Shown one piece after another: positions 1 through 64,000 of a DNA stretch of 64,000 bases (positions within the stretch are counted from its first letter, which is position 1; every line of letters starts with the position of its first letter). The notes beneath the pieces were generated by a model that made no database searches, was not told the origin of the DNA, and saw only the letters and a list, made by a program, of their open reading frames with translations. The translations under genes were made by a program, and so were the position numbers. The stretch is from assembly GCF_001507535.1 (NCBI RefSeq), contig NZ_LQBN01000004.1, forward strand, positions 1-64,000. Reading direction: 5' to 3'. The stretch comes from Thiomicrospira sp. WB1. GTDB taxonomy: Bacteria; Pseudomonadota; Gammaproteobacteria; Thiomicrospirales; Thiomicrospiraceae.

Positions 1-29
1 GCCTTGCCGTGTCCCTCAAGAAGCTGCGT

Positions 30-58
30 ATTCTAGTGCGATCACTCATCGCGGTCAA
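30..58 (-). promoter_or_regulatory. Proximal rRNA-type promoter reading out of the left edge
   Basis: Read on the minus strand there is a -35 box TTGACC (53-58), a 17-bp spacer and a -10 box TAGAAT (30-35), followed by ACGCAGC. The same TAGAATACGC core occurs in a second promoter upstream. Strong spacing and a GC-rich discriminator are typical of stable RNA promoters. tyrS lies directly upstream of rRNA operons in several Gammaproteobacteria, so an rrn operon beyond position 1 is the likely target. That is an inference, because the RNA itself is outside the window. Confidence 0.6.
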
Positions 59-200
59 GCTCTTTTTTGAAGTTTTTTTGATGTTTCTGTGTCAGCCTGA
101 TGTCTCTTTAAAACACTCAATCCAACTCAGATCATCGCTTCAATCAAAAAGCCGCTCCCCTTACGGAAACGCCGCATCAGCAACGCTGAACAGGGGGCGT

Positions 201-228
201 ATTCTAGCGACTCTCGTTTAAAACGCAA
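201..228 (-). promoter_or_regulatory. Distal rRNA-type promoter
   Basis: Minus strand: -35 TTGCGT (223-228), 16-bp spacer, -10 TAGAAT (201-206), then ACGCCCCC, a GC-rich discriminator. An A/T-rich run lies just upstream of the -35. It is in tandem with the promoter at 30-58, about 170 bp apart, as in double-promoter rRNA operons. No protein gene is supported in 1-352. The rest of that stretch is leader-like sequence plus the tyrS 3' palindrome. Confidence 0.55.
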
Positions 229-310
229 GGGGTTTTTGCAGAAATTGGAAGGATATTTCACTTTAAAGCCGAGAAACGCTTTATCACGCCTTAATTTCCA
301 ACTCAAAAAG

Positions 311-342
311 CCCTGTTTTCACCAGGCCTGGTGAAAACAGGG
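311..342 (-). terminator. 32-bp perfect palindrome after tyrS, probable terminator
   Basis: A 32-bp perfect palindrome centred on ACCAGGCCTGGT (321-332) lies 10 bp past the tyrS stop. On the minus strand it is followed by CTTTTTG, so here it can act as an intrinsic terminator. Its core is one copy of the dispersed palindrome described in the findings. Confidence 0.65.
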
Positions 343-352
343 TCTGAACCGA

Positions 353-1549
353 TCAGGCCGTGATGGTGATTCGAGCAAATTTTCGCTTGCCGACCTGATA
401 CACGTCCCCGTCGGCCGTTTCGACCAGAGCACGGGAATCGGTTAACTTTTCACCATTGCACTTGACCGCGTTCTGTTTCACCATGCGATGCCCTTCGGAC
501 GTGGACGGCACCAAGCCGGCCTCTTTCAACAGATTGGCCAGAGGCAGAGGGGCCTCCAGGGTAATTTCAGGCATTTCATCCGGGATGGCGTTTTTGCTGA
601 AGCGCGTTTCAAAATCTTTCAAGGCTTTTTGCGCAGCGTCATCCGAATGGAAACGACCGATCAGCTCCAATGCCAGCTTGATTTTAATGTTGCGCGGATT
701 CTCTCCATCTTCCACAGCCTGCCTGTATCCGGCAATGGTTTCCAGCGACTCCAGTGACAGCAATTCAAAATAGCGCCACATCAGTTCATCCGACACCGAC
801 ATAATTTTGCCAAACATTTCATTGGGCGGTTCCTGGATGCCGATGTAATTATTCAGTGACTTGGACATCTTCTGCACCCCGTCCAGGCCTTCCAGGATCG
901 GCATGGTCAGCGTGCACTGGGTTTTCTTACCATAATGATGCTGCAGAGTGCGCCCCATCAACAGGTTGAACTTCTGATCCGTCCCGCCCAGTTCGATGTC
1001 GGATTCAAGTGCCACGGAATCATAGCCTTGCACCAAAGGGTAGAGAAATTCGTGAATGGCAATCGGCGTTTTGGCTTCATAGCGCTGTTCAAAGTCATTA
1101 CGCTCCAGCATGCGGGCCACGGTCTGTGTGGACGCCAACTGAATCATATCGGCCGCCGATAACGCATTCATCCAGTCTGAGTTAAACACCACCCGAGTTT
1201 TCTCCGGGTCCAGAATTTTAAACACCTGTTCCTTGTAGGTTTCCGCATTGGCCACTACGTCTTCTCTCGACAAAGGCGGGCGCGTCGCGGTCTTGCCAGA
1301 CGGGTCGCCGATCATGGCGGTAAAGTCTCCGATCAGGAACTGGATCTCATGCCCCAGATCCTGAAACTGGCGCAATTTGTTGATCAACACCGTGTGCCCG
1401 AGATGCAGATCCGGTGCCGTGGGATCGAACCCGGCCTTGACACGTAAGGGACGTCCGCTTTTGAGCTTTTCGATCAGCTCATCTTCGACAATAATTTCTT
1501 CGGCACCGCGCTTAATCACGGCCAGTTGTTCTTCAATACTTGGTTTCAT
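353..1549 (-). CDS. tyrS: Tyrosyl-tRNA synthetase
   Basis: Charges tRNA-Tyr with tyrosine in the cytoplasm (class I synthetase). The 398-residue protein has the HIGH-type motif as HLGHT near residue 50 and KMSKS near residue 230, and ends with an S4-type RNA-binding domain (about 335-398). Length and motif context fit the longer TyrRS subgroup (TyrZ-like) found in pseudomonads and relatives. It starts MKPSIEEQ. The next gene upstream on this strand is pyrD, 28 bp away. A terminator palindrome and then rRNA-type promoters follow downstream, so tyrS is probably the last gene before an rRNA operon. Confidence 0.95.
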
Positions 1550-1577
1550 AAGGTTTGTCTTTATGGTTTATGAATCT

Positions 1578-2507
1578 TTAGGTGTTGAGGGTCAGGCGTC
1601 CGGTTAACTCAGTGACGCGGGTGTAACCATAGCGCTTCATATACTGACGCAAACCACGATTGATTTTTTTGACCAAAAGCGGGTCCTTGGCCAGGGCCGT
1701 CCCCACAGCCACCATCGAGGCACCGGCCAACAGGAACTCAATCGCATCTTCGGCCGAGGCGATGCCACCCAGCCCAATGACCGGCACATCGTATTGTTTG
1801 GCCACCTGATAAACCTGATGCACTTTCAACAGTGCCACTGGTTTGATTGCCGGGCCGGACAGTCCACCCTGATTATTGCCCAGTGTCGGCGTCTGAGAAT
1901 GAATGTCGATCTGCATCCCCATCAGCGTATTGATGGCCGAAAGCATGTCAGCGCCGGCATCAATCACCCGACGCGCCCCTTCGGCAATGTCCGTCTGATT
2001 GGGCGAGAGCTTCACAATCAGCGGCTTGCTCGTTTCCTGACGACAGGCCTCGACCACCTGAGCGGCCATGTCCGGATCATTGCCAAACGCCGCGCCCCCT
2101 TTTTTGACATTGGGACAGGAAATATTGATCTCAATGGCCGGCAATTCGGTCTGGTCAAACATCCGCACGACTTCGGCGTAATCTTCCACTGTGGAGCCGG
2201 ACACATTGATAATAAAACGCGATTCAGAAAGATCCAGCTTGGGCAAATAATCTTCAATGACGGCTTTGGCCCCCGGGTTTTGCAACCCGATTGCATTCAA
2301 CAACCCGCTCGGGGACTCCATCACCCGCTCAGCCCGATTCCCGGCTCTGGGTTCCAGCGTGGTGCCTTTCAGAAACACCGCACCGGCCTCCCGATTCGAA
2401 AAACCCGAGACAAACGGGTATTCTATGCCGTAACCGGCATTGCCCGAGGCCATGGCCACGGGACTGGCAAATGTCACGCCACACAATGTTGTCGATAAAT
2501 CAATCAA
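1578..2507 (-). CDS. pyrD: Dihydroorotate dehydrogenase, class 1 (1B-like)
   Basis: Oxidises dihydroorotate to orotate in pyrimidine synthesis, using FMN. The 309-residue protein has the class 1 catalytic cysteine in NISCPNVKKGG (class 2 enzymes have serine), an FMN-phosphate region GLGGIAS, and the short soluble class 1 N-terminus. Sequence style is that of the NAD-linked 1B catalytic subunit, which normally pairs with PyrK. No pyrK is in this window. The reading frame begins with TTG (TTG ATT GAT), since no ATG gives the expected IDLSTTLCG start. The divergent trmL starts only 19 bp away, so the promoters must overlap coding sequence. Confidence 0.88.
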   Translation of the reverse strand: MIDLSTTLCGVTFASPVAMASGNAGYGIEYPFVSGFSNREAGAVFLKGTTLEPRAGNRAERVMESPSGLLNAIGLQNPGAKAVIEDYLPKLDLSESRFIINVSGSTVEDYAEVVRMFDQTELPAIEINISCPNVKKGGAAFGNDPDMAAQVVEACRQETSKPLIVKLSPNQTDIAEGARRVIDAGADMLSAINTLMGMQIDIHSQTPTLGNNQGGLSGPAIKPVALLKVHQVYQVAKQYDVPVIGLGGIASAEDAIEFLLAGASMVAVGTALAKDPLLVKKINRGLRQYMKRYGYTRVTELTGRLTLNT

Positions 2508-2526
2508 AGGTTATCACCCGTTTAAA

Positions 2527-3009
2527 ATGATCCACATTATTCTATACGAACCGGAAATCCCACAGAACACTGGTGCACTGATCCGACTCAGTGCCAACAT
2601 GGGGGCCCAGCTGCACCTGATACAGCCTTACGCCTTCGACCTCAGCGAGAAAAAAGTGCGCCGAGCCGGGCTTGATTACGCGGAACTGGCCCAATTGCAC
2701 GAACACGCTTCCCTTTCCGAGGCGATTGAGCGCATTCAACCCAATCGGGTCTTTGCCCTCACCACCAAGGCGCATCGACTCTATACTGACCCCACATTTG
2801 AGGCGGGCGATGCGTTTTTGTTCGGGCCGGAAACGCGCGGATTGCCGCAAAGCGTGCTTGACGAGCACACGCCCGAACATCGACTCACCATCCCCATGAC
2901 GCCCGGCGGCCGAAGCTTAAACCTTGCGAATGCCGCCTCCATCGTGGCTTATGAGGCCTGGCGACAACTGGCATTTGAAGGTGCCAAACCGCTTCAAACC
3001 GACATTTGA
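2527..3009 (+). CDS. trmL: tRNA (cytidine/uridine-34 2'-O)-methyltransferase
   Basis: SPOUT-family enzyme that 2'-O-methylates the wobble base of certain leucine tRNAs using S-adenosylmethionine. The 160-residue protein starts MIHIILYEPEIPQNTG and has the knotted cofactor site GPETRGLP (about 100) and the C-terminal PMTPGGRSLNLANAAS motif. The start at 2527 fits the family N-terminus. A longer frame reaches back over pyrD and is rejected. It is convergent with gpsA, with 6 bp between stops. In E. coli trmL (yibK) also lies near gpsA. Confidence 0.93.
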   Translation: MIHIILYEPEIPQNTGALIRLSANMGAQLHLIQPYAFDLSEKKVRRAGLDYAELAQLHEHASLSEAIERIQPNRVFALTTKAHRLYTDPTFEAGDAFLFGPETRGLPQSVLDEHTPEHRLTIPMTPGGRSLNLANAASIVAYEAWRQLAFEGAKPLQTDI

Positions 3010-3015
3010 GACGGG

Positions 3016-4077
3016 TTAGAAAAACTCCAGCTCTGACTTCCCGGAACGCGCCATCAATGCCTGCGCGGCCGCTTCAACGGATTTACGGTTGTGGATCACC
3101 GACCAGACTTCGGCCATAATCGGCAATTCCAACTGATGGCGCTGCGCAATGTGCTTGACCGCTTCCGCGGCCTTAATACCTTCAACCACCTGGCCGATGG
3201 ATTGCAGAATCCGCTGTGACCGGGCCGCGGCGTCTTCACTCCCAGCCGCCTGTGATTGCGCCAACGCCATGCCATAACGGCGATTGCGTGACTGGTCATC
3301 GGTGCACGTCAATACCAGATCGCCCAAACCGGACAACCCCATCATGGTTTCCTGGTGCCCGCCCAGCGCATTGGCCAGACGCATCATTTCCACCATCCCG
3401 CGACTGATCAGGGCCGCTCGTGCATTGGCGCCGAGGCTCAAGCCATCGGACAAGCCAGTGGCGATGGCCATAATATTTTTGTAGGCGCCCCCGATTTCCA
3501 CCCCGGCCATGTCCTGCTGGGTATACATGCGAAACTGTTCATTATGAAACGCATCGGCCCAGAACTTAGCCATCTCCAAGTCACTGGAAGCCGCCACCAT
3601 CGCGGTTGGCAACCCTTTGGCCACTTCACTGGCAAACGTCGGCCCGGACACAACCGTCTGTGGCGTGGTGTCGCCCAGCTCATCGGCCGCCACCTGATGC
3701 AACAGCAAACAGGTCTCCGGCTCAAACCCTTTGGTCGCCCAGGCCACCGGAACGGACGGTGCAAGCTGCGTCGAAAGGGTTTTCAAGACAGCACGAAATG
3801 CATGACTTGGTACCACCACCAACACACCCTCGGCCTGAGGCAAAACCTCGGAAAGATCACCGTGTGCCGTCAAAGAATCCGGAAACATCACCCCGGGTAA
3901 ATAACGCTGATTTTCCCGTGCCTGCGCCAGCCGCTCAGCGCGGGCAGCCTGATGGTCCCAGAGATGCACGCGATGCCCTTTTCGAGCCAGATGCACGGCC
4001 AAAGCGGTGCCCCAGGCACCGGCACCCAGCACGGCGAGTGTCTGCTGTTTCGCGTTTGAAGCCTGCATCGTTGACAT
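3016..4077 (-). CDS. gpsA: Glycerol-3-phosphate dehydrogenase [NAD(P)+]
   Basis: Reduces dihydroxyacetone phosphate to sn-glycerol-3-phosphate for phospholipid synthesis. The 353-residue protein has the Rossmann motif GAGAWGTALA near residue 18, the catalytic lysine in GGAYKNIMAIATG (about 205), and GLSGLGDLVLTC (about 250). It follows secB by 5 bp in a rhodanese-grxC-secB-gpsA operon, the same order as in E. coli. Confidence 0.96.
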   Translation of the reverse strand: MSTMQASNAKQQTLAVLGAGAWGTALAVHLARKGHRVHLWDHQAARAERLAQARENQRYLPGVMFPDSLTAHGDLSEVLPQAEGVLVVVPSHAFRAVLKTLSTQLAPSVPVAWATKGFEPETCLLLHQVAADELGDTTPQTVVSGPTFASEVAKGLPTAMVAASSDLEMAKFWADAFHNEQFRMYTQQDMAGVEIGGAYKNIMAIATGLSDGLSLGANARAALISRGMVEMMRLANALGGHQETMMGLSGLGDLVLTCTDDQSRNRRYGMALAQSQAAGSEDAAARSQRILQSIGQVVEGIKAAEAVKHIAQRHQLELPIMAEVWSVIHNRKSVEAAAQALMARSGKSELEFF

Positions 4078-4082
4078 GAAAC

Positions 4083-4532
4083 TTACTGTGCGGTCTGCGC
4101 ATCACCTTCTTGTTGCTGCATGTGATTGGCATACATGGCATCAAAGTTCACCGGCTCCAGCAACAATTGCGGGAAGCCGCCGCGAATCACCAGATCGGAC
4201 ACCGCTTCACGCGCATAAGGGAACAGGGTATTGGGGCACTGTGCGCCCAAGAGATAATTCAATTCACCTTCATCGAACCCACTGATGCCAAAAATGCCAG
4301 CCTGTTCGACCTCGCACAAAAAGGCCGTTCGCTCTTCCATTTTGGTGGTGGCAGTCACGCGCACGACCACATGAAAGATGCCGTCTTCGAGTTTTTTGGA
4401 TTCCACATTCAAGTCCACATCCAACTGTGGCTGGAAATCACGGGTAAACATTTCCGGCGCATTGGGCGACTCAAACGAAATGTTACGCGTGTAGATTTTC
4501 TGAATGGAAAACTGCTTTTCTTGTTCTGACAT
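4083..4532 (-). CDS. secB: Protein-export chaperone SecB
   Basis: Cytosolic tetrameric chaperone that keeps presecretory proteins unfolded and delivers them to SecA. The 149-residue protein carries IQKIYTRNISFESPNAPEMF near the N-terminus and FPYAREAVSDLVIRGGFPQLLLEPVNFDAMY near the C-terminus, both diagnostic. MSEQEKQF is chosen because AGGA lies 8 bp upstream. An ATG three codons earlier is too close to that site. Third gene of the rhodanese-grxC-secB-gpsA operon. The many exported proteins in the window are potential clients. Confidence 0.96.
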   Translation of the reverse strand: MSEQEKQFSIQKIYTRNISFESPNAPEMFTRDFQPQLDVDLNVESKKLEDGIFHVVVRVTATTKMEERTAFLCEVEQAGIFGISGFDEGELNYLLGAQCPNTLFPYAREAVSDLVIRGGFPQLLLEPVNFDAMYANHMQQQEGDAQTAQ

Positions 4533-4570
4533 CGTGTTCATCCTGATACATGAGACAGGCCCGCATCACG

Positions 4571-4593
4571 TTTTGACCAGGCCTGGTTAAAAA
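4571..4593. repeat. Dispersed palindrome copy between grxC and secB
   Basis: Exact ACCAGGCCTGGT at 4576-4587 with TTTTG to the left and TAAAAA to the right, 31 bp past the grxC stop. It interrupts an otherwise tight operon, so it may act as an RNA hairpin or as a DNA site. No clear U-tract follows the full stem on the minus strand. Confidence 0.7.
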
Positions 4594-4623
4594 TAGAGAA
4601 AAATTCTACGACAGCGATTCAAA

Positions 4624-4890
4624 TCACTGCGCCAACAACCGGTCCAGTTCACCCGAGTCGTCTGCCGCCTGCAAATCATCAAACCCACCGACATGGTGCT
4701 CGCCAATAAACACCTGAGGCACGGTGTTGCGACCGCTTTTTTCCTGCAAGACTTTCCAAAGGCTGCGATCGGCGCCGACATCGATTTCATCGTAGCTCAA
4801 GCCGCGCCCATCCAAAAGGCGTTTGGCCATGGTGCAAAACGGACAGGTCTGGGTGAGATAGACCACAATTTCCGGTGTTGACTCGCTCAT
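4624..4890 (-). CDS. grxC: Glutaredoxin 3
   Basis: Small thiol-disulfide oxidoreductase that uses glutathione. The 88-residue protein has the dithiol active site CPFC (residues about 16-19) in TQTCPFCTMAKRLL, plus the TVPQVFIGEHHVGGFDD glutathione-binding stretch with its cis-proline. It overlaps the end of the rhodanese gene by 4 bp, and both genes belong to a redox/export operon with secB and gpsA. Confidence 0.95.
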   Translation of the reverse strand: MSESTPEIVVYLTQTCPFCTMAKRLLDGRGLSYDEIDVGADRSLWKVLQEKSGRNTVPQVFIGEHHVGGFDDLQAADDSGELDRLLAQ

Positions 4891-5336
4891 GCTCTCTGCC
4901 TTTTCTGTTTTTTTTTGGAAACGGGCTTATTAATCGGCAATCCCGCACTTTTCCAGGCGGCAATCCCACCTTTGAGGTTATACACCTGGGAAAAACCATT
5001 CTTGGACAGTTTTTTCGCCACCGCTGCAGACCGCATGCCACTCTGGCAATACACCAACACCGGCTGGTCTTTCTGATTGGCCATATTCTGCATGGTCTGC
5101 TCAATTTCCGACGGCGTCACCAGTTTGGCCTCGCCAATAAACCCGCTCTTGTACTCGCCTTCAGAGCGCACATCCAGCAGCTTGGCGCCCTGATTATAGA
5201 GTCGCACCGCGTCGTTGGCATCGACATTATTAATGCCGGAGACCTTGTCCCCCACATAACTCCAGATCAGCATCGCCACGATCACCGCCATGGCAACAAA
5301 CAGCAAAATCTGCTCTTGCACAAATTCAATAAACAT
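4887..5336 (-). CDS. Membrane-anchored rhodanese-like protein (YibN type)
   Basis: Single rhodanese domain behind an N-terminal membrane helix (about residues 9-29, LLFVAMAVIVAMLIWSYV). The active loop is VYCQSGMRSA, with the catalytic cysteine present, so sulfurtransferase activity is plausible. The C-terminal tail is lysine/arginine rich. 149 residues, matching YibN of E. coli in size and in position before grxC-secB-gpsA. The physiological substrate is not evident. In this host it could handle sulfane sulfur, but that is inference. Confidence 0.88.
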   Translation of the reverse strand: MFIEFVQEQILLFVAMAVIVAMLIWSYVGDKVSGINNVDANDAVRLYNQGAKLLDVRSEGEYKSGFIGEAKLVTPSEIEQTMQNMANQKDQPVLVYCQSGMRSAAVAKKLSKNGFSQVYNLKGGIAAWKSAGLPINKPVSKKKQKRQRA

Positions 5337-5563
5337 TCACAAATCCTCGTCACGACCGCCATTAGACTGATGTCATTAAGACACTGGGTACGCACTCAAA
5401 CCCGGTGGCGGCTTTTCGGCGCGGATGATTTTAACAGCGAAAGCCGTTACAATAAATGACATTTTTCAAACGGTCGTTTTCTGCCACTCAGTCAAACTAG
5501 GTGATCGCGGCCGGTCAGCGACACCCGCTGAACGAAATTTCTCAAAAGGAAAAAACCGCAACT

Positions 5564-7126
5564 ATGAGTCAGTCTAAATCTTTCCCCCGACCCACCGGCC
5601 TGATTATCCTTGACGGCTGGGGACACCGTGAAGAGACCGAACACAACGCCATTGCCCAGGCCAACACCCCGAACTGGGACAAGTTCTACCAGAACCACCC
5701 TCACACCCTGATCAACACTTCCGGTATGGACGTGGGGTTACCGGACGGCCAGATGGGCAACTCCGAAGTCGGCCACATGAACCTCGGTGCCGGTCGTGTG
5801 GTGTATCAGGAACTGACCCGCATCCAGAAAGACATTGACGATGGGCGCTTTTTCCAGAACAACGCGCTGCTCAAAGCCGTGGACGCCGCCATTGATCGCG
5901 GCAAGCGCGTTCACATCCTGGGACTGCTGTCTGATGGCGGCGTGCACTCCCACATCAACCACATCAAAGCCAGCATCAAACTGGCCCATGACCGCGGTGC
6001 CAAAGTTCTGGTGCATGCCTTTACCGATGGCCGTGACACCTCGCCTCACAGTGCCATTGGTTACATCGAGGAACTCGAAGCCTACATGAAAGAACTGGGC
6101 GGCGGGCGCATCGCGTCCGTCACCGGTCGTTATTATGCACTCGACCGCGACAACCGCTGGGATCGGGTCAAGCAAGCCTATGACGTGATCACCTGTGGTG
6201 AAGCCGAATTTCAGGCCAAAAATGCAGTGGACGCGGTCAAAGCAGCTTATGACCGCAATGAGACGGATGAGTTCATTCAGGCCACCGCCATCCAACGCAA
6301 AAACGGCAAGCCTTTCAAAGTCAAAGAAGGTGATTCGGTCATCTTCATGAACTTCCGATCCGACCGGGCCCGTCAACTGACCCGGGCGTTCATCGCTGAT
6401 GACTTCGGTGATTTTCATCGCTGCAAAACACCAGTTCTGTCGGCGTTTGTCACCCTGACCGAATACAAAAAGAGCTTTGAAAAATTCGGTGCTTTGGTGG
6501 CCTACCGCCCCAACAAACTGCGCAACACCTTTGGGGAATTTGTTGCCAGCAAAAACCTGAAGCAGTTGCGCATTGCCGAAACCGAAAAATACGCCCACGT
6601 CACCTTTTTCTTTAATGGCGGTGTGGAAGCGCCCAACAAAAACGAAGACCGCATTCTGGTCAACTCGCCCAAAGTTGCGACCTACGACCTGCAGCCGGAA
6701 ATGAGTCTGCCGGAACTGACGGAAAAACTGGTCGCGGCGATCGCTTCCGGGGAGTACGACACCTTTATCTGTAACATCGCCAACCCCGACATGGTGGGCC
6801 ACAGCGGTGACTTCAACGCCTGTGTCAAAGCCGCCGAAGCGGTGGACGAGGCACTGGGCAAAATCCTGGACGCGCTTGACGCGGCAGGCGGCCAAGCCAT
6901 CGTCACCGCCGACCATGGTAATATGGAAATGCTGTTTGATGAGTCAACCGGCAAAGCGCTGACCTCTCACACCACACTGCCCGTGCCGCTGGTGTATTAC
7001 GGCAAAGAAAACCGTCAACTGCGCGAGGGCGGCGCCCTGTGCGATGTAATTCCAACGCTGCTGGACATGATGCATCTGCAACCACCGGAAGAAATGACCG
7101 GCAAAAGCCTGCTCAAAAAAGGCTAA
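5564..7126 (+). CDS. gpmI: 2,3-bisphosphoglycerate-independent phosphoglycerate mutase
   Basis: Interconverts 3- and 2-phosphoglycerate with two metal ions. The 520-residue protein has the N-terminal metal site LIILDGWGHREETEHNA, the serine nucleophile in DGQMGNSEVGHMNLGAGR (about 60-75), and the C-terminal metal ligands in NPDMVGHSGD and TADHGNMEM. Start at 5564 (MSQSKSF) matches the family and has AAAAGGA upstream. It is divergent from the rhodanese operon across about 230 bp in which no gene is seen. Confidence 0.96.
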   Translation: MSQSKSFPRPTGLIILDGWGHREETEHNAIAQANTPNWDKFYQNHPHTLINTSGMDVGLPDGQMGNSEVGHMNLGAGRVVYQELTRIQKDIDDGRFFQNNALLKAVDAAIDRGKRVHILGLLSDGGVHSHINHIKASIKLAHDRGAKVLVHAFTDGRDTSPHSAIGYIEELEAYMKELGGGRIASVTGRYYALDRDNRWDRVKQAYDVITCGEAEFQAKNAVDAVKAAYDRNETDEFIQATAIQRKNGKPFKVKEGDSVIFMNFRSDRARQLTRAFIADDFGDFHRCKTPVLSAFVTLTEYKKSFEKFGALVAYRPNKLRNTFGEFVASKNLKQLRIAETEKYAHVTFFFNGGVEAPNKNEDRILVNSPKVATYDLQPEMSLPELTEKLVAAIASGEYDTFICNIANPDMVGHSGDFNACVKAAEAVDEALGKILDALDAAGGQAIVTADHGNMEMLFDESTGKALTSHTTLPVPLVYYGKENRQLREGGALCDVIPTLLDMMHLQPPEEMTGKSLLKKG

Positions 7127-7138
7127 ACCGTGGGATAC

Positions 7139-7161
7139 TTTTTCACCAGGCCTGGTAAAAA
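7139..7161. repeat. Dispersed palindrome copy after gpmI
   Basis: Exact ACCAGGCCTGGT at 7145-7156, flanked by CTTTTTC and AAAAAGG, 18 bp past the gpmI stop. A separate, conventional terminator lies 45 bp further on, so this copy is not needed for simple termination. Confidence 0.7.
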
Positions 7162-7201
7162 GGCGTCCCTGGCCATCACACCGCCTCGGACGCCCCCTAA
7201 T

Positions 7202-7244
7202 AAAAAAAGCCCCATCTCATCAAATTGAGAATGGGGCTTTTTTG
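7202..7244. terminator. Bidirectional intrinsic terminator between gpmI and fccB
   Basis: A-tract, then GCCCCAT...ATGGGGC stem, then T-tract. It has the required U-run on both strands and lies between two convergent genes. Confidence 0.88.
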
Positions 7245-7265
7245 TGCCTTGCAATCAAGTAAGGG

Positions 7266-8561
7266 CTATCCCCAGACTTCGTCGGTGATGCTCCGATACC
7301 AGCCACGCGTATAGTTGGCCTCAAGTTCACGCTCGCGACGCGTGGCGTCCATTTTCGACACCCCGCCGGCCGCTTCCACTTCTTGAATATTGCCCTCAAC
7401 CGTGTTGTACACAGCGGCCACGGAAATGCCGTAATCCGGTGCAATCAACGAGTAACAGGTATTGACGTTTTTGGCCGCGATGGCAGGCTCACCGGCCATT
7501 TCCAGGACAATGTTAGCGGCCACAATTTTACCGTGACTGGCGGCCGAGTGCCCGGACTTGGGCATTGGTGAGGCAATGGCCGCATCCCCAATCACGTAAA
7601 CGTCTTCGATCTGCTTGGACGCAAACGTCTGCTGGTCGACCGGACAGAAACCACTTTCATCGGTCAACCCCATGTCTTGCGCCAATTGCCCGGCTTTCTG
7701 TGGCGGGATGTAATTGATCACATCGCCTTCAAAATTGCCGAAAGTGGTCTCGACGACCTTGCGGTCCGCATCGATGCCGACTGCTTCGCCGCCATCCATT
7801 TTGGCGATCCACTGGATCCGGGCACCATAATTCTCTTCCCAGCCCTTCATAAACAAGGCTTGCTTGGAGAATTTATTTTTCTGATCCAAAATCAGCAGTT
7901 CCGCTTTGGGCTTGTGCTGGCTCATGTAATGCGCCACCATCGAGGCGCGCTCATACGGACCGGGCGGGCAGCGAAACGGGTTGGGCGGCGCCACCATGAT
8001 GAATGTACCGTCTTCCGGCATCGCCTGCAACTGGTCACGCAGCAGCAAGGTTTGCTCCCCCGCCTTCCAGGCGTGAGGGGTTTTGGCTTCGATGTCCGAA
8101 CTGGCCCCTTCGATTTCATTCCACTTGAAATCGATGCCGGGCGAGACGATCAGTTTGTCATAAACAACGGACTCTCCGCCGGCCAGTTGAATGCTTTTGG
8201 CATCTGTGTTCACAGAAGCCACCCGATCGTGAATCACCTCGATGCCGCGTTGCTTTGCGGCGTCATAGGTATGGGTGATCGTGGTCATTTCCGCTTCACC
8301 ACCAATGACCCAGTTGGAACCGGGACAGGTCACATATTCCTTTTTGGGTTCGATCAGCGTGACCGCCAGATCCGGGTTATAGCGTTTGAGGTACTTGGCG
8401 GCCGAACTGCCGCCAAATCCACCGCCAACCACCACAATGTGGCCGTTCTTTTTTGAACCGTCCCCGGCGCAACCGGCGGTCAAAAGCGATGATGGCACTG
8501 CCACCCCCGCCGCAATCAGCTTTAGCAGCGAGCGGCGTTGAAAATCCATCGTTCCTTGCAT
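7266..8561 (-). CDS. fccB: Flavocytochrome c sulfide dehydrogenase, flavoprotein subunit
   Basis: Periplasmic FAD enzyme that oxidises sulfide to sulfur and passes electrons to its cytochrome partner. The 431-residue precursor has a Tat-type leader (QRRSLLKL) followed by hydrophobic residues, the GGGFGG dinucleotide fold near residue 47, the FAD-attaching cysteine region YVTCPGSNW, and the two redox cysteines in FRCPPGPYERA and NTCYSLI. The gene follows fccA by 12 bp. A cysteine in the leader (LLTAGCAGDG) also looks like a lipobox. The start with GGAG 7 bp upstream was used. Confidence 0.9.
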   Translation of the reverse strand: MQGTMDFQRRSLLKLIAAGVAVPSSLLTAGCAGDGSKKNGHIVVVGGGFGGSSAAKYLKRYNPDLAVTLIEPKKEYVTCPGSNWVIGGEAEMTTITHTYDAAKQRGIEVIHDRVASVNTDAKSIQLAGGESVVYDKLIVSPGIDFKWNEIEGASSDIEAKTPHAWKAGEQTLLLRDQLQAMPEDGTFIMVAPPNPFRCPPGPYERASMVAHYMSQHKPKAELLILDQKNKFSKQALFMKGWEENYGARIQWIAKMDGGEAVGIDADRKVVETTFGNFEGDVINYIPPQKAGQLAQDMGLTDESGFCPVDQQTFASKQIEDVYVIGDAAIASPMPKSGHSAASHGKIVAANIVLEMAGEPAIAAKNVNTCYSLIAPDYGISVAAVYNTVEGNIQEVEAAGGVSKMDATRRERELEANYTRGWYRSITDEVWG

Positions 8562-8573
8562 GCGTTGACTCCT

Positions 8574-8888
8574 TTACTGTCCCTGTTTGCCGATGTATTC
8601 GGCCATCCGCTCGATTTCGTCGTCAGTGTAACCACGCGCATGACGTGGCATCACTGTGCCGTCGCGCTCACCGTCGCGATACGCTTTCATCTGCGACACA
8701 ATCAGGGAAGCGGGATAATCCGCCAAAGGCGGAATGGTCGCCCCTTCAACCGCCTTGCCCTCATAACCGTGGCACGAAAAGCAGCTGTTTGCCAAAAGCT
8801 CGCCCTGAGTTACCGGCGCTTCGGCCGATGCCAGACCGGGGCTGATCGCGCAGACGGTCGCCATCAGCAGATTTTTCTTCCAACCCAT
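8574..8888 (-). CDS. fccA: Flavocytochrome c cytochrome subunit (monohaem)
   Basis: Small exported c-type cytochrome, 104 residues, with a signal peptide ending near GLASAEA and one haem site CFSCH (about 37-41). A C-terminal methionine in DGTVMPRHARGYTDDEI fits as the axial ligand. It precedes fccB, the usual order, so it should accept electrons from the FccB flavin and pass them to the respiratory chain. Start has AAGGAG 5 bp upstream. Many FccA proteins are dihaem. This one has a single CXXCH. Confidence 0.85.
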   Translation of the reverse strand: MGWKKNLLMATVCAISPGLASAEAPVTQGELLANSCFSCHGYEGKAVEGATIPPLADYPASLIVSQMKAYRDGERDGTVMPRHARGYTDDEIERMAEYIGKQGQ

Positions 8889-9030
8889 ACGTTCTCCTTA
8901 TGCTCTGCAGGCCTGTTTTCATCAGAATATTTTGTGAAACTATAAACAATGTGTATATCAAGCACCAATCAAAGCCTTTTTGCTACGATAAGTTAATTTT
9001 ATACAGGCATAAAAAAGGAAAAATTGTGCA

Positions 9031-9054
9031 AAAAAATCCCGCCGGAGCGGGATT
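9031..9054 (-). terminator. Terminator of the first BCCT gene
   Basis: Stem AATCCCGC/GCGGGATT with a 4-base loop, followed on the minus strand by TTTTT. It lies 21 bp past the stop of the BCCT gene at 9075. Confidence 0.85.
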
Positions 9055-9074
9055 CAAGGAACGTCAGAAACAAA

Positions 9075-11060
9075 CTAACGCAACACGTGCAAAAAGTGCA
9101 TATGCTTGTGATAGTGGTCAATGATGTCATTGATCATGGCCAGTTTGGACCAGCCCATCACATCATAATCCTGGCCACCTTCGCGCAGGTGCACTTCGGC
9201 TCGATAATAATGAGCCTGTTCGGACATCTGGTCTTCCGGCACTTCTTCCTGACTGAACTCCGGTTTCAGATGCGAGCGGTTGCGCACTTCATACACAAAG
9301 TCGGTTTCCTCACCATGCTTGACCACCAAGCGAGCGCGATCACGCTCCGTGTCGTGCTCAACCTCGACTTCCAGATCTTCATGGCGCAGCTCTTCAGCCA
9401 CTTCTTCACAGGCTGGGACGACAATGTTTTTCACGAAACTGCGCACTTTCTCTTCCGACGGGTAACCGACAATGTTGTGCAAACGGCTTTTCCAGTTCTG
9501 CCCACCGCCTGTGGCCACCGGGGCCAGATTGGTCTGCAGAGTCTCGCGCTTGGTGATGTCCACGCGTAACGCTTTGATCAGCCCGTAAGTGGCCACCAAC
9601 AACACCACAGAAAACGGCAGCGCGCTGGCAATGGTCATGGTCTGCAAGGCGCCCAAGCCACCGGCCAACAACAAAATTATGGCAATCAGACCAATGCCGA
9701 TGACCCAGTACATCCGCTGCCAAAGCGGGGTATCATCCCGACCGTTGGAGCACAGCATGTTGACCACCAGCGCACCGGAATCGGCCGAGGTCACAAAGAA
9801 AATCACTACCATGATGATGGCAATGAATGAGAGCACCGAACCGAATGGAAACTGATCCAGAAAGGCAAACAGGGCCACAGCCACATCATTGGAGACGGCA
9901 TCGCCCAGAGATTGCAGCCCACCGTTGAGAATCATATCGATGGCTGAATTACCAAAAAAGGTAAACCACATCATGCTGAAGCCTACGGGGACGAACAAGA
10001 CGCCCATGGCAAACTCGCGAATGCTGCGCCCACGGGACACCCGAGCGATAAACAGCCCCACAAACGGTGCCCAGGCCAGCCACCAGGCCCAGTAAAAGAT
10101 GGTCCAGCCACCGATCCAGTCGGTTTTTTCATACGCAAACAAATTAAACGTGACTCGAATGATGTCCGACACATACGTGCCCGCATTCTGAATCAGAGCC
10201 TGCAACAAAAAGACAGTGGAACCCAGAAACAACACCAGGAACATCAGAATAATCGCCAGGCTCATATTGAGCTCGGACAGGCGACGGATGCCTTTATCCA
10301 GCCCTGTGGCCACGGAAATCGCCGCCAAACCGGTGACGGCCGCAATCAACACAATCTGCGTGACCACATCCACCGGAATATCGAACAACGTATTCAGACC
10401 GGAGTTCATCTGCAAGACGCCATAGCCTAATGAGGTCGCGATCCCGAAGATGGTGCCAATCACCGCAAAAATATCCACAGCATGACCAATGGGCCCGTAG
10501 ACTTTTTCACCGATAAATGGATAAAGCGCCGACCGCAGCGTCAACGGCAGTCCATGACGATAACTGAAAAAGGCCAGAATCAATGCCACAATCGCATAAA
10601 TGGCCCAGGCGTGCAGCCCCCAGTGGAAAAACGTGATTTTCATGGCTTCACGCGCCGCGTCCACCGTACCGGATTCTGCAATCGGCGGCGACATATAGTG
10701 CATCACCGGTTCCGCTACCCCGAAAAACATCAGGCCAATGCCCATCCCGGCCGAAAACAGCATCGAAAACCAGGTGATTTTGCTGTAATCAGGGGACGCA
10801 TGGTCCGGCCCAAGCTTGATGTCGCCATAGCGTGACAACCCTAAAAACGTGACCGTAATCAGAATAATGGCGACGGTCAGAACATAGAACCAGCCGCCAT
10901 TATCAATGATTACGCCCTGCATATTGCTGAAGGTGGCCTCGGCATGGGTCGGCATCAGTGCGGCGTAAAGCAGCAATAGCAAGACCAAACCGGAGGCGGT
11001 GTAGAACACCGGTGGGTTTAAGCGCGCCCGGGTCTCCGGCAGATTATCTGGCACATTCAT
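9075..11060 (-). CDS. BCCT-family transporter, BetT-like with cytosolic tail
   Basis: Secondary transporter of the betaine/choline/carnitine family, 661 residues. Twelve membrane segments occupy about 1-510. The TM4 aromatic set is present in FFHWGLHAWAIY, and the TM8 box FYWAWWLAWAPFVG is intact, as in betaine/choline carriers. A long hydrophilic C-terminal extension (about 515-661) resembles BetT regulatory tails. It is downstream of a second BCCT gene but separated by a terminator. Likely imports a trimethylammonium compound as osmoprotectant. The substrate cannot be fixed from sequence. Confidence 0.9.
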   Translation of the reverse strand: MNVPDNLPETRARLNPPVFYTASGLVLLLLLYAALMPTHAEATFSNMQGVIIDNGGWFYVLTVAIILITVTFLGLSRYGDIKLGPDHASPDYSKITWFSMLFSAGMGIGLMFFGVAEPVMHYMSPPIAESGTVDAAREAMKITFFHWGLHAWAIYAIVALILAFFSYRHGLPLTLRSALYPFIGEKVYGPIGHAVDIFAVIGTIFGIATSLGYGVLQMNSGLNTLFDIPVDVVTQIVLIAAVTGLAAISVATGLDKGIRRLSELNMSLAIILMFLVLFLGSTVFLLQALIQNAGTYVSDIIRVTFNLFAYEKTDWIGGWTIFYWAWWLAWAPFVGLFIARVSRGRSIREFAMGVLFVPVGFSMMWFTFFGNSAIDMILNGGLQSLGDAVSNDVAVALFAFLDQFPFGSVLSFIAIIMVVIFFVTSADSGALVVNMLCSNGRDDTPLWQRMYWVIGIGLIAIILLLAGGLGALQTMTIASALPFSVVLLVATYGLIKALRVDITKRETLQTNLAPVATGGGQNWKSRLHNIVGYPSEEKVRSFVKNIVVPACEEVAEELRHEDLEVEVEHDTERDRARLVVKHGEETDFVYEVRNRSHLKPEFSQEEVPEDQMSEQAHYYRAEVHLREGGQDYDVMGWSKLAMINDIIDHYHKHMHFLHVLR

Positions 11061-11114
11061 ATAAATCGCCCTCTCAGTTTTTTGAGCAAGTCATTCGACT
11101 CATCCTTAGAATAC

Positions 11115-11154
11115 AAAAAAGCCAGACCTGAAAGTACCAGGCCTGGCTTTTTTT
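11115..11154 (-). terminator. Terminator of the second BCCT gene carrying a palindrome variant
   Basis: A-tract, GCCAG...CTGGC stem and T-tract form a conventional terminator. The right arm contains ACCAGGCCTGGC (11136-11147), the dispersed palindrome with one mismatch, which here has been absorbed into a different stem. Confidence 0.85.
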
Positions 11155-11201
11155 GTTATCAAACCTCTCTATTGCAGAAAGGGATCTATTTATCAGCGAC
11201 G

Positions 11202-12776
11202 TTATTTGTACAGCGCATTGTACTCATGTCTGAGCCCTTTCCAGACGCTGTAACACATCACAATCAATACCAGCGTAAAGGGCAGCCCGGTACTGATCGC
11301 GCCCGCCTGCAAGGCATTGAGCGCTTCACTGCCCCCGATAAACAGCAGAACACCGGCAATCATGCCTTCCAGAACAGCCCAATAAACACGTTGAGTGGAT
11401 GGCACTTCCGTCTTACCGCCTGCCGTGATGGCATCAATCACCAGCGACCCCGAATCGGACGAGGTCACGAAGAAGACCAATACCAGCAAAACAGCCAATA
11501 GAGAGGTGATTTCCGCCAGCGGCAGGTTTTCCAGCATCTGGAACATCGCCAGTTCGACTTTATCAATGCCACCGGCCAATACGCCCGTGCCATTTTGAAC
11601 CTGATCCAAAACCGACCCGCCGAAGGTGGACATCCAAACCAGGGTCACCAGGGTTGGGACAATCAGCACTGCGGTCAAAAATTCACGCACAGTACGCCCT
11701 TTGGAAATACGGGCAATAAACATCCCCACAAACGGTGACCAGGAAATCCACCAGGCCCAATAGAACACCGTCCAACCACTGTAGAATTTTTCGTCTTCAC
11801 GCCCGATCCAGTTACTCAAACTCCAGATCTCCGTGGCATAGGTGCCTGCCGTGGAAAACAAGGTACCGATAATGGCCAGCGTCGGGCCCGCAATCAGAAC
11901 AAACAGCAGCAAGACCGTGGCGGCTGACATATTAAGGTTACTCAGAATCCGTACACCGCCATCAACCCCGCGCAAAACGGAGAAGATCGCTGCCAGGGTT
12001 ACCCCGACGATGACGGCAATTTGCACATTGATACCGGCTTCAATGCCAAACAAATAACCCAGACCGGCAGCGGCTTGCTGCGCCCCCAAACCAAGGGAGG
12101 TTGCCAGACCAAAAATGGTCGCCAACACCGCAAGAATGTCAATCACGTCACCCACGCGACCCCATACCAGGTCGCCGAAAACCGGATAAAAGACGGAGCG
12201 GATGGTCAATGGCAGCTTCATGTTGTAATAGAAGAAGGCCAACGCCAACCCCACGACACCGTAGATGGCCCAAGGGTGAACGCCCCAGTGGAACATGGTC
12301 GCCCCCATGGCCATGGCGGCAGCTTCCTCGGTTCTGGCTTCCACACCGAGCGGCGTGCCCCACCAGTCAGTGAAGTAAGCCACCGGTTCGGCAACGGACC
12401 AAAACATCAGTCCAATCCCCATCCCGGCCGCAAACAGCATGGAAAACCAGGACAGCGTGGAAAACTCCGGGCTGGCTTCTTTTCCACCCAGACGAATTTT
12501 TCCCATCGGGGAGGCAATTAGGAACAACGTGAATAAGACAAAGAGGTTGCCCCCCACCATAAAGAGCCAATCAAAATGGTCGATGGCGCCTTGCTTGGCA
12601 GCCCCCAACACGGTATTGGCCTGCTCGGGAACAATCAGTGTCCACATCAAAAACAACAAAATGAATAAAGACGCGGTCGCAAAGACAGGGTTATGAATGT
12701 CCATGCCCAGGATTTTTACGTTGTCCTGACCAATCTCATAATCCGTGTCCACAAACTTTTCGGGTTTATTAGACAT
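11202..12776 (-). CDS. BCCT-family transporter, BetP/OpuD-like
   Basis: 524-residue transporter without the long C-terminal tail of the other two. TM4 reads MFHWGVHPWAIYG and the TM8 box is FYWAWWISWSPFVG, close to glycine betaine carriers such as BetP and OpuD. A hydrophilic N-terminus of about 25 residues precedes TM1. It lies downstream of the porin gene and upstream of the BetT-like gene, each with its own terminator. Glycine betaine uptake under salt stress is the most likely role. Confidence 0.9.
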   Translation of the reverse strand: MSNKPEKFVDTDYEIGQDNVKILGMDIHNPVFATASLFILLFLMWTLIVPEQANTVLGAAKQGAIDHFDWLFMVGGNLFVLFTLFLIASPMGKIRLGGKEASPEFSTLSWFSMLFAAGMGIGLMFWSVAEPVAYFTDWWGTPLGVEARTEEAAAMAMGATMFHWGVHPWAIYGVVGLALAFFYYNMKLPLTIRSVFYPVFGDLVWGRVGDVIDILAVLATIFGLATSLGLGAQQAAAGLGYLFGIEAGINVQIAVIVGVTLAAIFSVLRGVDGGVRILSNLNMSAATVLLLFVLIAGPTLAIIGTLFSTAGTYATEIWSLSNWIGREDEKFYSGWTVFYWAWWISWSPFVGMFIARISKGRTVREFLTAVLIVPTLVTLVWMSTFGGSVLDQVQNGTGVLAGGIDKVELAMFQMLENLPLAEITSLLAVLLVLVFFVTSSDSGSLVIDAITAGGKTEVPSTQRVYWAVLEGMIAGVLLFIGGSEALNALQAGAISTGLPFTLVLIVMCYSVWKGLRHEYNALYK

Positions 12777-12814
12777 ATAAAACCTTTGGTTTGATTAAAA
12801 AAGAATAGCGAAAT

Positions 12815-12840
12815 AAAAAACCGGCCACGCAGGCCGGTTT
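12815..12840 (-). terminator. Terminator of the porin gene
   Basis: ACCGGCC/GGCCGGT stem with a 5-base loop, followed by TTTTTTATTT on the minus strand, 13 bp after the porin stop. Confidence 0.85.
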
Positions 12841-12852
12841 GTTAGGGCTTAA

Positions 12853-14025
12853 TCAGAAGTAGAAGTCAATGGTCAGATACAAGGCATTAAACGAATCATA
12901 TTCGCCAACATTCCCGTCTCTGCCTACGTAGCCATCAGAGGTCAGATACTCGGCATAGATCCAGCCGGGACCATAATTGTATTTAACACCTGGCGCATAA
13001 CCATAATAAGTCTTGGAGTCATCGCCTTTCGTATCAGACTGCGCCCAAGTTGCGTCCACGTAGTATGTCCAGTTGCCTGAACTGCGCCCCAAAGTCAAAG
13101 CATAACGCGTAGACTCTTGGTCTTGCTCCATATCGGTAACGGCAACATAATCATCTGGCAGCTCACGCTTGGTTTTGATGACCTGAGCGTTCACAAAATT
13201 TTGATCAAATTTACCTTTATAATAAATTACGCCAGCAGAGTGTGAACCATCCGTCTCACGATCACCATCAACCCCACTCCAAGTCGCATCGTACTCATTT
13301 GTAAGTTGATCACTCAAATCTTGCAATTTACCTGACTGAAGCGAAAGCCCGACTTTATGACCTTCAGCTACTTCAAAATTCAAGTCACCGACAATTGTTT
13401 GTACTTTTCTGTAAGCTGCCTTAGAGCCTGCTGATGCCCCCCAATGCTTGTTATCATCCATGGTATCGGCACTGGTATAGCTCCAATCATCCTGATGATA
13501 GTAAGCCGCACTGTAGCTCAATGCATCTTTTGAACCATCCAGCTTAATCCCAACATCCATCTGGTCGCCATAACCACCGATCAGCATATCGCCGGGCCAA
13601 AAATTGGTGGTTTTCCAACCAAAAGGTACTTGGCTTTTACCAACCGTAATTTTATGGTTGTCGGAAATATCAAACCCGACCCATGCTTTGTGGATGCCAA
13701 ACTCATCGCCGGTTGAGTTAAACGCCGGTTCAGTAAAGCTGCCGGGACCAACTCGAAGCTCTGCCGAATAAGACCAGATACCCTCTTCGGCCTGACCATC
13801 GGCATAAAGAATGAAGGCTTCTTCGCCAAAATTACCATTGTTTTCAGATTCATCGCCGGAAGCGACTGTGTCATTCACATTTTCGTAGTTAAACCAGACG
13901 CCGCCAGCCAGATTATTACTGGCTTGCGCGGTGGCCGCGGCTGACGTCATCAGCGCCACGGCCATGGCTTTGGTTAATGGGTTCAATCTGTTTGAGTGCA
14001 TACTTTGTTTCCCCTTTTCTTTCAT
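12853..14025 (-). CDS. Outer-membrane porin
   Basis: 390-residue precursor with a signal peptide ending ATAQA, then alternating short beta segments rich in aromatic residues, and a terminal phenylalanine (LTIDFYF) typical of barrel proteins recognised by BAM. Motifs such as GVWFNYENV, HKAWVGFDI and KITVGKSQVPFG fit the phosphate-selective/carbohydrate-type porin superfamily. The start MKEKGKQ has GGAGAA 5 bp upstream. A second ATG at 14001 (MHSNRLN) gives a more ordinary leader. It sits beside BCCT genes, so it may pass compatible solutes, but that is inference. Confidence 0.82.
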   Translation of the reverse strand: MKEKGKQSMHSNRLNPLTKAMAVALMTSAAATAQASNNLAGGVWFNYENVNDTVASGDESENNGNFGEEAFILYADGQAEEGIWSYSAELRVGPGSFTEPAFNSTGDEFGIHKAWVGFDISDNHKITVGKSQVPFGWKTTNFWPGDMLIGGYGDQMDVGIKLDGSKDALSYSAAYYHQDDWSYTSADTMDDNKHWGASAGSKAAYRKVQTIVGDLNFEVAEGHKVGLSLQSGKLQDLSDQLTNEYDATWSGVDGDRETDGSHSAGVIYYKGKFDQNFVNAQVIKTKRELPDDYVAVTDMEQDQESTRYALTLGRSSGNWTYYVDATWAQSDTKGDDSKTYYGYAPGVKYNYGPGWIYAEYLTSDGYVGRDGNVGEYDSFNALYLTIDFYF

Positions 14026-14104
14026 ACTTTCTCCATAATTGGACGAACTATTACATCCTAGCAACGATAAACCGTGTTTTTCAATGCATACTGATACTTA
14101 ATTA

Positions 14105-14120
14105 CTTGTCGATCGACAAG
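14105..14120. promoter_or_regulatory. 16-bp perfect palindrome, candidate operator
   Basis: CTTGTCGATCGACAAG lies in the 212-bp gap between the divergent porin and the third BCCT gene. A symmetric site of this size suggests a dimeric repressor such as a TetR/BetI-type protein. It overlaps a possible minus-strand -35 (TTGTCG). No regulator gene is adjacent. A weak porin promoter, TTGAAA-N18-TAGGAT, can also be read downstream of it. Confidence 0.5.
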
Positions 14121-14237
14121 GTTTGTATAGCTTTTTGCAAGGCGTTTTTGAACCTGGCTTTGCCCCCTGCCTCACTGGTATTTGCGCAGAAACCTTGATA
14201 GAGTGTTGAGCAATTCCAAACCAAGAGGCCCTTTTGC

Positions 14238-16349
14238 ATGGCTCAGACCAACCAGCCTGACGCATCACTCAAATCCGCCACCACCCTTCTTCTTCCCGTT
14301 TTTATTCCTGCCGTGGCCGTTTTGGCCCTGATGATCATCGGCACCTTGAGCAATCCAGGATTGGCTGGCAAAGTCTTTTCCAGCACCCTGGCCGCCATCA
14401 CTGAAAATTTCGGCTGGTTTTACATGCTGGCGGTGGCGCTGTTTTTGATTTTTATTTTTTCCGTGGCCGTTTCGCCTTGGGGCAAAATCAAGTTAGGACC
14501 GGATCACACCGAGCCGGAATACAGCTTCGGTGCTTGGTTTGCCATGCTGTTTTCGGCCGGCTATGGCATCGCGCTGCTTTTCTTCGGCGTTGCCGAACCT
14601 GTCTTGCATTATGCATCGCCGCCGAATGGCGCCCCGGAAACCTTGGATGCGGCCAAACAGGCCATGCAAATCGCCTTTTTCCACTGGGGCTTTCACATCT
14701 GGGCGATCTATGGCTTGGTCGGGCTGGTCCTCGCCTATTTTGCGTTTCGACACGGCCTGCCACTGTCCATGCGCTCCACCCTTTACCCACTCATTGGTGA
14801 GCGCATTCACGGCCCCATCGGCCATACCGTCGACACCTTTGCCATCCTCGGCACCGTCTTTGGTCTGGCCACGACCCTTGGACTGTCCGTGGCGCAAATC
14901 AATGCCGGGTTGCACTACCTGATTCCGGCGATTCCGATTGACACCAGCGTACAGGTGATGGCACTTGGGATCATCACCCTGCTCGGGATCGCCTCGGTCG
15001 TGGCCGGTATGGACAAGGGGATCAAGCGGCTGTCGCTGATCAACATCGGCTTGGCCATTGCTCTGATGACGTTTGTGTTTTTGGTCGGGCCGACGATTTT
15101 CATCCTGGAAGTCTTTTTGCAGAACACCGGCAGTTACTTGAGCGGCATCGTTGAGCGCACTTTTAACCTGCAGGCCTATACGCGTGGTGACTGGATCGGC
15201 AACTGGACGCTGTTTATTTTCGGCTGGACCATTGCCTGGGCCCCCTTCGTGGGGCTGTTTATTGCCAAAATCAGCCGTGGTCGCACCATCCGACAGTTTG
15301 TGTTCGGGGTCATGCTGGTGCCCACCTCTTTTACCTTTTTATGGTTTTCCGTTTTTGGCGACACCGCGCTCAACATGATCATGAACGAAGGCTATACCGC
15401 GCTGGTCACTCAGGTCCAGAACGACCATGCGATTGCGCTGTTCAAACTGTTTGAGCGTCTGCCACTGACCGAGGTGATTTCCACCATCACGGTGATTCTG
15501 ATCATCACGTTCTTTGTCACCTCATCCGATTCCGGCTCGCTGGTCGTGGACTCGCTTGCCTCCGGTGGCGCTTACTACACGCCGGTCTGGCAGCGGGTTT
15601 TCTGGGCCTCCATGCTGGGGGTCATCGCCTCGGTGCTTTTGATCGCCGGCGGACTCAGAGCGCTGCAAACCGCCTCGATCACCTTTGCCCTGCCGTTTGC
15701 CTTTATCATGCTGGTCGCGGCCGTGGGCATGTGGCGGGCGCTGGTGATTGAGACTCACCGTGAAGCCAGCCTGCAGAGCGCCATTGCCCACAGCACCAAA
15801 AACCAGAACGGACGCAACTGGAAAGACCGCCTTTCCCATCTGATGGATTACCCATCCGAAGCCGAGGTCGGTGGGTTCATCAACAAAGTGGCGTTTGACG
15901 CCATGCAAACCGTGCGCGAAGAACTGAACAAACGAGGCTGGGACGCCGAGGTTTATTACGACGAAGAGCCCTTGAGAGTCCGCATTGAAGTGCTCAAAGA
16001 AGCCGAAATGGACTTTATTTACGAGGTGCGTCGCTGCCAGTTCACCACCCCGACCTTTGCCTACCCCGAAATCGAGCGTCAGGTGCCTAACGAGGAGCAT
16101 TATTATCGGGCGGAAGTATTCCTGCGCCGAGGCGGGCAGGCCTATGACGTTTACGGCTACAGCCGCGGTGACATGATCACCGATATTCTGGATCAGTTTG
16201 AACGCTACATTCATTTTCTGCATCACTCACCGGGCCTGTTGCCCTGGCAAATGGAAATGCACGATGAACAGTTGCAGCCCACCCAGCCCAAAACGCTGGA
16301 AGAGGATATCAGCAGCGAAGAACAGCACAGGCAAAACCAAAAAAGCTAA
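14238..16349 (+). CDS. BCCT-family transporter with altered TM8 aromatic box
   Basis: 703-residue BetT-size transporter with a long C-terminal hydrophilic tail (about 540-703) similar in pattern to the one in the BCCT gene at 9075. TM4 keeps FFHWGFHIWAIYG. In TM8 the usual FYWAWW becomes FIFGWT, so one of the stacked tryptophans (BetP Trp374 by alignment) is threonine, while the following W in IAWAPFVG is kept. This suggests a different substrate or affinity. The gene is divergent from the porin, and a palindrome copy follows the stop by 7 bp. Confidence 0.88.
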   Translation: MAQTNQPDASLKSATTLLLPVFIPAVAVLALMIIGTLSNPGLAGKVFSSTLAAITENFGWFYMLAVALFLIFIFSVAVSPWGKIKLGPDHTEPEYSFGAWFAMLFSAGYGIALLFFGVAEPVLHYASPPNGAPETLDAAKQAMQIAFFHWGFHIWAIYGLVGLVLAYFAFRHGLPLSMRSTLYPLIGERIHGPIGHTVDTFAILGTVFGLATTLGLSVAQINAGLHYLIPAIPIDTSVQVMALGIITLLGIASVVAGMDKGIKRLSLINIGLAIALMTFVFLVGPTIFILEVFLQNTGSYLSGIVERTFNLQAYTRGDWIGNWTLFIFGWTIAWAPFVGLFIAKISRGRTIRQFVFGVMLVPTSFTFLWFSVFGDTALNMIMNEGYTALVTQVQNDHAIALFKLFERLPLTEVISTITVILIITFFVTSSDSGSLVVDSLASGGAYYTPVWQRVFWASMLGVIASVLLIAGGLRALQTASITFALPFAFIMLVAAVGMWRALVIETHREASLQSAIAHSTKNQNGRNWKDRLSHLMDYPSEAEVGGFINKVAFDAMQTVREELNKRGWDAEVYYDEEPLRVRIEVLKEAEMDFIYEVRRCQFTTPTFAYPEIERQVPNEEHYYRAEVFLRRGGQAYDVYGYSRGDMITDILDQFERYIHFLHHSPGLLPWQMEMHDEQLQPTQPKTLEEDISSEEQHRQNQKS

Positions 16350-16350
16350 T

Positions 16351-16372
16351 GGTTTGACCAGGCCTGGTGATT
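16351..16372. repeat. Dispersed palindrome copy after the third BCCT gene
   Basis: Exact ACCAGGCCTGGT at 16357-16368, seven bases past the stop codon, with GGTTTG before and GATTTC after. The left T-run is present but the right A-run is not, so the extended stem is short here. Confidence 0.65.
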
Positions 16373-16484
16373 TCTTGGGATCGGCTAGGCACAGCAACCA
16401 TGCAAAGACTGTGCAAGACTGGACTTGGTCGGCGTTTGCCGCTAATCTGAATTTGTCACGTCACCCCAAATAGGAGATTGCACC

Positions 16485-16976
16485 ATGACTTTGATTCAAC
16501 GCCTGATGCCCTGGATGCTTGCGATTGTGCTGCCTTTCACATCGCTCGCTCCGGCCAACGCCGCCGATGACGGCGCCAAAGTGGTTTATCACGTCGACTT
16601 TAAAGATCCGACCCGTTATTCCGCCACCCTGACGTCCATCAACAACATCATCAACTATTACGAGTCGGAACTGATGATGCCCGAGATTCACCTGGTGTTT
16701 GTGGGCTACGGCATCCGCTTCACCACCGACGACAACCTCAAAGGCACGCCCTATGTGGCCAAAAAACCTTTACTGGAGCGTCGTGCAGAACTCAAAGGCC
16801 GCTTGGATGCGCTGGCCAATGTGCGCGGGGTCAAAGTTCATTTGTGTGACAAAACCCGCAGTGAAATCAACTTAAGCAAAGATGCACTCTATGATTTCAT
16901 TGACACCACGCCTTCCGGGGTCGCCAAAATTGCCATGCTGCAAAGCGAAGGCTTTGCTTACCTGAAAATTCAATAA
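16485..16976 (+). CDS. Exported DsrE-family protein
   Basis: 163 residues with a clear signal peptide (cleavage near PANAADD). The mature part has the DsrE/YchN-like fold pattern: a KVVYHVDF strand, MPEIHLVFVGYGIRF, a single cysteine in VKVHLCDKT, and a closing TPSGVAKIAMLQSEGFAYLKI. Members of this superfamily handle protein-bound sulfur. Periplasmic versions are common in sulfur oxidisers, but their reactions are poorly known. A good Shine-Dalgarno AGGAG lies before the start. It is not obviously in an operon with its neighbours. Confidence 0.8.
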   Translation: MTLIQRLMPWMLAIVLPFTSLAPANAADDGAKVVYHVDFKDPTRYSATLTSINNIINYYESELMMPEIHLVFVGYGIRFTTDDNLKGTPYVAKKPLLERRAELKGRLDALANVRGVKVHLCDKTRSEINLSKDALYDFIDTTPSGVAKIAMLQSEGFAYLKIQ

Positions 16977-17034
16977 GCTGTACGCTTTGATCCCTTCAAA
17001 ACCAGGGCCAATCCGGTTGCCGACGCATCAGCGA

Positions 17035-17063
17035 TTGCGCCCTGTGCCCTTCTGAATTAAAAT
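17035..17063 (+). promoter_or_regulatory. Promoter of the TRAP dctQM pair
   Basis: TTGCGC (17035-17040), 17-bp spacer, TAAAAT (17058-17063), giving a short leader before the dctQ start at 17092. Confidence 0.55.
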
Positions 17064-17091
17064 GCTTGGCATTTCATTCAGATAATGCCGT

Positions 17092-17703
17092 ATGCCATTT
17101 TCTCTCATACAACGTATCGGGCTTCGCGCGCTGATTGCTCAGAATCGCTTTCAGACGCACCTGGGACAATTCACCGCCTGGCTTTCCCTGTCACTGGTGC
17201 TCTTATCGGCGCTGGTGGTGGTGTTGCGCTACGGCTTTGACTTTGGCAATGTGGCTCTGCAGGAAACCCTACTCTACAACCATGCCATTTTCTTTATGCT
17301 GGGCATGGCTTACACCCTGCAACAAGACGCGCATGTGCGTGTCGATGTGTTTTACAGCCGGTTTTCGAGCCGAGGCAAGGCTCGCGTCAATCTGATCGGC
17401 GCACTGGCACTGGCATTGCCCGCCATGCTCTTTCTGTTTGTGGCCAGCTTTGACTATGTCACTGGCAGCTGGGCCATTCAGGAAGGCTCCAGCGAAGCCG
17501 GTGGACTGGCCTGGTTGTATCTGCTGAAAACCTTCATTCTGATTATGGCATTTCTGATGATCAGCCAGATTCTGGCGATGGCGCTTACCAGCTTTTACTT
17601 CCTGCGTTTTTCGCCCGAACAATGCCAGCACCCATTGGCGCAGGCCGCTCTGGGCGACAGCCTGAACAATCTCGACACCCAGCACAGCAAAGAGGTGGCC
17701 TGA
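17092..17703 (+). CDS. TRAP transporter small membrane subunit (DctQ type)
   Basis: 203-residue inner-membrane protein with four hydrophobic segments and the DctQ signature region around LLYNHAIFFMLGMAYTLQQDAHVRVDVFYSR. It is the longer DctQ type seen in 2-oxoacid/mannitol-like TRAP systems. It forms the membrane complex with DctM encoded 1 bp downstream. No binding protein gene is adjacent. A lone DctP-type gene at 33229 is the obvious candidate partner. Confidence 0.9.
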   Translation: MPFSLIQRIGLRALIAQNRFQTHLGQFTAWLSLSLVLLSALVVVLRYGFDFGNVALQETLLYNHAIFFMLGMAYTLQQDAHVRVDVFYSRFSSRGKARVNLIGALALALPAMLFLFVASFDYVTGSWAIQEGSSEAGGLAWLYLLKTFILIMAFLMISQILAMALTSFYFLRFSPEQCQHPLAQAALGDSLNNLDTQHSKEVA

Positions 17704-17704
17704 G

Positions 17705-19081
17705 ATGGAATGGCTCGCACTGCTCTTGTTTGTTCTGGTTTTTGCCGCTCTGCTTTTTGGATTTCCGGTCGCCCTCACCCTGGCAGGCGTCTCGCTGCTC
17801 TTTGCCTGGGGGGCCGAGGCCATCGGGGCGTTTGACAACGCCTTTTTGCAAAGCCTGCCCAATCGGGTGTTCACCATCATGCAAAACCCGACTTTGATGG
17901 CGGTACCGCTGTTTGTGTTCATGGGCATCATGCTGGAAAAGTCGCGCATCGCTGACGAACTGCTCACCGGTTTGGACCAACTGATGCGCCAGTTTCGCGG
18001 CGGCCTCGGCCTATCAGTAATTCTGGTCGGGACGTTGCTGGCCGCCAGCACCGGCATTGTTGGCGCCACCGTTGTGACCATGGGGCTTTTGGCCCTGCCG
18101 ACCATGTTACGCCAGGGCTACTGCCCCCGTCTGGCCAGTGGCACCATTTGTGCCGCCGGCACCCTGGGCCAGATCATTCCGCCTTCCATCATTCTGATCT
18201 TGCTGGGCGATGTGCTTTCCTCGGCTTATCAGGAAGCGCAACTGGCGCAAGGCATTTTCTCCCCCGAACCGATTTCGGTGGGCGACCTGTTTGTGGGCGC
18301 GCTCTTACCGGGCATGCTGCTGGTGGTGCTTTATATGACTTATGTGTTTGCACGCAGCCTGCTCAACCCAGGCGTTGCACCCGGCATGAGTGCGGCACAA
18401 TTGCAAAATTCACCAGGCCTGGTCAAAAACATCCTTGTCAGTCTGGTGCCGCCGCTGCTGCTGATCCTGCTGGTACTGGGGTCGATTCTGGCCGGTTTCG
18501 CCACGCCTTCCGAAGCGGCGTCACTCGGAGCCATCGGCGCATTGATTCTGGCCGGTCTCAAGCAGAAGCTATCTCTGGAAGTCATGCAATCTGTGATGCG
18601 CGGCACGCTCAAAATCACCAGTATGATTTTTCTGATCTTCATCGGCGCGGCTTTTTTCTCTCTGGTGTTTCGTGGTCTCGGTGGCGATGACCTGATTCAT
18701 GAATTGCTTTCTGACCTGCCAGGCGGCACCTTTACCGCCGTCCTGATTGTGATGGCCTTTTTATTTGTGCTGGGCTTTTTCCTGGACTTTATCGAAATCA
18801 CCTACATTATTGTTCCGGTGGTCGCGCCCGTTCTGTTTATGCTGGGCGTTGACCCGATCTGGCTGGGGATTATGATCGCCATCAATCTGCAGACCGCCTT
18901 TCTGACGCCGCCGTTTGGCTTTGCCCTGTTTTACCTCAAGGGCGTGGCCCCGCCGGAGCTAAAAACCGCTGACCTGTATCGCGGTGTCTGGCCCTATATT
19001 CTTCTCCAACTGAGTGTTCTGGTCATTCTTGCCATTTGGCCGGAACTGGTCACTTGGTTACCAAGCATTATTTATGGGTAA
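17705..19081 (+). CDS. TRAP transporter large permease subunit (DctM type)
   Basis: 458-residue ion-transporter superfamily permease with about 12 segments. Motifs include MAVPLFVFMGIMLEKSRIAD, LLAASTGIVGATVVTMGLLALP and GTLGQIIPPSIILILLGDV, all typical of DctM. It forms the Na+-driven channel for a binding-protein-delivered acid. An exact ACCAGGCCTGGT copy lies inside the gene at 18412-18423, encoding SPGLV. It is translationally adjacent to dctQ. Confidence 0.92.
   Translation: MEWLALLLFVLVFAALLFGFPVALTLAGVSLLFAWGAEAIGAFDNAFLQSLPNRVFTIMQNPTLMAVPLFVFMGIMLEKSRIADELLTGLDQLMRQFRGGLGLSVILVGTLLAASTGIVGATVVTMGLLALPTMLRQGYCPRLASGTICAAGTLGQIIPPSIILILLGDVLSSAYQEAQLAQGIFSPEPISVGDLFVGALLPGMLLVVLYMTYVFARSLLNPGVAPGMSAAQLQNSPGLVKNILVSLVPPLLLILLVLGSILAGFATPSEAASLGAIGALILAGLKQKLSLEVMQSVMRGTLKITSMIFLIFIGAAFFSLVFRGLGGDDLIHELLSDLPGGTFTAVLIVMAFLFVLGFFLDFIEITYIIVPVVAPVLFMLGVDPIWLGIMIAINLQTAFLTPPFGFALFYLKGVAPPELKTADLYRGVWPYILLQLSVLVILAIWPELVTWLPSIIYG
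18412..18423. repeat. Dispersed palindrome copy inside dctM
   Basis: Exact ACCAGGCCTGGT, read in frame as part of S-P-G-L-V, in a loop region of DctM. Flanks are AAAATTC and CAAAAAC. Confidence 0.7.
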
Positions 19082-19098
19082 ATAAAAAACCACATCAC

Positions 19099-19124
19099 GC
19101 GCGCATTTCCAGTACAATGCGCGC
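19099..19124 (+). promoter_or_regulatory. Inverted repeat in the deaD upstream region
   Basis: GCGCGCATT and AATGCGCGC form a perfect 9-bp inverted repeat with an 8-base loop in the 288-bp gap between dctM and deaD. TACAAT (19113-19118) within it could be a -10 box. It may be an operator or a leader/terminator hairpin, though no U-run follows. The rest of the gap (19125-19369) shows no gene. A long untranslated leader is common for cold-shock helicase genes. Confidence 0.4.
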
Positions 19125-19369
19125 TGACTTGCATGAAGACACGAACCGTCGTGACCTCATGCAGACACACATGCCTACCTGTTCGTTTGAGTACGTATTG
19201 CATTAGCGGTTTAACCGACCGTTTCAGGGGAAGCGCAGAATGAATGCGCGACAGGGAGGCATTTTCGGACGGACACGTCCAGCCACAACCTGTCACACAC
19301 CCAACCAATGCGGTGACGTTACCTTATGCATGGCCCTTATTGGCCCACTCAAATCTACAGGAATCTTTC

Positions 19370-21070
19370 ATGACGGATCAAACTCAATCCACCCCTTCTT
19401 TTGCTGACCTCGGACTACCTCAGAATATTTTGAGCACCCTGGATAACATCGGCTACGAAACCCCTTCCGCGATTCAGGCGCAGGCCATCCCCGTGCTGCT
19501 GGAAGGCGGCGACATTCTGGGCATGGCGCAAACCGGTACCGGCAAAACCGCCGCGTTCGCATTGCCCATCCTGGCGCGCGTTGACATCAGTAACGCCAGC
19601 CCGCAAGTGCTGGTATTAGCCCCCACACGCGAACTCGCCATTCAGGTGGCCGAAGCCTTTCAAACCTTTTCCCGAGGCCTCAAGGGGCTGCATGTCCTGC
19701 CGATCTATGGCGGCTCGGACTACGGCACTCAGATTCGCGCACTCAAACGCGGCGTGCAGGTCGTTGTCGGCACACCAGGCCGGGTCATGGACCACATTAA
19801 AAAAGGCACACTGAAACTCGACGGCCTGACCAGCATGGTGCTGGACGAAGCCGATGAAATGCTGCGCATGGGCTTCATCGACGACGTCGAGTGGATTTTG
19901 AAGCATACGCCCAAGACACGCCAGATCGCGCTGTTTTCCGCCACCATGCCCAAAGAAGTGCACCGCATTGCCAACACGCACTTGCAAGATCCGACCGAAG
20001 TCATCATTAAGCAGAAAACCGCCACCGCCTCAACCATCGAACAGAAATACTGGCTGGTCAGCGGCATGCACAAACTGGATGCGCTGACCCGCATGCTGGA
20101 AGCGGACCCATTTGACGGCATGATCATTTTTGTGCGCACCAAAAACGCGACCGTGGAACTGGCCGAAAAGCTCGAAGCTCGCGGTTATGCCGCCGTCGCC
20201 CTCAACGGCGATGTGGCCCAGAACCACCGCGAACGCATCGTCTCACAATTGAAATCTGGCAAAATCGACATTCTGGTCGCCACCGATGTGGTCGCCCGCG
20301 GCCTGGATGTGGAACGCATCAGTCACGTGATCAACTACGACATCCCGCAGGACAACGAATCCTACGTACACCGCATCGGCCGTACCGGCCGTGCCGGACG
20401 CAGCGGCAAGGCCATTTTGTTCGTGGCCCCGCGCGAACGTCGCCTGCTGCGTTCCATTGAAAAAACCACCAAACAACCCATCACTGAAATGCAGTTGCCG
20501 ACCGCAGCCGAAATCAATGATTCACGCGTGGAACGGTTTAAAGACAAGATCATTAATGCCGCCCAGGACCAAGGCATTGAGTTTTATCAGGAAATGATCG
20601 AATCGATTGAAAACGAACACAACATTCCCGCCATCGAACTAGCCGCCGGGCTGGCCAAATTGCTGCAAGGTGACACGCCTTTCTTCCTCAGCGAAAAGCC
20701 GATCAAGCAGACACGCGCGCCCAAGGAAGATTTCGCGCATCGCCGCAAAAGCGACCGCCCGCGCAAACCACGTCGCAACACGCCACCCAATGCGGGCATG
20801 GCGCGCTTCCGTATTGAGGTCGGTAACCAGCACGGCGTGCGCCCTGGCAACATCATCGGTTGCATCGCCAATGAAGCCGGCATCGATGGTGAATTCATTC
20901 AGAAGCTGTCGATTCAGGACAGCTTCAGCACCGTGGACCTGCCCGAAGACATGCCCAAACCCGTGTTGAACGACCTGAAAAATGCCTGGGTGTGCGGACA
21001 GAAACTCAATATCCGCCCCGACACCGGCAAAGCCAACCTCAAAAAACGGCTGAAACCGCGTAAAAGCTAA
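19370..21070 (+). CDS. deaD: DEAD-box RNA helicase, DeaD/CsdA-like
   Basis: ATP-dependent RNA helicase used in ribosome assembly and mRNA turnover, especially in the cold. From MTDQTQSTPSF it is 566 residues. Motifs are AQTGTGKT (I), PTRELA (Ia), LDEADEML (II), FSATMP (III) and HRIGRTGRAG (VI), followed by a DbpA-type RNA-binding domain (about 470-545, GNQHGVRPGNIIGCI). ACAGGAAT precedes the 19370 start. The open frame extends 42 codons upstream, but that extension has no family similarity. A 30-bp perfect palindrome follows the stop. Confidence 0.93.
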   Translation: MTDQTQSTPSFADLGLPQNILSTLDNIGYETPSAIQAQAIPVLLEGGDILGMAQTGTGKTAAFALPILARVDISNASPQVLVLAPTRELAIQVAEAFQTFSRGLKGLHVLPIYGGSDYGTQIRALKRGVQVVVGTPGRVMDHIKKGTLKLDGLTSMVLDEADEMLRMGFIDDVEWILKHTPKTRQIALFSATMPKEVHRIANTHLQDPTEVIIKQKTATASTIEQKYWLVSGMHKLDALTRMLEADPFDGMIIFVRTKNATVELAEKLEARGYAAVALNGDVAQNHRERIVSQLKSGKIDILVATDVVARGLDVERISHVINYDIPQDNESYVHRIGRTGRAGRSGKAILFVAPRERRLLRSIEKTTKQPITEMQLPTAAEINDSRVERFKDKIINAAQDQGIEFYQEMIESIENEHNIPAIELAAGLAKLLQGDTPFFLSEKPIKQTRAPKEDFAHRRKSDRPRKPRRNTPPNAGMARFRIEVGNQHGVRPGNIIGCIANEAGIDGEFIQKLSIQDSFSTVDLPEDMPKPVLNDLKNAWVCGQKLNIRPDTGKANLKKRLKPRKS

Positions 21071-21077
21071 AGCCATT

Positions 21078-21107
21078 GCCATTTTGACCAGGCCTGGTCA
21101 AAATGGC
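21078..21107. repeat. 30-bp perfect palindrome between deaD and hutZ
   Basis: Perfect palindrome with arms beginning GCCATTTTG, centred on ACCAGGCCTGGT (21087-21098), between convergent genes. Plus-strand sequence after it is ATTTTCT, so weak termination of deaD is possible. Confidence 0.75.
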
Positions 21108-21127
21108 ATTTTCTCAACCGCTCTTCG

Positions 21128-21655
21128 TCAGGATGCTTTCATCCGACTTTGGCCATGACCGCCCTCACGCAGGTGGGTCACCTCATCCAAATGCTCACCT
21201 TCGATCCGGTATGCCTGAGCAAACCCTCTGACGTAACCCGCCGACCGTGGGGTCAACTCAAACAGGTGAAAATCTTCGAGTTTGCGCAGCATGGTAATGA
21301 TGTCACCAAATTTTGTTTCCATTCGATCCAAAATCTTTTCCCAATCATCATCCGTACGAGGGACATGACGGCTGGAAGCCTTTAACGTCGCACGTTTTCG
21401 GGCGAACAGATGATTGGCTTCACCTTCTGGTTCGATGAACAACATGCCCGCTGGCTCAGATTCCATCAAATTAAAAGTATGAGCCGACAGCTCAGACACA
21501 AACACATAAAAATGACGGCCTTGGCGTAAGACAGGGGCGTAACTGGGTTCGGGTTCCATTTTTTTGTTCTGGGTGGCCAGAATCACCGATTCAAACCCAT
21601 CCATGAACGCATGAAACTCTTTTGCAATCGATTGCAATGGCTTTGACTGATTCAT
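21128..21655 (-). CDS. hutZ: Haem utilisation protein, HutZ/HugZ family
   Basis: 175-residue FMN-binding-split-barrel type protein that binds haem and, in studied members, degrades it to release iron. It has the N-terminal pattern FHAFMDGFESVILATQNKKMEPEPSYAPVL and the C-terminal YVRGFAQAYRIEG plus a histidine-bearing tail (HLREGGHGQ) where the haem ligand usually lies. It is divergent from the haem receptor operon across a Fur box, which supports iron-regulated expression. Confidence 0.88.
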   Translation of the reverse strand: MNQSKPLQSIAKEFHAFMDGFESVILATQNKKMEPEPSYAPVLRQGRHFYVFVSELSAHTFNLMESEPAGMLFIEPEGEANHLFARKRATLKASSRHVPRTDDDWEKILDRMETKFGDIITMLRKLEDFHLFELTPRSAGYVRGFAQAYRIEGEHLDEVTHLREGGHGQSRMKAS

Positions 21656-21707
21656 CCGATTTCTCCTAATAAAAGTAAACGCAAACAGAAATTATTCCTA
21701 TTTGCTG

Positions 21708-21749
21708 TTGACAGCGAAAACAATATAACAATAATGATAACGGTTATCA
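21708..21749 (+). promoter_or_regulatory. Haem operon promoter with a perfect Fur box
   Basis: -35 TTGACA (21708-21713), 16-bp spacer, -10 AATAAT (21730-21735). TGATAACGGTTATCA (21735-21749) is a perfect 7-1-7 Fur-type inverted repeat just downstream of the -10, positioned to block transcription when iron is plentiful. The same 130-bp gap serves the divergent hutZ. Confidence 0.8.
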
Positions 21750-21785
21750 ATCGCTTTCGCCTTACTTTTATCAGGAGATTGTTTC

Positions 21786-23798
21786 ATGACAACGACGATT
21801 CGAACACTCACACCCCCTTTTCAACTCAAACCAGCAATGCAGGCCATGCTGATTGCCGGTGCCATCACCCTTCCGATGAAAGGCCACGCCGAAGCCGACA
21901 CAACGCAAATCAAACCGGTGACGGTCACATCGACCAAAACCGAACGCCAGCTCAAAGACGTTCCCGTCCGCACAGAGGTGATCACTCAGGAAGACATTGA
22001 AAAAATGCATGCCAACAACCTAGCCGAAGTGTTGCGCTACACGCCCGGCATCCAGTTAGAGCCTAACTTAAAAAACGGTGAAAACGTCTGGATGCAGGGC
22101 TTTGATTCAGACCGGGTGCTGATTCTGATTGACGGTAACCCCGTGGCACCGTCTCTGGGTGCCAGTGTGGACGTCACCCAAATTGCCGTCGGTGACATCG
22201 AACGGGTAGAAATCTTAAAGGGGTCCACCTCAGCGCTTTATGGTACGTCGGCCATGGGCGGCGTCATCAACGTCATCACCTCGAACCCGGCGCCGGGAAA
22301 CCGGGCCTCAATCGAGGTTTCCGGCGGCTCCTGGGGAGAACAGAACCTGGATGATGGACCGCTGGGTAAAAGCTATGGCAAAGTTTTATTAAGCACTCAA
22401 AAAAAGCGTTGGGGAGCTCAAGTCATTGCCGAAATCACCGATTCAGGCGGTTACACCACCGACAAAGATTCCCGTCAGACCGAAGGCTGGGAAGGTCAGA
22501 AAAAGAACCTATCAACCAAATTCAATACCACCTTTGACAACGGCCTCACGCTGACCCTCATGCCACGCTTGTATCAGGAAGACGTGCACAACATCATCAA
22601 CAACTACGGCAACCTGGCTCAGAAACGAGATCAAACCGATTTGAAACAGGTCTCCATGGTCCTGGAATCGCCTTTTTTCGGAGACCACGGCTGGAAAATC
22701 CGAGCCATGCTAGACGATTATCAAAACACCTCCTACTCCGACACACTCAACACCACGGTTTTGGAACGGGAGCGCCAAACCAACACCCAGCGTAAGGAAA
22801 TCGGCCTGCAATACGACTGGCTGGCGCACGCAGATCACCTGATCACTGTCGGACTGGATTTGAAACAGGATTGGATGAATGTGGAAAACATCAGCGATGA
22901 AACCACCCGAACCACCGAAGTGGATGATGAAACCTACACTTCCAAAGAGGTCTTCATTCAGGACAGCTGGATGATCAACAACCACCTTGAACTACTGCCC
23001 GGCGTACGGGTCAACCACGACAGCGATTTTGGCAGCCATGTTTCCCCAATGATCAATGGCATTTATCAGATCAAGGATAAAGTGCCGGGCCAGATCAACA
23101 TCCGAGCAGGATTCGGCAAAGGCTACCGTGCCCCCACTCTGAAAGAGCGGTTTTACGTATTTGACCAAACCTTCTACAAGGTTCTGGGCAACGAAGATCT
23201 TGACCCGGAAACGTCGACCAGTTATCAGCTGGGTGCCGAATGGTTACTGCCCGAAAATGGTCGTTTGGGTGCCAACCTGTTTTACACACGGGCTCAAGAT
23301 TTCATCCAGTCTGAAGTGGATCCTTCCACCGTCAATATGCCTTTCTACATGGGGGACTATGTCTACAAGAACGTCTCTGAAGTCAGCACCAAAGGCCTTG
23401 AATTCAATTTTAACCGTGCCCTGACGCCGTCACTAAAAACCAATGCAGCCTACACTTATATGGAAGCCAAAGACGAAGACACAGACAAATACCTAACACT
23501 TCGACCCAAGCATCAGGCCAACCTCGGGGTTGACTGGTTCATGACCGCCGACACCAGTCTAGCGCTGAAAATGAACTTCGAATCAAAACAATACGCCGAC
23601 GCGGCGAATGAACAGGAATCCCCAAGCTTTTTCTCATGGGATCTGGCCTTCAACCAGGACCTGACAGACGACTGGTCCTGGTACGCGGGCATCGACAACC
23701 TGTCAGACGAACAGAGAGACTTTGCCGACAGCACCGATCAACGTCCCCTGGAAGGCCGATATGTGTATGCCGGCATCAAATGGGACTGGAAGGAGTAA
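21786..23798 (+). CDS. TonB-dependent haem receptor
   Basis: 670-residue outer-membrane receptor. A signal peptide ends near KGHAEA. A plug domain follows (about 40-160, with VTVTSTKTERQLKDVPVRTEVI and the TSALYGTSAMGGVINVIT box), then a 22-strand barrel. YRAPTLKERF and the nearby GNEDLDPE resemble the FRAP and NPxL boxes of haem receptors. It heads an operon with hemS and hmuTUV behind a Fur box, so haem or haemoprotein uptake is well supported by context. Confidence 0.9.
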   Translation: MTTTIRTLTPPFQLKPAMQAMLIAGAITLPMKGHAEADTTQIKPVTVTSTKTERQLKDVPVRTEVITQEDIEKMHANNLAEVLRYTPGIQLEPNLKNGENVWMQGFDSDRVLILIDGNPVAPSLGASVDVTQIAVGDIERVEILKGSTSALYGTSAMGGVINVITSNPAPGNRASIEVSGGSWGEQNLDDGPLGKSYGKVLLSTQKKRWGAQVIAEITDSGGYTTDKDSRQTEGWEGQKKNLSTKFNTTFDNGLTLTLMPRLYQEDVHNIINNYGNLAQKRDQTDLKQVSMVLESPFFGDHGWKIRAMLDDYQNTSYSDTLNTTVLERERQTNTQRKEIGLQYDWLAHADHLITVGLDLKQDWMNVENISDETTRTTEVDDETYTSKEVFIQDSWMINNHLELLPGVRVNHDSDFGSHVSPMINGIYQIKDKVPGQINIRAGFGKGYRAPTLKERFYVFDQTFYKVLGNEDLDPETSTSYQLGAEWLLPENGRLGANLFYTRAQDFIQSEVDPSTVNMPFYMGDYVYKNVSEVSTKGLEFNFNRALTPSLKTNAAYTYMEAKDEDTDKYLTLRPKHQANLGVDWFMTADTSLALKMNFESKQYADAANEQESPSFFSWDLAFNQDLTDDWSWYAGIDNLSDEQRDFADSTDQRPLEGRYVYAGIKWDWKE

Positions 23799-23800
23799 TC

Positions 23801-24847
23801 ATGCAAACCAGACAACACGAACTTCTGAACAAAAAACAGGACCTGCAAGCGCTCACGCATGCCCCTCGGGCTCGTGAAGCGGCACAAACCCTCGGCGTAA
23901 CCGAAGCCGAGTATCTGGCACTGGAACTGGGACAATCCGTGACGGCTGTCAAGATGGATGCGCTGGTGTCACTGTTTCAAAGTCTGCATTCCCTGGGTGA
24001 AGTCATGGCACTCACCCGTAACCGGGCGGTGGTTTTCGAGCATCATGGGGTCTACCGATCGCCGTCAATCAAACACAACAATCTGATGTTTCTGCCGCCA
24101 GCGATTGATTTACGCCTCAAGGTCAGTCAATGGCGCTACGGCTTTTTTGTCAGCCAGGGAGAGCGTCATAGTTTGCAGTTTTTCGATGAACGAGGTGTGG
24201 CCAGCCACAAAACCCACTTAACCAAAGCCTCAAACACGACTGCATTTCAGGCACTGACCAAACAATACGGTGAGGAAACCAAATATAAAGCACTGACTTT
24301 CCCGGCACCTGACCCATCCCTTACGCCACCTTCCCCGCCTCAAAAACTGGATTTGGTCCGTTTACGTCAGGACTGGCGCGACCTGACCAATGCCCATCAG
24401 GTCAACCCACTTCTCAAGCGTTACGGACTCACGCGACCTCAAGCCTATCATTGCCTAGGGGAAGACAGTCGACAGGTAACACCCGTCGCCCTGAAACCTT
24501 TTCTGGAAGAAACCGTAGCACAAGCGCTGCCCCTGCTTTTATTTGCCCCGAATGGCACCGCCACCCAAATCCATCATGGCACGCTGTCACAGTTCAAACA
24601 AATTGAACAGTGGTTAAACATTCTGGACCAACGTTTCCACATGCATGTCAATTTAAATGAAATTGACCAGGCCTGGATCGTGCAAAAACAAACGGGCGCA
24701 CACCAGTCACAATGGACACTTGAGTTATTTGATGAAGCCCAAAACCCGATCATGATGGCTTATTTGCATCCCGATGCCACCGCTCAAAACCGTTTGCAAT
24801 GGGAAAAGCTGATCCACACGCTTAAGGAGGTTGATCATGCGTTTTAA
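23801..24847 (+). CDS. hemS: Haem-degrading/haem-trafficking protein, HemS/ChuS family
   Basis: Cytoplasmic 348-residue protein built from two related halves (about 1-170 and 185-348), each with the TLGVTEAEYLAL or YGLTRPQAYHCL type helix and a WLNILD/LVSLFQ segment. Studied members bind incoming haem and either store or oxidatively cleave it. Start at 23801 is 2 bp after the receptor stop, with AAGGAGT ahead. Longer upstream frame is receptor shadow. One ACCAGGCCTGGA copy lies inside at 24666. Confidence 0.9.
   Translation: MQTRQHELLNKKQDLQALTHAPRAREAAQTLGVTEAEYLALELGQSVTAVKMDALVSLFQSLHSLGEVMALTRNRAVVFEHHGVYRSPSIKHNNLMFLPPAIDLRLKVSQWRYGFFVSQGERHSLQFFDERGVASHKTHLTKASNTTAFQALTKQYGEETKYKALTFPAPDPSLTPPSPPQKLDLVRLRQDWRDLTNAHQVNPLLKRYGLTRPQAYHCLGEDSRQVTPVALKPFLEETVAQALPLLLFAPNGTATQIHHGTLSQFKQIEQWLNILDQRFHMHVNLNEIDQAWIVQKQTGAHQSQWTLELFDEAQNPIMMAYLHPDATAQNRLQWEKLIHTLKEVDHAF
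24666..24677. repeat. Dispersed palindrome variant inside hemS
   Basis: ACCAGGCCTGGA (one mismatch), read as D-Q-A-W-I. No A-run follows on its right. Confidence 0.5.
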
Positions 24848-25739
24848 TCACTCAGTCAAACACGCCACCCTGCTGTGGTTCGTCGCTTTATTCTGCCTGA
24901 TCGTGCTGCTCTTCGGTTTCAGCCATAAAGCCAATGCCACCGATCGAATCGTTGCCATTGATGGCGCTGTCACCGAGATTATTTACGCACTGGATGAGGC
25001 TGACCGCCTGGTAGGACGCGACACCACCAGCACCTACCCGCCGGAAGCAGAGTCTCTGCCTGATGTCGGCTACATGCGTCAGTTATCCGCCGAGGGCATT
25101 CTTTCACTCAAACCAAACCTGATCATTGCAACCGAAGACGCGCGTCCCATTCGTGTTCTGACTCAGCTCAAACAGGCGGGGATCACCGTGCATACCCTCA
25201 ATAATGATTATTCGGCCAAAGGCACACGCCACAAAATCCAACAAGTGGCCGGGATACTCGGGGCAGAACAGGCCGGAGAACGCGTGATTCAGCAATTCGA
25301 TCAACAGCTCAGCCAGGCACGCAACCAAGCACTGGCACAACGCCAGAAAGAGGGGCCTCAACAGGCCATATTCCTGCTCAACATTCGCGGGGGCAATATG
25401 ATGGCAGCGGGGCGTGAAACCCGGGCCGATACTCTGATGAAACTGGCCGGACTGGAAAACCCGGCCCGTGACGCATTTAAAAGTTACAAACCTCTTAGCG
25501 CGGAAGCCGCCATTGATTTCAATCCCGACGTGATCATCACCTTTGCACACACGCTGGAAGCCATGGGGGGAAAACAAGCCCTGCTGAACCACCCAGCCAT
25601 TCGATTGACTCAAGCGGGACGCCAACAGAACCTGGTCGTCATTGAGGGGGCCGATCTGAATTTCGGCCCACACCTGGGTCAGGCAGTCCAAACCCTTTCA
25701 CAGAAAGTTCGTACCCGACAAGGTAATGAGGCATCATGA
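24837..25739 (+). CDS. hmuT: Periplasmic haem-binding protein HmuT
   Basis: 300-residue class III binding protein. An N-terminal membrane/signal segment (about 11-33) precedes DRIVAIDGAVTEIIYAL. The STYPPEAESLPDVGYMRQLSAEGIL stretch carries the tyrosine usually used as haem ligand. It delivers haem to HmuUV. AAGGAGG lies exactly 6 bp upstream of this ATG, which overlaps the end of hemS by 11 bp. It overlaps hmuU by 4 bp. Confidence 0.92.
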   Translation: MRFNHSVKHATLLWFVALFCLIVLLFGFSHKANATDRIVAIDGAVTEIIYALDEADRLVGRDTTSTYPPEAESLPDVGYMRQLSAEGILSLKPNLIIATEDARPIRVLTQLKQAGITVHTLNNDYSAKGTRHKIQQVAGILGAEQAGERVIQQFDQQLSQARNQALAQRQKEGPQQAIFLLNIRGGNMMAAGRETRADTLMKLAGLENPARDAFKSYKPLSAEAAIDFNPDVIITFAHTLEAMGGKQALLNHPAIRLTQAGRQQNLVVIEGADLNFGPHLGQAVQTLSQKVRTRQGNEAS

Positions 25740-26764
25740 AGCCACTGCCACCCGTTGCCACACTGATTGTTCTGTTTTTCGGCCTGCTAGGGCTCAGTGC
25801 ATTGTCACTTTCTGTCGGAGCCATGTCGGTCCCCACTCAGGACCTGCTCCAGGTTCTGATGGGCCAGGCATCGGACGCCCAGACTCAAATTCTGTTGTTT
25901 GAAATCCGTGTCCCTCGCTTGCTTCTGGGCCTTCTGGTCGGCGCGGCGCTTGCCATCTCCGGTGCGGCCATGCAGGGACTGTTCCGAAACCCTCTGGCCG
26001 ACCCGGGGTTGGTGGGCGTTTCATCCGGCGCCGCTTTGGCGGCTGTGACCGTGATTGTACTGGGGCAAACGTTTCTGGCTCAGTGGACTCAGGCACTGGG
26101 CTATTTTGCTCTCCCATTGGCCGCCTTTCTCGGAGGCCTGGTCGTCACCTGGCTGATTTACCTCATTTCAACCCGAAACGGACGCACCGATGTAGCGCTG
26201 ATGCTATTGAGCGGCATCGCCATCAATGCCATTGCTGGCGCCCTGACCGGCGTTCTGACCTATGTCGCCGACGATGCACAGCTGCGAACACTGACCTTCT
26301 GGACAATGGGATCCATTGCCAGTGCGTCCTGGACTGATCTGGCAATGGTCGCCCTGCCTATTGTGGTTACCCTCGGTTTGTTTCCACTGTATGCCCGAGG
26401 CCTCAATGCTTTTCTGATGGGAGAAAACGTCTCCGCTCACATCGGCATTGCGGTCAAACGGCTCAAATGGGTCACGATCACACTGACGGCGCTGGCCGTG
26501 GGAGCCGCCGTCTCAGTCAGCGGCGTCATCGGTTTTGTCGGCCTGGTCGCCCCACACATTGTCCGCCTGATTCTAGGGCCAGACCATCGGTGGGTGCTGC
26601 CCGGCAGTGCCTTGATGGGAGCCGCCCTCGTGGTGGCTTCCGACATGCTCGCACGCAGTCTCATCGCCCCGGCGGAACTGCCTATCGGCATCATCATGTC
26701 CGCTCTGGGTGGCCCTTTCTTTTTATGGTTATTGATTCAACGCCGTTCACGCGTTGGCTTATAG
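25736..26764 (+). CDS. hmuU: Haem ABC transporter permease HmuU
   Basis: 342-residue FecCD/BtuC-type permease with about ten membrane helices. The signatures SGAAMQGLFRNPLADPGLVGVSSGA (about 77-101) and SGVIGFVGLVAPHIVRLILGPDHR (about 257-280) are clear. It forms the inner-membrane channel with the HmuV ATPase and receives haem from HmuT. Confidence 0.94.
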   Translation: MKPLPPVATLIVLFFGLLGLSALSLSVGAMSVPTQDLLQVLMGQASDAQTQILLFEIRVPRLLLGLLVGAALAISGAAMQGLFRNPLADPGLVGVSSGAALAAVTVIVLGQTFLAQWTQALGYFALPLAAFLGGLVVTWLIYLISTRNGRTDVALMLLSGIAINAIAGALTGVLTYVADDAQLRTLTFWTMGSIASASWTDLAMVALPIVVTLGLFPLYARGLNAFLMGENVSAHIGIAVKRLKWVTITLTALAVGAAVSVSGVIGFVGLVAPHIVRLILGPDHRWVLPGSALMGAALVVASDMLARSLIAPAELPIGIIMSALGGPFFLWLLIQRRSRVGL

Positions 26765-26773
26765 GAGAATTCA

Positions 26774-27544
26774 ATGCTGGAGATTCAACAATTGAGCATT
26801 CACATCCAGGAACGCGCCCTGATACAAGACGTCTCACTCAGACTTCACCCTGGCGAAATCATTGCGCTGCTGGGTCCCAACGGCGCCGGTAAATCCACCT
26901 TGCTCAAAAGTGCCAGTGGTGATTACGAACAGGCAAGGAGCCATGTATGGTTCAACGGGATCAAGTTGTCTGAATTGAATCAGCGATCCCTGGCACAAGA
27001 GCGAGCCGTCATGCCTCAAAGTATCCACCTGGATTTTCCGTTCAAGGTGCGCGAAGTGGTGGAAATGGGATTATTGCAAACCCTTGACGCATCCAGTCGT
27101 CCGGACTGCATCCGACAAGCGTTGGACTGGTTTGATATGGCCGACCACGCCGAACGCAATTATCTGACCCTATCAGGCGGTGAACAACAACGGGTGCAGT
27201 TGGCTCGCGTTCTGGGACAGATCCTGTTTCAAACGCATGATCGCCCCCGATTCCTGCTTCTGGATGAGTGCACGGCCAGCCTGGACATCACTCACCAACA
27301 CCAGGTCTTTCAGCAATTGACCCGTCTGGCACGACCGCACAATGTCGGCGTCCTAGCCGTCCTGCACGACATCAATCTCGCTGCTCAGTACGCCGACACC
27401 GGTGTCTTAATGCGAGAAGGACGCATTCGTCATCATGGACCCATCAATAAAATGATGACAGAACAGGCCATCGAAGAAACCTATGATTTCCCTGTCACTT
27501 GTTTACGCCACCCAAAGGGTTGGCCATTGATCATTCCTGCCTGA
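26774..27544 (+). CDS. hmuV: Haem ABC transporter ATPase HmuV
   Basis: 256-residue ATPase with Walker A GPNGAGKST, Q-loop MPQSIHLDF, signature LSGGEQQRV, Walker B FLLLDECTASLD and the H-loop VLHDINLA. The usual DEPTASLD is DECTASLD here, a proline-to-cysteine change in the D-loop side that should not remove activity. Last gene of the haem operon. It lies 9 bp after hmuU with GGAG ahead. Confidence 0.94.
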   Translation: MLEIQQLSIHIQERALIQDVSLRLHPGEIIALLGPNGAGKSTLLKSASGDYEQARSHVWFNGIKLSELNQRSLAQERAVMPQSIHLDFPFKVREVVEMGLLQTLDASSRPDCIRQALDWFDMADHAERNYLTLSGGEQQRVQLARVLGQILFQTHDRPRFLLLDECTASLDITHQHQVFQQLTRLARPHNVGVLAVLHDINLAAQYADTGVLMREGRIRHHGPINKMMTEQAIEETYDFPVTCLRHPKGWPLIIPA

Positions 27545-27655
27545 TCATGCATTAAAACACCACAGATAGACAACATTCAAAAAACACTCAATCCAGCCCC
27601 CTTACGCCATGCATGGCTCAGTGCCATTCTTGGTCGTTTCTATCTCAATGCAAAC

Positions 27656-27690
27656 AAAAAACCGGTGACAAGCATTCGCTTGCCACCGGT
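27656..27690 (-). terminator. Terminator of the second TonB receptor gene
   Basis: ACCGGTG(A)CAAGC / GCTTG(C)CACCGGT stem with a 4-base loop, followed on the minus strand by TTTTTTGTTT. A second small hairpin, TGCCGC/GCGGCA, lies nearer the stop. The ACCGGTGACA...TGCCACCGGT pattern recurs at 30306-30340. Confidence 0.8.
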
Positions 27691-27744
27691 CAAAGGGTCT
27701 GCCGCATAAGCGGCAAACCGGAACGTCACATGAAAATTGCGTGA

Positions 27745-29916
27745 TCAGAAATCCATTTTGTAACCCACGGTGATGGTACGGGGCATGCCACCGCGGACAC
27801 CGGCTGGACGACGGGCGGTCATGTATTCCTCATCAAGCAGGTTATCCACTTTCAGATAGGCTGCACCATCTTTGGTCACATTGTATTGCCCGGTCAGGTC
27901 AAACACGGTATGGCTGTCGATCTTCTCATCGCTGGGAATCGATCCACTGCCCGCTTGCGTGCGCATCTCATCCAGATATTTCGCCGACAGAAATGCCTGC
28001 CAGTCTGTCTTCACAATCCCGGCACTCAGATACAACTGGTGCGGTGCCAGATAAGACATTTTGTCGCCTTTTTCCACCTCGCCCCAGAAACCATCACTGA
28101 ACGATGATCCGAACTCGGCATCGGTATAGGTGTAGGTTGCCATCAACGGGTAACGGGTTCCGACCTGTTCCAATACATAATGAACGCTGGCTTCCAGCCC
28201 CTGAACGGTCACTTTACCGGCATTGTGCTGATCGCCAATGTCGCAGCCACTGCCTGTGGCGGCGGTGCACTCACCCAACAGGTTGTCGAAATCGTTATAG
28301 AAACCGATCACTTCGGCACCCAGATTGGCCGCCTGGTAACGCGCACCCAGTTCGTAATTGACACTGTCCTCTTTGTCCGCGTCATTGTCGCCCGGCCCGG
28401 CTGGCGCAAAGCCTTTGTGAATGCCTGCCAGCACTTGCCACTGGTCATTGATCTGGTAGGTCACGCCCGCGCCAGGCACCCAGGCGGTGATGCTGTTTTT
28501 CTTAACCGCGTCTTTGCTGTCTCGTCCGGTGCCAGCATATTCAACCCGCTCGGTATCAATGGTTTCAAAACGCAAACCGCCCTGAAAACCCCATTTGCCA
28601 TAGGCGACCTGATCGTGGACAAACGCGGAGAAGGCTTTGGCACTCTCGATGCGATTGGAATCACTGCCCGGTTCACCACGGCTGTTCAACGTCATCTTGC
28701 CATCGGCGCTCATGCTGTATTCGTCCACCCACTGGAAGCGGTCCATTTCATCCTGGTGATAGCGCGCGCCCACAGTGAGTTTATGCTGCGCCTCACCGGT
28801 ATTGAAACGTACACCCAAAGCGGACTGAACGCCTTCGGAGGTGTAATCACGATTATTGGCTTTCACATCCACCGTGCCTGCCTGCTCACCTTTGGTCACC
28901 GCCAATGCAGTGGCATTGCCGGACGGATCGGACAGAATATCGCTGATACTCGTCCCATCCACTTTGTCGGTCTTGTACCAGTTACGGTGAAACTGATGGT
29001 GATACACGGTGGTATCCAGCTCCAGCATCTCGCTCAACTCGATGTAATGATTCACACTGACCGATTTATGGTCATTATTCATCACATCTTCCTGCGCTGC
29101 GGCATAGCGACGGTATGGATCACGGTCAAAATCGGCTTCGGTCAGCCCAAGGTAAGACATGTGCGAGGTCTCATCGGCATAACCCAGCTTGATGTTCAAT
29201 TCCTGATAACGCTCGGCATCCGGCCCCGAATTGATGCGAAATTTGGCCATAAAATCGTTTTTATCAAACCCGGTGTCACCGCCACCGTCCTGATCTTTGA
29301 ACCCGTCGGAGCCGTAACGCAAACCTTCGATCAGGGCACCAAAGGTTTCGGTGGCCGCGCCATAGTGACCGTGCAATTTGTAATTACCAAACTGCCCGCC
29401 ACTGACATCCATGCCACCCGCCTCTTTAAACGGAATCGGTCGCGTGATCATATTAACGGCCCCGGCCAGCGTGCGCGGTCCATATTGCACCATGCCCGGC
29501 CCTTTGGTCACTTCCACCGCATGAATGCGCGGTGCGGAAGGGAAGTAATACGCCGCCGGCGAAGCATAAGGCGCCGGTGCAATCAAAACCCCGTCTTCCA
29601 TCAGCGTGATGTTGCTGCTTCGACTGACCCCACTGCCGCGAATCCCGATATTGGGGCGCAGACCAAAGCCTTCCTCTTCCTGCACATTGACGCCCGGCAC
29701 TTCACGCAGAATGCGGTGGATATCGGTGTATTCATTCTGCTCCAGACGTTCGTTGTCCAGATACTGAACTGAACCGGCTTTGGCGGCCACATCAGCAGCC
29801 GAGCCGACGATCGAAATCTGGCTCAGGCGTTCGGTTTCAGCCTGAGTGGTTGCGGAGATGGCCATACCGATCAGTGCGGCCAGGGTTTTCTTACGAATAT
29901 GACAAGGTTTTTGCAT
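27745..29916 (-). CDS. TonB-dependent receptor, FecA-like
   Basis: 723-residue outer-membrane receptor. A signal peptide ends near TTQAET. The plug carries ILREVPGVNVQEEEGFGLRPNIGIRG and GPGMVQYGPRTLAGAVNMITRP, close to the FecA ferric-dicitrate receptor group. The barrel ends with YKMDF, a normal terminal phenylalanine. AAGGAAG is 4 bp before this ATG. An earlier in-frame ATG is less suitable. hemP lies 88 bp upstream on the same strand, so the ligand could be haem or another ferric chelate. No FecIR sigma/anti-sigma pair is nearby. Confidence 0.88.
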   Translation of the reverse strand: MQKPCHIRKKTLAALIGMAISATTQAETERLSQISIVGSAADVAAKAGSVQYLDNERLEQNEYTDIHRILREVPGVNVQEEEGFGLRPNIGIRGSGVSRSSNITLMEDGVLIAPAPYASPAAYYFPSAPRIHAVEVTKGPGMVQYGPRTLAGAVNMITRPIPFKEAGGMDVSGGQFGNYKLHGHYGAATETFGALIEGLRYGSDGFKDQDGGGDTGFDKNDFMAKFRINSGPDAERYQELNIKLGYADETSHMSYLGLTEADFDRDPYRRYAAAQEDVMNNDHKSVSVNHYIELSEMLELDTTVYHHQFHRNWYKTDKVDGTSISDILSDPSGNATALAVTKGEQAGTVDVKANNRDYTSEGVQSALGVRFNTGEAQHKLTVGARYHQDEMDRFQWVDEYSMSADGKMTLNSRGEPGSDSNRIESAKAFSAFVHDQVAYGKWGFQGGLRFETIDTERVEYAGTGRDSKDAVKKNSITAWVPGAGVTYQINDQWQVLAGIHKGFAPAGPGDNDADKEDSVNYELGARYQAANLGAEVIGFYNDFDNLLGECTAATGSGCDIGDQHNAGKVTVQGLEASVHYVLEQVGTRYPLMATYTYTDAEFGSSFSDGFWGEVEKGDKMSYLAPHQLYLSAGIVKTDWQAFLSAKYLDEMRTQAGSGSIPSDEKIDSHTVFDLTGQYNVTKDGAAYLKVDNLLDEEYMTARRPAGVRGGMPRTITVGYKMDF

Positions 29917-30004
29917 TTTTCTTCCTTTCATCACAAGGGTTGTCAGATTCGCAACGTGGCTGGCTTGGCAAAAACCTGGCTGGCTGAGTTGCTTGGTGGG
30001 TAGG

Positions 30005-30202
30005 TTATTTAGTCAGGATCAATTTATTTTCCTTGGTGCGGCGCAACCAATATCGCTGACCCGCATGTTCAATGGCGACCGTCTGTGCGTCACCCAACAG
30101 GGTTTTAGAACGCCAGACATCGGGAAGCGATAATGAGCCATTCCACGGCTGCGCTGCACCGTGAGCTGATCGCTCATCCGACAGCTGTTCGTTCTTATTC
30201 AT
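30005..30202 (-). CDS. hemP: Haemin uptake protein HemP/HmuP
   Basis: 65-residue small protein. The conserved core SLLGD-type motif appears as SKTLLGDAQTVAIEHAGQRYWLRRTKENKLILTK. Family members are found at the head of haem uptake operons, and some act as activators of the receptor gene. Here it precedes a FecA-like receptor by 88 bp. Its promoter has TTGACA and an inverted repeat just upstream, and an RNA hairpin abuts its ribosome site. Confidence 0.88.
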   Translation of the reverse strand: MNKNEQLSDERSAHGAAQPWNGSLSLPDVWRSKTLLGDAQTVAIEHAGQRYWLRRTKENKLILTK

Positions 30203-30215
30203 CGTTTCACCCTCC

Positions 30216-30230
30216 GGCTAAAAATTAGCC
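30216..30230 (-). promoter_or_regulatory. Leader hairpin touching the hemP ribosome-binding site
   Basis: On the minus strand GGCTAA-TTT-TTAGCC forms a 6-bp hairpin immediately before GGAGGG (30210-30215). The hairpin could tune ribosome access. This is a structural prediction only. Confidence 0.35.
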
Positions 30231-30234
30231 GCTT

Positions 30235-30285
30235 ACTTTAATAAACCGGACTACTTATGTCAACGATAATAAGACTGGTTATTAT
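30235..30285 (-). promoter_or_regulatory. hemP promoter with upstream Fur-like inverted repeat
   Basis: -35 TTGACA (30258-30263), 17-bp spacer, -10 TAAAGT (30235-30240). ATAATAA and TTATTAT (30266-30285, 6-bp spacer) form an inverted repeat just upstream of the -35. It resembles a Fur site only loosely, and its upstream position differs from classic repression. Confidence 0.5.
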
Positions 30286-30305
30286 TTGTATATGCATTAG
30301 TGCAT

Positions 30306-30340
30306 AAAAAAACCGGTGACAGAGCCTGCCTGCCACCGGT
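30306..30340 (-). terminator. Second copy of the ACCGGTGACA-type hairpin
   Basis: ACCGGTG(A)CAG / CTG(C)CACCGGT with a 7-base loop, followed on the minus strand by TTTTTTATG. It is oriented to end transcription coming from the sppA-like gene, though it lies 176 bp past that stop. It is closely related to the hairpin at 27656-27690. Confidence 0.65.
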
Positions 30341-30360
30341 CAAGGTTTACTTAGGAGGAT

Positions 30361-30474
30361 ATGAGAACCGCAGTTCTCGAAGAAAACGACGGAGTGATCC
30401 GCTCCCTCATGGACAGACGCATCAGCGAGCGGAAATTAAACCGTTATCTTGAAGACCATTCTATTTTACGATAA
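30361..30474 (+). CDS. Possible 37-residue small protein
   Basis: An ATG frame of 37 codons, MRTAVLEEN... ending HSILR, follows a perfect AGGAGG, but with only 2 bp between that site and the ATG. The sequence is charged, with a helix-like centre (VIRSLMDRRISERKLNRYL). It ends 42 bp before the convergent sppA-like stop. It would be read divergently from hemP, through the hairpin at 30306-30340. No family was recognised. The region may instead be an untranslated RNA or unused sequence. Otherwise 30203-30515 holds only the hemP promoter and hairpins. Confidence 0.3.
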   Translation: MRTAVLEENDGVIRSLMDRRISERKLNRYLEDHSILR

Positions 30475-30515
30475 TAGAAATAGCAACCATTATTATTTAC
30501 AAAATCAAATCTTTT

Positions 30516-31535
30516 TCAGAAAGCCTCTTCGGCCCAGTACAAATAATAATGACCGGGCTTCAACCACCGCTGCCCCAGCCTCAGATCCGGTAGGAGTGTC
30601 AACGACGGGGCATACGGCGTTGTCATCCCGGGGCTGTAACGATTGGCATTCGGATTGGTTTCAAACCGGTACGCCACTGTGTTACACCCAGAGGCGCCAC
30701 CCAGTTTGCACGCTCGCGCCAAAGTTTCCGGTAAATAAGACACCGCATCCACCAACCCGATTGAAGCGGCCTCCTGCCCCAGATAGACGCGCGCTGTTTT
30801 GACAGCGTCAAGCGCTTCCGGTGACAGAGAGCGTCGAGCCTTCACCAGCCCATAAAAACGTGTGGCCATCTGATCGATCAGCGCCTGCCAATAGGCATCA
30901 TCCTCGGGCTGATGAGCCCGAAAGGGCGAGCCCACATCTTTTTTCTCTCCACTCTTATGGGTGTGCACGGTGACGCCGAGTTTTTCCGTCAGTCCGGTCA
31001 CGTCCGCAGTCAGACTGATCACCCCCACCGACCCGGTCAAGGTGGTGGGGTGCGCATAAATTTCATCCGCGGCCAGAGCAACGTAATACCCGCCGGAGGC
31101 AGCAACGTTCATCATCTGAACCACCAGTTTCTTGCCGGTCTTAATACGAAAACGCTGCAGTTCGCGATACAGCACATCACTGGCGGTCACGCCCCCGCCC
31201 GGTGAATTGATGCGCAGCACCACCGCCACCACGTCCGGGTCCTGCTCGGCTTTGCGAAGCTGCATCATCACCCGGTCGATCAGGCCTGGGCGCTGACGCA
31301 AAAGCCCGGAATCCGGCTCATTGGCAATCATGCCATCAATGGACACCAGCAACACCTTCTTGCTGGCGCCTTCACGCGTTTCCACGGTCTGTTCTTTAAG
31401 GGGTTCATCCGTGCCACCCCCCAACTGAATGCTGACGCAGCCGCTCAACACCAGAATCAATCCACTCAAAATCCCGGTTTTTACCAGGCCTGGTAAAAAC
31501 GCTTGCCGCCATGAAACGCCTTGCGCACCCAGCAT
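30516..31535 (-). CDS. SppA-like S49 peptidase lipoprotein
   Basis: 339-residue protein with a lipoprotein leader (lipobox LVLSGC near residue 30) and a single S49 domain. The nucleophile serine is in NVAASGGYYVALAADEI, and the partner lysine is in SGEKKDVGSPFR, so the Ser/Lys dyad appears complete. Family members cleave signal peptides or membrane-associated proteins. The start MLGAQG is used because AAGGAG lies 6 bp upstream. An exact ACCAGGCCTGGT copy encodes LPGLV inside the leader. Confidence 0.82.
   Translation of the reverse strand: MLGAQGVSWRQAFLPGLVKTGILSGLILVLSGCVSIQLGGGTDEPLKEQTVETREGASKKVLLVSIDGMIANEPDSGLLRQRPGLIDRVMMQLRKAEQDPDVVAVVLRINSPGGGVTASDVLYRELQRFRIKTGKKLVVQMMNVAASGGYYVALAADEIYAHPTTLTGSVGVISLTADVTGLTEKLGVTVHTHKSGEKKDVGSPFRAHQPEDDAYWQALIDQMATRFYGLVKARRSLSPEALDAVKTARVYLGQEAASIGLVDAVSYLPETLARACKLGGASGCNTVAYRFETNPNANRYSPGMTTPYAPSLTLLPDLRLGQRWLKPGHYYLYWAEEAF
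31483..31494. repeat. Dispersed palindrome copy in the sppA-like leader
   Basis: Exact ACCAGGCCTGGT flanked by GTTTTT and AAAAAC, a full 24-bp perfect palindrome, within the signal peptide coding region (F-L-P-G-L-V). Confidence 0.75.
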
Positions 31536-31798
31536 CCGCTTCTCCTTCATTGCCATTCATTGCTTTGCTCCGCCGCGCTGGCGCGGCACCTTGAACGGTC
31601 AGTTTACCACCGAGAAGACTCAGGCTTTTTAACTTTTGGCCGTTAACCCAGATAGCGCCCACATCAAAAAAGAATCCAAAAAAGGATCCCTGATCCTCGC
31701 TCTAATACAGATCGGAGCGGGCAAAAAAGAGGCGCACAACGTTGCACAGACCAGAAACGCAATGTGTTCTCCCGTTCGCTTTGTCGCAAAGCCGGACG

Positions 31799-31822
31799 AT
31801 TAAACAAGGGAAGTTGTTTAAT
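31799..31822 (+). promoter_or_regulatory. Inverted repeat before the EF-hand gene
   Basis: ATTAAACAA and TTGTTTAAT, perfect 9-bp arms with a 6-base loop, end 16 bp before the start codon at 31839. It could be an operator or a translation-controlling hairpin. The remaining gap 31536-31798 has A-rich runs and no supported gene. Confidence 0.45.
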
Positions 31823-31838
31823 TCAATCGGAGACACCT

Positions 31839-33137
31839 ATGATCATCCAATCCGCCGCGATTCAATTCGCACAAAAACACACCGCTCAACAGCTGCTTGA
31901 GCAACAGTCACAACAACGCACGCAAATTCGAAGCAACGACCCGGCACCGGAAGGCCCCAGACGTCTGGTGGTACAGACGCAGAATCAATTTGACTACCGG
32001 CAGGCGCATCACGAGCGCTTCCAGAGTGTTTCAGAGGTGCAGGGTTCGGATGGGCGCACTCAAGAGTTCCGCCACCATCAGGCGCTGGAGGCGATGACAC
32101 AGTTGCATCTGTCCGGTCAACAGGCGCAGGTGGCCGCCCTCCGTGCCTTCCCCGTCAGCAATCCCGATGACACCAGAGGAGAAGGCATCACCCTGAGCGG
32201 TGACGTGCAATTTGAACTGACCCACCAGATGCGCCTGCAGCAGTCGGAAAGCAGCCAGATGGCAGCAAAAGGCCAAATCACGCTGGAAGACGGCCGGCAA
32301 ATTCGCTTTGACCTTTTCATGCAACACCAGACCCGAACCGACCTACAGGCTACCAGCCACGCAGAGCTGTCACTGGCCACCTTTCAGGACCCGCTCGTGA
32401 TCAATTTTGGCACCGAACGCACCCGCCTGACCGATCAGGTGTTTGAGTTCGATCTGAACGGGGACGGTGAAACCCAATCTCTGGCCGGACTCGGCCACGG
32501 CAGTGGCTATCTGGCATTGGACCTTAATGGCGATGGCACAATTAACGATGGTTCGGAACTGTTTGGCCCGCAAAGTGGCAATGGTTTTAACGACCTCGCC
32601 GTCCATGATGCTGACGGCAATGGCTGGATCGATGAAAACGATCCCATTTTTGACCAGCTCAAACTCTGGATGCCGCAACAGGGATCAAACGGCGGCGCCC
32701 TGACCAGCCTTTCCGAAAAAGGCGTCGGGGCCATTTATCTGGAACAGGCCGCCCAGACACGCACGCATTTCGGGCATGCCGGCGAAACCCTCGGGCGCAC
32801 GCATGCCGGAAGCATCGTGGTCATGGAAAACGGCGATGTCCGCACAGCCGAGGCGATTGATCTGGCAGATCGACACACCGAAGCCGCAGGGCCGTTTGCT
32901 GGCGTGAGTCAGAAGCTGGAAGAGATGGCCGCCGCGTTCAATGAGCGCCAACGTCAATGGGAAGAACGCTTCGGCGCCTTATGGCAGACACCTCAGGGTC
33001 ACCAGGCCGTGAATCAGGCTCAAGACAAGGCACAAGAGACCAAAGCGTTTTTCGACAAGCTGCAAGCGCAGATCGAAGAAATTGTGGCCCAACGCAAGGC
33101 GATGCTGGAGCGTGTACAACAACGTTATCAGCATTGA
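31839..33137 (+). CDS. EF-hand-like calcium-binding protein of unknown role
   Basis: 432 residues from MIIQSAAIQF, without a signal peptide. The N-terminal third is glutamine rich. The centre (about 205-285) has D-rich calcium-loop motifs: FDLNGDGET, LDLNGDGTINDGSELFG and HDADGNGWIDENDP. The C-terminus (about 355-432) is a predicted coiled coil rich in Q, E and K. Similar conserved proteins occur in marine Gammaproteobacteria but their function is not known to me. A terminator follows the stop by 20 bp. Confidence 0.72.
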   Translation: MIIQSAAIQFAQKHTAQQLLEQQSQQRTQIRSNDPAPEGPRRLVVQTQNQFDYRQAHHERFQSVSEVQGSDGRTQEFRHHQALEAMTQLHLSGQQAQVAALRAFPVSNPDDTRGEGITLSGDVQFELTHQMRLQQSESSQMAAKGQITLEDGRQIRFDLFMQHQTRTDLQATSHAELSLATFQDPLVINFGTERTRLTDQVFEFDLNGDGETQSLAGLGHGSGYLALDLNGDGTINDGSELFGPQSGNGFNDLAVHDADGNGWIDENDPIFDQLKLWMPQQGSNGGALTSLSEKGVGAIYLEQAAQTRTHFGHAGETLGRTHAGSIVVMENGDVRTAEAIDLADRHTEAAGPFAGVSQKLEEMAAAFNERQRQWEERFGALWQTPQGHQAVNQAQDKAQETKAFFDKLQAQIEEIVAQRKAMLERVQQRYQH

Positions 33138-33157
33138 CCTCAATCTGTTTCAGACAC

Positions 33158-33180
33158 AAAAAAGCGCCAAAAGGCGCTTT
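33158..33180 (-). terminator. Terminator between the EF-hand and TRAP binding-protein genes
   Basis: AAAGCGCC/GGCGCTTT stem with a short loop, followed on the minus strand by TTTTTTGTG. It serves the convergent binding-protein gene and perhaps both genes. Confidence 0.8.
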
Positions 33181-33228
33181 GATTGAGGGCAAATCCTGAG
33201 AGAACGCCCGTGCATGAAACCGAATGGT

Positions 33229-34335
33229 TTAGAGGTTACGAGCACGCATGTAAGCATACTCGGATTCATTGGTCCAGTGCGTCACCTGCTCGGTGAAGGC
33301 CTTTTGCGAAGCCCAGACACGCCCGGCCAATTCATCGCTGGCCGCCAGCTCTTCCACCACGGTTTCGGAGACGGCTTTCAGTTCGCGCAGTACCGAATCC
33401 GGAAAGTGGCGCAACTCAACGCCGTGTTCGTCCACCAGTGTCTGCAACGCCCGCTGGTTCTGTGCGGTGTATTCACTCAACATTTCCAGCGTCACCACTT
33501 TCATGGCGTTGCGCACAATCGCCTGCAAGTCGGCTGGCAAGGCGTTAAACGCCTCGGCATTGATCATGCACTCCATAGACGTGCCCGGCTCATGCCAACC
33601 GGGGGTGTAATAGTATTTGGCCGCTTTGTAAATGCCAAAAGCCAAGTCATTGTACGGCCCCACCCATTCGGTCGCATCCAGCGCACCGGACTGCATCGAT
33701 GGAAAAATTTCCCCGCCGGGCAGAGAAACCGGGATGCCGCCGACACGCTCAAACACCTCCCCACCCAAACCGGGAATGCGCATCTTCAGCCCTTTCATGT
33801 CTTCCAGCGTATTAATTTCTTTATTGAACCAGCCGCCCATTTGGGTGCCGGCATTGCCCGCCGGGTTTGGGATCAGGTTGAACGGCGCATACGCTTCCTC
33901 CCACAATTCCAACCCGCCGCCGTGATACAGCCAACTGTTCATTTCCGACGGGGTCAGGCCAAAGGGCACCGACGAGAAAAAGGGCGCAGCGGGAATTTTA
34001 CCTTTCCAGTAATAGGCCCCGGCATGGCCGAGCTGCGCATTGCCGCGCGAGACCGCATCAAACACCTCAAACGCACTGACCATCTCGCCCGCCCCATACA
34101 CTTTGACATGGATGCGCCCGCCGCTCATGGTATTGATCAGTTCGGCCACCCGATTGGCGCCGGTGCCCAGGCCCGGAAAATTCTTGGGCCAGGTGGTGAC
34201 CATTTTCCACTCCACCGTCTTCATCGGCGTGACACTGGCCGGAGCCTCGGCCTGCTTGTCACCGCAAGCACTCAAAGAAGTGACCGCACCGGCTCCGGCC
34301 AGCGCACCAATAAAATCGCGTCGGTTTAAACTCAT
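33229..34335 (-). CDS. Lone TRAP substrate-binding protein, TakP-like
   Basis: 368-residue DctP-superfamily protein. The leader has a Tat-like NRRDFIG motif and a lipobox-like SLSAC, so it is probably an exported lipoprotein. WKMVTTWPKNFPGLGTGANRVAELI, the arginine region LKMRIPGLGGEVFERVGG, and ALDATEWVGPYNDLAFG match the 2-oxoacid-binding TakP branch. No membrane subunits are adjacent. The orphan dctQM pair at 17092-19081 is of the matching type. Confidence 0.88.
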   Translation of the reverse strand: MSLNRRDFIGALAGAGAVTSLSACGDKQAEAPASVTPMKTVEWKMVTTWPKNFPGLGTGANRVAELINTMSGGRIHVKVYGAGEMVSAFEVFDAVSRGNAQLGHAGAYYWKGKIPAAPFFSSVPFGLTPSEMNSWLYHGGGLELWEEAYAPFNLIPNPAGNAGTQMGGWFNKEINTLEDMKGLKMRIPGLGGEVFERVGGIPVSLPGGEIFPSMQSGALDATEWVGPYNDLAFGIYKAAKYYYTPGWHEPGTSMECMINAEAFNALPADLQAIVRNAMKVVTLEMLSEYTAQNQRALQTLVDEHGVELRHFPDSVLRELKAVSETVVEELAASDELAGRVWASQKAFTEQVTHWTNESEYAYMRARNL

Positions 34336-34422
34336 ACATTGCCTCTTGGATTCAAAACTCGGCTCGCATCAAGCCTGAAATACGCTTATTTTGCCATGCG
34401 AACGGTCATTTGTCTGCCGGTT

Positions 34423-34791
34423 TTAGCGACGGGCTTCCACCTCATGTTCACGCATCAGGCCTGTGTACAACTGTTCGAGCTTTTTCGCTTCATGGGGCAG
34501 AATGCTCTCAACCCGCAAACAATACAGGAAGCCGTCGTTCACTATTTGGCGGCTATGAACCACCATTTTGGGGATGTAGACCGTCTGACCCTCGACCTGA
34601 AGGTAACAGTCTTTGATTTTCTGATTACGCTTAAAATCAAATTCGCCCGGCTGACCAGGCGCACAGAGCACTCCGGCGCCTTCGCGACAGAGCAACTTGC
34701 CTTTCCATACCCGCTCCTTGTGATGAAAACTGAACGGGTGCGGAATCGGCGGCGATTCAAACGGATTTTTGGAGGAAGAACCGTAAAACAT
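34423..34791 (-). CDS. Small protein with a weak PilZ-like C-terminal pattern
   Basis: 122 residues from MFYGSSSKN. The later part (YLQVEGQTVYIPKMVVHSRQIVNDGFLYCLRVESILPHEAKKLEQLY) has the strand-strand-helix look of a PilZ domain, but the RxxxR c-di-GMP motif is not clear. The start is chosen because a promoter (TAGACA at 34836-34841, 16-bp spacer, TATACA at 34814-34819) lies just ahead, leaving out 34 upstream codons. Function is unknown. Confidence 0.5.
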   Translation of the reverse strand: MFYGSSSKNPFESPPIPHPFSFHHKERVWKGKLLCREGAGVLCAPGQPGEFDFKRNQKIKDCYLQVEGQTVYIPKMVVHSRQIVNDGFLYCLRVESILPHEAKKLEQLYTGLMREHEVEARR

Positions 34792-35029
34792 TTCAGAGTG
34801 CCGTGCTGATTTATGTATAATTATTGCATATATATTGTCTAGCCAAGAAAACGGCGTTGTGCGCCCTTGATTGTAAACAACCGTTGGCATCAATCAAGTG
34901 AAATTTTGACGATCAGGCAAATCGGTTTTCCCTGACAAAATAAAGGGTTAATGCCGCCCAACAGCCCAAACTCCGTTGACCCGGAGGGTCGGCCAACTGA
35001 CTTTTCTTGCTCTGCATAGGAGGATTCAC

Positions 35030-35215
35030 ATGACCCACACACCGCCAGCGGATCGCCCAAGCAAACGCTGCCCGGTCTGCGAACGTCCCTTTCAGTGGCG
35101 AAAAAAATGGGCCCGAGACTGGGATCAGGTGCGCTATTGCTCCAAACGCTGCCGCCGGCAGGCCAAGCGACTGCGTCGCCCCTGTCTGCAACACGTCGCC
35201 GCCATTTATGGCTAA
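35030..35215 (+). CDS. DUF2256 small cysteine protein
   Basis: 61-residue protein with two CxxC-like pairs ([31 protein letters not shown]), which match DUF2256 and suggest a zinc ribbon. DUF2256 genes are very often found beside photolyase/cryptochrome-like genes, as here. AGGAGG lies 6 bp upstream of this ATG. It overlaps the Cho gene by 8 bp. The exact role is not known. Confidence 0.85.
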
Positions 35216-36140
35216 GCGCGAACCCGTTCATGCGCCCCGTCAGTGGCCGCCATACCTTGACCCGGACGGCATCGCCGCGCTTCCGGATACGCCGGGGGTG
35301 TATTGCTTTTACAGCCCCAGCGGCCAACTGCTCTATGTGGGCAAATCCGTGCGCATCAAAACCCGCGTACTCAGTCATTTGAGTCCGAGCAGCGACCAGG
35401 CAGCCGACCGCAAATTACGTCAGACCTTGGCCCGGGTCGAATGCATCGAAACGCCAGGCGACTTCAGTGCCCAACTTCTGGAAAGCCGATTGATTAAAGA
35501 ACGTTTTCCGCTCTATAACCGCCGTTTAAAAAAAGCACAGACCCTGTTTCAATGGCAACGGCATTTCGATCAACAAGGCTATGCCCGCCTGCGCATCCAG
35601 GCGGTCACGACCTCACAACCGGACTGGCAGGCATACGGGTTGTTTCGGAGCAAACATCAGGCCGCCAAACAATTGCAGTCGCTGGTTGAGTCCCATCAGC
35701 TCTGTCAGCGTTTGTGCGGTCTGGAAACCCTGCGCAAAGGAGCCTGTTTTGCCCACCAGTTAAAACAGTGTCGAGGCGCTTGTTGCGGCCGGGAAGGCCC
35801 GGATGCTTACAATGCGCGCCTGGATTCAGCGCTGTCGCACTATCGTCATCAGGTCTGGCCCTGGCAGGGACCGGTTCTAATCCACGAAGCCAATGATTCC
35901 GAGACGGTGCACTGGGTTGACCAGTGGGTTTATTATGGCCAGTATGGTCTGGAAGAGGCCAAAAACGGCGTTTCAAATGCCACCTTTGACCTGGACACCT
36001 ACAAAATCCTTGTGCGGTTTTTGCTGACCCCGGAGCGCCGCGAGGCCGCCGGACTGACGCTTACCCCCCTGGCACCCGACACTGACCCGGGCAACCTTCG
36101 ACCGTTAGGAGAAACGTATGCGACCCCATCTCACCGGTAA
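35208..36140 (+). CDS. Cho-like UvrC-type GIY-YIG endonuclease
   Basis: 310-residue homologue of the UvrC N-terminal half. The GIY-YIG nuclease signature is [27 protein letters not shown] (about 27-53), with a later UvrC-like cysteine region ([24 protein letters not shown]). E. coli Cho makes the 3' incision in nucleotide excision repair at lesions UvrC handles poorly. Its place in a photolyase cluster supports a DNA-damage role. Overlaps DUF2256 and DUF3429 genes. Confidence 0.88.
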
Positions 36141-36591
36141 TCACTGGCTAAAACCTCTGGGCTATGCTGGACTGCTTCCGTTTATCCTTCTCAGCCTGGC
36201 GCTGTGGTGGCCGGCCCCTTATCTGCCTGCGGACCTTCTCGCCCAGGCTCTGCTCACCTACAGCGCATTGATTTTCAGTTTTTTGAGTGGCCTGCTGTGG
36301 TTCGGCAGTTTTGTTCTGGGCCAGCACAGCCGCCAACAGGCGTCCCAGATGCTATGGCTCAGCATTGTGGCCATGCCCTGGAGTTGGAGCTGGTTTTTAT
36401 GGAACCATTTTGCCCCCGGCCTGACGTTTCTGGCAGCGGGTTTGTCGTATGTCCTGCTTTGGGCTTATGAGCGCGAAACCCTGGCCCACATCTACCCGCA
36501 AGGCTTCTTTGTTTTGCGCACCCATCTCACATTCGCCGCAGCCCTCAGCCTCTGGCTGGCCGGCGTGGCGATGCTTTGGGGCGGCGTGTGA
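36118..36591 (+). CDS. DUF3429 membrane protein
   Basis: 157 residues with about five membrane helices. LGYAGLLPFILLSLALWW, the YSALIFSFLSGLLWF motif and the C-terminal LRTHLTFAAALSLWLAG fit DUF3429. Function is unknown. These proteins often occur beside photolyase-like genes. TAGGAG precedes the start, which overlaps Cho by 23 bp. Its stop shares bases with the next start. Confidence 0.82.
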   Translation: MRPHLTGNHWLKPLGYAGLLPFILLSLALWWPAPYLPADLLAQALLTYSALIFSFLSGLLWFGSFVLGQHSRQQASQMLWLSIVAMPWSWSWFLWNHFAPGLTFLAAGLSYVLLWAYERETLAHIYPQGFFVLRTHLTFAAALSLWLAGVAMLWGGV

Positions 36592-38183
36592 TGGCGCAAG
36601 CAGCTCTAGCGGCACAAGGCACCACGCTGGGACTGATTTTCGGCGACCAGCTCGACCCGCGTAGCGCACTGTTTGAAGAACTCGACCCGAACAGGGATGT
36701 GCTGTGGATGGCCGAGGTACACTCAGAGCAGACCCACTCATCCAGAATGCGCAGTCTGGTGTGCCTGACGGCCATGCGTCATTTTCGTGACCGACTGACG
36801 CCGAACTGGTCGCTGGATTACACCGAGCTGAGTGAACAGGTCGACATCTTTGAAACCGCATTGCAGCAGGCCATCGACCGTCATCGTCCGCAAAGGCTTT
36901 GTGCCGTCCTGCCCGGCGATCAAGCCCTGCATCGTCGTCTTCAAAGGTTGGCGGCGTCACAAAACCTGCCCATACAATGGTTGCCCGACACCCACTTCAT
37001 CAGCCGCCCAGGAGAATTCCGTCAGTGGTTACAGGGACGCAAGGTGCCGCGCATGGAGCACTGGTATCGCTATTTGCGTAAAGACCGCAACCTATTAATG
37101 CAGACCAACGGCCAGCCCCTCGGCGATCAGTGGAACTTTGACAAAGCCAACCGCAAAGCCTTTGGCAAAGATGGCCCCGATCCTCTGCCGTCGCCACAGT
37201 CCTTCCCCATGGATGCGATCAGCAAAAGCGTGATCGCCGACTTAAAACACGTCTGTCCGACACAGCCCGGGCACGAACCACAAGCCGAAGCCTTGCCCTG
37301 GCCCGTCACGCCGGAGCAGGCACAGGTGGCTCTGGACGACTTCATCCGCCACCGCCTGCCTTGGTTTGGTGACTATCAGGATGCCATCTGGCTGGGCGAA
37401 CCCTGGCTGTATCACGCCCGTTTATCAAGCGCGCTCAACCTGAAACTGCTGTCCCCCCTGCAGGCGATCCAAGCCGCTGAAAACGCCTACCACTCGGGCA
37501 ATGCGCCTTTGAATGCGGTCGAAGGGTTTATTCGTCAGATTCTGGGGTGGCGCGAATACATCCGCGGGCTTTACTGGTCACATCGTGCGCTCTGGCAATC
37601 GCTCACACACACCGATGATCCGGGAGCACTCAACGCCACCGCCGACCTGCCTGATCTTTACTGGCATGGTCGCACGCACATGGCGTGTCTCCAGGATGCC
37701 CTGCAGCCGGTCCTCACGCATGGCTATGGTCATCACATCCAACGACTGATGGTCACTGGCCTGTTTGCCCTGCTCTGGGGCGTCCAGCCGCGTCAGATTC
37801 ATCAATGGTATGGCGCCATGTACGTGGACGCGGTGGACTGGGTGGAGGTGCCCAATACGCTGGGCATGAGCCAATACGCCGATGGCGGGCTGGTCGGCTC
37901 CAAGCCCTACATCGCCAGCGGCGCCTACATTGATCGCATGAGCAATGCGTGCCAACATTGTCGCTACCGCCCCAAACTCGCGGTCGACAATCCAGCCAAA
38001 AACCACCAGGCCTGCCCTTTCACCACGCTCTACTGGGACTTTGTTGCCCGTCACGAATCGCTTTTGGCACAAAATCCGCGTCTGGGCATGCAGGTCAAAA
38101 ACTGGCAACGCAAAACCGCCACGGAACAAACCGCCATCCGAACGCAGGCACAGTCGCTGCGCCAACACCCAAATAACCTTTAA
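36591..38183 (+). CDS. FeS-type photolyase/cryptochrome (PhrB-like)
   Basis: 530-residue member of the bacterial (6-4) photolyase / CryPro group. N-terminal LGLIFGDQLDP is typical. The C-terminal part holds the cofactor cysteines CQHCRYRPKL and HQACPF, plus one further upstream, expected to bind a 4Fe-4S cluster. FAD-binding motifs such as GWREYIRGLYW and MYVDAVDWVEVPNTLGMSQYADGG are present. The ATG overlaps the DUF3429 stop (TGATG). Light-driven repair of UV lesions is the likely role. A photosensor role is the alternative. Confidence 0.92.
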   Translation: MAQAALAAQGTTLGLIFGDQLDPRSALFEELDPNRDVLWMAEVHSEQTHSSRMRSLVCLTAMRHFRDRLTPNWSLDYTELSEQVDIFETALQQAIDRHRPQRLCAVLPGDQALHRRLQRLAASQNLPIQWLPDTHFISRPGEFRQWLQGRKVPRMEHWYRYLRKDRNLLMQTNGQPLGDQWNFDKANRKAFGKDGPDPLPSPQSFPMDAISKSVIADLKHVCPTQPGHEPQAEALPWPVTPEQAQVALDDFIRHRLPWFGDYQDAIWLGEPWLYHARLSSALNLKLLSPLQAIQAAENAYHSGNAPLNAVEGFIRQILGWREYIRGLYWSHRALWQSLTHTDDPGALNATADLPDLYWHGRTHMACLQDALQPVLTHGYGHHIQRLMVTGLFALLWGVQPRQIHQWYGAMYVDAVDWVEVPNTLGMSQYADGGLVGSKPYIASGAYIDRMSNACQHCRYRPKLAVDNPAKNHQACPFTTLYWDFVARHESLLAQNPRLGMQVKNWQRKTATEQTAIRTQAQSLRQHPNNL

Positions 38184-38205
38184 GCACAACCAGAAAGGAG
38201 AGGTA

Positions 38206-38745
38206 ATGCCTTCACAACGACCCACCCACTTTTTACCAGGCCTGGTGATGTTGATCTCACTGCTGCTCAGCGGCTGTACGCAATTGCCCAAGGGCGTCAC
38301 CCCGATCAAGGATTTTGAACTGACGCGCTATCTGGGCACCTGGCATGAGATTGCGCGCCTGGACCACAGTTTTGAAAACGACCTGATGCAGGTCACAGCC
38401 ACTTATTCCCTGCGCGAGGACGGCGGCGTGCGGGTGCTCAACCGGGGCTGGAACACGGTGGAAAAACAATGGGAAGAGGCCGAAGGCAAAGCTTATTTTG
38501 TCGAAACACCGGATGTCGGGCGGTTGAAGGTCTCGTTTTTCGGTCCCTTTTATGGTGGTTACAACATTCACAAACTCAGTCCCGATTACGACATGGCCCT
38601 GGTCATCGGCCCATCCAAAGACTATGCCTGGCTGCTGGCGCGGTCGCAACAACCGCCCGCCGCTCAATGCGAACGGTTTTTGAAAGCTGCGGACCAGCTG
38701 GGCATCGCCCGCGACGACTGGATTGAAGTGAATGCGTGTGGCTGA
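38206..38745 (+). CDS. blc: Outer-membrane lipocalin (Blc-like)
   Basis: 179-residue lipoprotein with lipobox LLLSGC near residue 24. The lipocalin signature is LTRYLGTWHEIARLDHSFEN (about 46-65). LKVSFFGPFYGGYNIHKL and the MALVIGPSKDYAWLLARS strand complete the barrel. Blc binds lysophospholipids or fatty acids during envelope stress. It is often linked to photolyase clusters in marine bacteria. GGAGAGG precedes the start. An exact palindrome copy lies in its leader at 38235. Confidence 0.9.
   Translation: MPSQRPTHFLPGLVMLISLLLSGCTQLPKGVTPIKDFELTRYLGTWHEIARLDHSFENDLMQVTATYSLREDGGVRVLNRGWNTVEKQWEEAEGKAYFVETPDVGRLKVSFFGPFYGGYNIHKLSPDYDMALVIGPSKDYAWLLARSQQPPAAQCERFLKAADQLGIARDDWIEVNACG
38235..38246. 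repeat. Dispersed palindrome copy in the blc leader
   Basis: Exact ACCAGGCCTGGT with TTTT on the left, encoding F-L-P-G-L-V in the signal peptide, the same peptide as in the sppA-like leader. Confidence 0.7.
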
Positions 38746-38766
38746 AAACTGCAGCGCCGATGGTTG

Positions 38767-39447
38767 TCAGGGCGCCAGCCGTTGTTTTAACCAGGCCTGG
38801 TTATTTTTCGGGTCCCGGCGGTATTCAATCCGGTCATGCAGACGGTTGTCGCCGCCCTGCCAGAACTCCATCACTTCCGGCACCACGCGGTAGCCGCCCC
38901 AGAAATCCGGGAACGGGATCTTGCCGCGTTTGAACTTGTCTTTCAGACGGGCAAATTCGCTCAACAACACCTCTTTGGAAGAAATCACCTCGCTCTGCGC
39001 ACTGACCCAGGCGCCCAACTGACTGCCTTCCGGGCGCGATGTAAAATACGACATGGATTCTTTGGCGGGAATTTTTTTCGCCCGGCCCTGAATCTTGACC
39101 TGACGTTCCAGCGGCAACCAGTTAAAGTGCAAGGCCACCTGATCATTTTCTGCCATGTCCTTCGCCTTCTGACTGCCGTAGTTGGTAAAAAAGACAAACC
39201 CGTGATCGAATTTTTTCAGCAGCACCGTGCGCGTTGACGGCTGACCCGACGCATCCACGGTCGCCAGAATCATCGCATTGGGTTCCAGCAATTGGGCTTC
39301 CTGCGCCTGCGCAAACCAAGTCTCAAACTGCTTCATCGGGTCGGCGTCGGTGTTGCTTTCATCCAACCCGCCTTTCAGATAGCGCCGACGCAAATGCCCC
39401 AGATCCAAGCCCGGTGCGTATTCGCTCTGGCCGCTTTGCTCACTCAT
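38767..39447 (-). CDS. pdxH: Pyridoxine/pyridoxamine 5'-phosphate oxidase
   Basis: FMN enzyme completing pyridoxal phosphate synthesis. The 226-residue protein has the family features AMILATVDASGQPSTRTVLLKKFD, FFTNYGSQKAKDMA and the C-terminal DRIEYRRDPKNNQAWLKQRLAP. The palindrome copy at 38790 encodes the final NQAWL. It is the last gene of a hydrolase-CPXCG-pdxH run, adjacent to the CPXCG stop. Confidence 0.95.
   Translation of the reverse strand: MSEQSGQSEYAPGLDLGHLRRRYLKGGLDESNTDADPMKQFETWFAQAQEAQLLEPNAMILATVDASGQPSTRTVLLKKFDHGFVFFTNYGSQKAKDMAENDQVALHFNWLPLERQVKIQGRAKKIPAKESMSYFTSRPEGSQLGAWVSAQSEVISSKEVLLSEFARLKDKFKRGKIPFPDFWGGYRVVPEVMEFWQGGDNRLHDRIEYRRDPKNNQAWLKQRLAP
38790..38801. repeat. 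Dispersed palindrome copy at the 3' end of pdxH
   Basis: Exact ACCAGGCCTGGT with GTTTTA on the left and TATTTTT on the right. It encodes Q-A-W in PdxH and lies only 45 bp past the blc stop on the other strand. Confidence 0.7.
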
Positions 39448-39660
39448 TCATTCCTCCTCGTTGACCCTGACGTGCAGCGTGTCCTGTTCCGACACCAACT
39501 CAAATAAAATCGGATGACAACAAATAAAACAATCTTCCACAAACGAAACCGACGTTTCACCCTCGTCCAGCTGTTCGATCATGGCCGGGTCCAAAACCAG
39601 CTCAAACGATTCCCAGCAGTGCGGACACTGAACCATTTGGCTTTGCAAAGCCATCAACAT
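39448..39660 (-). CDS. CPXCG-type cysteine-rich small protein
   Basis: 70-residue protein of the CPXCG family: MVQCPHCWESFEL then VEDCFICCHPILFEL, two cysteine pairs fit for a metal site, and an acidic C-terminus. GGAGG lies 5 bp upstream of the ATG. It sits between the hydrolase gene and pdxH with almost no gaps. Function unknown. Confidence 0.82.
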   Translation of the reverse strand: MLMALQSQMVQCPHCWESFELVLDPAMIEQLDEGETSVSFVEDCFICCHPILFELVSEQDTLHVRVNEEE

Positions 39661-39662
39661 GC

Positions 39663-40652
39663 TTACCTCCCCGCCAGAGCGTCAAGCAGGGCCGGATAAA
39701 ACGCCGCCGCATTTTCCACCCAGGGAAAATGCGCGCATCCTTCCAGAACTGTCACCGAATCCAGCTGCATTTGATCGGTCATCCGTTGCAGATTGGTGGG
39801 CATAAAATAATCCTGCTTGCATTCAATGAAATCCACCCGCCTTGACTCAGCCGCTTGCCAGCGACGAATCCAGTCATAAGAAATGGGCTTGGCACTATAC
39901 GCCTGCCAGGCGGCAATGTTCAAGGTAGGGCGAAAATCCCGGGCGCTGAATTGTGCGGCATAACGCCGCCCCTCTGCCACGTCTTCAAAATAGGTGGGCA
40001 GGGCCTGTTGCAATTGCCGCCGGGCCAGTGCTTCCTCGCTCAGGGTCTCTGTTGTCGTGTCTGCCCAGTCATCGGTGACGGTGTTCAGTCCGTGGGCACG
40101 CTGACGCTGATCAATTGCCTCGGCCAACCCCTGCATGGCTTTGCGCTCCGGGTCCACCGGATTAAGCAACACCCACTGGCGCACTGCCTCTGGGTACGCC
40201 CGCGTATACAGCATTGCCATCAGCGCCCCCCAGGAATGCCCCACCAGAACCAAGGGGCCACCGCCTTGCGCCTCATGCCAGGCACGGATCTGTGCCACCC
40301 ATTTCTTTAGCGGTTTATCCGCCACCGATGGCAACAGCTGGACGTTTTCACCCACACCAGCCATGTCCATCACCGCCACGCGCCAACCGGCCTGTGCCAG
40401 CCGCTTTTGAATCGGCTGCAGATTCCAACTGGAAAACCCCGGACCGCCGCCCAGCAACAGCACCGTGACCGTCTCGTTCGACGGCGCGTTCGCCGTCGCG
40501 GGCAACAGATGATACGCCACCGATGTCGCCGTCCCCGGCCAATCGAAGGTCCGCGCAGGGGTTTCATACCCAGCGCGGCAAAGCGAGCTACCCAACAGCC
40601 AAATCAGCCCCACGGCCAATGCAAGCGGGGCAAAACCGGACGCGATTTTCAT
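39663..40652 (-). CDS. Exported alpha/beta hydrolase (S33 peptidase-like)
   Basis: 329 residues with a signal peptide (about 1-27). Oxyanion region LLGGGPGFSSWN, nucleophile elbow GHSWGAL, and a late histidine in EGCAHFPWVENA form the catalytic set, as in proline iminopeptidase-like hydrolases. GAGAGGAGT precedes the ATG at 40652. A longer frame runs back to 40919 but overlaps the Mrp operon end without support. Substrate unknown. Confidence 0.8.
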   Translation of the reverse strand: MKIASGFAPLALAVGLIWLLGSSLCRAGYETPARTFDWPGTATSVAYHLLPATANAPSNETVTVLLLGGGPGFSSWNLQPIQKRLAQAGWRVAVMDMAGVGENVQLLPSVADKPLKKWVAQIRAWHEAQGGGPLVLVGHSWGALMAMLYTRAYPEAVRQWVLLNPVDPERKAMQGLAEAIDQRQRAHGLNTVTDDWADTTTETLSEEALARRQLQQALPTYFEDVAEGRRYAAQFSARDFRPTLNIAAWQAYSAKPISYDWIRRWQAAESRRVDFIECKQDYFMPTNLQRMTDQMQLDSVTVLEGCAHFPWVENAAAFYPALLDALAGR

Positions 40653-40816
40653 ACCACTCCTCTCATTCAGTCTCGCCTTCGACACAACTGATATAAATAT
40701 ATTACATTTTATATACAAAAACAATTCAGGGCCTTTGCCAGCGCCAGCAACAAGGGAACAAAACGAAACCGTACAGAGAACACCGTCGGCGTGAAGGTCG
40801 CAGATGCGTGGCCGTT

Positions 40817-42583
40817 TCAACCAACCCAGAAGGTCAGCCGATCCAGCGCAAACGGAGACATCAGAAGCCAGGCCAATATCAGCACCAGTGCCATCATCGC
40901 GCCCATCAGCCAGGCCCATTCCGATTGGGCATTACGCCCAGCTTTCGCCGAGCGGGTGTGCCAGCGACTGAACCAGCAAGCGACTCGCCCATACCAGGTT
41001 TGCAGGCGACGAGGCCAGCTTTGCTGCCAGTGATGCCAGCGTAGATGACCTTGATGCAAAGGGCGCGCCAGTAAATGCCACAGCCATTCATACCACACCA
41101 ACACATCGCCCGGGGCCACCGCCGGACCGCGCAGACGCAACCGATGCCAGACCCACAGCAATAAAACCGCCACGAACAAAGGGGTCAAACCACTCAACCA
41201 GGACGGGGCATAGCCGACGCCCCACGCCTGAATCTGCCAGACAAACCATCCCCAGGCCGTGGCGATGCCTAACCACCAGCTCAGCCAGACCCAAGGGTTC
41301 AGACCCGCTCGATCCGGCGCATCCTGCACCGGGCGCAGCGTGTCAAGCGTCCGCAGCACCATCAAAAAGCGTCCCATCAGCAAGGCCGTTGCCAAGGCCC
41401 CCAACCAGAGACCAACGCCGCTCACCTGATGCGCCACACCCGCCGCCTGCACTTTCAAAGCGGTTTTCACCCAGTCGCCGCTGCTCAAAGGCACCCCGGC
41501 CAGCGCCAGCGCCAGCAGTCCCACCCCCAGCCAGGTGGCAGTACGTTGCCAACCCGGCATTTGGGATTGGGCCTTGAGCCATCCCACGCTTAGAAACAAC
41601 CCCGACTTCACCAGAGCGTGATGCAGCGCAAACGCACTCAACCAGAGCATGCCGACCTCAGGCGCCCCCATCTGCCAGACCCAGCCCAGCCCCCAGATCA
41701 ACCATCCCATCTGACTGATACTGGAATAGGCCAGCAGGGTTTTGGGGTCAGTCTGCATCACCCCGAACACAGCGCCATAGAGCATGGTCAACAGACCTAG
41801 CCAGAGCATCGCTTGCGGCCAATGAGTTTCAACCAGAACCTGACCGGGCAACAGCAACCACCAACCGATCACCCCCGCCTTGATCATGACCCCGGACAGC
41901 ACTGCGCTGGCCGGCACTGGGGCCGCCGGATGCGCCAAAGGCAACCAGACATGCAACAACGGCACCCCGGCCTTAATCGCCAGTCCCAGCCACAGACACA
42001 GCAACACCCAGTCCGTTCCGGGGAGGGCCTGCCAGTCGGCGAGGCGCAGCGTGCCGGTTTCCGCCGCTCGCGCCACCACGCCCACAAACAGCACCAATTC
42101 CCCTATCAGCGCCAGCACCAGATACCAGCGACCGGCACGAAGGGCTTTGGGCGTGCCCTCATGCATTACCAACCCCCAGGCACTGATGCTCATCAGACTG
42201 AACCCTAAATAAAAGCTCACCGCATCCCCCGCCAGCACCCAAAGCAGGCTGCCCGACAGACTCAGCAGGAAAAACACCGCGTAACGCGCCCGGTTGCACG
42301 CCACCATCACCTCAGAGTGCAGTGCCGCCAACGTCCAGACCGCGAGCGTCAATCCCAGCCAGGCATGCGACAGAGCATCCAACCGCCAATGCGCCCCGAG
42401 CAACCAAAATGACCAGGCCTGGTGCCAGTCCAGCGGTGTGGCCGTCCAGGCAAGCCCCCACAGCGACCATCCCGGCAGCAAGGCGATCACCAACAATGAC
42501 CCCGACCCTTTGCGCACAGCGGGCAGCGCCAACAAAGCCGCCAGCAACAAAGGCCAGATCCAAAGCGTGCTGAAAAGATGCAT
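40817..42583 (-). CDS. Mrp-type antiporter, third ND5/MrpD-like subunit
   Basis: 588-residue membrane protein with about 14-16 helices, last gene of the antiporter operon. The TM7 lysine (GLAIKAGVPLLHVWLPLAHP) and TM8 lysine (SGVMIKAGVIGW) of proton-pumping ND5-like proteins are present. In TM5 the usual glutamate (FYELLTLATWPLV in the neighbour gene) aligns with serine in FYLGFSLMSISAWGLV. A pseudo-antiporter or structural role is possible. Start MHLFSTLW is 5 bp after the preceding gene. Confidence 0.82.
   Translation of the reverse strand: MHLFSTLWIWPLLLAALLALPAVRKGSGSLLVIALLPGWSLWGLAWTATPLDWHQAWSFWLLGAHWRLDALSHAWLGLTLAVWTLAALHSEVMVACNRARYAVFFLLSLSGSLLWVLAGDAVSFYLGFSLMSISAWGLVMHEGTPKALRAGRWYLVLALIGELVLFVGVVARAAETGTLRLADWQALPGTDWVLLCLWLGLAIKAGVPLLHVWLPLAHPAAPVPASAVLSGVMIKAGVIGWWLLLPGQVLVETHWPQAMLWLGLLTMLYGAVFGVMQTDPKTLLAYSSISQMGWLIWGLGWVWQMGAPEVGMLWLSAFALHHALVKSGLFLSVGWLKAQSQMPGWQRTATWLGVGLLALALAGVPLSSGDWVKTALKVQAAGVAHQVSGVGLWLGALATALLMGRFLMVLRTLDTLRPVQDAPDRAGLNPWVWLSWWLGIATAWGWFVWQIQAWGVGYAPSWLSGLTPLFVAVLLLWVWHRLRLRGPAVAPGDVLVWYEWLWHLLARPLHQGHLRWHHWQQSWPRRLQTWYGRVACWFSRWHTRSAKAGRNAQSEWAWLMGAMMALVLILAWLLMSPFALDRLTFWVG
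42412..42423. repeat. Dispersed palindrome copy in the third ND5-like gene
   Basis: Exact ACCAGGCCTGGT, encoding Q-A-W in HQAWSFWLL near the N-terminus. Flanking T/A runs are weak. Confidence 0.65.
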
Positions 42584-42588
42584 GCCAC

Positions 42589-44082
42589 TCACAACGCAAA
42601 CTCCCGCTTGACCAACCACTGCACCCAGCCGAGACTGGTCACATTCAGCCCCGCCAATACGCCAAGCAACACCACCAGGGACGCCGTCACCAGTGGCGGA
42701 AACAGCAACAGAGCATGGGTTTCAAACACACGGCTCAACCTCTGCGCCTGCGGCCACTGAGCCGGCGGCGATTCAAACCAGGCGCGGTACAGCAATGGCA
42801 AAAAATAAGCCGCATTCAGCAAACCGGAAACCAACAGCACCGCCAACACCCAGTTGGCTTCGGCCTCCCAGGCTCCCAGCCCCAAGTACCATTTGCTCAC
42901 AAACCCCGCCAGTGGCGGAAAACCAATCATGCCCAGCGCACCCAGAGTAAACGCCGCCGTAGTCCAGGGCATGCGCCGCCCCACACCGGAAAGTTCCGAC
43001 ACCTTGTGCACCCCGAGGGTTTCGGCATAATTGCCCGCTGCCAGAAAGAGTGTGATTTTCATCACCCCCTGATGCACGATGTGAATCAGGCCGCCAATCG
43101 CCCCCAACGGTCCGGCCAAGGCCACCCCAAGGGCCACATACGACACCTGGCTGACCGTGGAAAATGCCAGCCGTTTTTTGAGATCACTTTCAAACAATGC
43201 ACGCCAGGACCCATACACAATGGTCAGTGCCGCCAAGCCCAACAGCAGATCCGCCATCCCGAGGTCAGCCGCAAACTCGATTCCGAACACCTCAAACATC
43301 ACCCGAACAATGCCAAACGCCCCGGCCTTCACCACCGCCACCGCATGCAACAAGGCACTGACCGGTGCCGGGGCCACCATCGCCCGTGGCAGCCAACCGT
43401 GCAAGGGCACCAGCGCCGCCTTGACCCCAAGCCCGATCAGCAACAACACAAACACCGCCCACAACCAGACCTGGGCCACATCCGCGTCAGACACATAGCC
43501 GCCCGGCACAAATTCGGGCGTGCCCACCAGCGCATGCAACGTGACCGCCCCCAGCAACAGCACACTGCCGCTGACCAGGGTATAACGCAAATACACCCGT
43601 CCGGCAGCCAGCGCCTGCGGCGTGCCCCGATGCACCACCAGCGGCCAGGTGGCCAGGGTAAGCAGCTCATAAAACACCACAAAGGTAAACAAATTGGCCG
43701 ACATCGCCACCCCGGCGGTGGCGCTGACACACAAGCTAAAAAAACCGAAAAAGCGAGAGCGATGCGGCGAATGCTCCAGATAGCCGATCGCATAGAGCGT
43801 GGTCAGCAGCCACAGCACCGCCGATAAGATCAAAAACAGTCCGGCAAGCGCATCCACCTTAAGCGACAGGGTCAGTCCCGGCAACAGCGGCAGTTGCCAG
43901 TGGTAACTTTCCCCGGCATAGAGCCCCAGCAACAAAAGCCCGACCAATTGCAACTTGACCAGCGCCGCGCCCACATTCAATAAGCTGCGCAGGGTCCGCC
44001 GGGTTTCGGGAATAAAGAAAATCACCAGGCCTGGTAACGCCGAAGTCATCAGTACCAGCCACGGCCAAATGCTCTGACTCAT
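42589..44082 (-). CDS. Mrp-type antiporter, second MrpD-like subunit
   Basis: 497-residue NuoL/MrpD-family protein with 14 predicted helices. Key residues are present: TM5 glutamate in FVVFYELLTLATWPLV, TM7 lysine in GLGVKAALVPLHGWLPRAMVAPAPVSALLHAVAVVKAG, and the broken-helix histidine in HIVHQGVMKI. It should carry out ion translocation in the complex. Overlaps the upstream MrpD-like gene by 4 bp. Confidence 0.9.
   Translation of the reverse strand: MSQSIWPWLVLMTSALPGLVIFFIPETRRTLRSLLNVGAALVKLQLVGLLLLGLYAGESYHWQLPLLPGLTLSLKVDALAGLFLILSAVLWLLTTLYAIGYLEHSPHRSRFFGFFSLCVSATAGVAMSANLFTFVVFYELLTLATWPLVVHRGTPQALAAGRVYLRYTLVSGSVLLLGAVTLHALVGTPEFVPGGYVSDADVAQVWLWAVFVLLLIGLGVKAALVPLHGWLPRAMVAPAPVSALLHAVAVVKAGAFGIVRVMFEVFGIEFAADLGMADLLLGLAALTIVYGSWRALFESDLKKRLAFSTVSQVSYVALGVALAGPLGAIGGLIHIVHQGVMKITLFLAAGNYAETLGVHKVSELSGVGRRMPWTTAAFTLGALGMIGFPPLAGFVSKWYLGLGAWEAEANWVLAVLLVSGLLNAAYFLPLLYRAWFESPPAQWPQAQRLSRVFETHALLLFPPLVTASLVVLLGVLAGLNVTSLGWVQWLVKREFAL
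44024..44035. repeat. Dispersed palindrome copy in the second MrpD-like gene
   Basis: Exact ACCAGGCCTGGT, encoding L-P-G-L-V at the end of the first membrane helix. Confidence 0.65.
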
Positions 44083-45518
44083 GCCCCCGCCTCCCAGTAC
44101 CAGTAGCCACCCAGCGCACCCAACACACTCAAAGCGGACAAGATGAGCGCCACCGCATCCAGACGAGTCGGGACCGTCTGCAACGGCGCCTGTGGCGTCA
44201 GGGGTTCAGCTCCGTGTCCGGTCGAAAGCCCCAGATTCAATACCCGCCAGCCATACGCCAGCGTCAGCAAACTTCCCAGCAGCGACACCGCCAGCCAGAG
44301 CCAGGCCTGCAACTCCCACGCCAGCGAAAGCAGCCACCACTTGCCCAAAAAGCCCATGCTCAAGGGCAGCCCTGCCAGACTCACCACCGCCAGCGCCATG
44401 GCAAACACACTCAGGGGCGAACGTTGCAGCGCCACGCCCAAACCAGCCAACCGGGTCTCGCCAGCTCGCTTTTGCACCGTACCGGCCGCCAGAAACCATC
44501 CCGCCTTGGCCAGCGCATGCGCCGCCACCAACCAGACCCAGCCCCGCCAGAGTGTTTCGGTCAGCCCGTCAGAATCTCTGGTCGTCGCCTCAACCATCAA
44601 GGCCAACGCCAGCACCAACACGCCCACCTGGGCCACGGTGGACCAGGCCACCAAGGGTTTGAGCGCCGGGGTGCGAAACGCCTGATAGCCGCCCCAGAAA
44701 ATCGCCACCGTGCCCAACAGCGCCAGGACCCATCCGGCCTGACTGTCTGGCTGAGAGGTGAGCGGCGCAAACAGGTCCAACCAGAGACGCAACAGACCAT
44801 ACAACCCCGCCTTGATCACCAGCGCCGACAAGACGGCGCTCACCACCGTTTGCGCCTTGGCATGGGCTTGCGGCAACCAACCGTGCAAAGGAAACACCGC
44901 GGCCTTGGCCATTAACCCCAGCGTCATCACCGCCAGCGCCAGAGCCGTGATGCCGTCCCCCTGCATGGCGTCACGCAGCAACAGCATATCCAGTACACCA
45001 TAACGGCCATAAAGCAACGCCACCCCAAGCAGAAACAGCATGGAACCGGTCAGACTCACCAACAGATACCGAAACGCCGCCCGCGTCGCTGCCGGTCCCG
45101 GCGTCAATGCCACCAGCGCCACCGCCGCCACGCTCAAAAGCTCCAGAGTCACATAAAAATGAAACACATCCGCCGTCAGAAGCAGCGCATTCATGGCGGC
45201 CCAGACACCAAGCCACAGTCCCCAGAAAGCAGAAGGCAGAGAGCGATCCCACCAGGCATAAAGACTGCTCAAACCGCCGACCCAGGCCACCAGAGCGATC
45301 ATAAACTGAGACACCCCGTCCAGACGCCAGCTCAAGCCCAAAGGCGGCAGCCAGCCTCCCAGTGCCACCGACTGCGGGGCCCAGGTCAGCACCCAGGTGC
45401 CGAAAAACACCCCGCCCAGCACCCCGGGCAGTGCGGCCCAGCGCACCGGCATCACCAGCGTCAGGGCGCCCCAAAGCAGCGGCCACACCACCAGCGCCGC
45501 CAATCCCCACTCAGTCAT
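44079..45518 (-). CDS. Mrp-type antiporter, first MrpD-like subunit
   Basis: 479-residue MrpD-family protein. TM5 glutamate is in FHFYVTLELLSVAAVAL, and the TM7 lysine is in GLMAKAAVFPLHGWLPQAHAKAQTVVSAVLSALVIKAG. Start MTEWGLA overlaps mrpC by 8 bp. A longer frame adds 15 basic residues with no support. It probably forms one proton/sodium path of the multisubunit antiporter. Confidence 0.9.
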   Translation of the reverse strand: MTEWGLAALVVWPLLWGALTLVMPVRWAALPGVLGGVFFGTWVLTWAPQSVALGGWLPPLGLSWRLDGVSQFMIALVAWVGGLSSLYAWWDRSLPSAFWGLWLGVWAAMNALLLTADVFHFYVTLELLSVAAVALVALTPGPAATRAAFRYLLVSLTGSMLFLLGVALLYGRYGVLDMLLLRDAMQGDGITALALAVMTLGLMAKAAVFPLHGWLPQAHAKAQTVVSAVLSALVIKAGLYGLLRLWLDLFAPLTSQPDSQAGWVLALLGTVAIFWGGYQAFRTPALKPLVAWSTVAQVGVLVLALALMVEATTRDSDGLTETLWRGWVWLVAAHALAKAGWFLAAGTVQKRAGETRLAGLGVALQRSPLSVFAMALAVVSLAGLPLSMGFLGKWWLLSLAWELQAWLWLAVSLLGSLLTLAYGWRVLNLGLSTGHGAEPLTPQAPLQTVPTRLDAVALILSALSVLGALGGYWYWEAGA

Positions 45519-45819
45519 GCAGAGCCTCTTGGTCCGACCTCTTCTCTGCCTGACGCGCTTCAACCGCCAGACGCCGAATCAATGCCAGCCCCAACGCCAA
45601 GGTACTGATGGCCACCACAATCCCGGTCAATACCAGTGCCTGCGGCACGGCATCGGCCGGCGTATGTCTGGTCGCCAGTGCCAGCAACAGCATAAACACG
45701 CCGGCGCCCATCACATTCACCGCCAGCAACTGCTGCAGAACATGGCCGGCCCGGGCCAGTCCGTAAAAACCGATCAGCACCACGCCCAGCGCGCCATACA
45801 GATACACCACCTCGTTCAT
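45511..45819 (-). CDS. mrpC: Mrp-type antiporter subunit C
   Basis: 102-residue NuoK-like protein with three membrane helices. YLYGALGVVLIGFYGLARAGHVLQQLLAVNVMGAGVFMLLLALA and TPADAVPQALVLTGIVVAISTLALGLALI match MrpC/MnhC. It bridges the antiporter-like subunits. The order around it is E-F-G-AB-C-D-D-D. Confidence 0.9.
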   Translation of the reverse strand: MNEVVYLYGALGVVLIGFYGLARAGHVLQQLLAVNVMGAGVFMLLLALATRHTPADAVPQALVLTGIVVAISTLALGLALIRRLAVEARQAEKRSDQEALHD

Positions 45820-46721
45820 GCACGCCTCCCTTTGATGCCGGGCAAACTGGCCAGCACCATGGACGCCAGCAACAGACCGATGCTCAGCGCCGCAGCGCTT
45901 TCAATCAACAAAATCAACCCCGTAGCCTGATCGGGCCGGTAGCCCATGAAACCAATCCCCTGAACCAGGCCGAGCAACCCCACCAAAAAGAAAACCATCA
46001 CGCCACCAAGCCACCCCAGCCGCACACTCCATCGGCGCGGGTCCAGCCCCGGCAAATCCGCCAACCACAACATCAGCCAGGCCGCCGCCAGCACCGCACC
46101 GCTCTGGAAGGCCCCACCCGGCGCCGAACTGCCCCGCCAGAGCACATACACCGCCACCAGCCCCATCAGGGGCAACAGCGCTTTGACCGCCGTGGCCAGC
46201 ACACGCCCCTGAACGGGATGAAACGACGTGTCCGGGCTTTCGCCCAAAGCTCGCTGAGCCATCCAGGCCCAAAGCAACACCGCCAGTTCCAGGGCTGTGT
46301 CCAACGCGCGAAAATTGAGTAGCACCGCCGTGACCGGATGGCTGACCCCAGCCTCAGGCAAATGCGTGTTGACCCAGGGCATCAAACTGACCGGCGTGGA
46401 CAAAATCGAGCCGATGGCCCAAAGCAGCGTCACGCCGAACAGTCCCCACAGCCCCCACCAAAGCCAATGCAAAGGCTGCGGGCGCACGGCCTGCGCCGGC
46501 AACTGGCGCAGGGTTGCCAACAGCAACGCGCCTGCCAGCCCCGCACCGATGGCCGCCTCGGCCAGCGCTGCATCCGGCGCCTGAAGTCTGGCCCACGCCA
46601 GCGCGACCAGCATGCCCAGCGCCACGAACACCACCACCGCTTCCATCAGCTCTATGGCGTGTACGCATCGCCACGCCAACCCCAGAATCAGCCCCACCAG
46701 CATCAGATCCAGCCAGATCAT
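45816..46721 (-). CDS. Fused MrpA C-terminal domain plus MrpB
   Basis: 301 residues joining two parts normally found as the end of MrpA and as MrpB. The N-terminal DUF4040-like segment has LQAPDAALAEAAIGAGL. The middle MrpA-tail segment has HPVTAVLLNFRALDTALELAVLLWA. The MnhB domain has RGSSAPGGAFQSGAVLAAAWLML. There is no full-length MrpA in the operon. Its ND5-like half may be supplied by one of the separate large subunits. Confidence 0.88.
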   Translation of the reverse strand: MIWLDLMLVGLILGLAWRCVHAIELMEAVVVFVALGMLVALAWARLQAPDAALAEAAIGAGLAGALLLATLRQLPAQAVRPQPLHWLWWGLWGLFGVTLLWAIGSILSTPVSLMPWVNTHLPEAGVSHPVTAVLLNFRALDTALELAVLLWAWMAQRALGESPDTSFHPVQGRVLATAVKALLPLMGLVAVYVLWRGSSAPGGAFQSGAVLAAAWLMLWLADLPGLDPRRWSVRLGWLGGVMVFFLVGLLGLVQGIGFMGYRPDQATGLILLIESAAALSIGLLLASMVLASLPGIKGRRA

Positions 46722-47011
46722 GGATCACGCCTCTGCGCACAAAGACTCTGTCCGATCAGGTGACTGACCAGCGCCGCACTCACCAGCGCCAGCGACCAGA
46801 TCAACACAAGCTTCAAAGCCACCGCCACCGCCGGGGCCTGCAGAGCCAGCCCCATCACCACCAGCCCCAGTCCCAACGTATCGGCCTTGGTCAAGGCATG
46901 CAAACGGTTAATGCTGGGCGAAAAGCGCAACAACCCCACTGTGCCAGCCACAAAAAACATCAACCCCAGCGTGATCAATCCGGCCCCCAACCAAGCGATT
47001 AAAGCCGTCAT
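46718..47011 (-). CDS. mrpG: Mrp-type antiporter subunit G
   Basis: 97-residue protein with three helices: LIAWLGAGLITLGLMFFVAGTVGLLRFSPSINRLHALTKADTLGLGLV, the characteristic LRFPDxYxRLHAxTKADTLG pattern of MrpG. Overlaps both neighbours by 4 bp. Confidence 0.92.
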   Translation of the reverse strand: MTALIAWLGAGLITLGLMFFVAGTVGLLRFSPSINRLHALTKADTLGLGLVVMGLALQAPAVAVALKLVLIWSLALVSAALVSHLIGQSLCAQRRDP

Positions 47012-47274
47012 TTTCCTGGCCCTCGCCAGTCCGGCCGCAGACGCACAAATGCCACCCCGGTCACCGCCGCCAACAGTGCCAGCACCAACCCCACATCACG
47101 CAATCCCGGCGCCTGATAGGCATGCGCCGCCACCAGCAGCAGCGCCACACCTGCCGTGCCCACCAACTGAGCCGCCATCAGACGGTCCGCCGCCTGAGAG
47201 GCCCAGAACAAACGCACCAACCCCAGTACCATGGTCAGCATCAACCCCGCCATCACGATCTGATAAAACATCAT
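47008..47274 (-). CDS. mrpF: Mrp-type antiporter subunit F
   Basis: 88-residue protein with three helices and the MrpF pattern LVRLFWASQAADRLMAAQLVGTAGVALLLVAA plus LRDVGLVLALLAAVTGVAFVR. Overlaps mrpE and mrpG by 4 bp, consistent with tight co-translation. Confidence 0.9.
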   Translation of the reverse strand: MMFYQIVMAGLMLTMVLGLVRLFWASQAADRLMAAQLVGTAGVALLLVAAHAYQAPGLRDVGLVLALLAAVTGVAFVRLRPDWRGPGK

Positions 47275-47786
47275 GCGTCACACTCCCCCGCCAAACGCTG
47301 CAAATACCACTCCAACCGTTGCAGCGCTGGCAACACCGTCATCGCCTGATCCAATACGTGCACGCGAACCCGGTCGGCCTCCACCCCCACAGCCAGTGTG
47401 CCCGGCATCAGCCCGATCAGCCCGATCCAGACACTGCGAGCCCAAGGGGTTGTCAGCGTCAACCGATAATCCAGAAAACACGCCTCAAGCGCCGGGCGCG
47501 GCCGCAGGGCCCTCATCGCCACATCCAAACCGCCCTGAAAGGCCTCAACCAGGTAAAAAAACACCAGGCCTGGTAAAAATTGCCAGTGCAACCGTCCGAG
47601 CCCCCCCTGTCTCAACACCCAGACCGTCAACGCCGCACTGGTGCCCGCGCCCCACAATCGGCCCGAAGACGCCCCTTCTGTCAGAGCCCACCAAGCCAGC
47701 ATTAACAGCAACCAGATCCCAACGCTCTGGACCATCACACGCCAGGCCTGGGTCGCATAACGCCTTCGGTTGGATTGCGTTTTCAT
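47271..47786 (-). CDS. mrpE: Mrp-type antiporter subunit E
   Basis: 171-residue first gene of the operon. Two N-terminal helices (GIWLLLMLAWWALTEG, FLPGLVFFYLVEAFQGGLDVAMRALRP) are followed by a cytosolic ferredoxin-like part with TLTTPWARSVWIGLIGLMPGTLAVG, as in MrpE. An alternative GTG three codons earlier is possible. A promoter lies 40-70 bp upstream. Confidence 0.88.
   Translation of the reverse strand: MKTQSNRRRYATQAWRVMVQSVGIWLLLMLAWWALTEGASSGRLWGAGTSAALTVWVLRQGGLGRLHWQFLPGLVFFYLVEAFQGGLDVAMRALRPRPALEACFLDYRLTLTTPWARSVWIGLIGLMPGTLAVGVEADRVRVHVLDQAMTVLPALQRLEWYLQRLAGECDA
47563..47574. repeat. Dispersed palindrome copy in mrpE
   Basis: Exact ACCAGGCCTGGT, encoding F-L-P-G-L-V-F in a membrane helix. 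The right flank AAAAAT is present. The left flank is A-rich rather than T-rich. Confidence 0.7.
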
Positions 47787-47824
47787 CCGATTCACTGCCC
47801 CCGCATTCGGTTTTCTCTGCTTGT

Positions 47825-47853
47825 TTTATACCAATTAAAACGCACCCTCACAA
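47825..47853 (-). promoter_or_regulatory. Promoter of the Mrp operon
   Basis: -35 TTGTGA (47848-47853), 17-bp spacer, -10 TATAAA (47825-47830), 39 bp ahead of mrpE. Confidence 0.65.
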
Positions 47854-47956
47854 GGCTTAATCCACGGGTGCTCTCATTCTAAAAATGCCGATGAAATCAA
47901 ACGTTTTTTTATATAGAATAAGAGACACACTAAGAGAAATAACGAAGCTTGCACTC

Positions 47957-48967
47957 ATGTCAACATCCCCCATAAACCCATCCCGACGTCACTGGATCAA
48001 GCAGACCGTTTGCAAATCCGCCCTGGCTGCCTCGGCTCTTGCCGGCTTTGGCATGACCGGCGGCTGTGAAAAACGCGGCGACAGTCGGTTTGGCATCCAT
48101 ACCTGGATTGGCTATGAAAGTCTGTTATTGGCCAACCAGACTGGACGACTGCCCCCCAACATTACCTTGTCGGTGGGAAAAAACGCCAGCGACAGCATTC
48201 AGGGACTGCTTTCAGGCAAGTTGGACGGGGCGGCCCTGACACTGGACGAAGTCCTGCAAGTAAAAAATCAGGGCATCCCACTGAAAGTGGTCCTGGTGTT
48301 TGACATTTCCGCAGGCGCTGACAAAGTCATTGCCCGCCAGCCGGTCGAACGGTTAAGCGACATCGCCGGCCAACGCATTGCCTACGAACCGACAGCAGTG
48401 GGTGAACTGATGCTGTCCAAACTGTTACAAGCGGCCGACCTGAGCCGGGACCAGGTCACACTCGTGAACTCTTCGCCCGACCGCCAGCTGGAGCAATGGC
48501 AGGCCGATGCGGCCGACATTATGATCACTTACGAGCCCACAGCCTCTCGCTTACAGCGCAACGGGGGGCACGTTATTTTTGACAGCCGCCAACTCCCTGA
48601 AACCATCCTTGATGTACTGGCCGTGCGCGCCGACCGGGTGGATCAGTTTGCCGACAATTTGCGTGACTTGATTCGCGCTCATTTTCAAGTGCTTGACGCC
48701 TTGCAGACCAACCCAGGCGACACGCTCTATCAAATCGCCACGCGTCAGGATGTGGCGCTGGCCAGCGTCCGCGAAGCGTTACGCGGTGTGATTCTGCCCA
48801 GCGTGACCGCCAACATCCGGCTTCTGAAAGAAGGTGGAAAAGTCCAGACCATGGCTCAGGAACTGACAGACCTGATGCAACAGCAAAACCTGTTTCAGCA
48901 GGAAGCAGAGCCATCTCTGACCGATCAGCTGGCGACCGCTCAGTATTTGCCCAAGGTCATTCAATGA
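47957..48967 (+). CDS. ABC-type binding lipoprotein without a transporter
   Basis: 336-residue NMT1/TauA-like binding protein with a leader that has arginines (SRRHWIKQ) and a lipobox-like MTGGC near residue 36. FGIHTWIGYESLLLANQTGRLP, LDGAALTLDEVLQVKNQGIPLKVVLVFDISAGAD and RIAYEPTAVGELMLSKLL match the family. No permease or ATPase is adjacent. Its stop overlaps the start of a c-di-GMP enzyme, so it more likely serves as a sensor input. Start is placed after a TATAGAAT-like -10 near 47912-47919. An upstream ATG at 47885 would precede that promoter. Confidence 0.8.
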   Translation: MSTSPINPSRRHWIKQTVCKSALAASALAGFGMTGGCEKRGDSRFGIHTWIGYESLLLANQTGRLPPNITLSVGKNASDSIQGLLSGKLDGAALTLDEVLQVKNQGIPLKVVLVFDISAGADKVIARQPVERLSDIAGQRIAYEPTAVGELMLSKLLQAADLSRDQVTLVNSSPDRQLEQWQADAADIMITYEPTASRLQRNGGHVIFDSRQLPETILDVLAVRADRVDQFADNLRDLIRAHFQVLDALQTNPGDTLYQIATRQDVALASVREALRGVILPSVTANIRLLKEGGKVQTMAQELTDLMQQQNLFQQEAEPSLTDQLATAQYLPKVIQ

Positions 48968-51900
48968 ACCATCGCCCCCTGGCCAAATCGAGTCGATTAC
49001 TGCAGACACTGTCGTTGGGATTGCTTGTTTGGTGTTGGGCCAGTTTTCCTCCAGTAAAAGCCGCCGACCGAACTTTGACACTCGGGGTCTACGCCGACCT
49101 GCCTGCAGACCAGGTGAAAACGCAGTGGCAGCCCCTAGCGGATTATTTAAGCCAGCAACTGCCCGCACAACAGGTACAGTTGCAGGTATTAAACGAATCC
49201 GGCCTGCACAACCACATCTATAACAACGAAGTGGACCTGCTGCTGGTCAACCCCGTGCTCTATGAGATCATTCGTGCAGAAAACACCTTGACCGGGGCGA
49301 TTGCCACCGTAGAGCGCTACCGACATGACACCGCCACGTCTTATCTGGGCGGCGTGATTTTTTCACACGCCAGCACCGCCAGCCAACCGGGGCAGCTGAC
49401 CAGCCTGACCGAATTGGCACAGGGTCGGATTGCGATTGCCGACCGTGAAAGTGCCGGAGGGTTCGTGATCCCTTTAAGCGAACTTCTGGACAAAACGGAA
49501 CTCGCCCGAAAAAACCTGACGTTTGCCTCCGTTGCCGACCAAAACGCCGTCATTGATACCGTGATGAACGGCGAAGCCGATCTGGGCTTTGTGCGCACCG
49601 GAATCCTTGAGCAATGGCTGGATCAAGGGCGGCTTCAACGCAAAGACCTAAAAATCCACACCCCTCGACGTCTGAACAGTTACCCCTATCTACTGTCCAC
49701 GACCCTCTATCCGGAATGGCCGTTTGTTGCGCTGTCTCACATCGGCGAGACCACCATCAAACAGATATCGGTGGCCCTGTTTCAATTGGACGCCAAACAC
49801 CCTGCCAGTCAGGCGGCTCGCATCAATGGGTTTGTGCCCGCAAGCGATTATATGGCCACCGAAAATCTCTTACGCGAACTGCGTTTGCCACCCTACCAAC
49901 AATTACCGCCCTTCAGCTGGCATGTTTTTTGGCAAACTTACCGCACAGAAGCGCTCATCGGTCTGGGCATCGCGGCACTCTTTGCCTTATTCTTTGCGTT
50001 GAACCTGGGCATCAGTCATCGCTTGCACCGCCTGGCCAAAGACCACCGTCTCCAGAAGGAACGACTGCACGACATTATTCAGGCCACCAACGCAGGGACT
50101 TGGGAATGGGATCTGTCCAGCAACGCCCTGACACTCAACCCTCAATGGGCAAACAAGATCGGTCTGGCTCAAAACCTGCCTGGCGATCACGACAGTTGGT
50201 TGGCGCAACTGCACCCGGACGACCGCGTCAATGTGGAAGCCCAGCAACGTTTGCACCTGCTTGGCAAAACCGATGAATACGAGTGTGAGGTTCGCCTGCG
50301 CAACGGCCAGGGGCAATGGCAATGGTTTCTGGATCGCGGCCGCGTCATTGAGCGCCAGAGCAACGGCGAACCTCTTCGCATGGCCGGCGCTCTGTCAGAC
50401 ATCACCCCGCTCAAGAAGCACGCCCAGTTACTGGAACGTCAGAGTCAACGCGACAAATTGTTGCTGAACCTGCCGGTGATGCAGGCACGTCTGGACGAAA
50501 ACCGCTTTCTGCAGTATGTACTGGATCAACTGGAACATCTGACCGACAGCCAGATTGGTTTTCTGCACAAAGTCGATGCGGACCAGAACCAAATCGAAAT
50601 GGTCGCCTGGTCTCGCCAGACTCAAAACCTTTGTCAGGCCACCTATCAAAACCATTATTCCGTGGACCAGGCAGGCATCTGGGCCGAGAGCATTCGCCAG
50701 AAAAAACCCTTCATCAATAACGCGCTACACCCCGATGAGTTGGCCGATCATCAGCCGGAAGGCCATGTAGCGATCCACAGAATGCTCACCGTGCCGGTCA
50801 TGGACAACGGGGGGGCGGTACTGCTGATCGGCCTGGGCAACAAATCCGATGCCTATGGTGAAGAAGACAGCGATACCGTTGAACTGATCGGCAATCAGGT
50901 TTGGCGCCTGATCCTTCAGCAACGCAACCAACAAGCCCTGCAACAACAGCGGGCCCAGTTCGGACGACTGCTGAATGGCATCGGGCAGAGCTTCTGTGCC
51001 CTGAGTTTATCGCCCCAAACCCTGGCATTCTCTTACCTGAGCGATTCCGCGGCCGATATTTTCGGAATCAGCAAAGCGGATTTGCTGGAACGGCGCTGGG
51101 ATCATGTCATCACTTGGAACAAGGACGACAAACGCCGGGCGGAACGCGCGTTCACTCGCTTGATTCAGGGCCATGACAACGAAAAAGCCCTGCAACTGAG
51201 TTTTACCACGCCCACGGGTGAAAGCCGAACCCTTCGCATGCTTTTGCACCGGGTTGAATCGGACGACCAGACCGTGTCGCTCGATGGTTTGATTGAAAAC
51301 ATTACGCGACGCCTGAAAGCGGAAAACGACCTGAAACAGGCGGCCAACGTCTTTCGCTATGCGCAAGAGGGCATCTTTATCACCGATACCGACGGCGTCA
51401 TCCTGAACGTCAACCACGCGTTTGAAAAAGTCACAGGGTATCGCCGTGATGAAGCCATCGGCAAACGCCCCAACCTGCTCAAATCAGGGCGTCACGATGC
51501 GGCTTTTTACCAGTCGATGTGGCAGGATCTTTTGAGCAAAGGGTACTGGAGCGGTGAAGTCTGGAACCAGCGCAAAAACGGCGAAATTTACCCTGAAAAA
51601 CTGACCCTCAGCGCCATCCATGATCATCAGGGCGAACCGATCGAATTCATTGCCCTCTTTTCTGACATCACTTTGCAAAAGAAACAACAACAGCAACTGG
51701 AGTACATCGCCCACTTTGACAGCCTGACCGGGCTACCCAACCGTTCTTTGCTCTCAGACCGTCTGAATCAGGCCATGGCCTTTGCTCGCCGTAACGATAT
51801 GTCTTTGGCGGTGGCCTTTATTGACCTGGATGGGTTTAAATCCATCAATGACTTGTACGGACATCAGACCGGCGATCAGCTTCTGGTCTCCATTGCCAAC

Positions 51901-53385
51901 CGTTTTAAGGAAACCTTGCGCGAAGAAGACACCATTGCCCGTCTGGGAGGCGATGAATTTGTGGCCGTCATGCTCGACATACGAGATAAGACCGAAATTT
52001 ATCCGCTCATGGAGCGTCTGCTGGCGAATGCCAACGCGGCCGTCAGCCTTTCCGACATTGAAATCCGCGTTTCGGCCAGCATCGGCGTCAGCTTTTATGA
52101 CCCGCACTCCGACCTGGATGCCGACCAACTGGTGCGTCAGGCCGACCAGGCCATGTATCAGGCCAAAACTCAGGGCAAAAACCAGGTGTTTGTCTTCGAT
52201 CATGCCAGTTCAAAAACACTGGCGCGCGATTCGGAACTGCTTGCCCTGGAAGACGCTCTCAAAAACGGTGAGCTTTGCCTTCATTATCAACCCAAAGTCA
52301 ATCTGCGCACCGGCGAAATTCTGGGGTATGAGGGACTGATTCGCTGGCAGCACCCACAAAAAGGCCTGCTCGGACCCGGCCAATTTCTGACCTTGCTGAA
52401 AGACTCCCCAGTCAGTTATCAGTTAGGGCTTTGGGTCATTGAAACCGCCTTGGCCCAATTGGCCGACTGGCAAGCAAATGACCTCCATACCTGCATCAGC
52501 GTCAACATAGAAGGCGATCAATTGCTGGAACCGGATTTTGCCGACCAACTGGATACACTGCTTGAGCGTTATCAACAGGTGGAGCCTGCAAAGCTGACAC
52601 TGGAACTGCTGGAAACGTCGGCGCTGGAGGATCTGTACCGCGTCGCCCAGGCCATGAATGCCTGTCAGCGCCTGGGCGTTCGTTTTTCAATTGATGACTT
52701 TGGTACCGGCTACGCCTCCCTGACCTACCTGAAAGCCCTGCCAACCGATGAACTCAAGGTGGATAAGTCCTTTGTGCAGGATCTGCTCATCAACCCGCAG
52801 AGTCTGGCCATTTTGGAAAGTGTGGTGGGGATGGGACGTGCGTTTGATCTTGACATCATTGCCGAAGGCATGGAGCGCGACGAAGAAGCGATCGCCCTGC
52901 TCGGTTTGGGCTATGAGTACGCACAAGGCTTCCACATTGCCCGCCCCATGCCGGCCAGTGATGTCATTGAGTGGAAAAACCAGTGGCTGCCCTCCCCACA
53001 CTGGTCCCAAATCGAACCCCTCGAAAAAAACCAGCTGGCCTTATTGACCGCGGCCACCGAACACCGGGGCTGGGTAAAACAACTGGAAGAATACCTGTTG
53101 GACATTCACCCCTCGCCGCCCCCAATGTCGCCGCATGACTGCCATTTTGGCCAATGGCTTAATCACCATGGCTTTGAACATTTTCATCGAACCGACATGT
53201 ACGAGCAGCTAAAGCGCACCCACGATCAAGTCCATGCGCTGGGGCAATCACTTTTGGCGCAAAAAGAAAACAAAGCGCCCACGTCAGAAATTGAAGAAGG
53301 CTTAACCCAACTGCAATCACTCAAACAAACACTGCTCTCACAACTCCAGACATTGAGCAGCACCACGCCGTTGTATCTGGAGTAG
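48964..53385 (+). CDS. PhnD-like/PAS/GAF/GGDEF/EAL/CZB signalling protein
   Basis: 1473 residues. A signal segment (1-34) and PhnD-like periplasmic binding domain (about 36-300) are followed by a membrane helix (about 328-352), PAS (365-485), GAF (492-655), two PAS (662-782, 792-909), GGDEF (about 920-1085, motif LGGDEF intact near 995), EAL-type domain (about 1090-1335) and a C-terminal CZB domain (about 1360-1440, CHFGQWL and HDQVHALG). The EAL motif reads YEGLIRW, but VNIEGDQL, LELLETS and DDFGTGYASL are intact, so phosphodiesterase activity is plausible. CZB domains bind zinc. The preceding binding lipoprotein overlaps by 4 bp. Confidence 0.9.
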   Translation: MNHRPLAKSSRLLQTLSLGLLVWCWASFPPVKAADRTLTLGVYADLPADQVKTQWQPLADYLSQQLPAQQVQLQVLNESGLHNHIYNNEVDLLLVNPVLYEIIRAENTLTGAIATVERYRHDTATSYLGGVIFSHASTASQPGQLTSLTELAQGRIAIADRESAGGFVIPLSELLDKTELARKNLTFASVADQNAVIDTVMNGEADLGFVRTGILEQWLDQGRLQRKDLKIHTPRRLNSYPYLLSTTLYPEWPFVALSHIGETTIKQISVALFQLDAKHPASQAARINGFVPASDYMATENLLRELRLPPYQQLPPFSWHVFWQTYRTEALIGLGIAALFALFFALNLGISHRLHRLAKDHRLQKERLHDIIQATNAGTWEWDLSSNALTLNPQWANKIGLAQNLPGDHDSWLAQLHPDDRVNVEAQQRLHLLGKTDEYECEVRLRNGQGQWQWFLDRGRVIERQSNGEPLRMAGALSDITPLKKHAQLLERQSQRDKLLLNLPVMQARLDENRFLQYVLDQLEHLTDSQIGFLHKVDADQNQIEMVAWSRQTQNLCQATYQNHYSVDQAGIWAESIRQKKPFINNALHPDELADHQPEGHVAIHRMLTVPVMDNGGAVLLIGLGNKSDAYGEEDSDTVELIGNQVWRLILQQRNQQALQQQRAQFGRLLNGIGQSFCALSLSPQTLAFSYLSDSAADIFGISKADLLERRWDHVITWNKDDKRRAERAFTRLIQGHDNEKALQLSFTTPTGESRTLRMLLHRVESDDQTVSLDGLIENITRRLKAENDLKQAANVFRYAQEGIFITDTDGVILNVNHAFEKVTGYRRDEAIGKRPNLLKSGRHDAAFYQSMWQDLLSKGYWSGEVWNQRKNGEIYPEKLTLSAIHDHQGEPIEFIALFSDITLQKKQQQQLEYIAHFDSLTGLPNRSLLSDRLNQAMAFARRNDMSLAVAFIDLDGFKSINDLYGHQTGDQLLVSIANRFKETLREEDTIARLGGDEFVAVMLDIRDKTEIYPLMERLLANANAAVSLSDIEIRVSASIGVSFYDPHSDLDADQLVRQADQAMYQAKTQGKNQVFVFDHASSKTLARDSELLALEDALKNGELCLHYQPKVNLRTGEILGYEGLIRWQHPQKGLLGPGQFLTLLKDSPVSYQLGLWVIETALAQLADWQANDLHTCISVNIEGDQLLEPDFADQLDTLLERYQQVEPAKLTLELLETSALEDLYRVAQAMNACQRLGVRFSIDDFGTGYASLTYLKALPTDELKVDKSFVQDLLINPQSLAILESVVGMGRAFDLDIIAEGMERDEEAIALLGLGYEYAQGFHIARPMPASDVIEWKNQWLPSPHWSQIEPLEKNQLALLTAATEHRGWVKQLEEYLLDIHPSPPPMSPHDCHFGQWLNHHGFEHFHRTDMYEQLKRTHDQVHALGQSLLAQKENKAPTSEIEEGLTQLQSLKQTLLSQLQTLSSTTPLYLE

Positions 53386-53478
53386 CCCGTCCATTTTGGG
53401 CGCCTGCCCTTGAATTGCAAGCCAATGCCCCCACTAAACAGGCAGACATAACGCCCTTTTCATGAGGCAGAGAACGAT

Positions 53479-54432
53479 ATGGAATACAAGGATTACTACG
53501 ACATTTTAGGCGTTGACCGGAATGCGTCCGAGGCCGAGATCAAAAAGGCCTACCGCAAACTGGCCGGTAAATACCATCCGGACAAACCCAGTGGGGACGA
53601 AACCAAATTCAAGGAAATCAGCGAAGCCTACGAAGTGCTGGGCGATGCGGAAAAACGGCGCATGTTTGACCAACTGGGCCCCAATTACCAAAATGGCCAA
53701 AACTTCACCCCGCCGCCCGGTTTTGAAGAAATGTTCGGCGGTGGCTTTGGGGGTCAAGGCGGATTCGGCGGCCAGGGCGGCGCTGATTTCAGTGACTTTT
53801 TCGAGTCGCTGTTCGGCGGGGGCTTTGGCGGCGGTCGTGGCCAACAGGGATTTTCCGGCGGTTTTCAGCAGAAAGGCGAAGACCAATCGGTTAAGGTCCT
53901 GATCTCGTTGGAAGAAGCGGCCCAAGGCGTGGAAAAATCGCTGACGCTACAGGTGCCGACCGCCGGATTGCAAGGCCAGGTCACGCAGGAACGCAAGCAA
54001 CTCAAAGTCAAGATCCCGGCCGGAGTCAAACAGGGCTCACGCATTCGCCTCAAAGGCAAAGGCGCGCCCGGATTTGGCGGCGGCCCAAACGGTGACTTAT
54101 ATCTGGAAATCGACCTGCAAAGTCACCCTTTGTACAAGGTCGATGAAAAAGACGTGCATCTGAATCTGCCGCTGACCCCATGGGAGGCCGCGCTGGGCAC
54201 CAAAGTATCGGTGCCGACCCTGCATGGCAGTGTGAACCTCAACATCCCGGCGGGTACTCAGTCCGGCGCTAAGCTGCGCCTGAAAGGCCGTGGACTGGGT
54301 CAGAGCAGTGCCGCTGGTCACCAATATGTGATCGTGCAGATTCACACCCCGCCGGCCGACAGTGACGACGCCAAAACTTTTTATGAAAACATGGCGGAGA
54401 CACTGCCCTACAACCCTCGGGCGCACTTTTAA
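53479..54432 (+). CDS. cbpA: Curved-DNA-binding DnaJ-like co-chaperone CbpA
   Basis: 317-residue class B J-protein. The J domain (1-70) has the HPD tripeptide in [11 protein letters not shown] Gly/Phe-rich region (about 72-132) follows, then two C-terminal peptide-binding domains. It lacks the DnaJ zinc finger repeats. It stimulates DnaK and in E. coli binds curved DNA. No cbpM follows. It converges with proB across a palindrome copy. Confidence 0.92.
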
Positions 54433-54435
54433 ACC

Positions 54436-54461
54436 GTTTTTGACCAGGCCTGGTCAAAAAC
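54436..54461. repeat. 26-bp perfect palindrome between cbpA and proB
   Basis: Arms begin GTTTTTG around ACCAGGCCTGGT (54443-54454), 3 bp after the cbpA stop and 5 bp before the end of proB. It sits exactly between convergent genes but lacks a U-run outside the stem. Confidence 0.75.
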
Positions 54462-54466
54462 CGGTT

Positions 54467-56663
<2,197 letters not shown>

Positions 56664-56671
56664 TTAAAACC

Positions 56672-56698
56672 AAAAAAGCCCCGATGAACGGGGCTTTC
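56672..56698 (-). terminator. Terminator or attenuator after rpmA
   Basis: AAAGCCCCG/CGGGGCTTT stem with a 5-base loop, followed on the minus strand by TTTTTTGG. Located between rpmA and obgE. Confidence 0.85.
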
Positions 56699-56729
56699 AC
56701 GCGTTTCACACTGTGTTCAACGCATCCAA

Positions 56730-56987
56730 TCAGGCTGATTTGATGCTCACATAGGTGCGAACGGGTTTGCCACGTGTGACAAATGCCACTTCGCCGTCGG
56801 CTTTGGCAAACAGTGTGTCGTCTTTACCGCGTCCAACGTTGTCACCGGCGTGGAATTTAGTGCCGCGCTGGCGCACCAGAATGCTGCCTGCGGAAACCTG
56901 TTGACCACCGAAGCGCTTCACGCCCAAGCGTTTGGCATTGGAATCGCGACCGTTTTTTGTACTACCTGCAGCTTTTTTATGAGCCAT
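56730..56987 (-). CDS. rpmA: 50S ribosomal protein L27
   Basis: 85-residue protein starting [29 protein letters not shown], the highly conserved L27 N-terminus that reaches the peptidyl transferase centre. Second gene after rplU. Its last residues are [10 protein letters not shown]. Confidence 0.97.
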
Positions 56988-57120
56988 GGTGTTACTCTCC
57001 TGTTTATCCAGACTGCCCCCTTTTGAAGAAGCAGTGCAGATGTCTGTCTGTCAAACCAGCTCGAAGCTGGCGGTGTTTCAAATCAACCGAGTCGGTATCG
57101 ACTCGATCACGACCGATGGA

Positions 57121-57435
57121 TCAGGCCGTGATTTTGGAAATCTCAACTTCCGTGTAGTTCTGACGGTGGCCTTGCTTGAGGCGCGACTTGTTTTTACGAC
57201 GACGGAATTTGATGATCGTCACTTTGTCGCCACGACCGTTGCTTTTTACTGTGGCAGCGACTTTGGCGCCTTCCACAACAGGGGTACCGACTTTCACGTC
57301 TTTCCCTTCACCGACCATCATCACCTGGTCAAATTCAACGGTTTCGCCTTCGTTTGCATTCAATGATTCAACACGTAAAACATCGCCTTCTTGCACACGA
57401 TATTGCTTGCCACCGGTTTTGATAACTGCGTACAT
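57121..57435 (-). CDS. rplU: 50S ribosomal protein L21
   Basis: 104-residue protein from [18 protein letters not shown], with the C-terminal [26 protein letters not shown]. The longer open frame back to 57537 runs into the promoter and is rejected. A strong promoter lies 70-98 bp upstream. Confidence 0.97.
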
Positions 57436-57504
57436 TTGGAAACTCCCGGTCTTTTCAGTTATATAATTTAAGTTTCTCTCTGCTAAGGGACTAGCAAAAG
57501 CGGG

Positions 57505-57533
57505 ATTATAGCGCTGTGATTCTGACAGGTCAA
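57505..57533 (-). promoter_or_regulatory. Promoter of rplU-rpmA
   Basis: -35 TTGACC (57528-57533), 17-bp spacer, -10 TATAAT (57505-57510), giving a leader of about 65 bases before L21. Confidence 0.82.
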
Positions 57534-57620
57534 CCACATTGCTGGCTTTTTGTCAGGCAACCGCTTGAAAAAGCATCATTTTCCCAGCCAGAGCGTCAAA
57601 GAAGGGAGTGTGACAGGGTG

Positions 57621-57645
57621 TTTTTGACCAGGTCTGGTGAAAACA
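57621..57645. repeat. Dispersed palindrome variant between rplU and ispB
   Basis: ACCAGGTCTGGT (57627-57638, one mismatch) with TTTTTG before and GAAAAC after. This is the only intergenic copy in a divergent, promoter-bearing gap. Confidence 0.6.
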
Positions 57646-57738
57646 GCCAGTGGATGACGGCTTTTTTGCGCTTGCGTCTTTGTTTCTGGACCAAATCATA
57701 CTAAACTTAACGCCATTTTACGGCATGAAGCGGATTGT

Positions 57739-58704
57739 ATGACGCTGGACGACATTCGAACACTGATGCACGATGACCTCAAGGCGACCGATGCCTTGAT
57801 TCTGGAACGACTGGCGTCAGACGTGGTCCTGATCAATCAGATCGGGCATTACATTATCCACAGCGGCGGCAAGCGCTTGCGCCCTCTGCTGTTGCTGCTG
57901 GCCGCCCGTGCCTGCGGCTATGAAGGTCGCCAGCATCACACCCTGGCGGCGGTGATCGAATTCATCCATACCTCCACTCTGCTGCACGACGACGTGGTGG
58001 ACGAGTCCAGCGTGCGCCGCGGCCGCGACACCGCCAACGAAGTCTGGGGCAATGCCGCCAGCGTGCTGGTGGGCGACTTTCTCTACTCTCGCTCGTTTGA
58101 AATGATGGTTGAACCCGGTGACATGCGGGTCATGGAGATTTTATCCGAAGCCACCAACGTGATTGCCGAAGGCGAAGTGTTGCAGTTGCTTAACTGTCAT
58201 AACCCCGATGTGTCCATCAACGCCTACATGGACGTCATTCATCGTAAAACCGCCAAGCTGTTTGAAGCCGCCACCCGCCTGGGCGCGGTTCTGGCCAAAC
58301 AGCCGCAATGGGAAAATGCTTTGGCTGATTACGGTCGACACGTCGGCGCCGCTTTCCAACTGATCGACGATGCGCTGGACTACATGGCCGATGCCGACAC
58401 GCTGGGCAAAAACCTGGGCGATGACCTGGCCGAAGGCAAGCCGACACTGCCTTTGATCTACCTGATGGAAAACGGCCAGCCGGACGAAGTGGCGATGGTG
58501 CGTCGGGCGATTGAGGAAGGCGGCCTGGACCAGCTGTCTGAAATCACGCGACTGATCCAGACCTCTGGCGCTTTGGACCATACGCGCCTGGAGGCGGAGA
58601 AACAGGCCGACCTGGCCCGCACAGCATTAAACGACCTGCCTGACTCTCCCATCAAACAGGCCCTGAACAGTCTGGCCGACCTGGCGGTGCAACGCAGCCA
58701 CTGA
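57739..58704 (+). CDS. ispB: Polyprenyl (octaprenyl) diphosphate synthase
   Basis: Makes the quinone side chain by chain elongation of farnesyl diphosphate. The 321-residue protein has both aspartate-rich motifs, LLHDDVVDES and LIDDALDYMAD, and GGKRLRPLLLLLAA near residue 43. It is divergent from rplU, as in most Gammaproteobacteria. Chain length cannot be stated from sequence. Confidence 0.94.
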   Translation: MTLDDIRTLMHDDLKATDALILERLASDVVLINQIGHYIIHSGGKRLRPLLLLLAARACGYEGRQHHTLAAVIEFIHTSTLLHDDVVDESSVRRGRDTANEVWGNAASVLVGDFLYSRSFEMMVEPGDMRVMEILSEATNVIAEGEVLQLLNCHNPDVSINAYMDVIHRKTAKLFEAATRLGAVLAKQPQWENALADYGRHVGAAFQLIDDALDYMADADTLGKNLGDDLAEGKPTLPLIYLMENGQPDEVAMVRRAIEEGGLDQLSEITRLIQTSGALDHTRLEAEKQADLARTALNDLPDSPIKQALNSLADLAVQRSH

Positions 58705-58709
58705 TTCGC

Positions 58710-59333
58710 TCAGCGCGTCAGGCGGCTGGCGGGAATTTTGTGCTTACTGCCTTTGAAATGCTTGTGCAGGGTCTGTTGCAACTCTTCTTCCTTGCGCTCT
58801 TCTTCGTCGCGCGCAATCGCCTCTTCCAACTCCTTGCGCTCCTGCTCGACAAACTTTTTATACAGCTCAAGATTGTGGATTTTGGTCTTGTCCCAATCTA
58901 TGCGGCGCATCAGCCAATTCACAAAATAGCGAATCACATGGCATTCATCGTAGCTGGCATAAAGCACTTCCGGCTTGGGACGATAGCCGTGGAGACGTTC
59001 CACCAGAATCAACTGCAGACGGCTGTCGGGTCGAATTCGGATAAAACCCTGTCTGCGATCGTCCAGACTCACGCTGTAATAAAGCCGCACCACTTTGTTG
59101 ATGCTGAACATCGCCTTGGTCAGAATGGTCGATTCCGGCTTGCCATTGAGCCCCACCGTATAGATAAAAATATTCTGGCTCATAATGGCACGCACAAACT
59201 GCTCCAGCCGATCAAACGGTACCGGCTGCCCCTGCTGGGCCTGAACCTCCACTTCCGTGCGCAAGGCTTCGGCGCGGGTTTCCATTTTTTTGAAAAAATA
59301 GCGCAGACTGGGCGTGATTTCGGTTTTATCCAT
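58710..59333 (-). CDS. Conserved hypothetical protein, unknown function
   Basis: 207 residues, soluble, no signal peptide. The centre (about 40-140) is a mixed alpha/beta region (QNIFIYTVGLNGKPESTILTKAMFSINKVVRLYYSVS). The C-terminus (about 150-195) is a highly charged helix rich in E and K, ending with basic residues. No family was recognised. AGGAGAG precedes the start. It converges tail-to-tail with ispB, with 5 bp between stops. Confidence 0.7.
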   Translation of the reverse strand: MDKTEITPSLRYFFKKMETRAEALRTEVEVQAQQGQPVPFDRLEQFVRAIMSQNIFIYTVGLNGKPESTILTKAMFSINKVVRLYYSVSLDDRRQGFIRIRPDSRLQLILVERLHGYRPKPEVLYASYDECHVIRYFVNWLMRRIDWDKTKIHNLELYKKFVEQERKELEEAIARDEEERKEEELQQTLHKHFKGSKHKIPASRLTR

Positions 59334-59467
59334 AATGACAGCTCTCCTCTATACAACGTAACGGCCCTTTTGCGAAAACATTTAAGGTTTCCCACGGGTT
59401 TTTTGAGGCACAGCGTCCGACCCGCTGAGATAGAATCAACCCATTGAGCGCCAAGAATGTATACACC

Positions 59468-60016
59468 ATGGAAAAACCAATGAACCACCATCTCGGGCAC
59501 TCGGATCAGGCACCGGCCATCATCGATTTATTCAGACGAACCTTCACCCAATCAGAGGGCGCCGAAGAAGGTCATTTAATCGCCACGCTCGCACACCAGC
59601 TGATCGAGCAGACCGATGAAGCAGACCGGCTCGTTTGGGTCGCCGAGAACCGGGAAGGCATACAGGGCTGCGTGATCTTTTCCAGGTTGCACGGTACAGG
59701 GACGGATCAGGCGTTTCTCATGGCTCCGGTCGCGGTCTGCCCGACGCAGCAACGCAAGGGCATTGGCCAGGCGATGATTCAGGCCGGTTTATCGGCCCTG
59801 CTAGCCCGGAACACGGACTGGGTTCTCACCTATGGCGACCCCGCTTATTATGCCCGAACCGGGTTTCGACCGATCTTGGAGACCCAACTTCCACCACCGT
59901 ATCCGCTCTCCTTCCCGCAAGGCTGGCTGGGGCAGTCGCTGACCCAAACGCCATTGCCCACATTGAACGAACCGCTTCGATGTGTGCCCGCCTTGCAGAA
60001 CCCGGCTTACTGGTAA
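59468..60016 (+). CDS. GNAT-family N-acetyltransferase
   Basis: 182 residues from MEKPMNHHLG, with the acetyl-CoA loop QQRKGIGQAMIQAG (about 100-113) and a YYARTGFRPI stretch typical of YhbS-like GNAT proteins. Start is uncertain: no clear ribosome site precedes either ATG (59468 or 59480). Substrate unknown. Confidence 0.82.
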   Translation: MEKPMNHHLGHSDQAPAIIDLFRRTFTQSEGAEEGHLIATLAHQLIEQTDEADRLVWVAENREGIQGCVIFSRLHGTGTDQAFLMAPVAVCPTQQRKGIGQAMIQAGLSALLARNTDWVLTYGDPAYYARTGFRPILETQLPPPYPLSFPQGWLGQSLTQTPLPTLNEPLRCVPALQNPAYW

Positions 60017-60026
60017 TGTCACCAAC

Positions 60027-60053
60027 AAAAAACCCCGCACGCTGGCGGGGTTT
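60027..60053 (-). terminator. Terminator of ssb
   Basis: AACCCCGC/GCGGGGTT stem with a 6-base loop, followed on the minus strand by TTTTTTG. It lies 27 bp past the ssb stop. Confidence 0.85.
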
Positions 60054-60079
60054 CAGTCATGACGATCATCATGTATGTT

Positions 60080-60694
60080 TTAAAACGGTACGTCATCGTC
60101 ATCAAAGTCATTGGGGGTGTAGGCCGGTGCCTGCTGCGCAGGCGCGGGCTGCGCCGGTTGCTGATTGAAATCCGGTTGCGCAGGCCGTTGCGGGGCTGAC
60201 TGGGCGGGGGCACCCTGCTGACCGGATTGAAACCCACCCTGTCCTTGACCACCCATCGCGGCGCCGCCTGCGGCCATGCCGGCATTCGGGGCACCGCCCC
60301 CTTGCCAGGACTGATCGAACGATGTGTCCTGTTGCCCCTGACGATTACCGCCGCCGAGCATTTGCATCACGCCATTAAACGGATCCAGGACAATCTCAGT
60401 GCTGTAACGGTCTTGACCGCTGTTCTGATCCTGCCATTTTCGAGTCTGAATCTTGCCTTCCAGATAGACCTGTGAGCCTTTGTTCAGATACTGACCGGCG
60501 ATTTCGGCCAATTTGCCAAAGATCACCACCCGGTGCCATTCGGTTTTTTCCTGGCGCTCACCGGAATTGCGATCGTTCCACTGTTCACTGGTGGCCACGC
60601 TCAGATTGGCAATCGGGTTGCCATTGGCGCTGTAACGGACTTCGGGGTCGCGCCCCAGGGTTCCGACAATAATAGCTTTGTTGACACCACGCAC
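60080..60694 (-). CDS. ssb: Single-stranded DNA-binding protein
   Basis: 204-residue SSB with an OB-fold (1-110, [21 protein letters not shown]), a long G/Q/P/A-rich linker (about 115-190) and the acidic protein-interaction tip DFDDDDVPF. Part of the usual ssb-MFS-uvrA group. Confidence 0.96.
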
Positions 60695-60750
60695 GTTCTT
60701 TACTCCTTCGACTCCTGAATGGGTTGGATCGGATCAACCGGATTTACCGG

Positions 60751-60772
60751 TTTTTACCAGGCCTGGTTAAAA
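60751..60772. repeat. Dispersed palindrome copy between ssb and the MFS gene
   Basis: Exact ACCAGGCCTGGT (60756-60767) with GTTTTT before and TAAAAGC after, just past the MFS stop on the minus strand. Confidence 0.7.
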
Positions 60773-60777
60773 GCGGT

Positions 60778-62181
60778 TCAGGCTTTCAGCCCCCGCTCTA
60801 CATAATCGATCAATCCGACTTCATCAATTTGTTTTCGGTCAATTTTAAAATACACCCGCTGATCGTCCTGGGACACCACCACTTCGTAGATGCCATCGTA
60901 ACTGAGCAATGTCTGGGACAACTGCGCTCGCTCGGTTTCGGACAAAGACGTCTCAAACGGAATGGAGGCAATGCTCAACGGCTTGGGATCGGTCATGGTC
61001 AAGGCGACCAGCCCCCAAAGCGTCCCCACCACGGCGGTGAACACAAACACTCCATCGATGCCATAGACATCGTAACTCAAGCCGCCCAAGCCACCACCAA
61101 GCGCCGCGCCCAAAAACTGGCTGCTGGAGTATACCCCGCTGGCGGTGCCTTTTTTATCGGCCGGGGACAGCTTGACCACCAAGGAGGGCAGGGTCGCTTC
61201 CAGCAAATTAAAGGCGGTAAAAAACACCAACAATAACACAAACAGTGTCCAAAAACCGTCCGCCAGAAAAATAAACGCCGCCTGCATCAGCACCAATGTC
61301 CAGACGGCGCCAACAAACACGGGTTTCATGCGGCCTTTGGCTTCCGCCTGAATCACAAACGGCACCATCAGCACAAACGATAGCAACATCACCGGCAAAT
61401 ACAGTTCCCAATGATGCAAAGATCCCAGCCCCGCCTGATCCCGGATCAGAAGCGGCACCGCCACGAACATGGCGGTTAGGATCGCATGCAGGGTAAACAC
61501 CCCCACGTCGAGACGCAACAGTTCCGGGTTTTTCAGCACGTCCTTGAACTGCGCCGGGTCGGCCTGGGTTTCACGTTGAAACGGCGATTGTTTGATCGGG
61601 GGCACGCTGTAAATCACCATGGCAATCGCCACCAGACCCAACAGTGCGGTAATCCAGAAAATCCCCCGCACACCAAACCACTCGCTCAACAAAGGCCCGG
61701 CCACCAGCGACAGCGTGAACGATAAGCCGATGGTGATGCCCACCACCGACATGGCACGCAAACGAAAACGCTCTGAGACCAGGTCCGCGACCGACGCCAT
61801 CAGGACGGCCGCCACGGCACCCATGCCTTGCACCGCGCGCCCCACAATCATCCATTCGATGGTTTCCGCCATCGCACAAATGACCGAGCCCAGCATGAAC
61901 ACCAAGAGCCCGACAATGATCAGCGGTTTGCGGCCAAACCGATCCGACAGCATGCCATAAGGAATTTGCAGGGCCGCCTGTGTCAGGCCGTAAATGCCCA
62001 TCGCAATCCCGGTCATCAAACCGGTAGCGTTGACAAAGGTTTCTTCGGCAAACAGCGCAAACACCGGAAAAATCATGAACAACCCGAGCATCCGGGTGGA
62101 AAAGATACCGGCGATGGACAAGGTGGCGCGTTTCTCCAGCGCCGACATTTGTCTTGGTGCGTCCGAGACGGGTTGACTCAT
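60778..62181 (-). CDS. MFS transporter, YajR-like with C-terminal YAM domain
   Basis: 467 residues. Twelve membrane helices (about 25-390), with motif A as GMLSDRFGRKPLIIVG, are followed by a cytosolic domain of about 70 residues with YDGIYEVVVSQDDQRVYFKIDRKQIDE, matching the ferredoxin-like YAM domain of YajR. Start MSQPVSDAP is favoured over a frame 27 codons longer. It is often adjacent to ssb and uvrA. Substrate unknown. Confidence 0.88.
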   Translation of the reverse strand: MSQPVSDAPRQMSALEKRATLSIAGIFSTRMLGLFMIFPVFALFAEETFVNATGLMTGIAMGIYGLTQAALQIPYGMLSDRFGRKPLIIVGLLVFMLGSVICAMAETIEWMIVGRAVQGMGAVAAVLMASVADLVSERFRLRAMSVVGITIGLSFTLSLVAGPLLSEWFGVRGIFWITALLGLVAIAMVIYSVPPIKQSPFQRETQADPAQFKDVLKNPELLRLDVGVFTLHAILTAMFVAVPLLIRDQAGLGSLHHWELYLPVMLLSFVLMVPFVIQAEAKGRMKPVFVGAVWTLVLMQAAFIFLADGFWTLFVLLLVFFTAFNLLEATLPSLVVKLSPADKKGTASGVYSSSQFLGAALGGGLGGLSYDVYGIDGVFVFTAVVGTLWGLVALTMTDPKPLSIASIPFETSLSETERAQLSQTLLSYDGIYEVVVSQDDQRVYFKIDRKQIDEVGLIDYVERGLKA

Positions 62182-62370
62182 ACGAAATCCTGACGTTTCA
62201 GAAATTGGAAAATGCGTTATTATAGCATTGATTCCGATGCATCCCGAGCTTGCGTCGACCATCGTCTTGCGTCAAAGGCCTTCGCAGGTCCTTCACTCAC
62301 AATGCACTGAGTTGGGGCCGCTTCCAGCGGGCTGACTTGAGCAAGCGTTTCAATCCAGGAGACGACCTGC

Positions 62371-63081
62371 ATGTCAACCAAACTGCCATGGCCCCGCCCC
62401 TTCATTACCCTAAGCCTGATTTTGACCGGCCTGCTCATCGGGCCAACGGTCAACGCCGACCCGCACCGGGTGCACTTTGAATCCACCGTGACCGAGACAG
62501 TGATGCCCGACACCTTTGTGGTCACATTGCGTGCTTACGAAGAAGGCCCGGACGCGACCCAGGTCAGCCGAGCCATCAATCGGCGCATGCAACAGGCGCT
62601 CAACCGGGCCAAACGCTTTGCCGACATCACCATGCAAACCGAAGGCTACCGCGTGAGCCCGGTTTATGATCGCCAACACCAGCTGACACACTGGCGCGGC
62701 CAGCAACGCCTGCGCCTGACAACCCAGGCCCCTTCTCAATTAAGCCAATTGTTGCAACAACTGGAATCGAGCTTGCAGTACCAACACCAATCCTACCGGC
62801 TGTCAGACGCGCGGCTTGAGACGATGCGCGCTCAGTTGTTAACCCAAGCCACAAAGCACTACCGAGACAAAGCGCAATCGCTGGCGCGTTTGTTGGGCCA
62901 TGACCGATTTAAGTTGGCCGAGACCCGGATCGACCCCATACAGGGGCTTAATGCCCCCCCTCGACCAATATTGGCTCGCAGCCTGTCTGAAACCTCGCGC
63001 AATGCAGAGCCAGCGATCGAAGCCGACGCCGTGACGCTGACCCAGACCATTCGCGGCGTCATGGTGTTGCCTGATTCGTGA
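62371..63081 (+). CDS. Exported SIMPL-domain (DUF541) protein
   Basis: 236 residues with a signal peptide (cleavage near TVNADP). The SIMPL fold shows ESTVTETVMPDTFVVTLRAYEEG at the start of the mature protein and GVMVLPDS at the end. AGGAG precedes the ATG. It lies between the MFS gene and uvrA. Function is poorly known. An oxidative-stress or envelope role has been proposed for relatives. Confidence 0.8.
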   Translation: MSTKLPWPRPFITLSLILTGLLIGPTVNADPHRVHFESTVTETVMPDTFVVTLRAYEEGPDATQVSRAINRRMQQALNRAKRFADITMQTEGYRVSPVYDRQHQLTHWRGQQRLRLTTQAPSQLSQLLQQLESSLQYQHQSYRLSDARLETMRAQLLTQATKHYRDKAQSLARLLGHDRFKLAETRIDPIQGLNAPPRPILARSLSETSRNAEPAIEADAVTLTQTIRGVMVLPDS

Positions 63082-63101
63082 CCCCAGGATCGAAGCAGAG
63101 C

Positions 63102-63128
63102 TTGCTGCGTGAGTGGATTTGTTATAAT
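63102..63128 (+). promoter_or_regulatory. uvrA promoter with extended -10
   Basis: TGTTATAAT (63120-63128) gives an extended -10. TTGCTG (63102-63107) is a possible -35 with a short 15-bp spacer. No clear SOS box was found by eye. Confidence 0.6.
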
Positions 63129-63157
63129 CAATGATTTGATTTCATAACAGGTTTCCC

Positions 63158-64000
63158 ATGCTCGAAAACATCGTTGTTCGCGGCGCACGCACGCACAATC
63201 TCAAAGACATTGACGTGACCCTGCCCCGTGACAAACTGATTGTCATGACCGGTCTGTCAGGCTCAGGCAAATCCTCTCTGGCCTTTGATACCATCTATGC
63301 CGAGGGCCAGCGCCGTTACGTTGAATCGTTGTCCGCCTATGCCCGTCAGTTTTTGTCGGTCATGGAAAAGCCCGACATCGATCACATTGAAGGGCTGTCA
63401 CCGGCCATTTCGATCGAGCAGAAATCGACCTCTCACAACCCGCGCTCCACCGTGGGAACGGTCACGGAAATTTACGATTACCTGCGTCTGCTCTATGCCC
63501 GCGCCGGGACGCCACGCTGTCCGACGCATGGCTGTGATCTGGAAGCCCAGACCGTGAGCCAGATGGTTGACCATACCCTCACCCTGCCCGAAGGGACCAA
63601 ATGCCTGTTGATCGCCCCGGTCATTCGAGGCAAAAAAGGCACGCATCAGAACCTGCTGGACGAGCTGCAGGCACAAGGCTTTATCCGCGCCCGCATCGAC
63701 GGCAAACTGCAGGAACTGGGGGGCGGCATTGAGCTGGACAAAAATCAGGAACACGACATTGAAGTGGTCATCGATCGCTTTAAAATCCGGGCCGACCTGA
63801 AGCAGCGCCTGGCCGAATCGTTTGAAACCGCCCTGCATCTGGCAGACGGACTGGCGCAAGTGGTGCCCATGTCCGACGAAGACGACTTTGAGCTGCTGTT
63901 TTCGGATCGCTTCTCCTGCCCGCACTGTGGCTATGCCGTCACCGAGCTGGAACCTCGCATCTTTTCGTTCAACAACCCACGTGGCGCTTGCCCGACCTGT
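63158..64000 (+). CDS. uvrA: Excinuclease ABC subunit A, 5' part
   Basis: The first 281 residues of UvrA, cut by the window edge. [18 protein letters not shown] and Walker [15 protein letters not shown], the UvrB-binding region, and the first zinc-finger cysteines (CPHC) with [11 protein letters not shown] are visible. Damage-recognition subunit of nucleotide excision repair. Partner to the Cho nuclease found at 35208. Confidence 0.97.

Follow-up and report, generated by a model that had tools for sequence, protein, structure and literature searches.

The window analysed here, a stretch of 64,000 nucleotides that is part of a 2.28 Mb Hydrogenovibrio genome, carries a binding-protein gene that overlaps the gene of a c-di-GMP receptor enzyme, which raises the question of whether the two products form one receptor, deliver two independent signals or share a locus by chance while the binding protein serves a transporter elsewhere. 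The binding-protein gene (47957-48967, forward strand, as are all features of the window given below) encodes 336 aa from the ATG at 47957, or 360 aa from an in-frame ATG upstream at 47885. The receptor gene (48964-53385) encodes a 1473-aa GGDEF-EAL protein, and its start and the stop of the preceding gene have four base pairs in common (ATGA, 48964-48967), as the sequence-only reading had described. We favour, at a probability of about two in three, the reading that both genes specify one receptor of the NspS-MbaA type, in which the binding protein would act as a dedicated co-receptor that docks on the PhnD-like domain exposed by the enzyme in the periplasm.

The closest named relative is H. 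halophilus, the binding protein of which is 83% identical. The same pair was found in seven of the 12 genomes of the genus, the one containing the window included, with receptors of 1338-1474 aa, and it sits in three unrelated gene neighbourhoods (three sets of flanking genes). Scans for promoters and terminators gave results no better than chance. Two genus genomes have an extra pair of binding protein and PhnD-kinase-REC protein (L071:4085-7554 and L072:1849-5217), adjoining a HATPase-REC-REC-GGDEF protein.

Products of the overlapping genes

The product of 47957-48967 is a solute-binding protein of the NMT1 (SsuA/TauA) family (Pfam, 3e-14). A twin-arginine motif, SRRHWIK, lies ahead of the lipobox residue Cys37, which is invariant among the orthologues; the lipobox is degenerate in the window protein (TGGC) and has SGC in most genus orthologues. 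TatC is encoded in the host genome, and among 70 relatives of the binding protein an RRx[FWLY] motif is present in 53 and a lipobox-like motif in 55. Judged by these motifs, the protein is probably a Tat lipoprotein. Its AlphaFold model (pLDDT 92) has TauA as the best solved match (6ssy; Z 32.7, 284 aligned residues, 2.2 Å), followed by SsuA (Z 28.6) and NrtA (Z 26.6). The score against the SsuA subfamily model TIGR01728 (81 bits) is below the curated cut-off of 163.5, so the protein is not a member of that subfamily. NspS is a polyamine-binding, PotD-like protein. Since the binding protein studied here belongs to the SsuA/TauA family and is not a PotD-type polyamine binder, the pair may work in the manner of NspS-MbaA, but the protein is not an NspS orthologue.

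For the receptor, Pfam and the NCBIfam model sensory_box confirmed the previously listed domains; with the transmembrane helix, the order is PhnD-like domain, transmembrane helix, PAS-GAF-PAS-PAS, GGDEF, EAL and CZB. A signal peptide, judged by eye, is followed by the TtrS-related PhnD-like domain (49084-49848, aa 41-295; Pfam Phosphonate-bd, 2e-35) and by a single transmembrane helix detected in a hydropathy scan (49951-50007, aa 330-348). The cytoplasmic stalk consists of a first PAS domain (PAS_3; 50131-50391, aa 390-476), which is missing from two genus orthologues, a GAF domain (GAF_2; 50494-50913, aa 511-650), a middle PAS-like region (50932-51318, about aa 657-785) and a last PAS domain (PAS_9; 51367-51672, aa 802-903); the three PAS stretches were found by sensory_box, with Pfam matches for the first and the last.

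The GGDEF diguanylate cyclase domain (51709-52185, aa 916-1074; Pfam, 2e-49) has an intact signature (995-999) and an intact RxxD I-site (986-989). In the EAL phosphodiesterase domain (52243-52947, aa 1094-1328; Pfam, 1e-66) the metal-binding and catalytic residues are all present (E1123, N1181, E1214, D1244, D1245, K1265, E1301 and Q1321). Thus, by their residues both domains look like active enzymes. The signature of the EAL domain is E1123-G-L-x-R1127, so the E-G-L motif (aa 1123-1125) pointed out earlier is indeed present, but its importance had been overstated: all six other genus orthologues have EAL at this place, and no catalytic residue is changed. In the receptor set, 24 of the 29 EAL domains have Ala in the middle of the motif, three have Val and two have Gly, and EGL looks like a neutral variant at a non-catalytic position. 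PMC12900916 was dropped as a guide to glycine at the middle position, its A526 being a different position.

The C-terminal CZB zinc-binding domain (53062-53250) was recognized by Pfam PF13682 at aa 1367-1429 (1e-10; 41.8 bits, cut-off 29.4). Its ligand set of three His and one Cys (H1367, C1393, H1420 and H1424) is complete and invariant in the seven genus orthologues, as the alignment confirmed. A search of the PDB with the CZB region using phmmer returned no relatives. The placement of CZB after EAL, which the sequence-only reading had called notable, belongs to a class already catalogued: EAL-CZB proteins make up 3.4% of 10,140 CZB proteins, and EAL-containing cyclases with CZB are also known (PMC8262984). 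The domain could be a structural or dimerising tail in this receptor, with no zinc or redox sensing; it occurs in just 11 of 60 relatives with the same input, and among 12 aligned CZB domains the first His is missing from two and the Cys from one. The invariance of the four ligand positions within the genus argues against such a tail, which we regard as improbable.

According to PMC8262984, species seem to carry either CZB chemoreceptors or CZB cyclases, not both; the host genome encodes four CZB chemoreceptors (L030, L031, L032 and L026) and one CZB cyclase-phosphodiesterase (window 53062-53250). A 673-aa EAL protein (L006 / L033:4118-6139) has a sub-threshold CZB-like match (23.6 bits) ahead of its EAL domain.

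Linkage of the binding protein to receptors

An alignment of the binding protein was used to scan the genomes of 84,980 species, yielding 80 loci in Beta-, Gamma- and some former Deltaproteobacteria, which were found by the binding protein alone and chosen as its close relatives. A PhnD-like sensor is directly adjacent in 64 of these loci, in 60 as the downstream gene and in four further loci (L098, L148, L131 and L144) either in a frame that overlaps or a short way upstream. In eleven loci the adjacent gene encodes a kinase or a GGDEF-EAL receptor that has a different sensor, which brings the binding proteins linked to receptors to 75 of 80; neither receptor type is directly adjacent in the remaining five (L088, L099, L109, L127 and L150). 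Taken together, the flanks examined around the 80 loci contain a single ABC permease, about 6 kb off. The locus in the window has an adjacent membrane GGDEF/EAL gene and no permease, and it falls into the group of SBP-coupled c-di-GMP receptors. As far as neighbouring genes go, the description of the binding protein as transporter-less therefore holds both locally and across its subfamily. Apart from recurring response regulators, the genes around the 80 loci offered no hint of what the ligand is.

An ordinary role in transport, with the binding protein borrowing a distant SsuC-type permease and its gene overlapping the receptor gene incidentally, would fit the TauA/SsuA fold of the protein, the presence of SsuC-like permeases in the host genome and the fact that other NMT1 proteins of this genome serve transporters. 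However, each of the two SsuC/NrtB-type permease loci already has a different binding protein: that of the urea-carboxylase-type locus (L025) lies at a distance of 13 kb, and that of the nitrate-type locus (L028) is adjacent. Together with the single permease in the flanks of the relatives and their linkage to receptors, this makes a transport role very unlikely. With no transporter partner beside the binding protein and with the CZB ligand set complete, neither of the two results that the sequence-only reading had named as counting against it was found.

In two methanotroph loci the gene order is reversed, with a PhnD-kinase, the binding protein and a REC protein (L131:2163-11410 and L144:2132-11320), and only these two copies have a molybdopterin oxidoreductase of the NasC/formate-dehydrogenase kind nearby. 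In methanotrophs, some relatives of the binding protein are orphans (L099:6998-7981, L109:6998-7981 and L127:6935-7954): they have a gene for a tungstate-like ABC ATPase nearby, and no receptor or permease was detected alongside.

The PhnD-like domain and the exchange of outputs

The AlphaFold model of the PhnD-like domain (pLDDT 92) matches PtxB, ArrX and PhnD with Z from 27.5 down to about 23, the best solved match being PtxB (5o37; Z 27.5, 254 aligned residues, 2.5 Å). Against the TtrS model NF040750, the window domain aligns with the N-terminal half at 81 bits, and its relatives do so at 105-187 bits; as the curated cut-off is 750 and only the sensor half is covered, the receptor is not TtrS. 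An ST-LYPxW-FA motif is common to the domain and to a TtrS-like protein scoring 530 bits. By sequence the domain belongs to the TtrS-like sensory branch.

The oxyanion pocket of PhnD and AioX is formed by Tyr, Tyr, Ser-x-Ser and His (PMC5908839). In a profile alignment, which compares residues and not superposed coordinates, the PhnD-like domain keeps S163, has G165 in place of the second Ser and Q193 in place of His, and the equivalents of the Tyr residues are replaced or variable. At the position equivalent to 193, 31 of 58 relatives have His and 21 have Gln. For the pocket comparison, a set of 274 genomes of the class contained no TtrS above the cut-off. The pocket signature thus appears mostly lost, and the anion-like ligand proposed for this domain in the sequence-only reading was not upheld.

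Sixty PhnD sensors were assigned by output: 20 carry a kinase, 13 GGDEF, 11 GGDEF-EAL-CZB and eight GGDEF-EAL, and the remaining eight are cut by a contig end or not assignable. Mapped on the tree of the binding proteins, the output label switches about 17 times; well supported branches require four to five of these switches in each class. Tree distances of the binding protein and the PhnD domain are correlated (r 0.80 for 60 pairs, against at most 0.28 in 2000 permutations). For the 33 GGDEF-bearing pairs, r is 0.75 between binding protein and PhnD and 0.35 between binding protein and GGDEF, and it is 0.40 between PhnD and GGDEF, although these two domains are in one chain. With length-matched PhnD parts the correlation of binding protein and PhnD is still 0.66-0.68; shared species history adds to all these values, so they show the input pair moving as a unit but do not on their own establish contact between its two parts. 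Conserved linkage and co-evolution thus support the claim that the binding protein is wired to the c-di-GMP enzyme.

These results bear on the possibility of two independent inputs, with the PhnD-like domain binding a ligand of its own, e.g. a sulfur oxyanion, and the binding protein delivering a second signal. The confident PhnD/PtxB fold and the match to the sensor half of TtrS are in keeping with it, as are the SoxB encoded by the host and the sensing of tetrathionate and thiosulfate by the PhnD-like kinases TtrS and ThsS (PMC5408782). On the other hand, only the first Ser of the AioX/PhnD pocket is kept, and the binding protein stays with the PhnD-like domain across outputs, as expected if it is needed. 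We therefore consider two inputs unlikely; in place of the two periplasmic ligands proposed earlier, the PhnD-like domain may serve chiefly as a docking site for the binding protein.

Because the pair was kept together while outputs were swapped, it looks like a reusable sensing cassette. The observed outputs are a histidine kinase, a cyclase, a cyclase-phosphodiesterase and a CZB-bearing cyclase-phosphodiesterase. On balance we are inclined to regard the free SsuA/TauA-like protein and the TtrS-related PhnD-like co-receptor, which are alike in general fold, as a transferable cassette that would form a complex of one binding protein on another and that has been joined to these outputs many times in Proteobacteria. 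In the openly licensed literature, no description was found of an NMT1 and TtrS-like PhnD input pair with exchangeable outputs.

Proposed mechanism and related receptors

In the preferred reading of a single NspS-MbaA-type receptor, the binding protein would be exported, probably by Tat, lipid-anchored and able to bind a small solute. Loaded or empty, it would dock on the PhnD-like domain, the changed state of which would pass through the one transmembrane helix and the PAS-GAF-PAS-PAS stalk and shift the balance between synthesis of c-di-GMP by GGDEF and its hydrolysis by EAL, as in NspS-MbaA. Zinc bound by the C-terminal CZB domain in the cytoplasm could add a zinc or thiol-oxidation input. 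A sulfur compound is a reasonable, if tentative, first guess for the ligand, because of the TauA/SsuA-type fold, the TtrS-like kinship of the PhnD-like domain and SoxB in the genome.

SBP-driven receptors are a recognised mechanism (PMC9602780), and domains of the binding-protein clans are prevalent but little studied in c-di-GMP enzymes (PMC8846402). NspS-MbaA of Vibrio cholerae and Sinorhizobium meliloti likewise combines a transporter-less periplasmic binding protein with a membrane GGDEF-EAL protein able to make or break c-di-GMP (PMC8967002, PMC9993111). In the present pair, by contrast, the binding protein is SsuA/TauA-like, the periplasmic domain of the receptor itself has a PhnD-like binding-protein fold, and a PAS/GAF stalk and CZB are added. 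TtrS and ThsS also join a signalling output to a periplasmic PhnD-like domain from this branch (PMC5408782). The present receptor differs in having GGDEF-EAL-CZB as its output, a neighbouring gene for a dedicated binding protein and a score far under the TtrS cut-off. In AioX-AioS, ArrX and ArxX, a free binding protein likewise passes its signal to a membrane receptor (PMC5908839). There the free partner is the PhnD-like protein, whereas here the PhnD-like part is fused to the receptor and the free partner comes from a different binding-protein family. E. coli DgcZ and the EAL-CZB/DGC-EAL-CZB class share CZB on c-di-GMP enzymes (PMC8262984); in DgcZ, CZB is N-terminal and EAL is absent, unlike the C-terminal CZB after EAL in this membrane receptor. 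P. aeruginosa RmcA is likewise a c-di-GMP enzyme with a binding-protein fold in its periplasmic part, but uses an SBP_bac_3 domain for arginine and has no CZB, and PMC8846402 mentions no partner binding protein. CZB behind EAL and SBP-driven receptors are known already; in the best-supported reading, the binding protein, the co-receptor of binding-protein fold and the added CZB input are what differs from NspS-MbaA.

Few binding-protein-coupled c-di-GMP receptors have been characterised so far. If true, such a widespread cassette, with outputs that can be exchanged, would account for many 'orphan' ABC binding proteins and would provide a naturally occurring sensor module for swapping outputs. 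The pair is a defined test case of a binding protein talking to a receptor of binding-protein fold, and periplasmic and cytoplasmic zinc/redox inputs on one cyclase-phosphodiesterase would constitute testable signal integration.

Sensing through binding-protein folds is common in the host genome. A second NMT1 protein gene overlaps a HAMP-GGDEF-EAL gene (G000 C1:505000-517000; L027:6223-9253), and a resembling pair is present in two other genus genomes (L073 and L074). The third binding-protein/c-di-GMP pair is a PhnD-type lipoprotein directly before an sCache-HAMP-GGDEF-EAL gene (G000 C1:48000-58000; L029:2191-5228), and another PhnD-type protein is encoded beside histidine kinases (L175). 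Two further host receptors have fused binding domains (L024 and L174); one of them, a 902-aa protein (L024:8055-10763), has NMT1 and SBP_bac_3 fused to PAS-GGDEF, i.e. two binding-protein folds on one cyclase.
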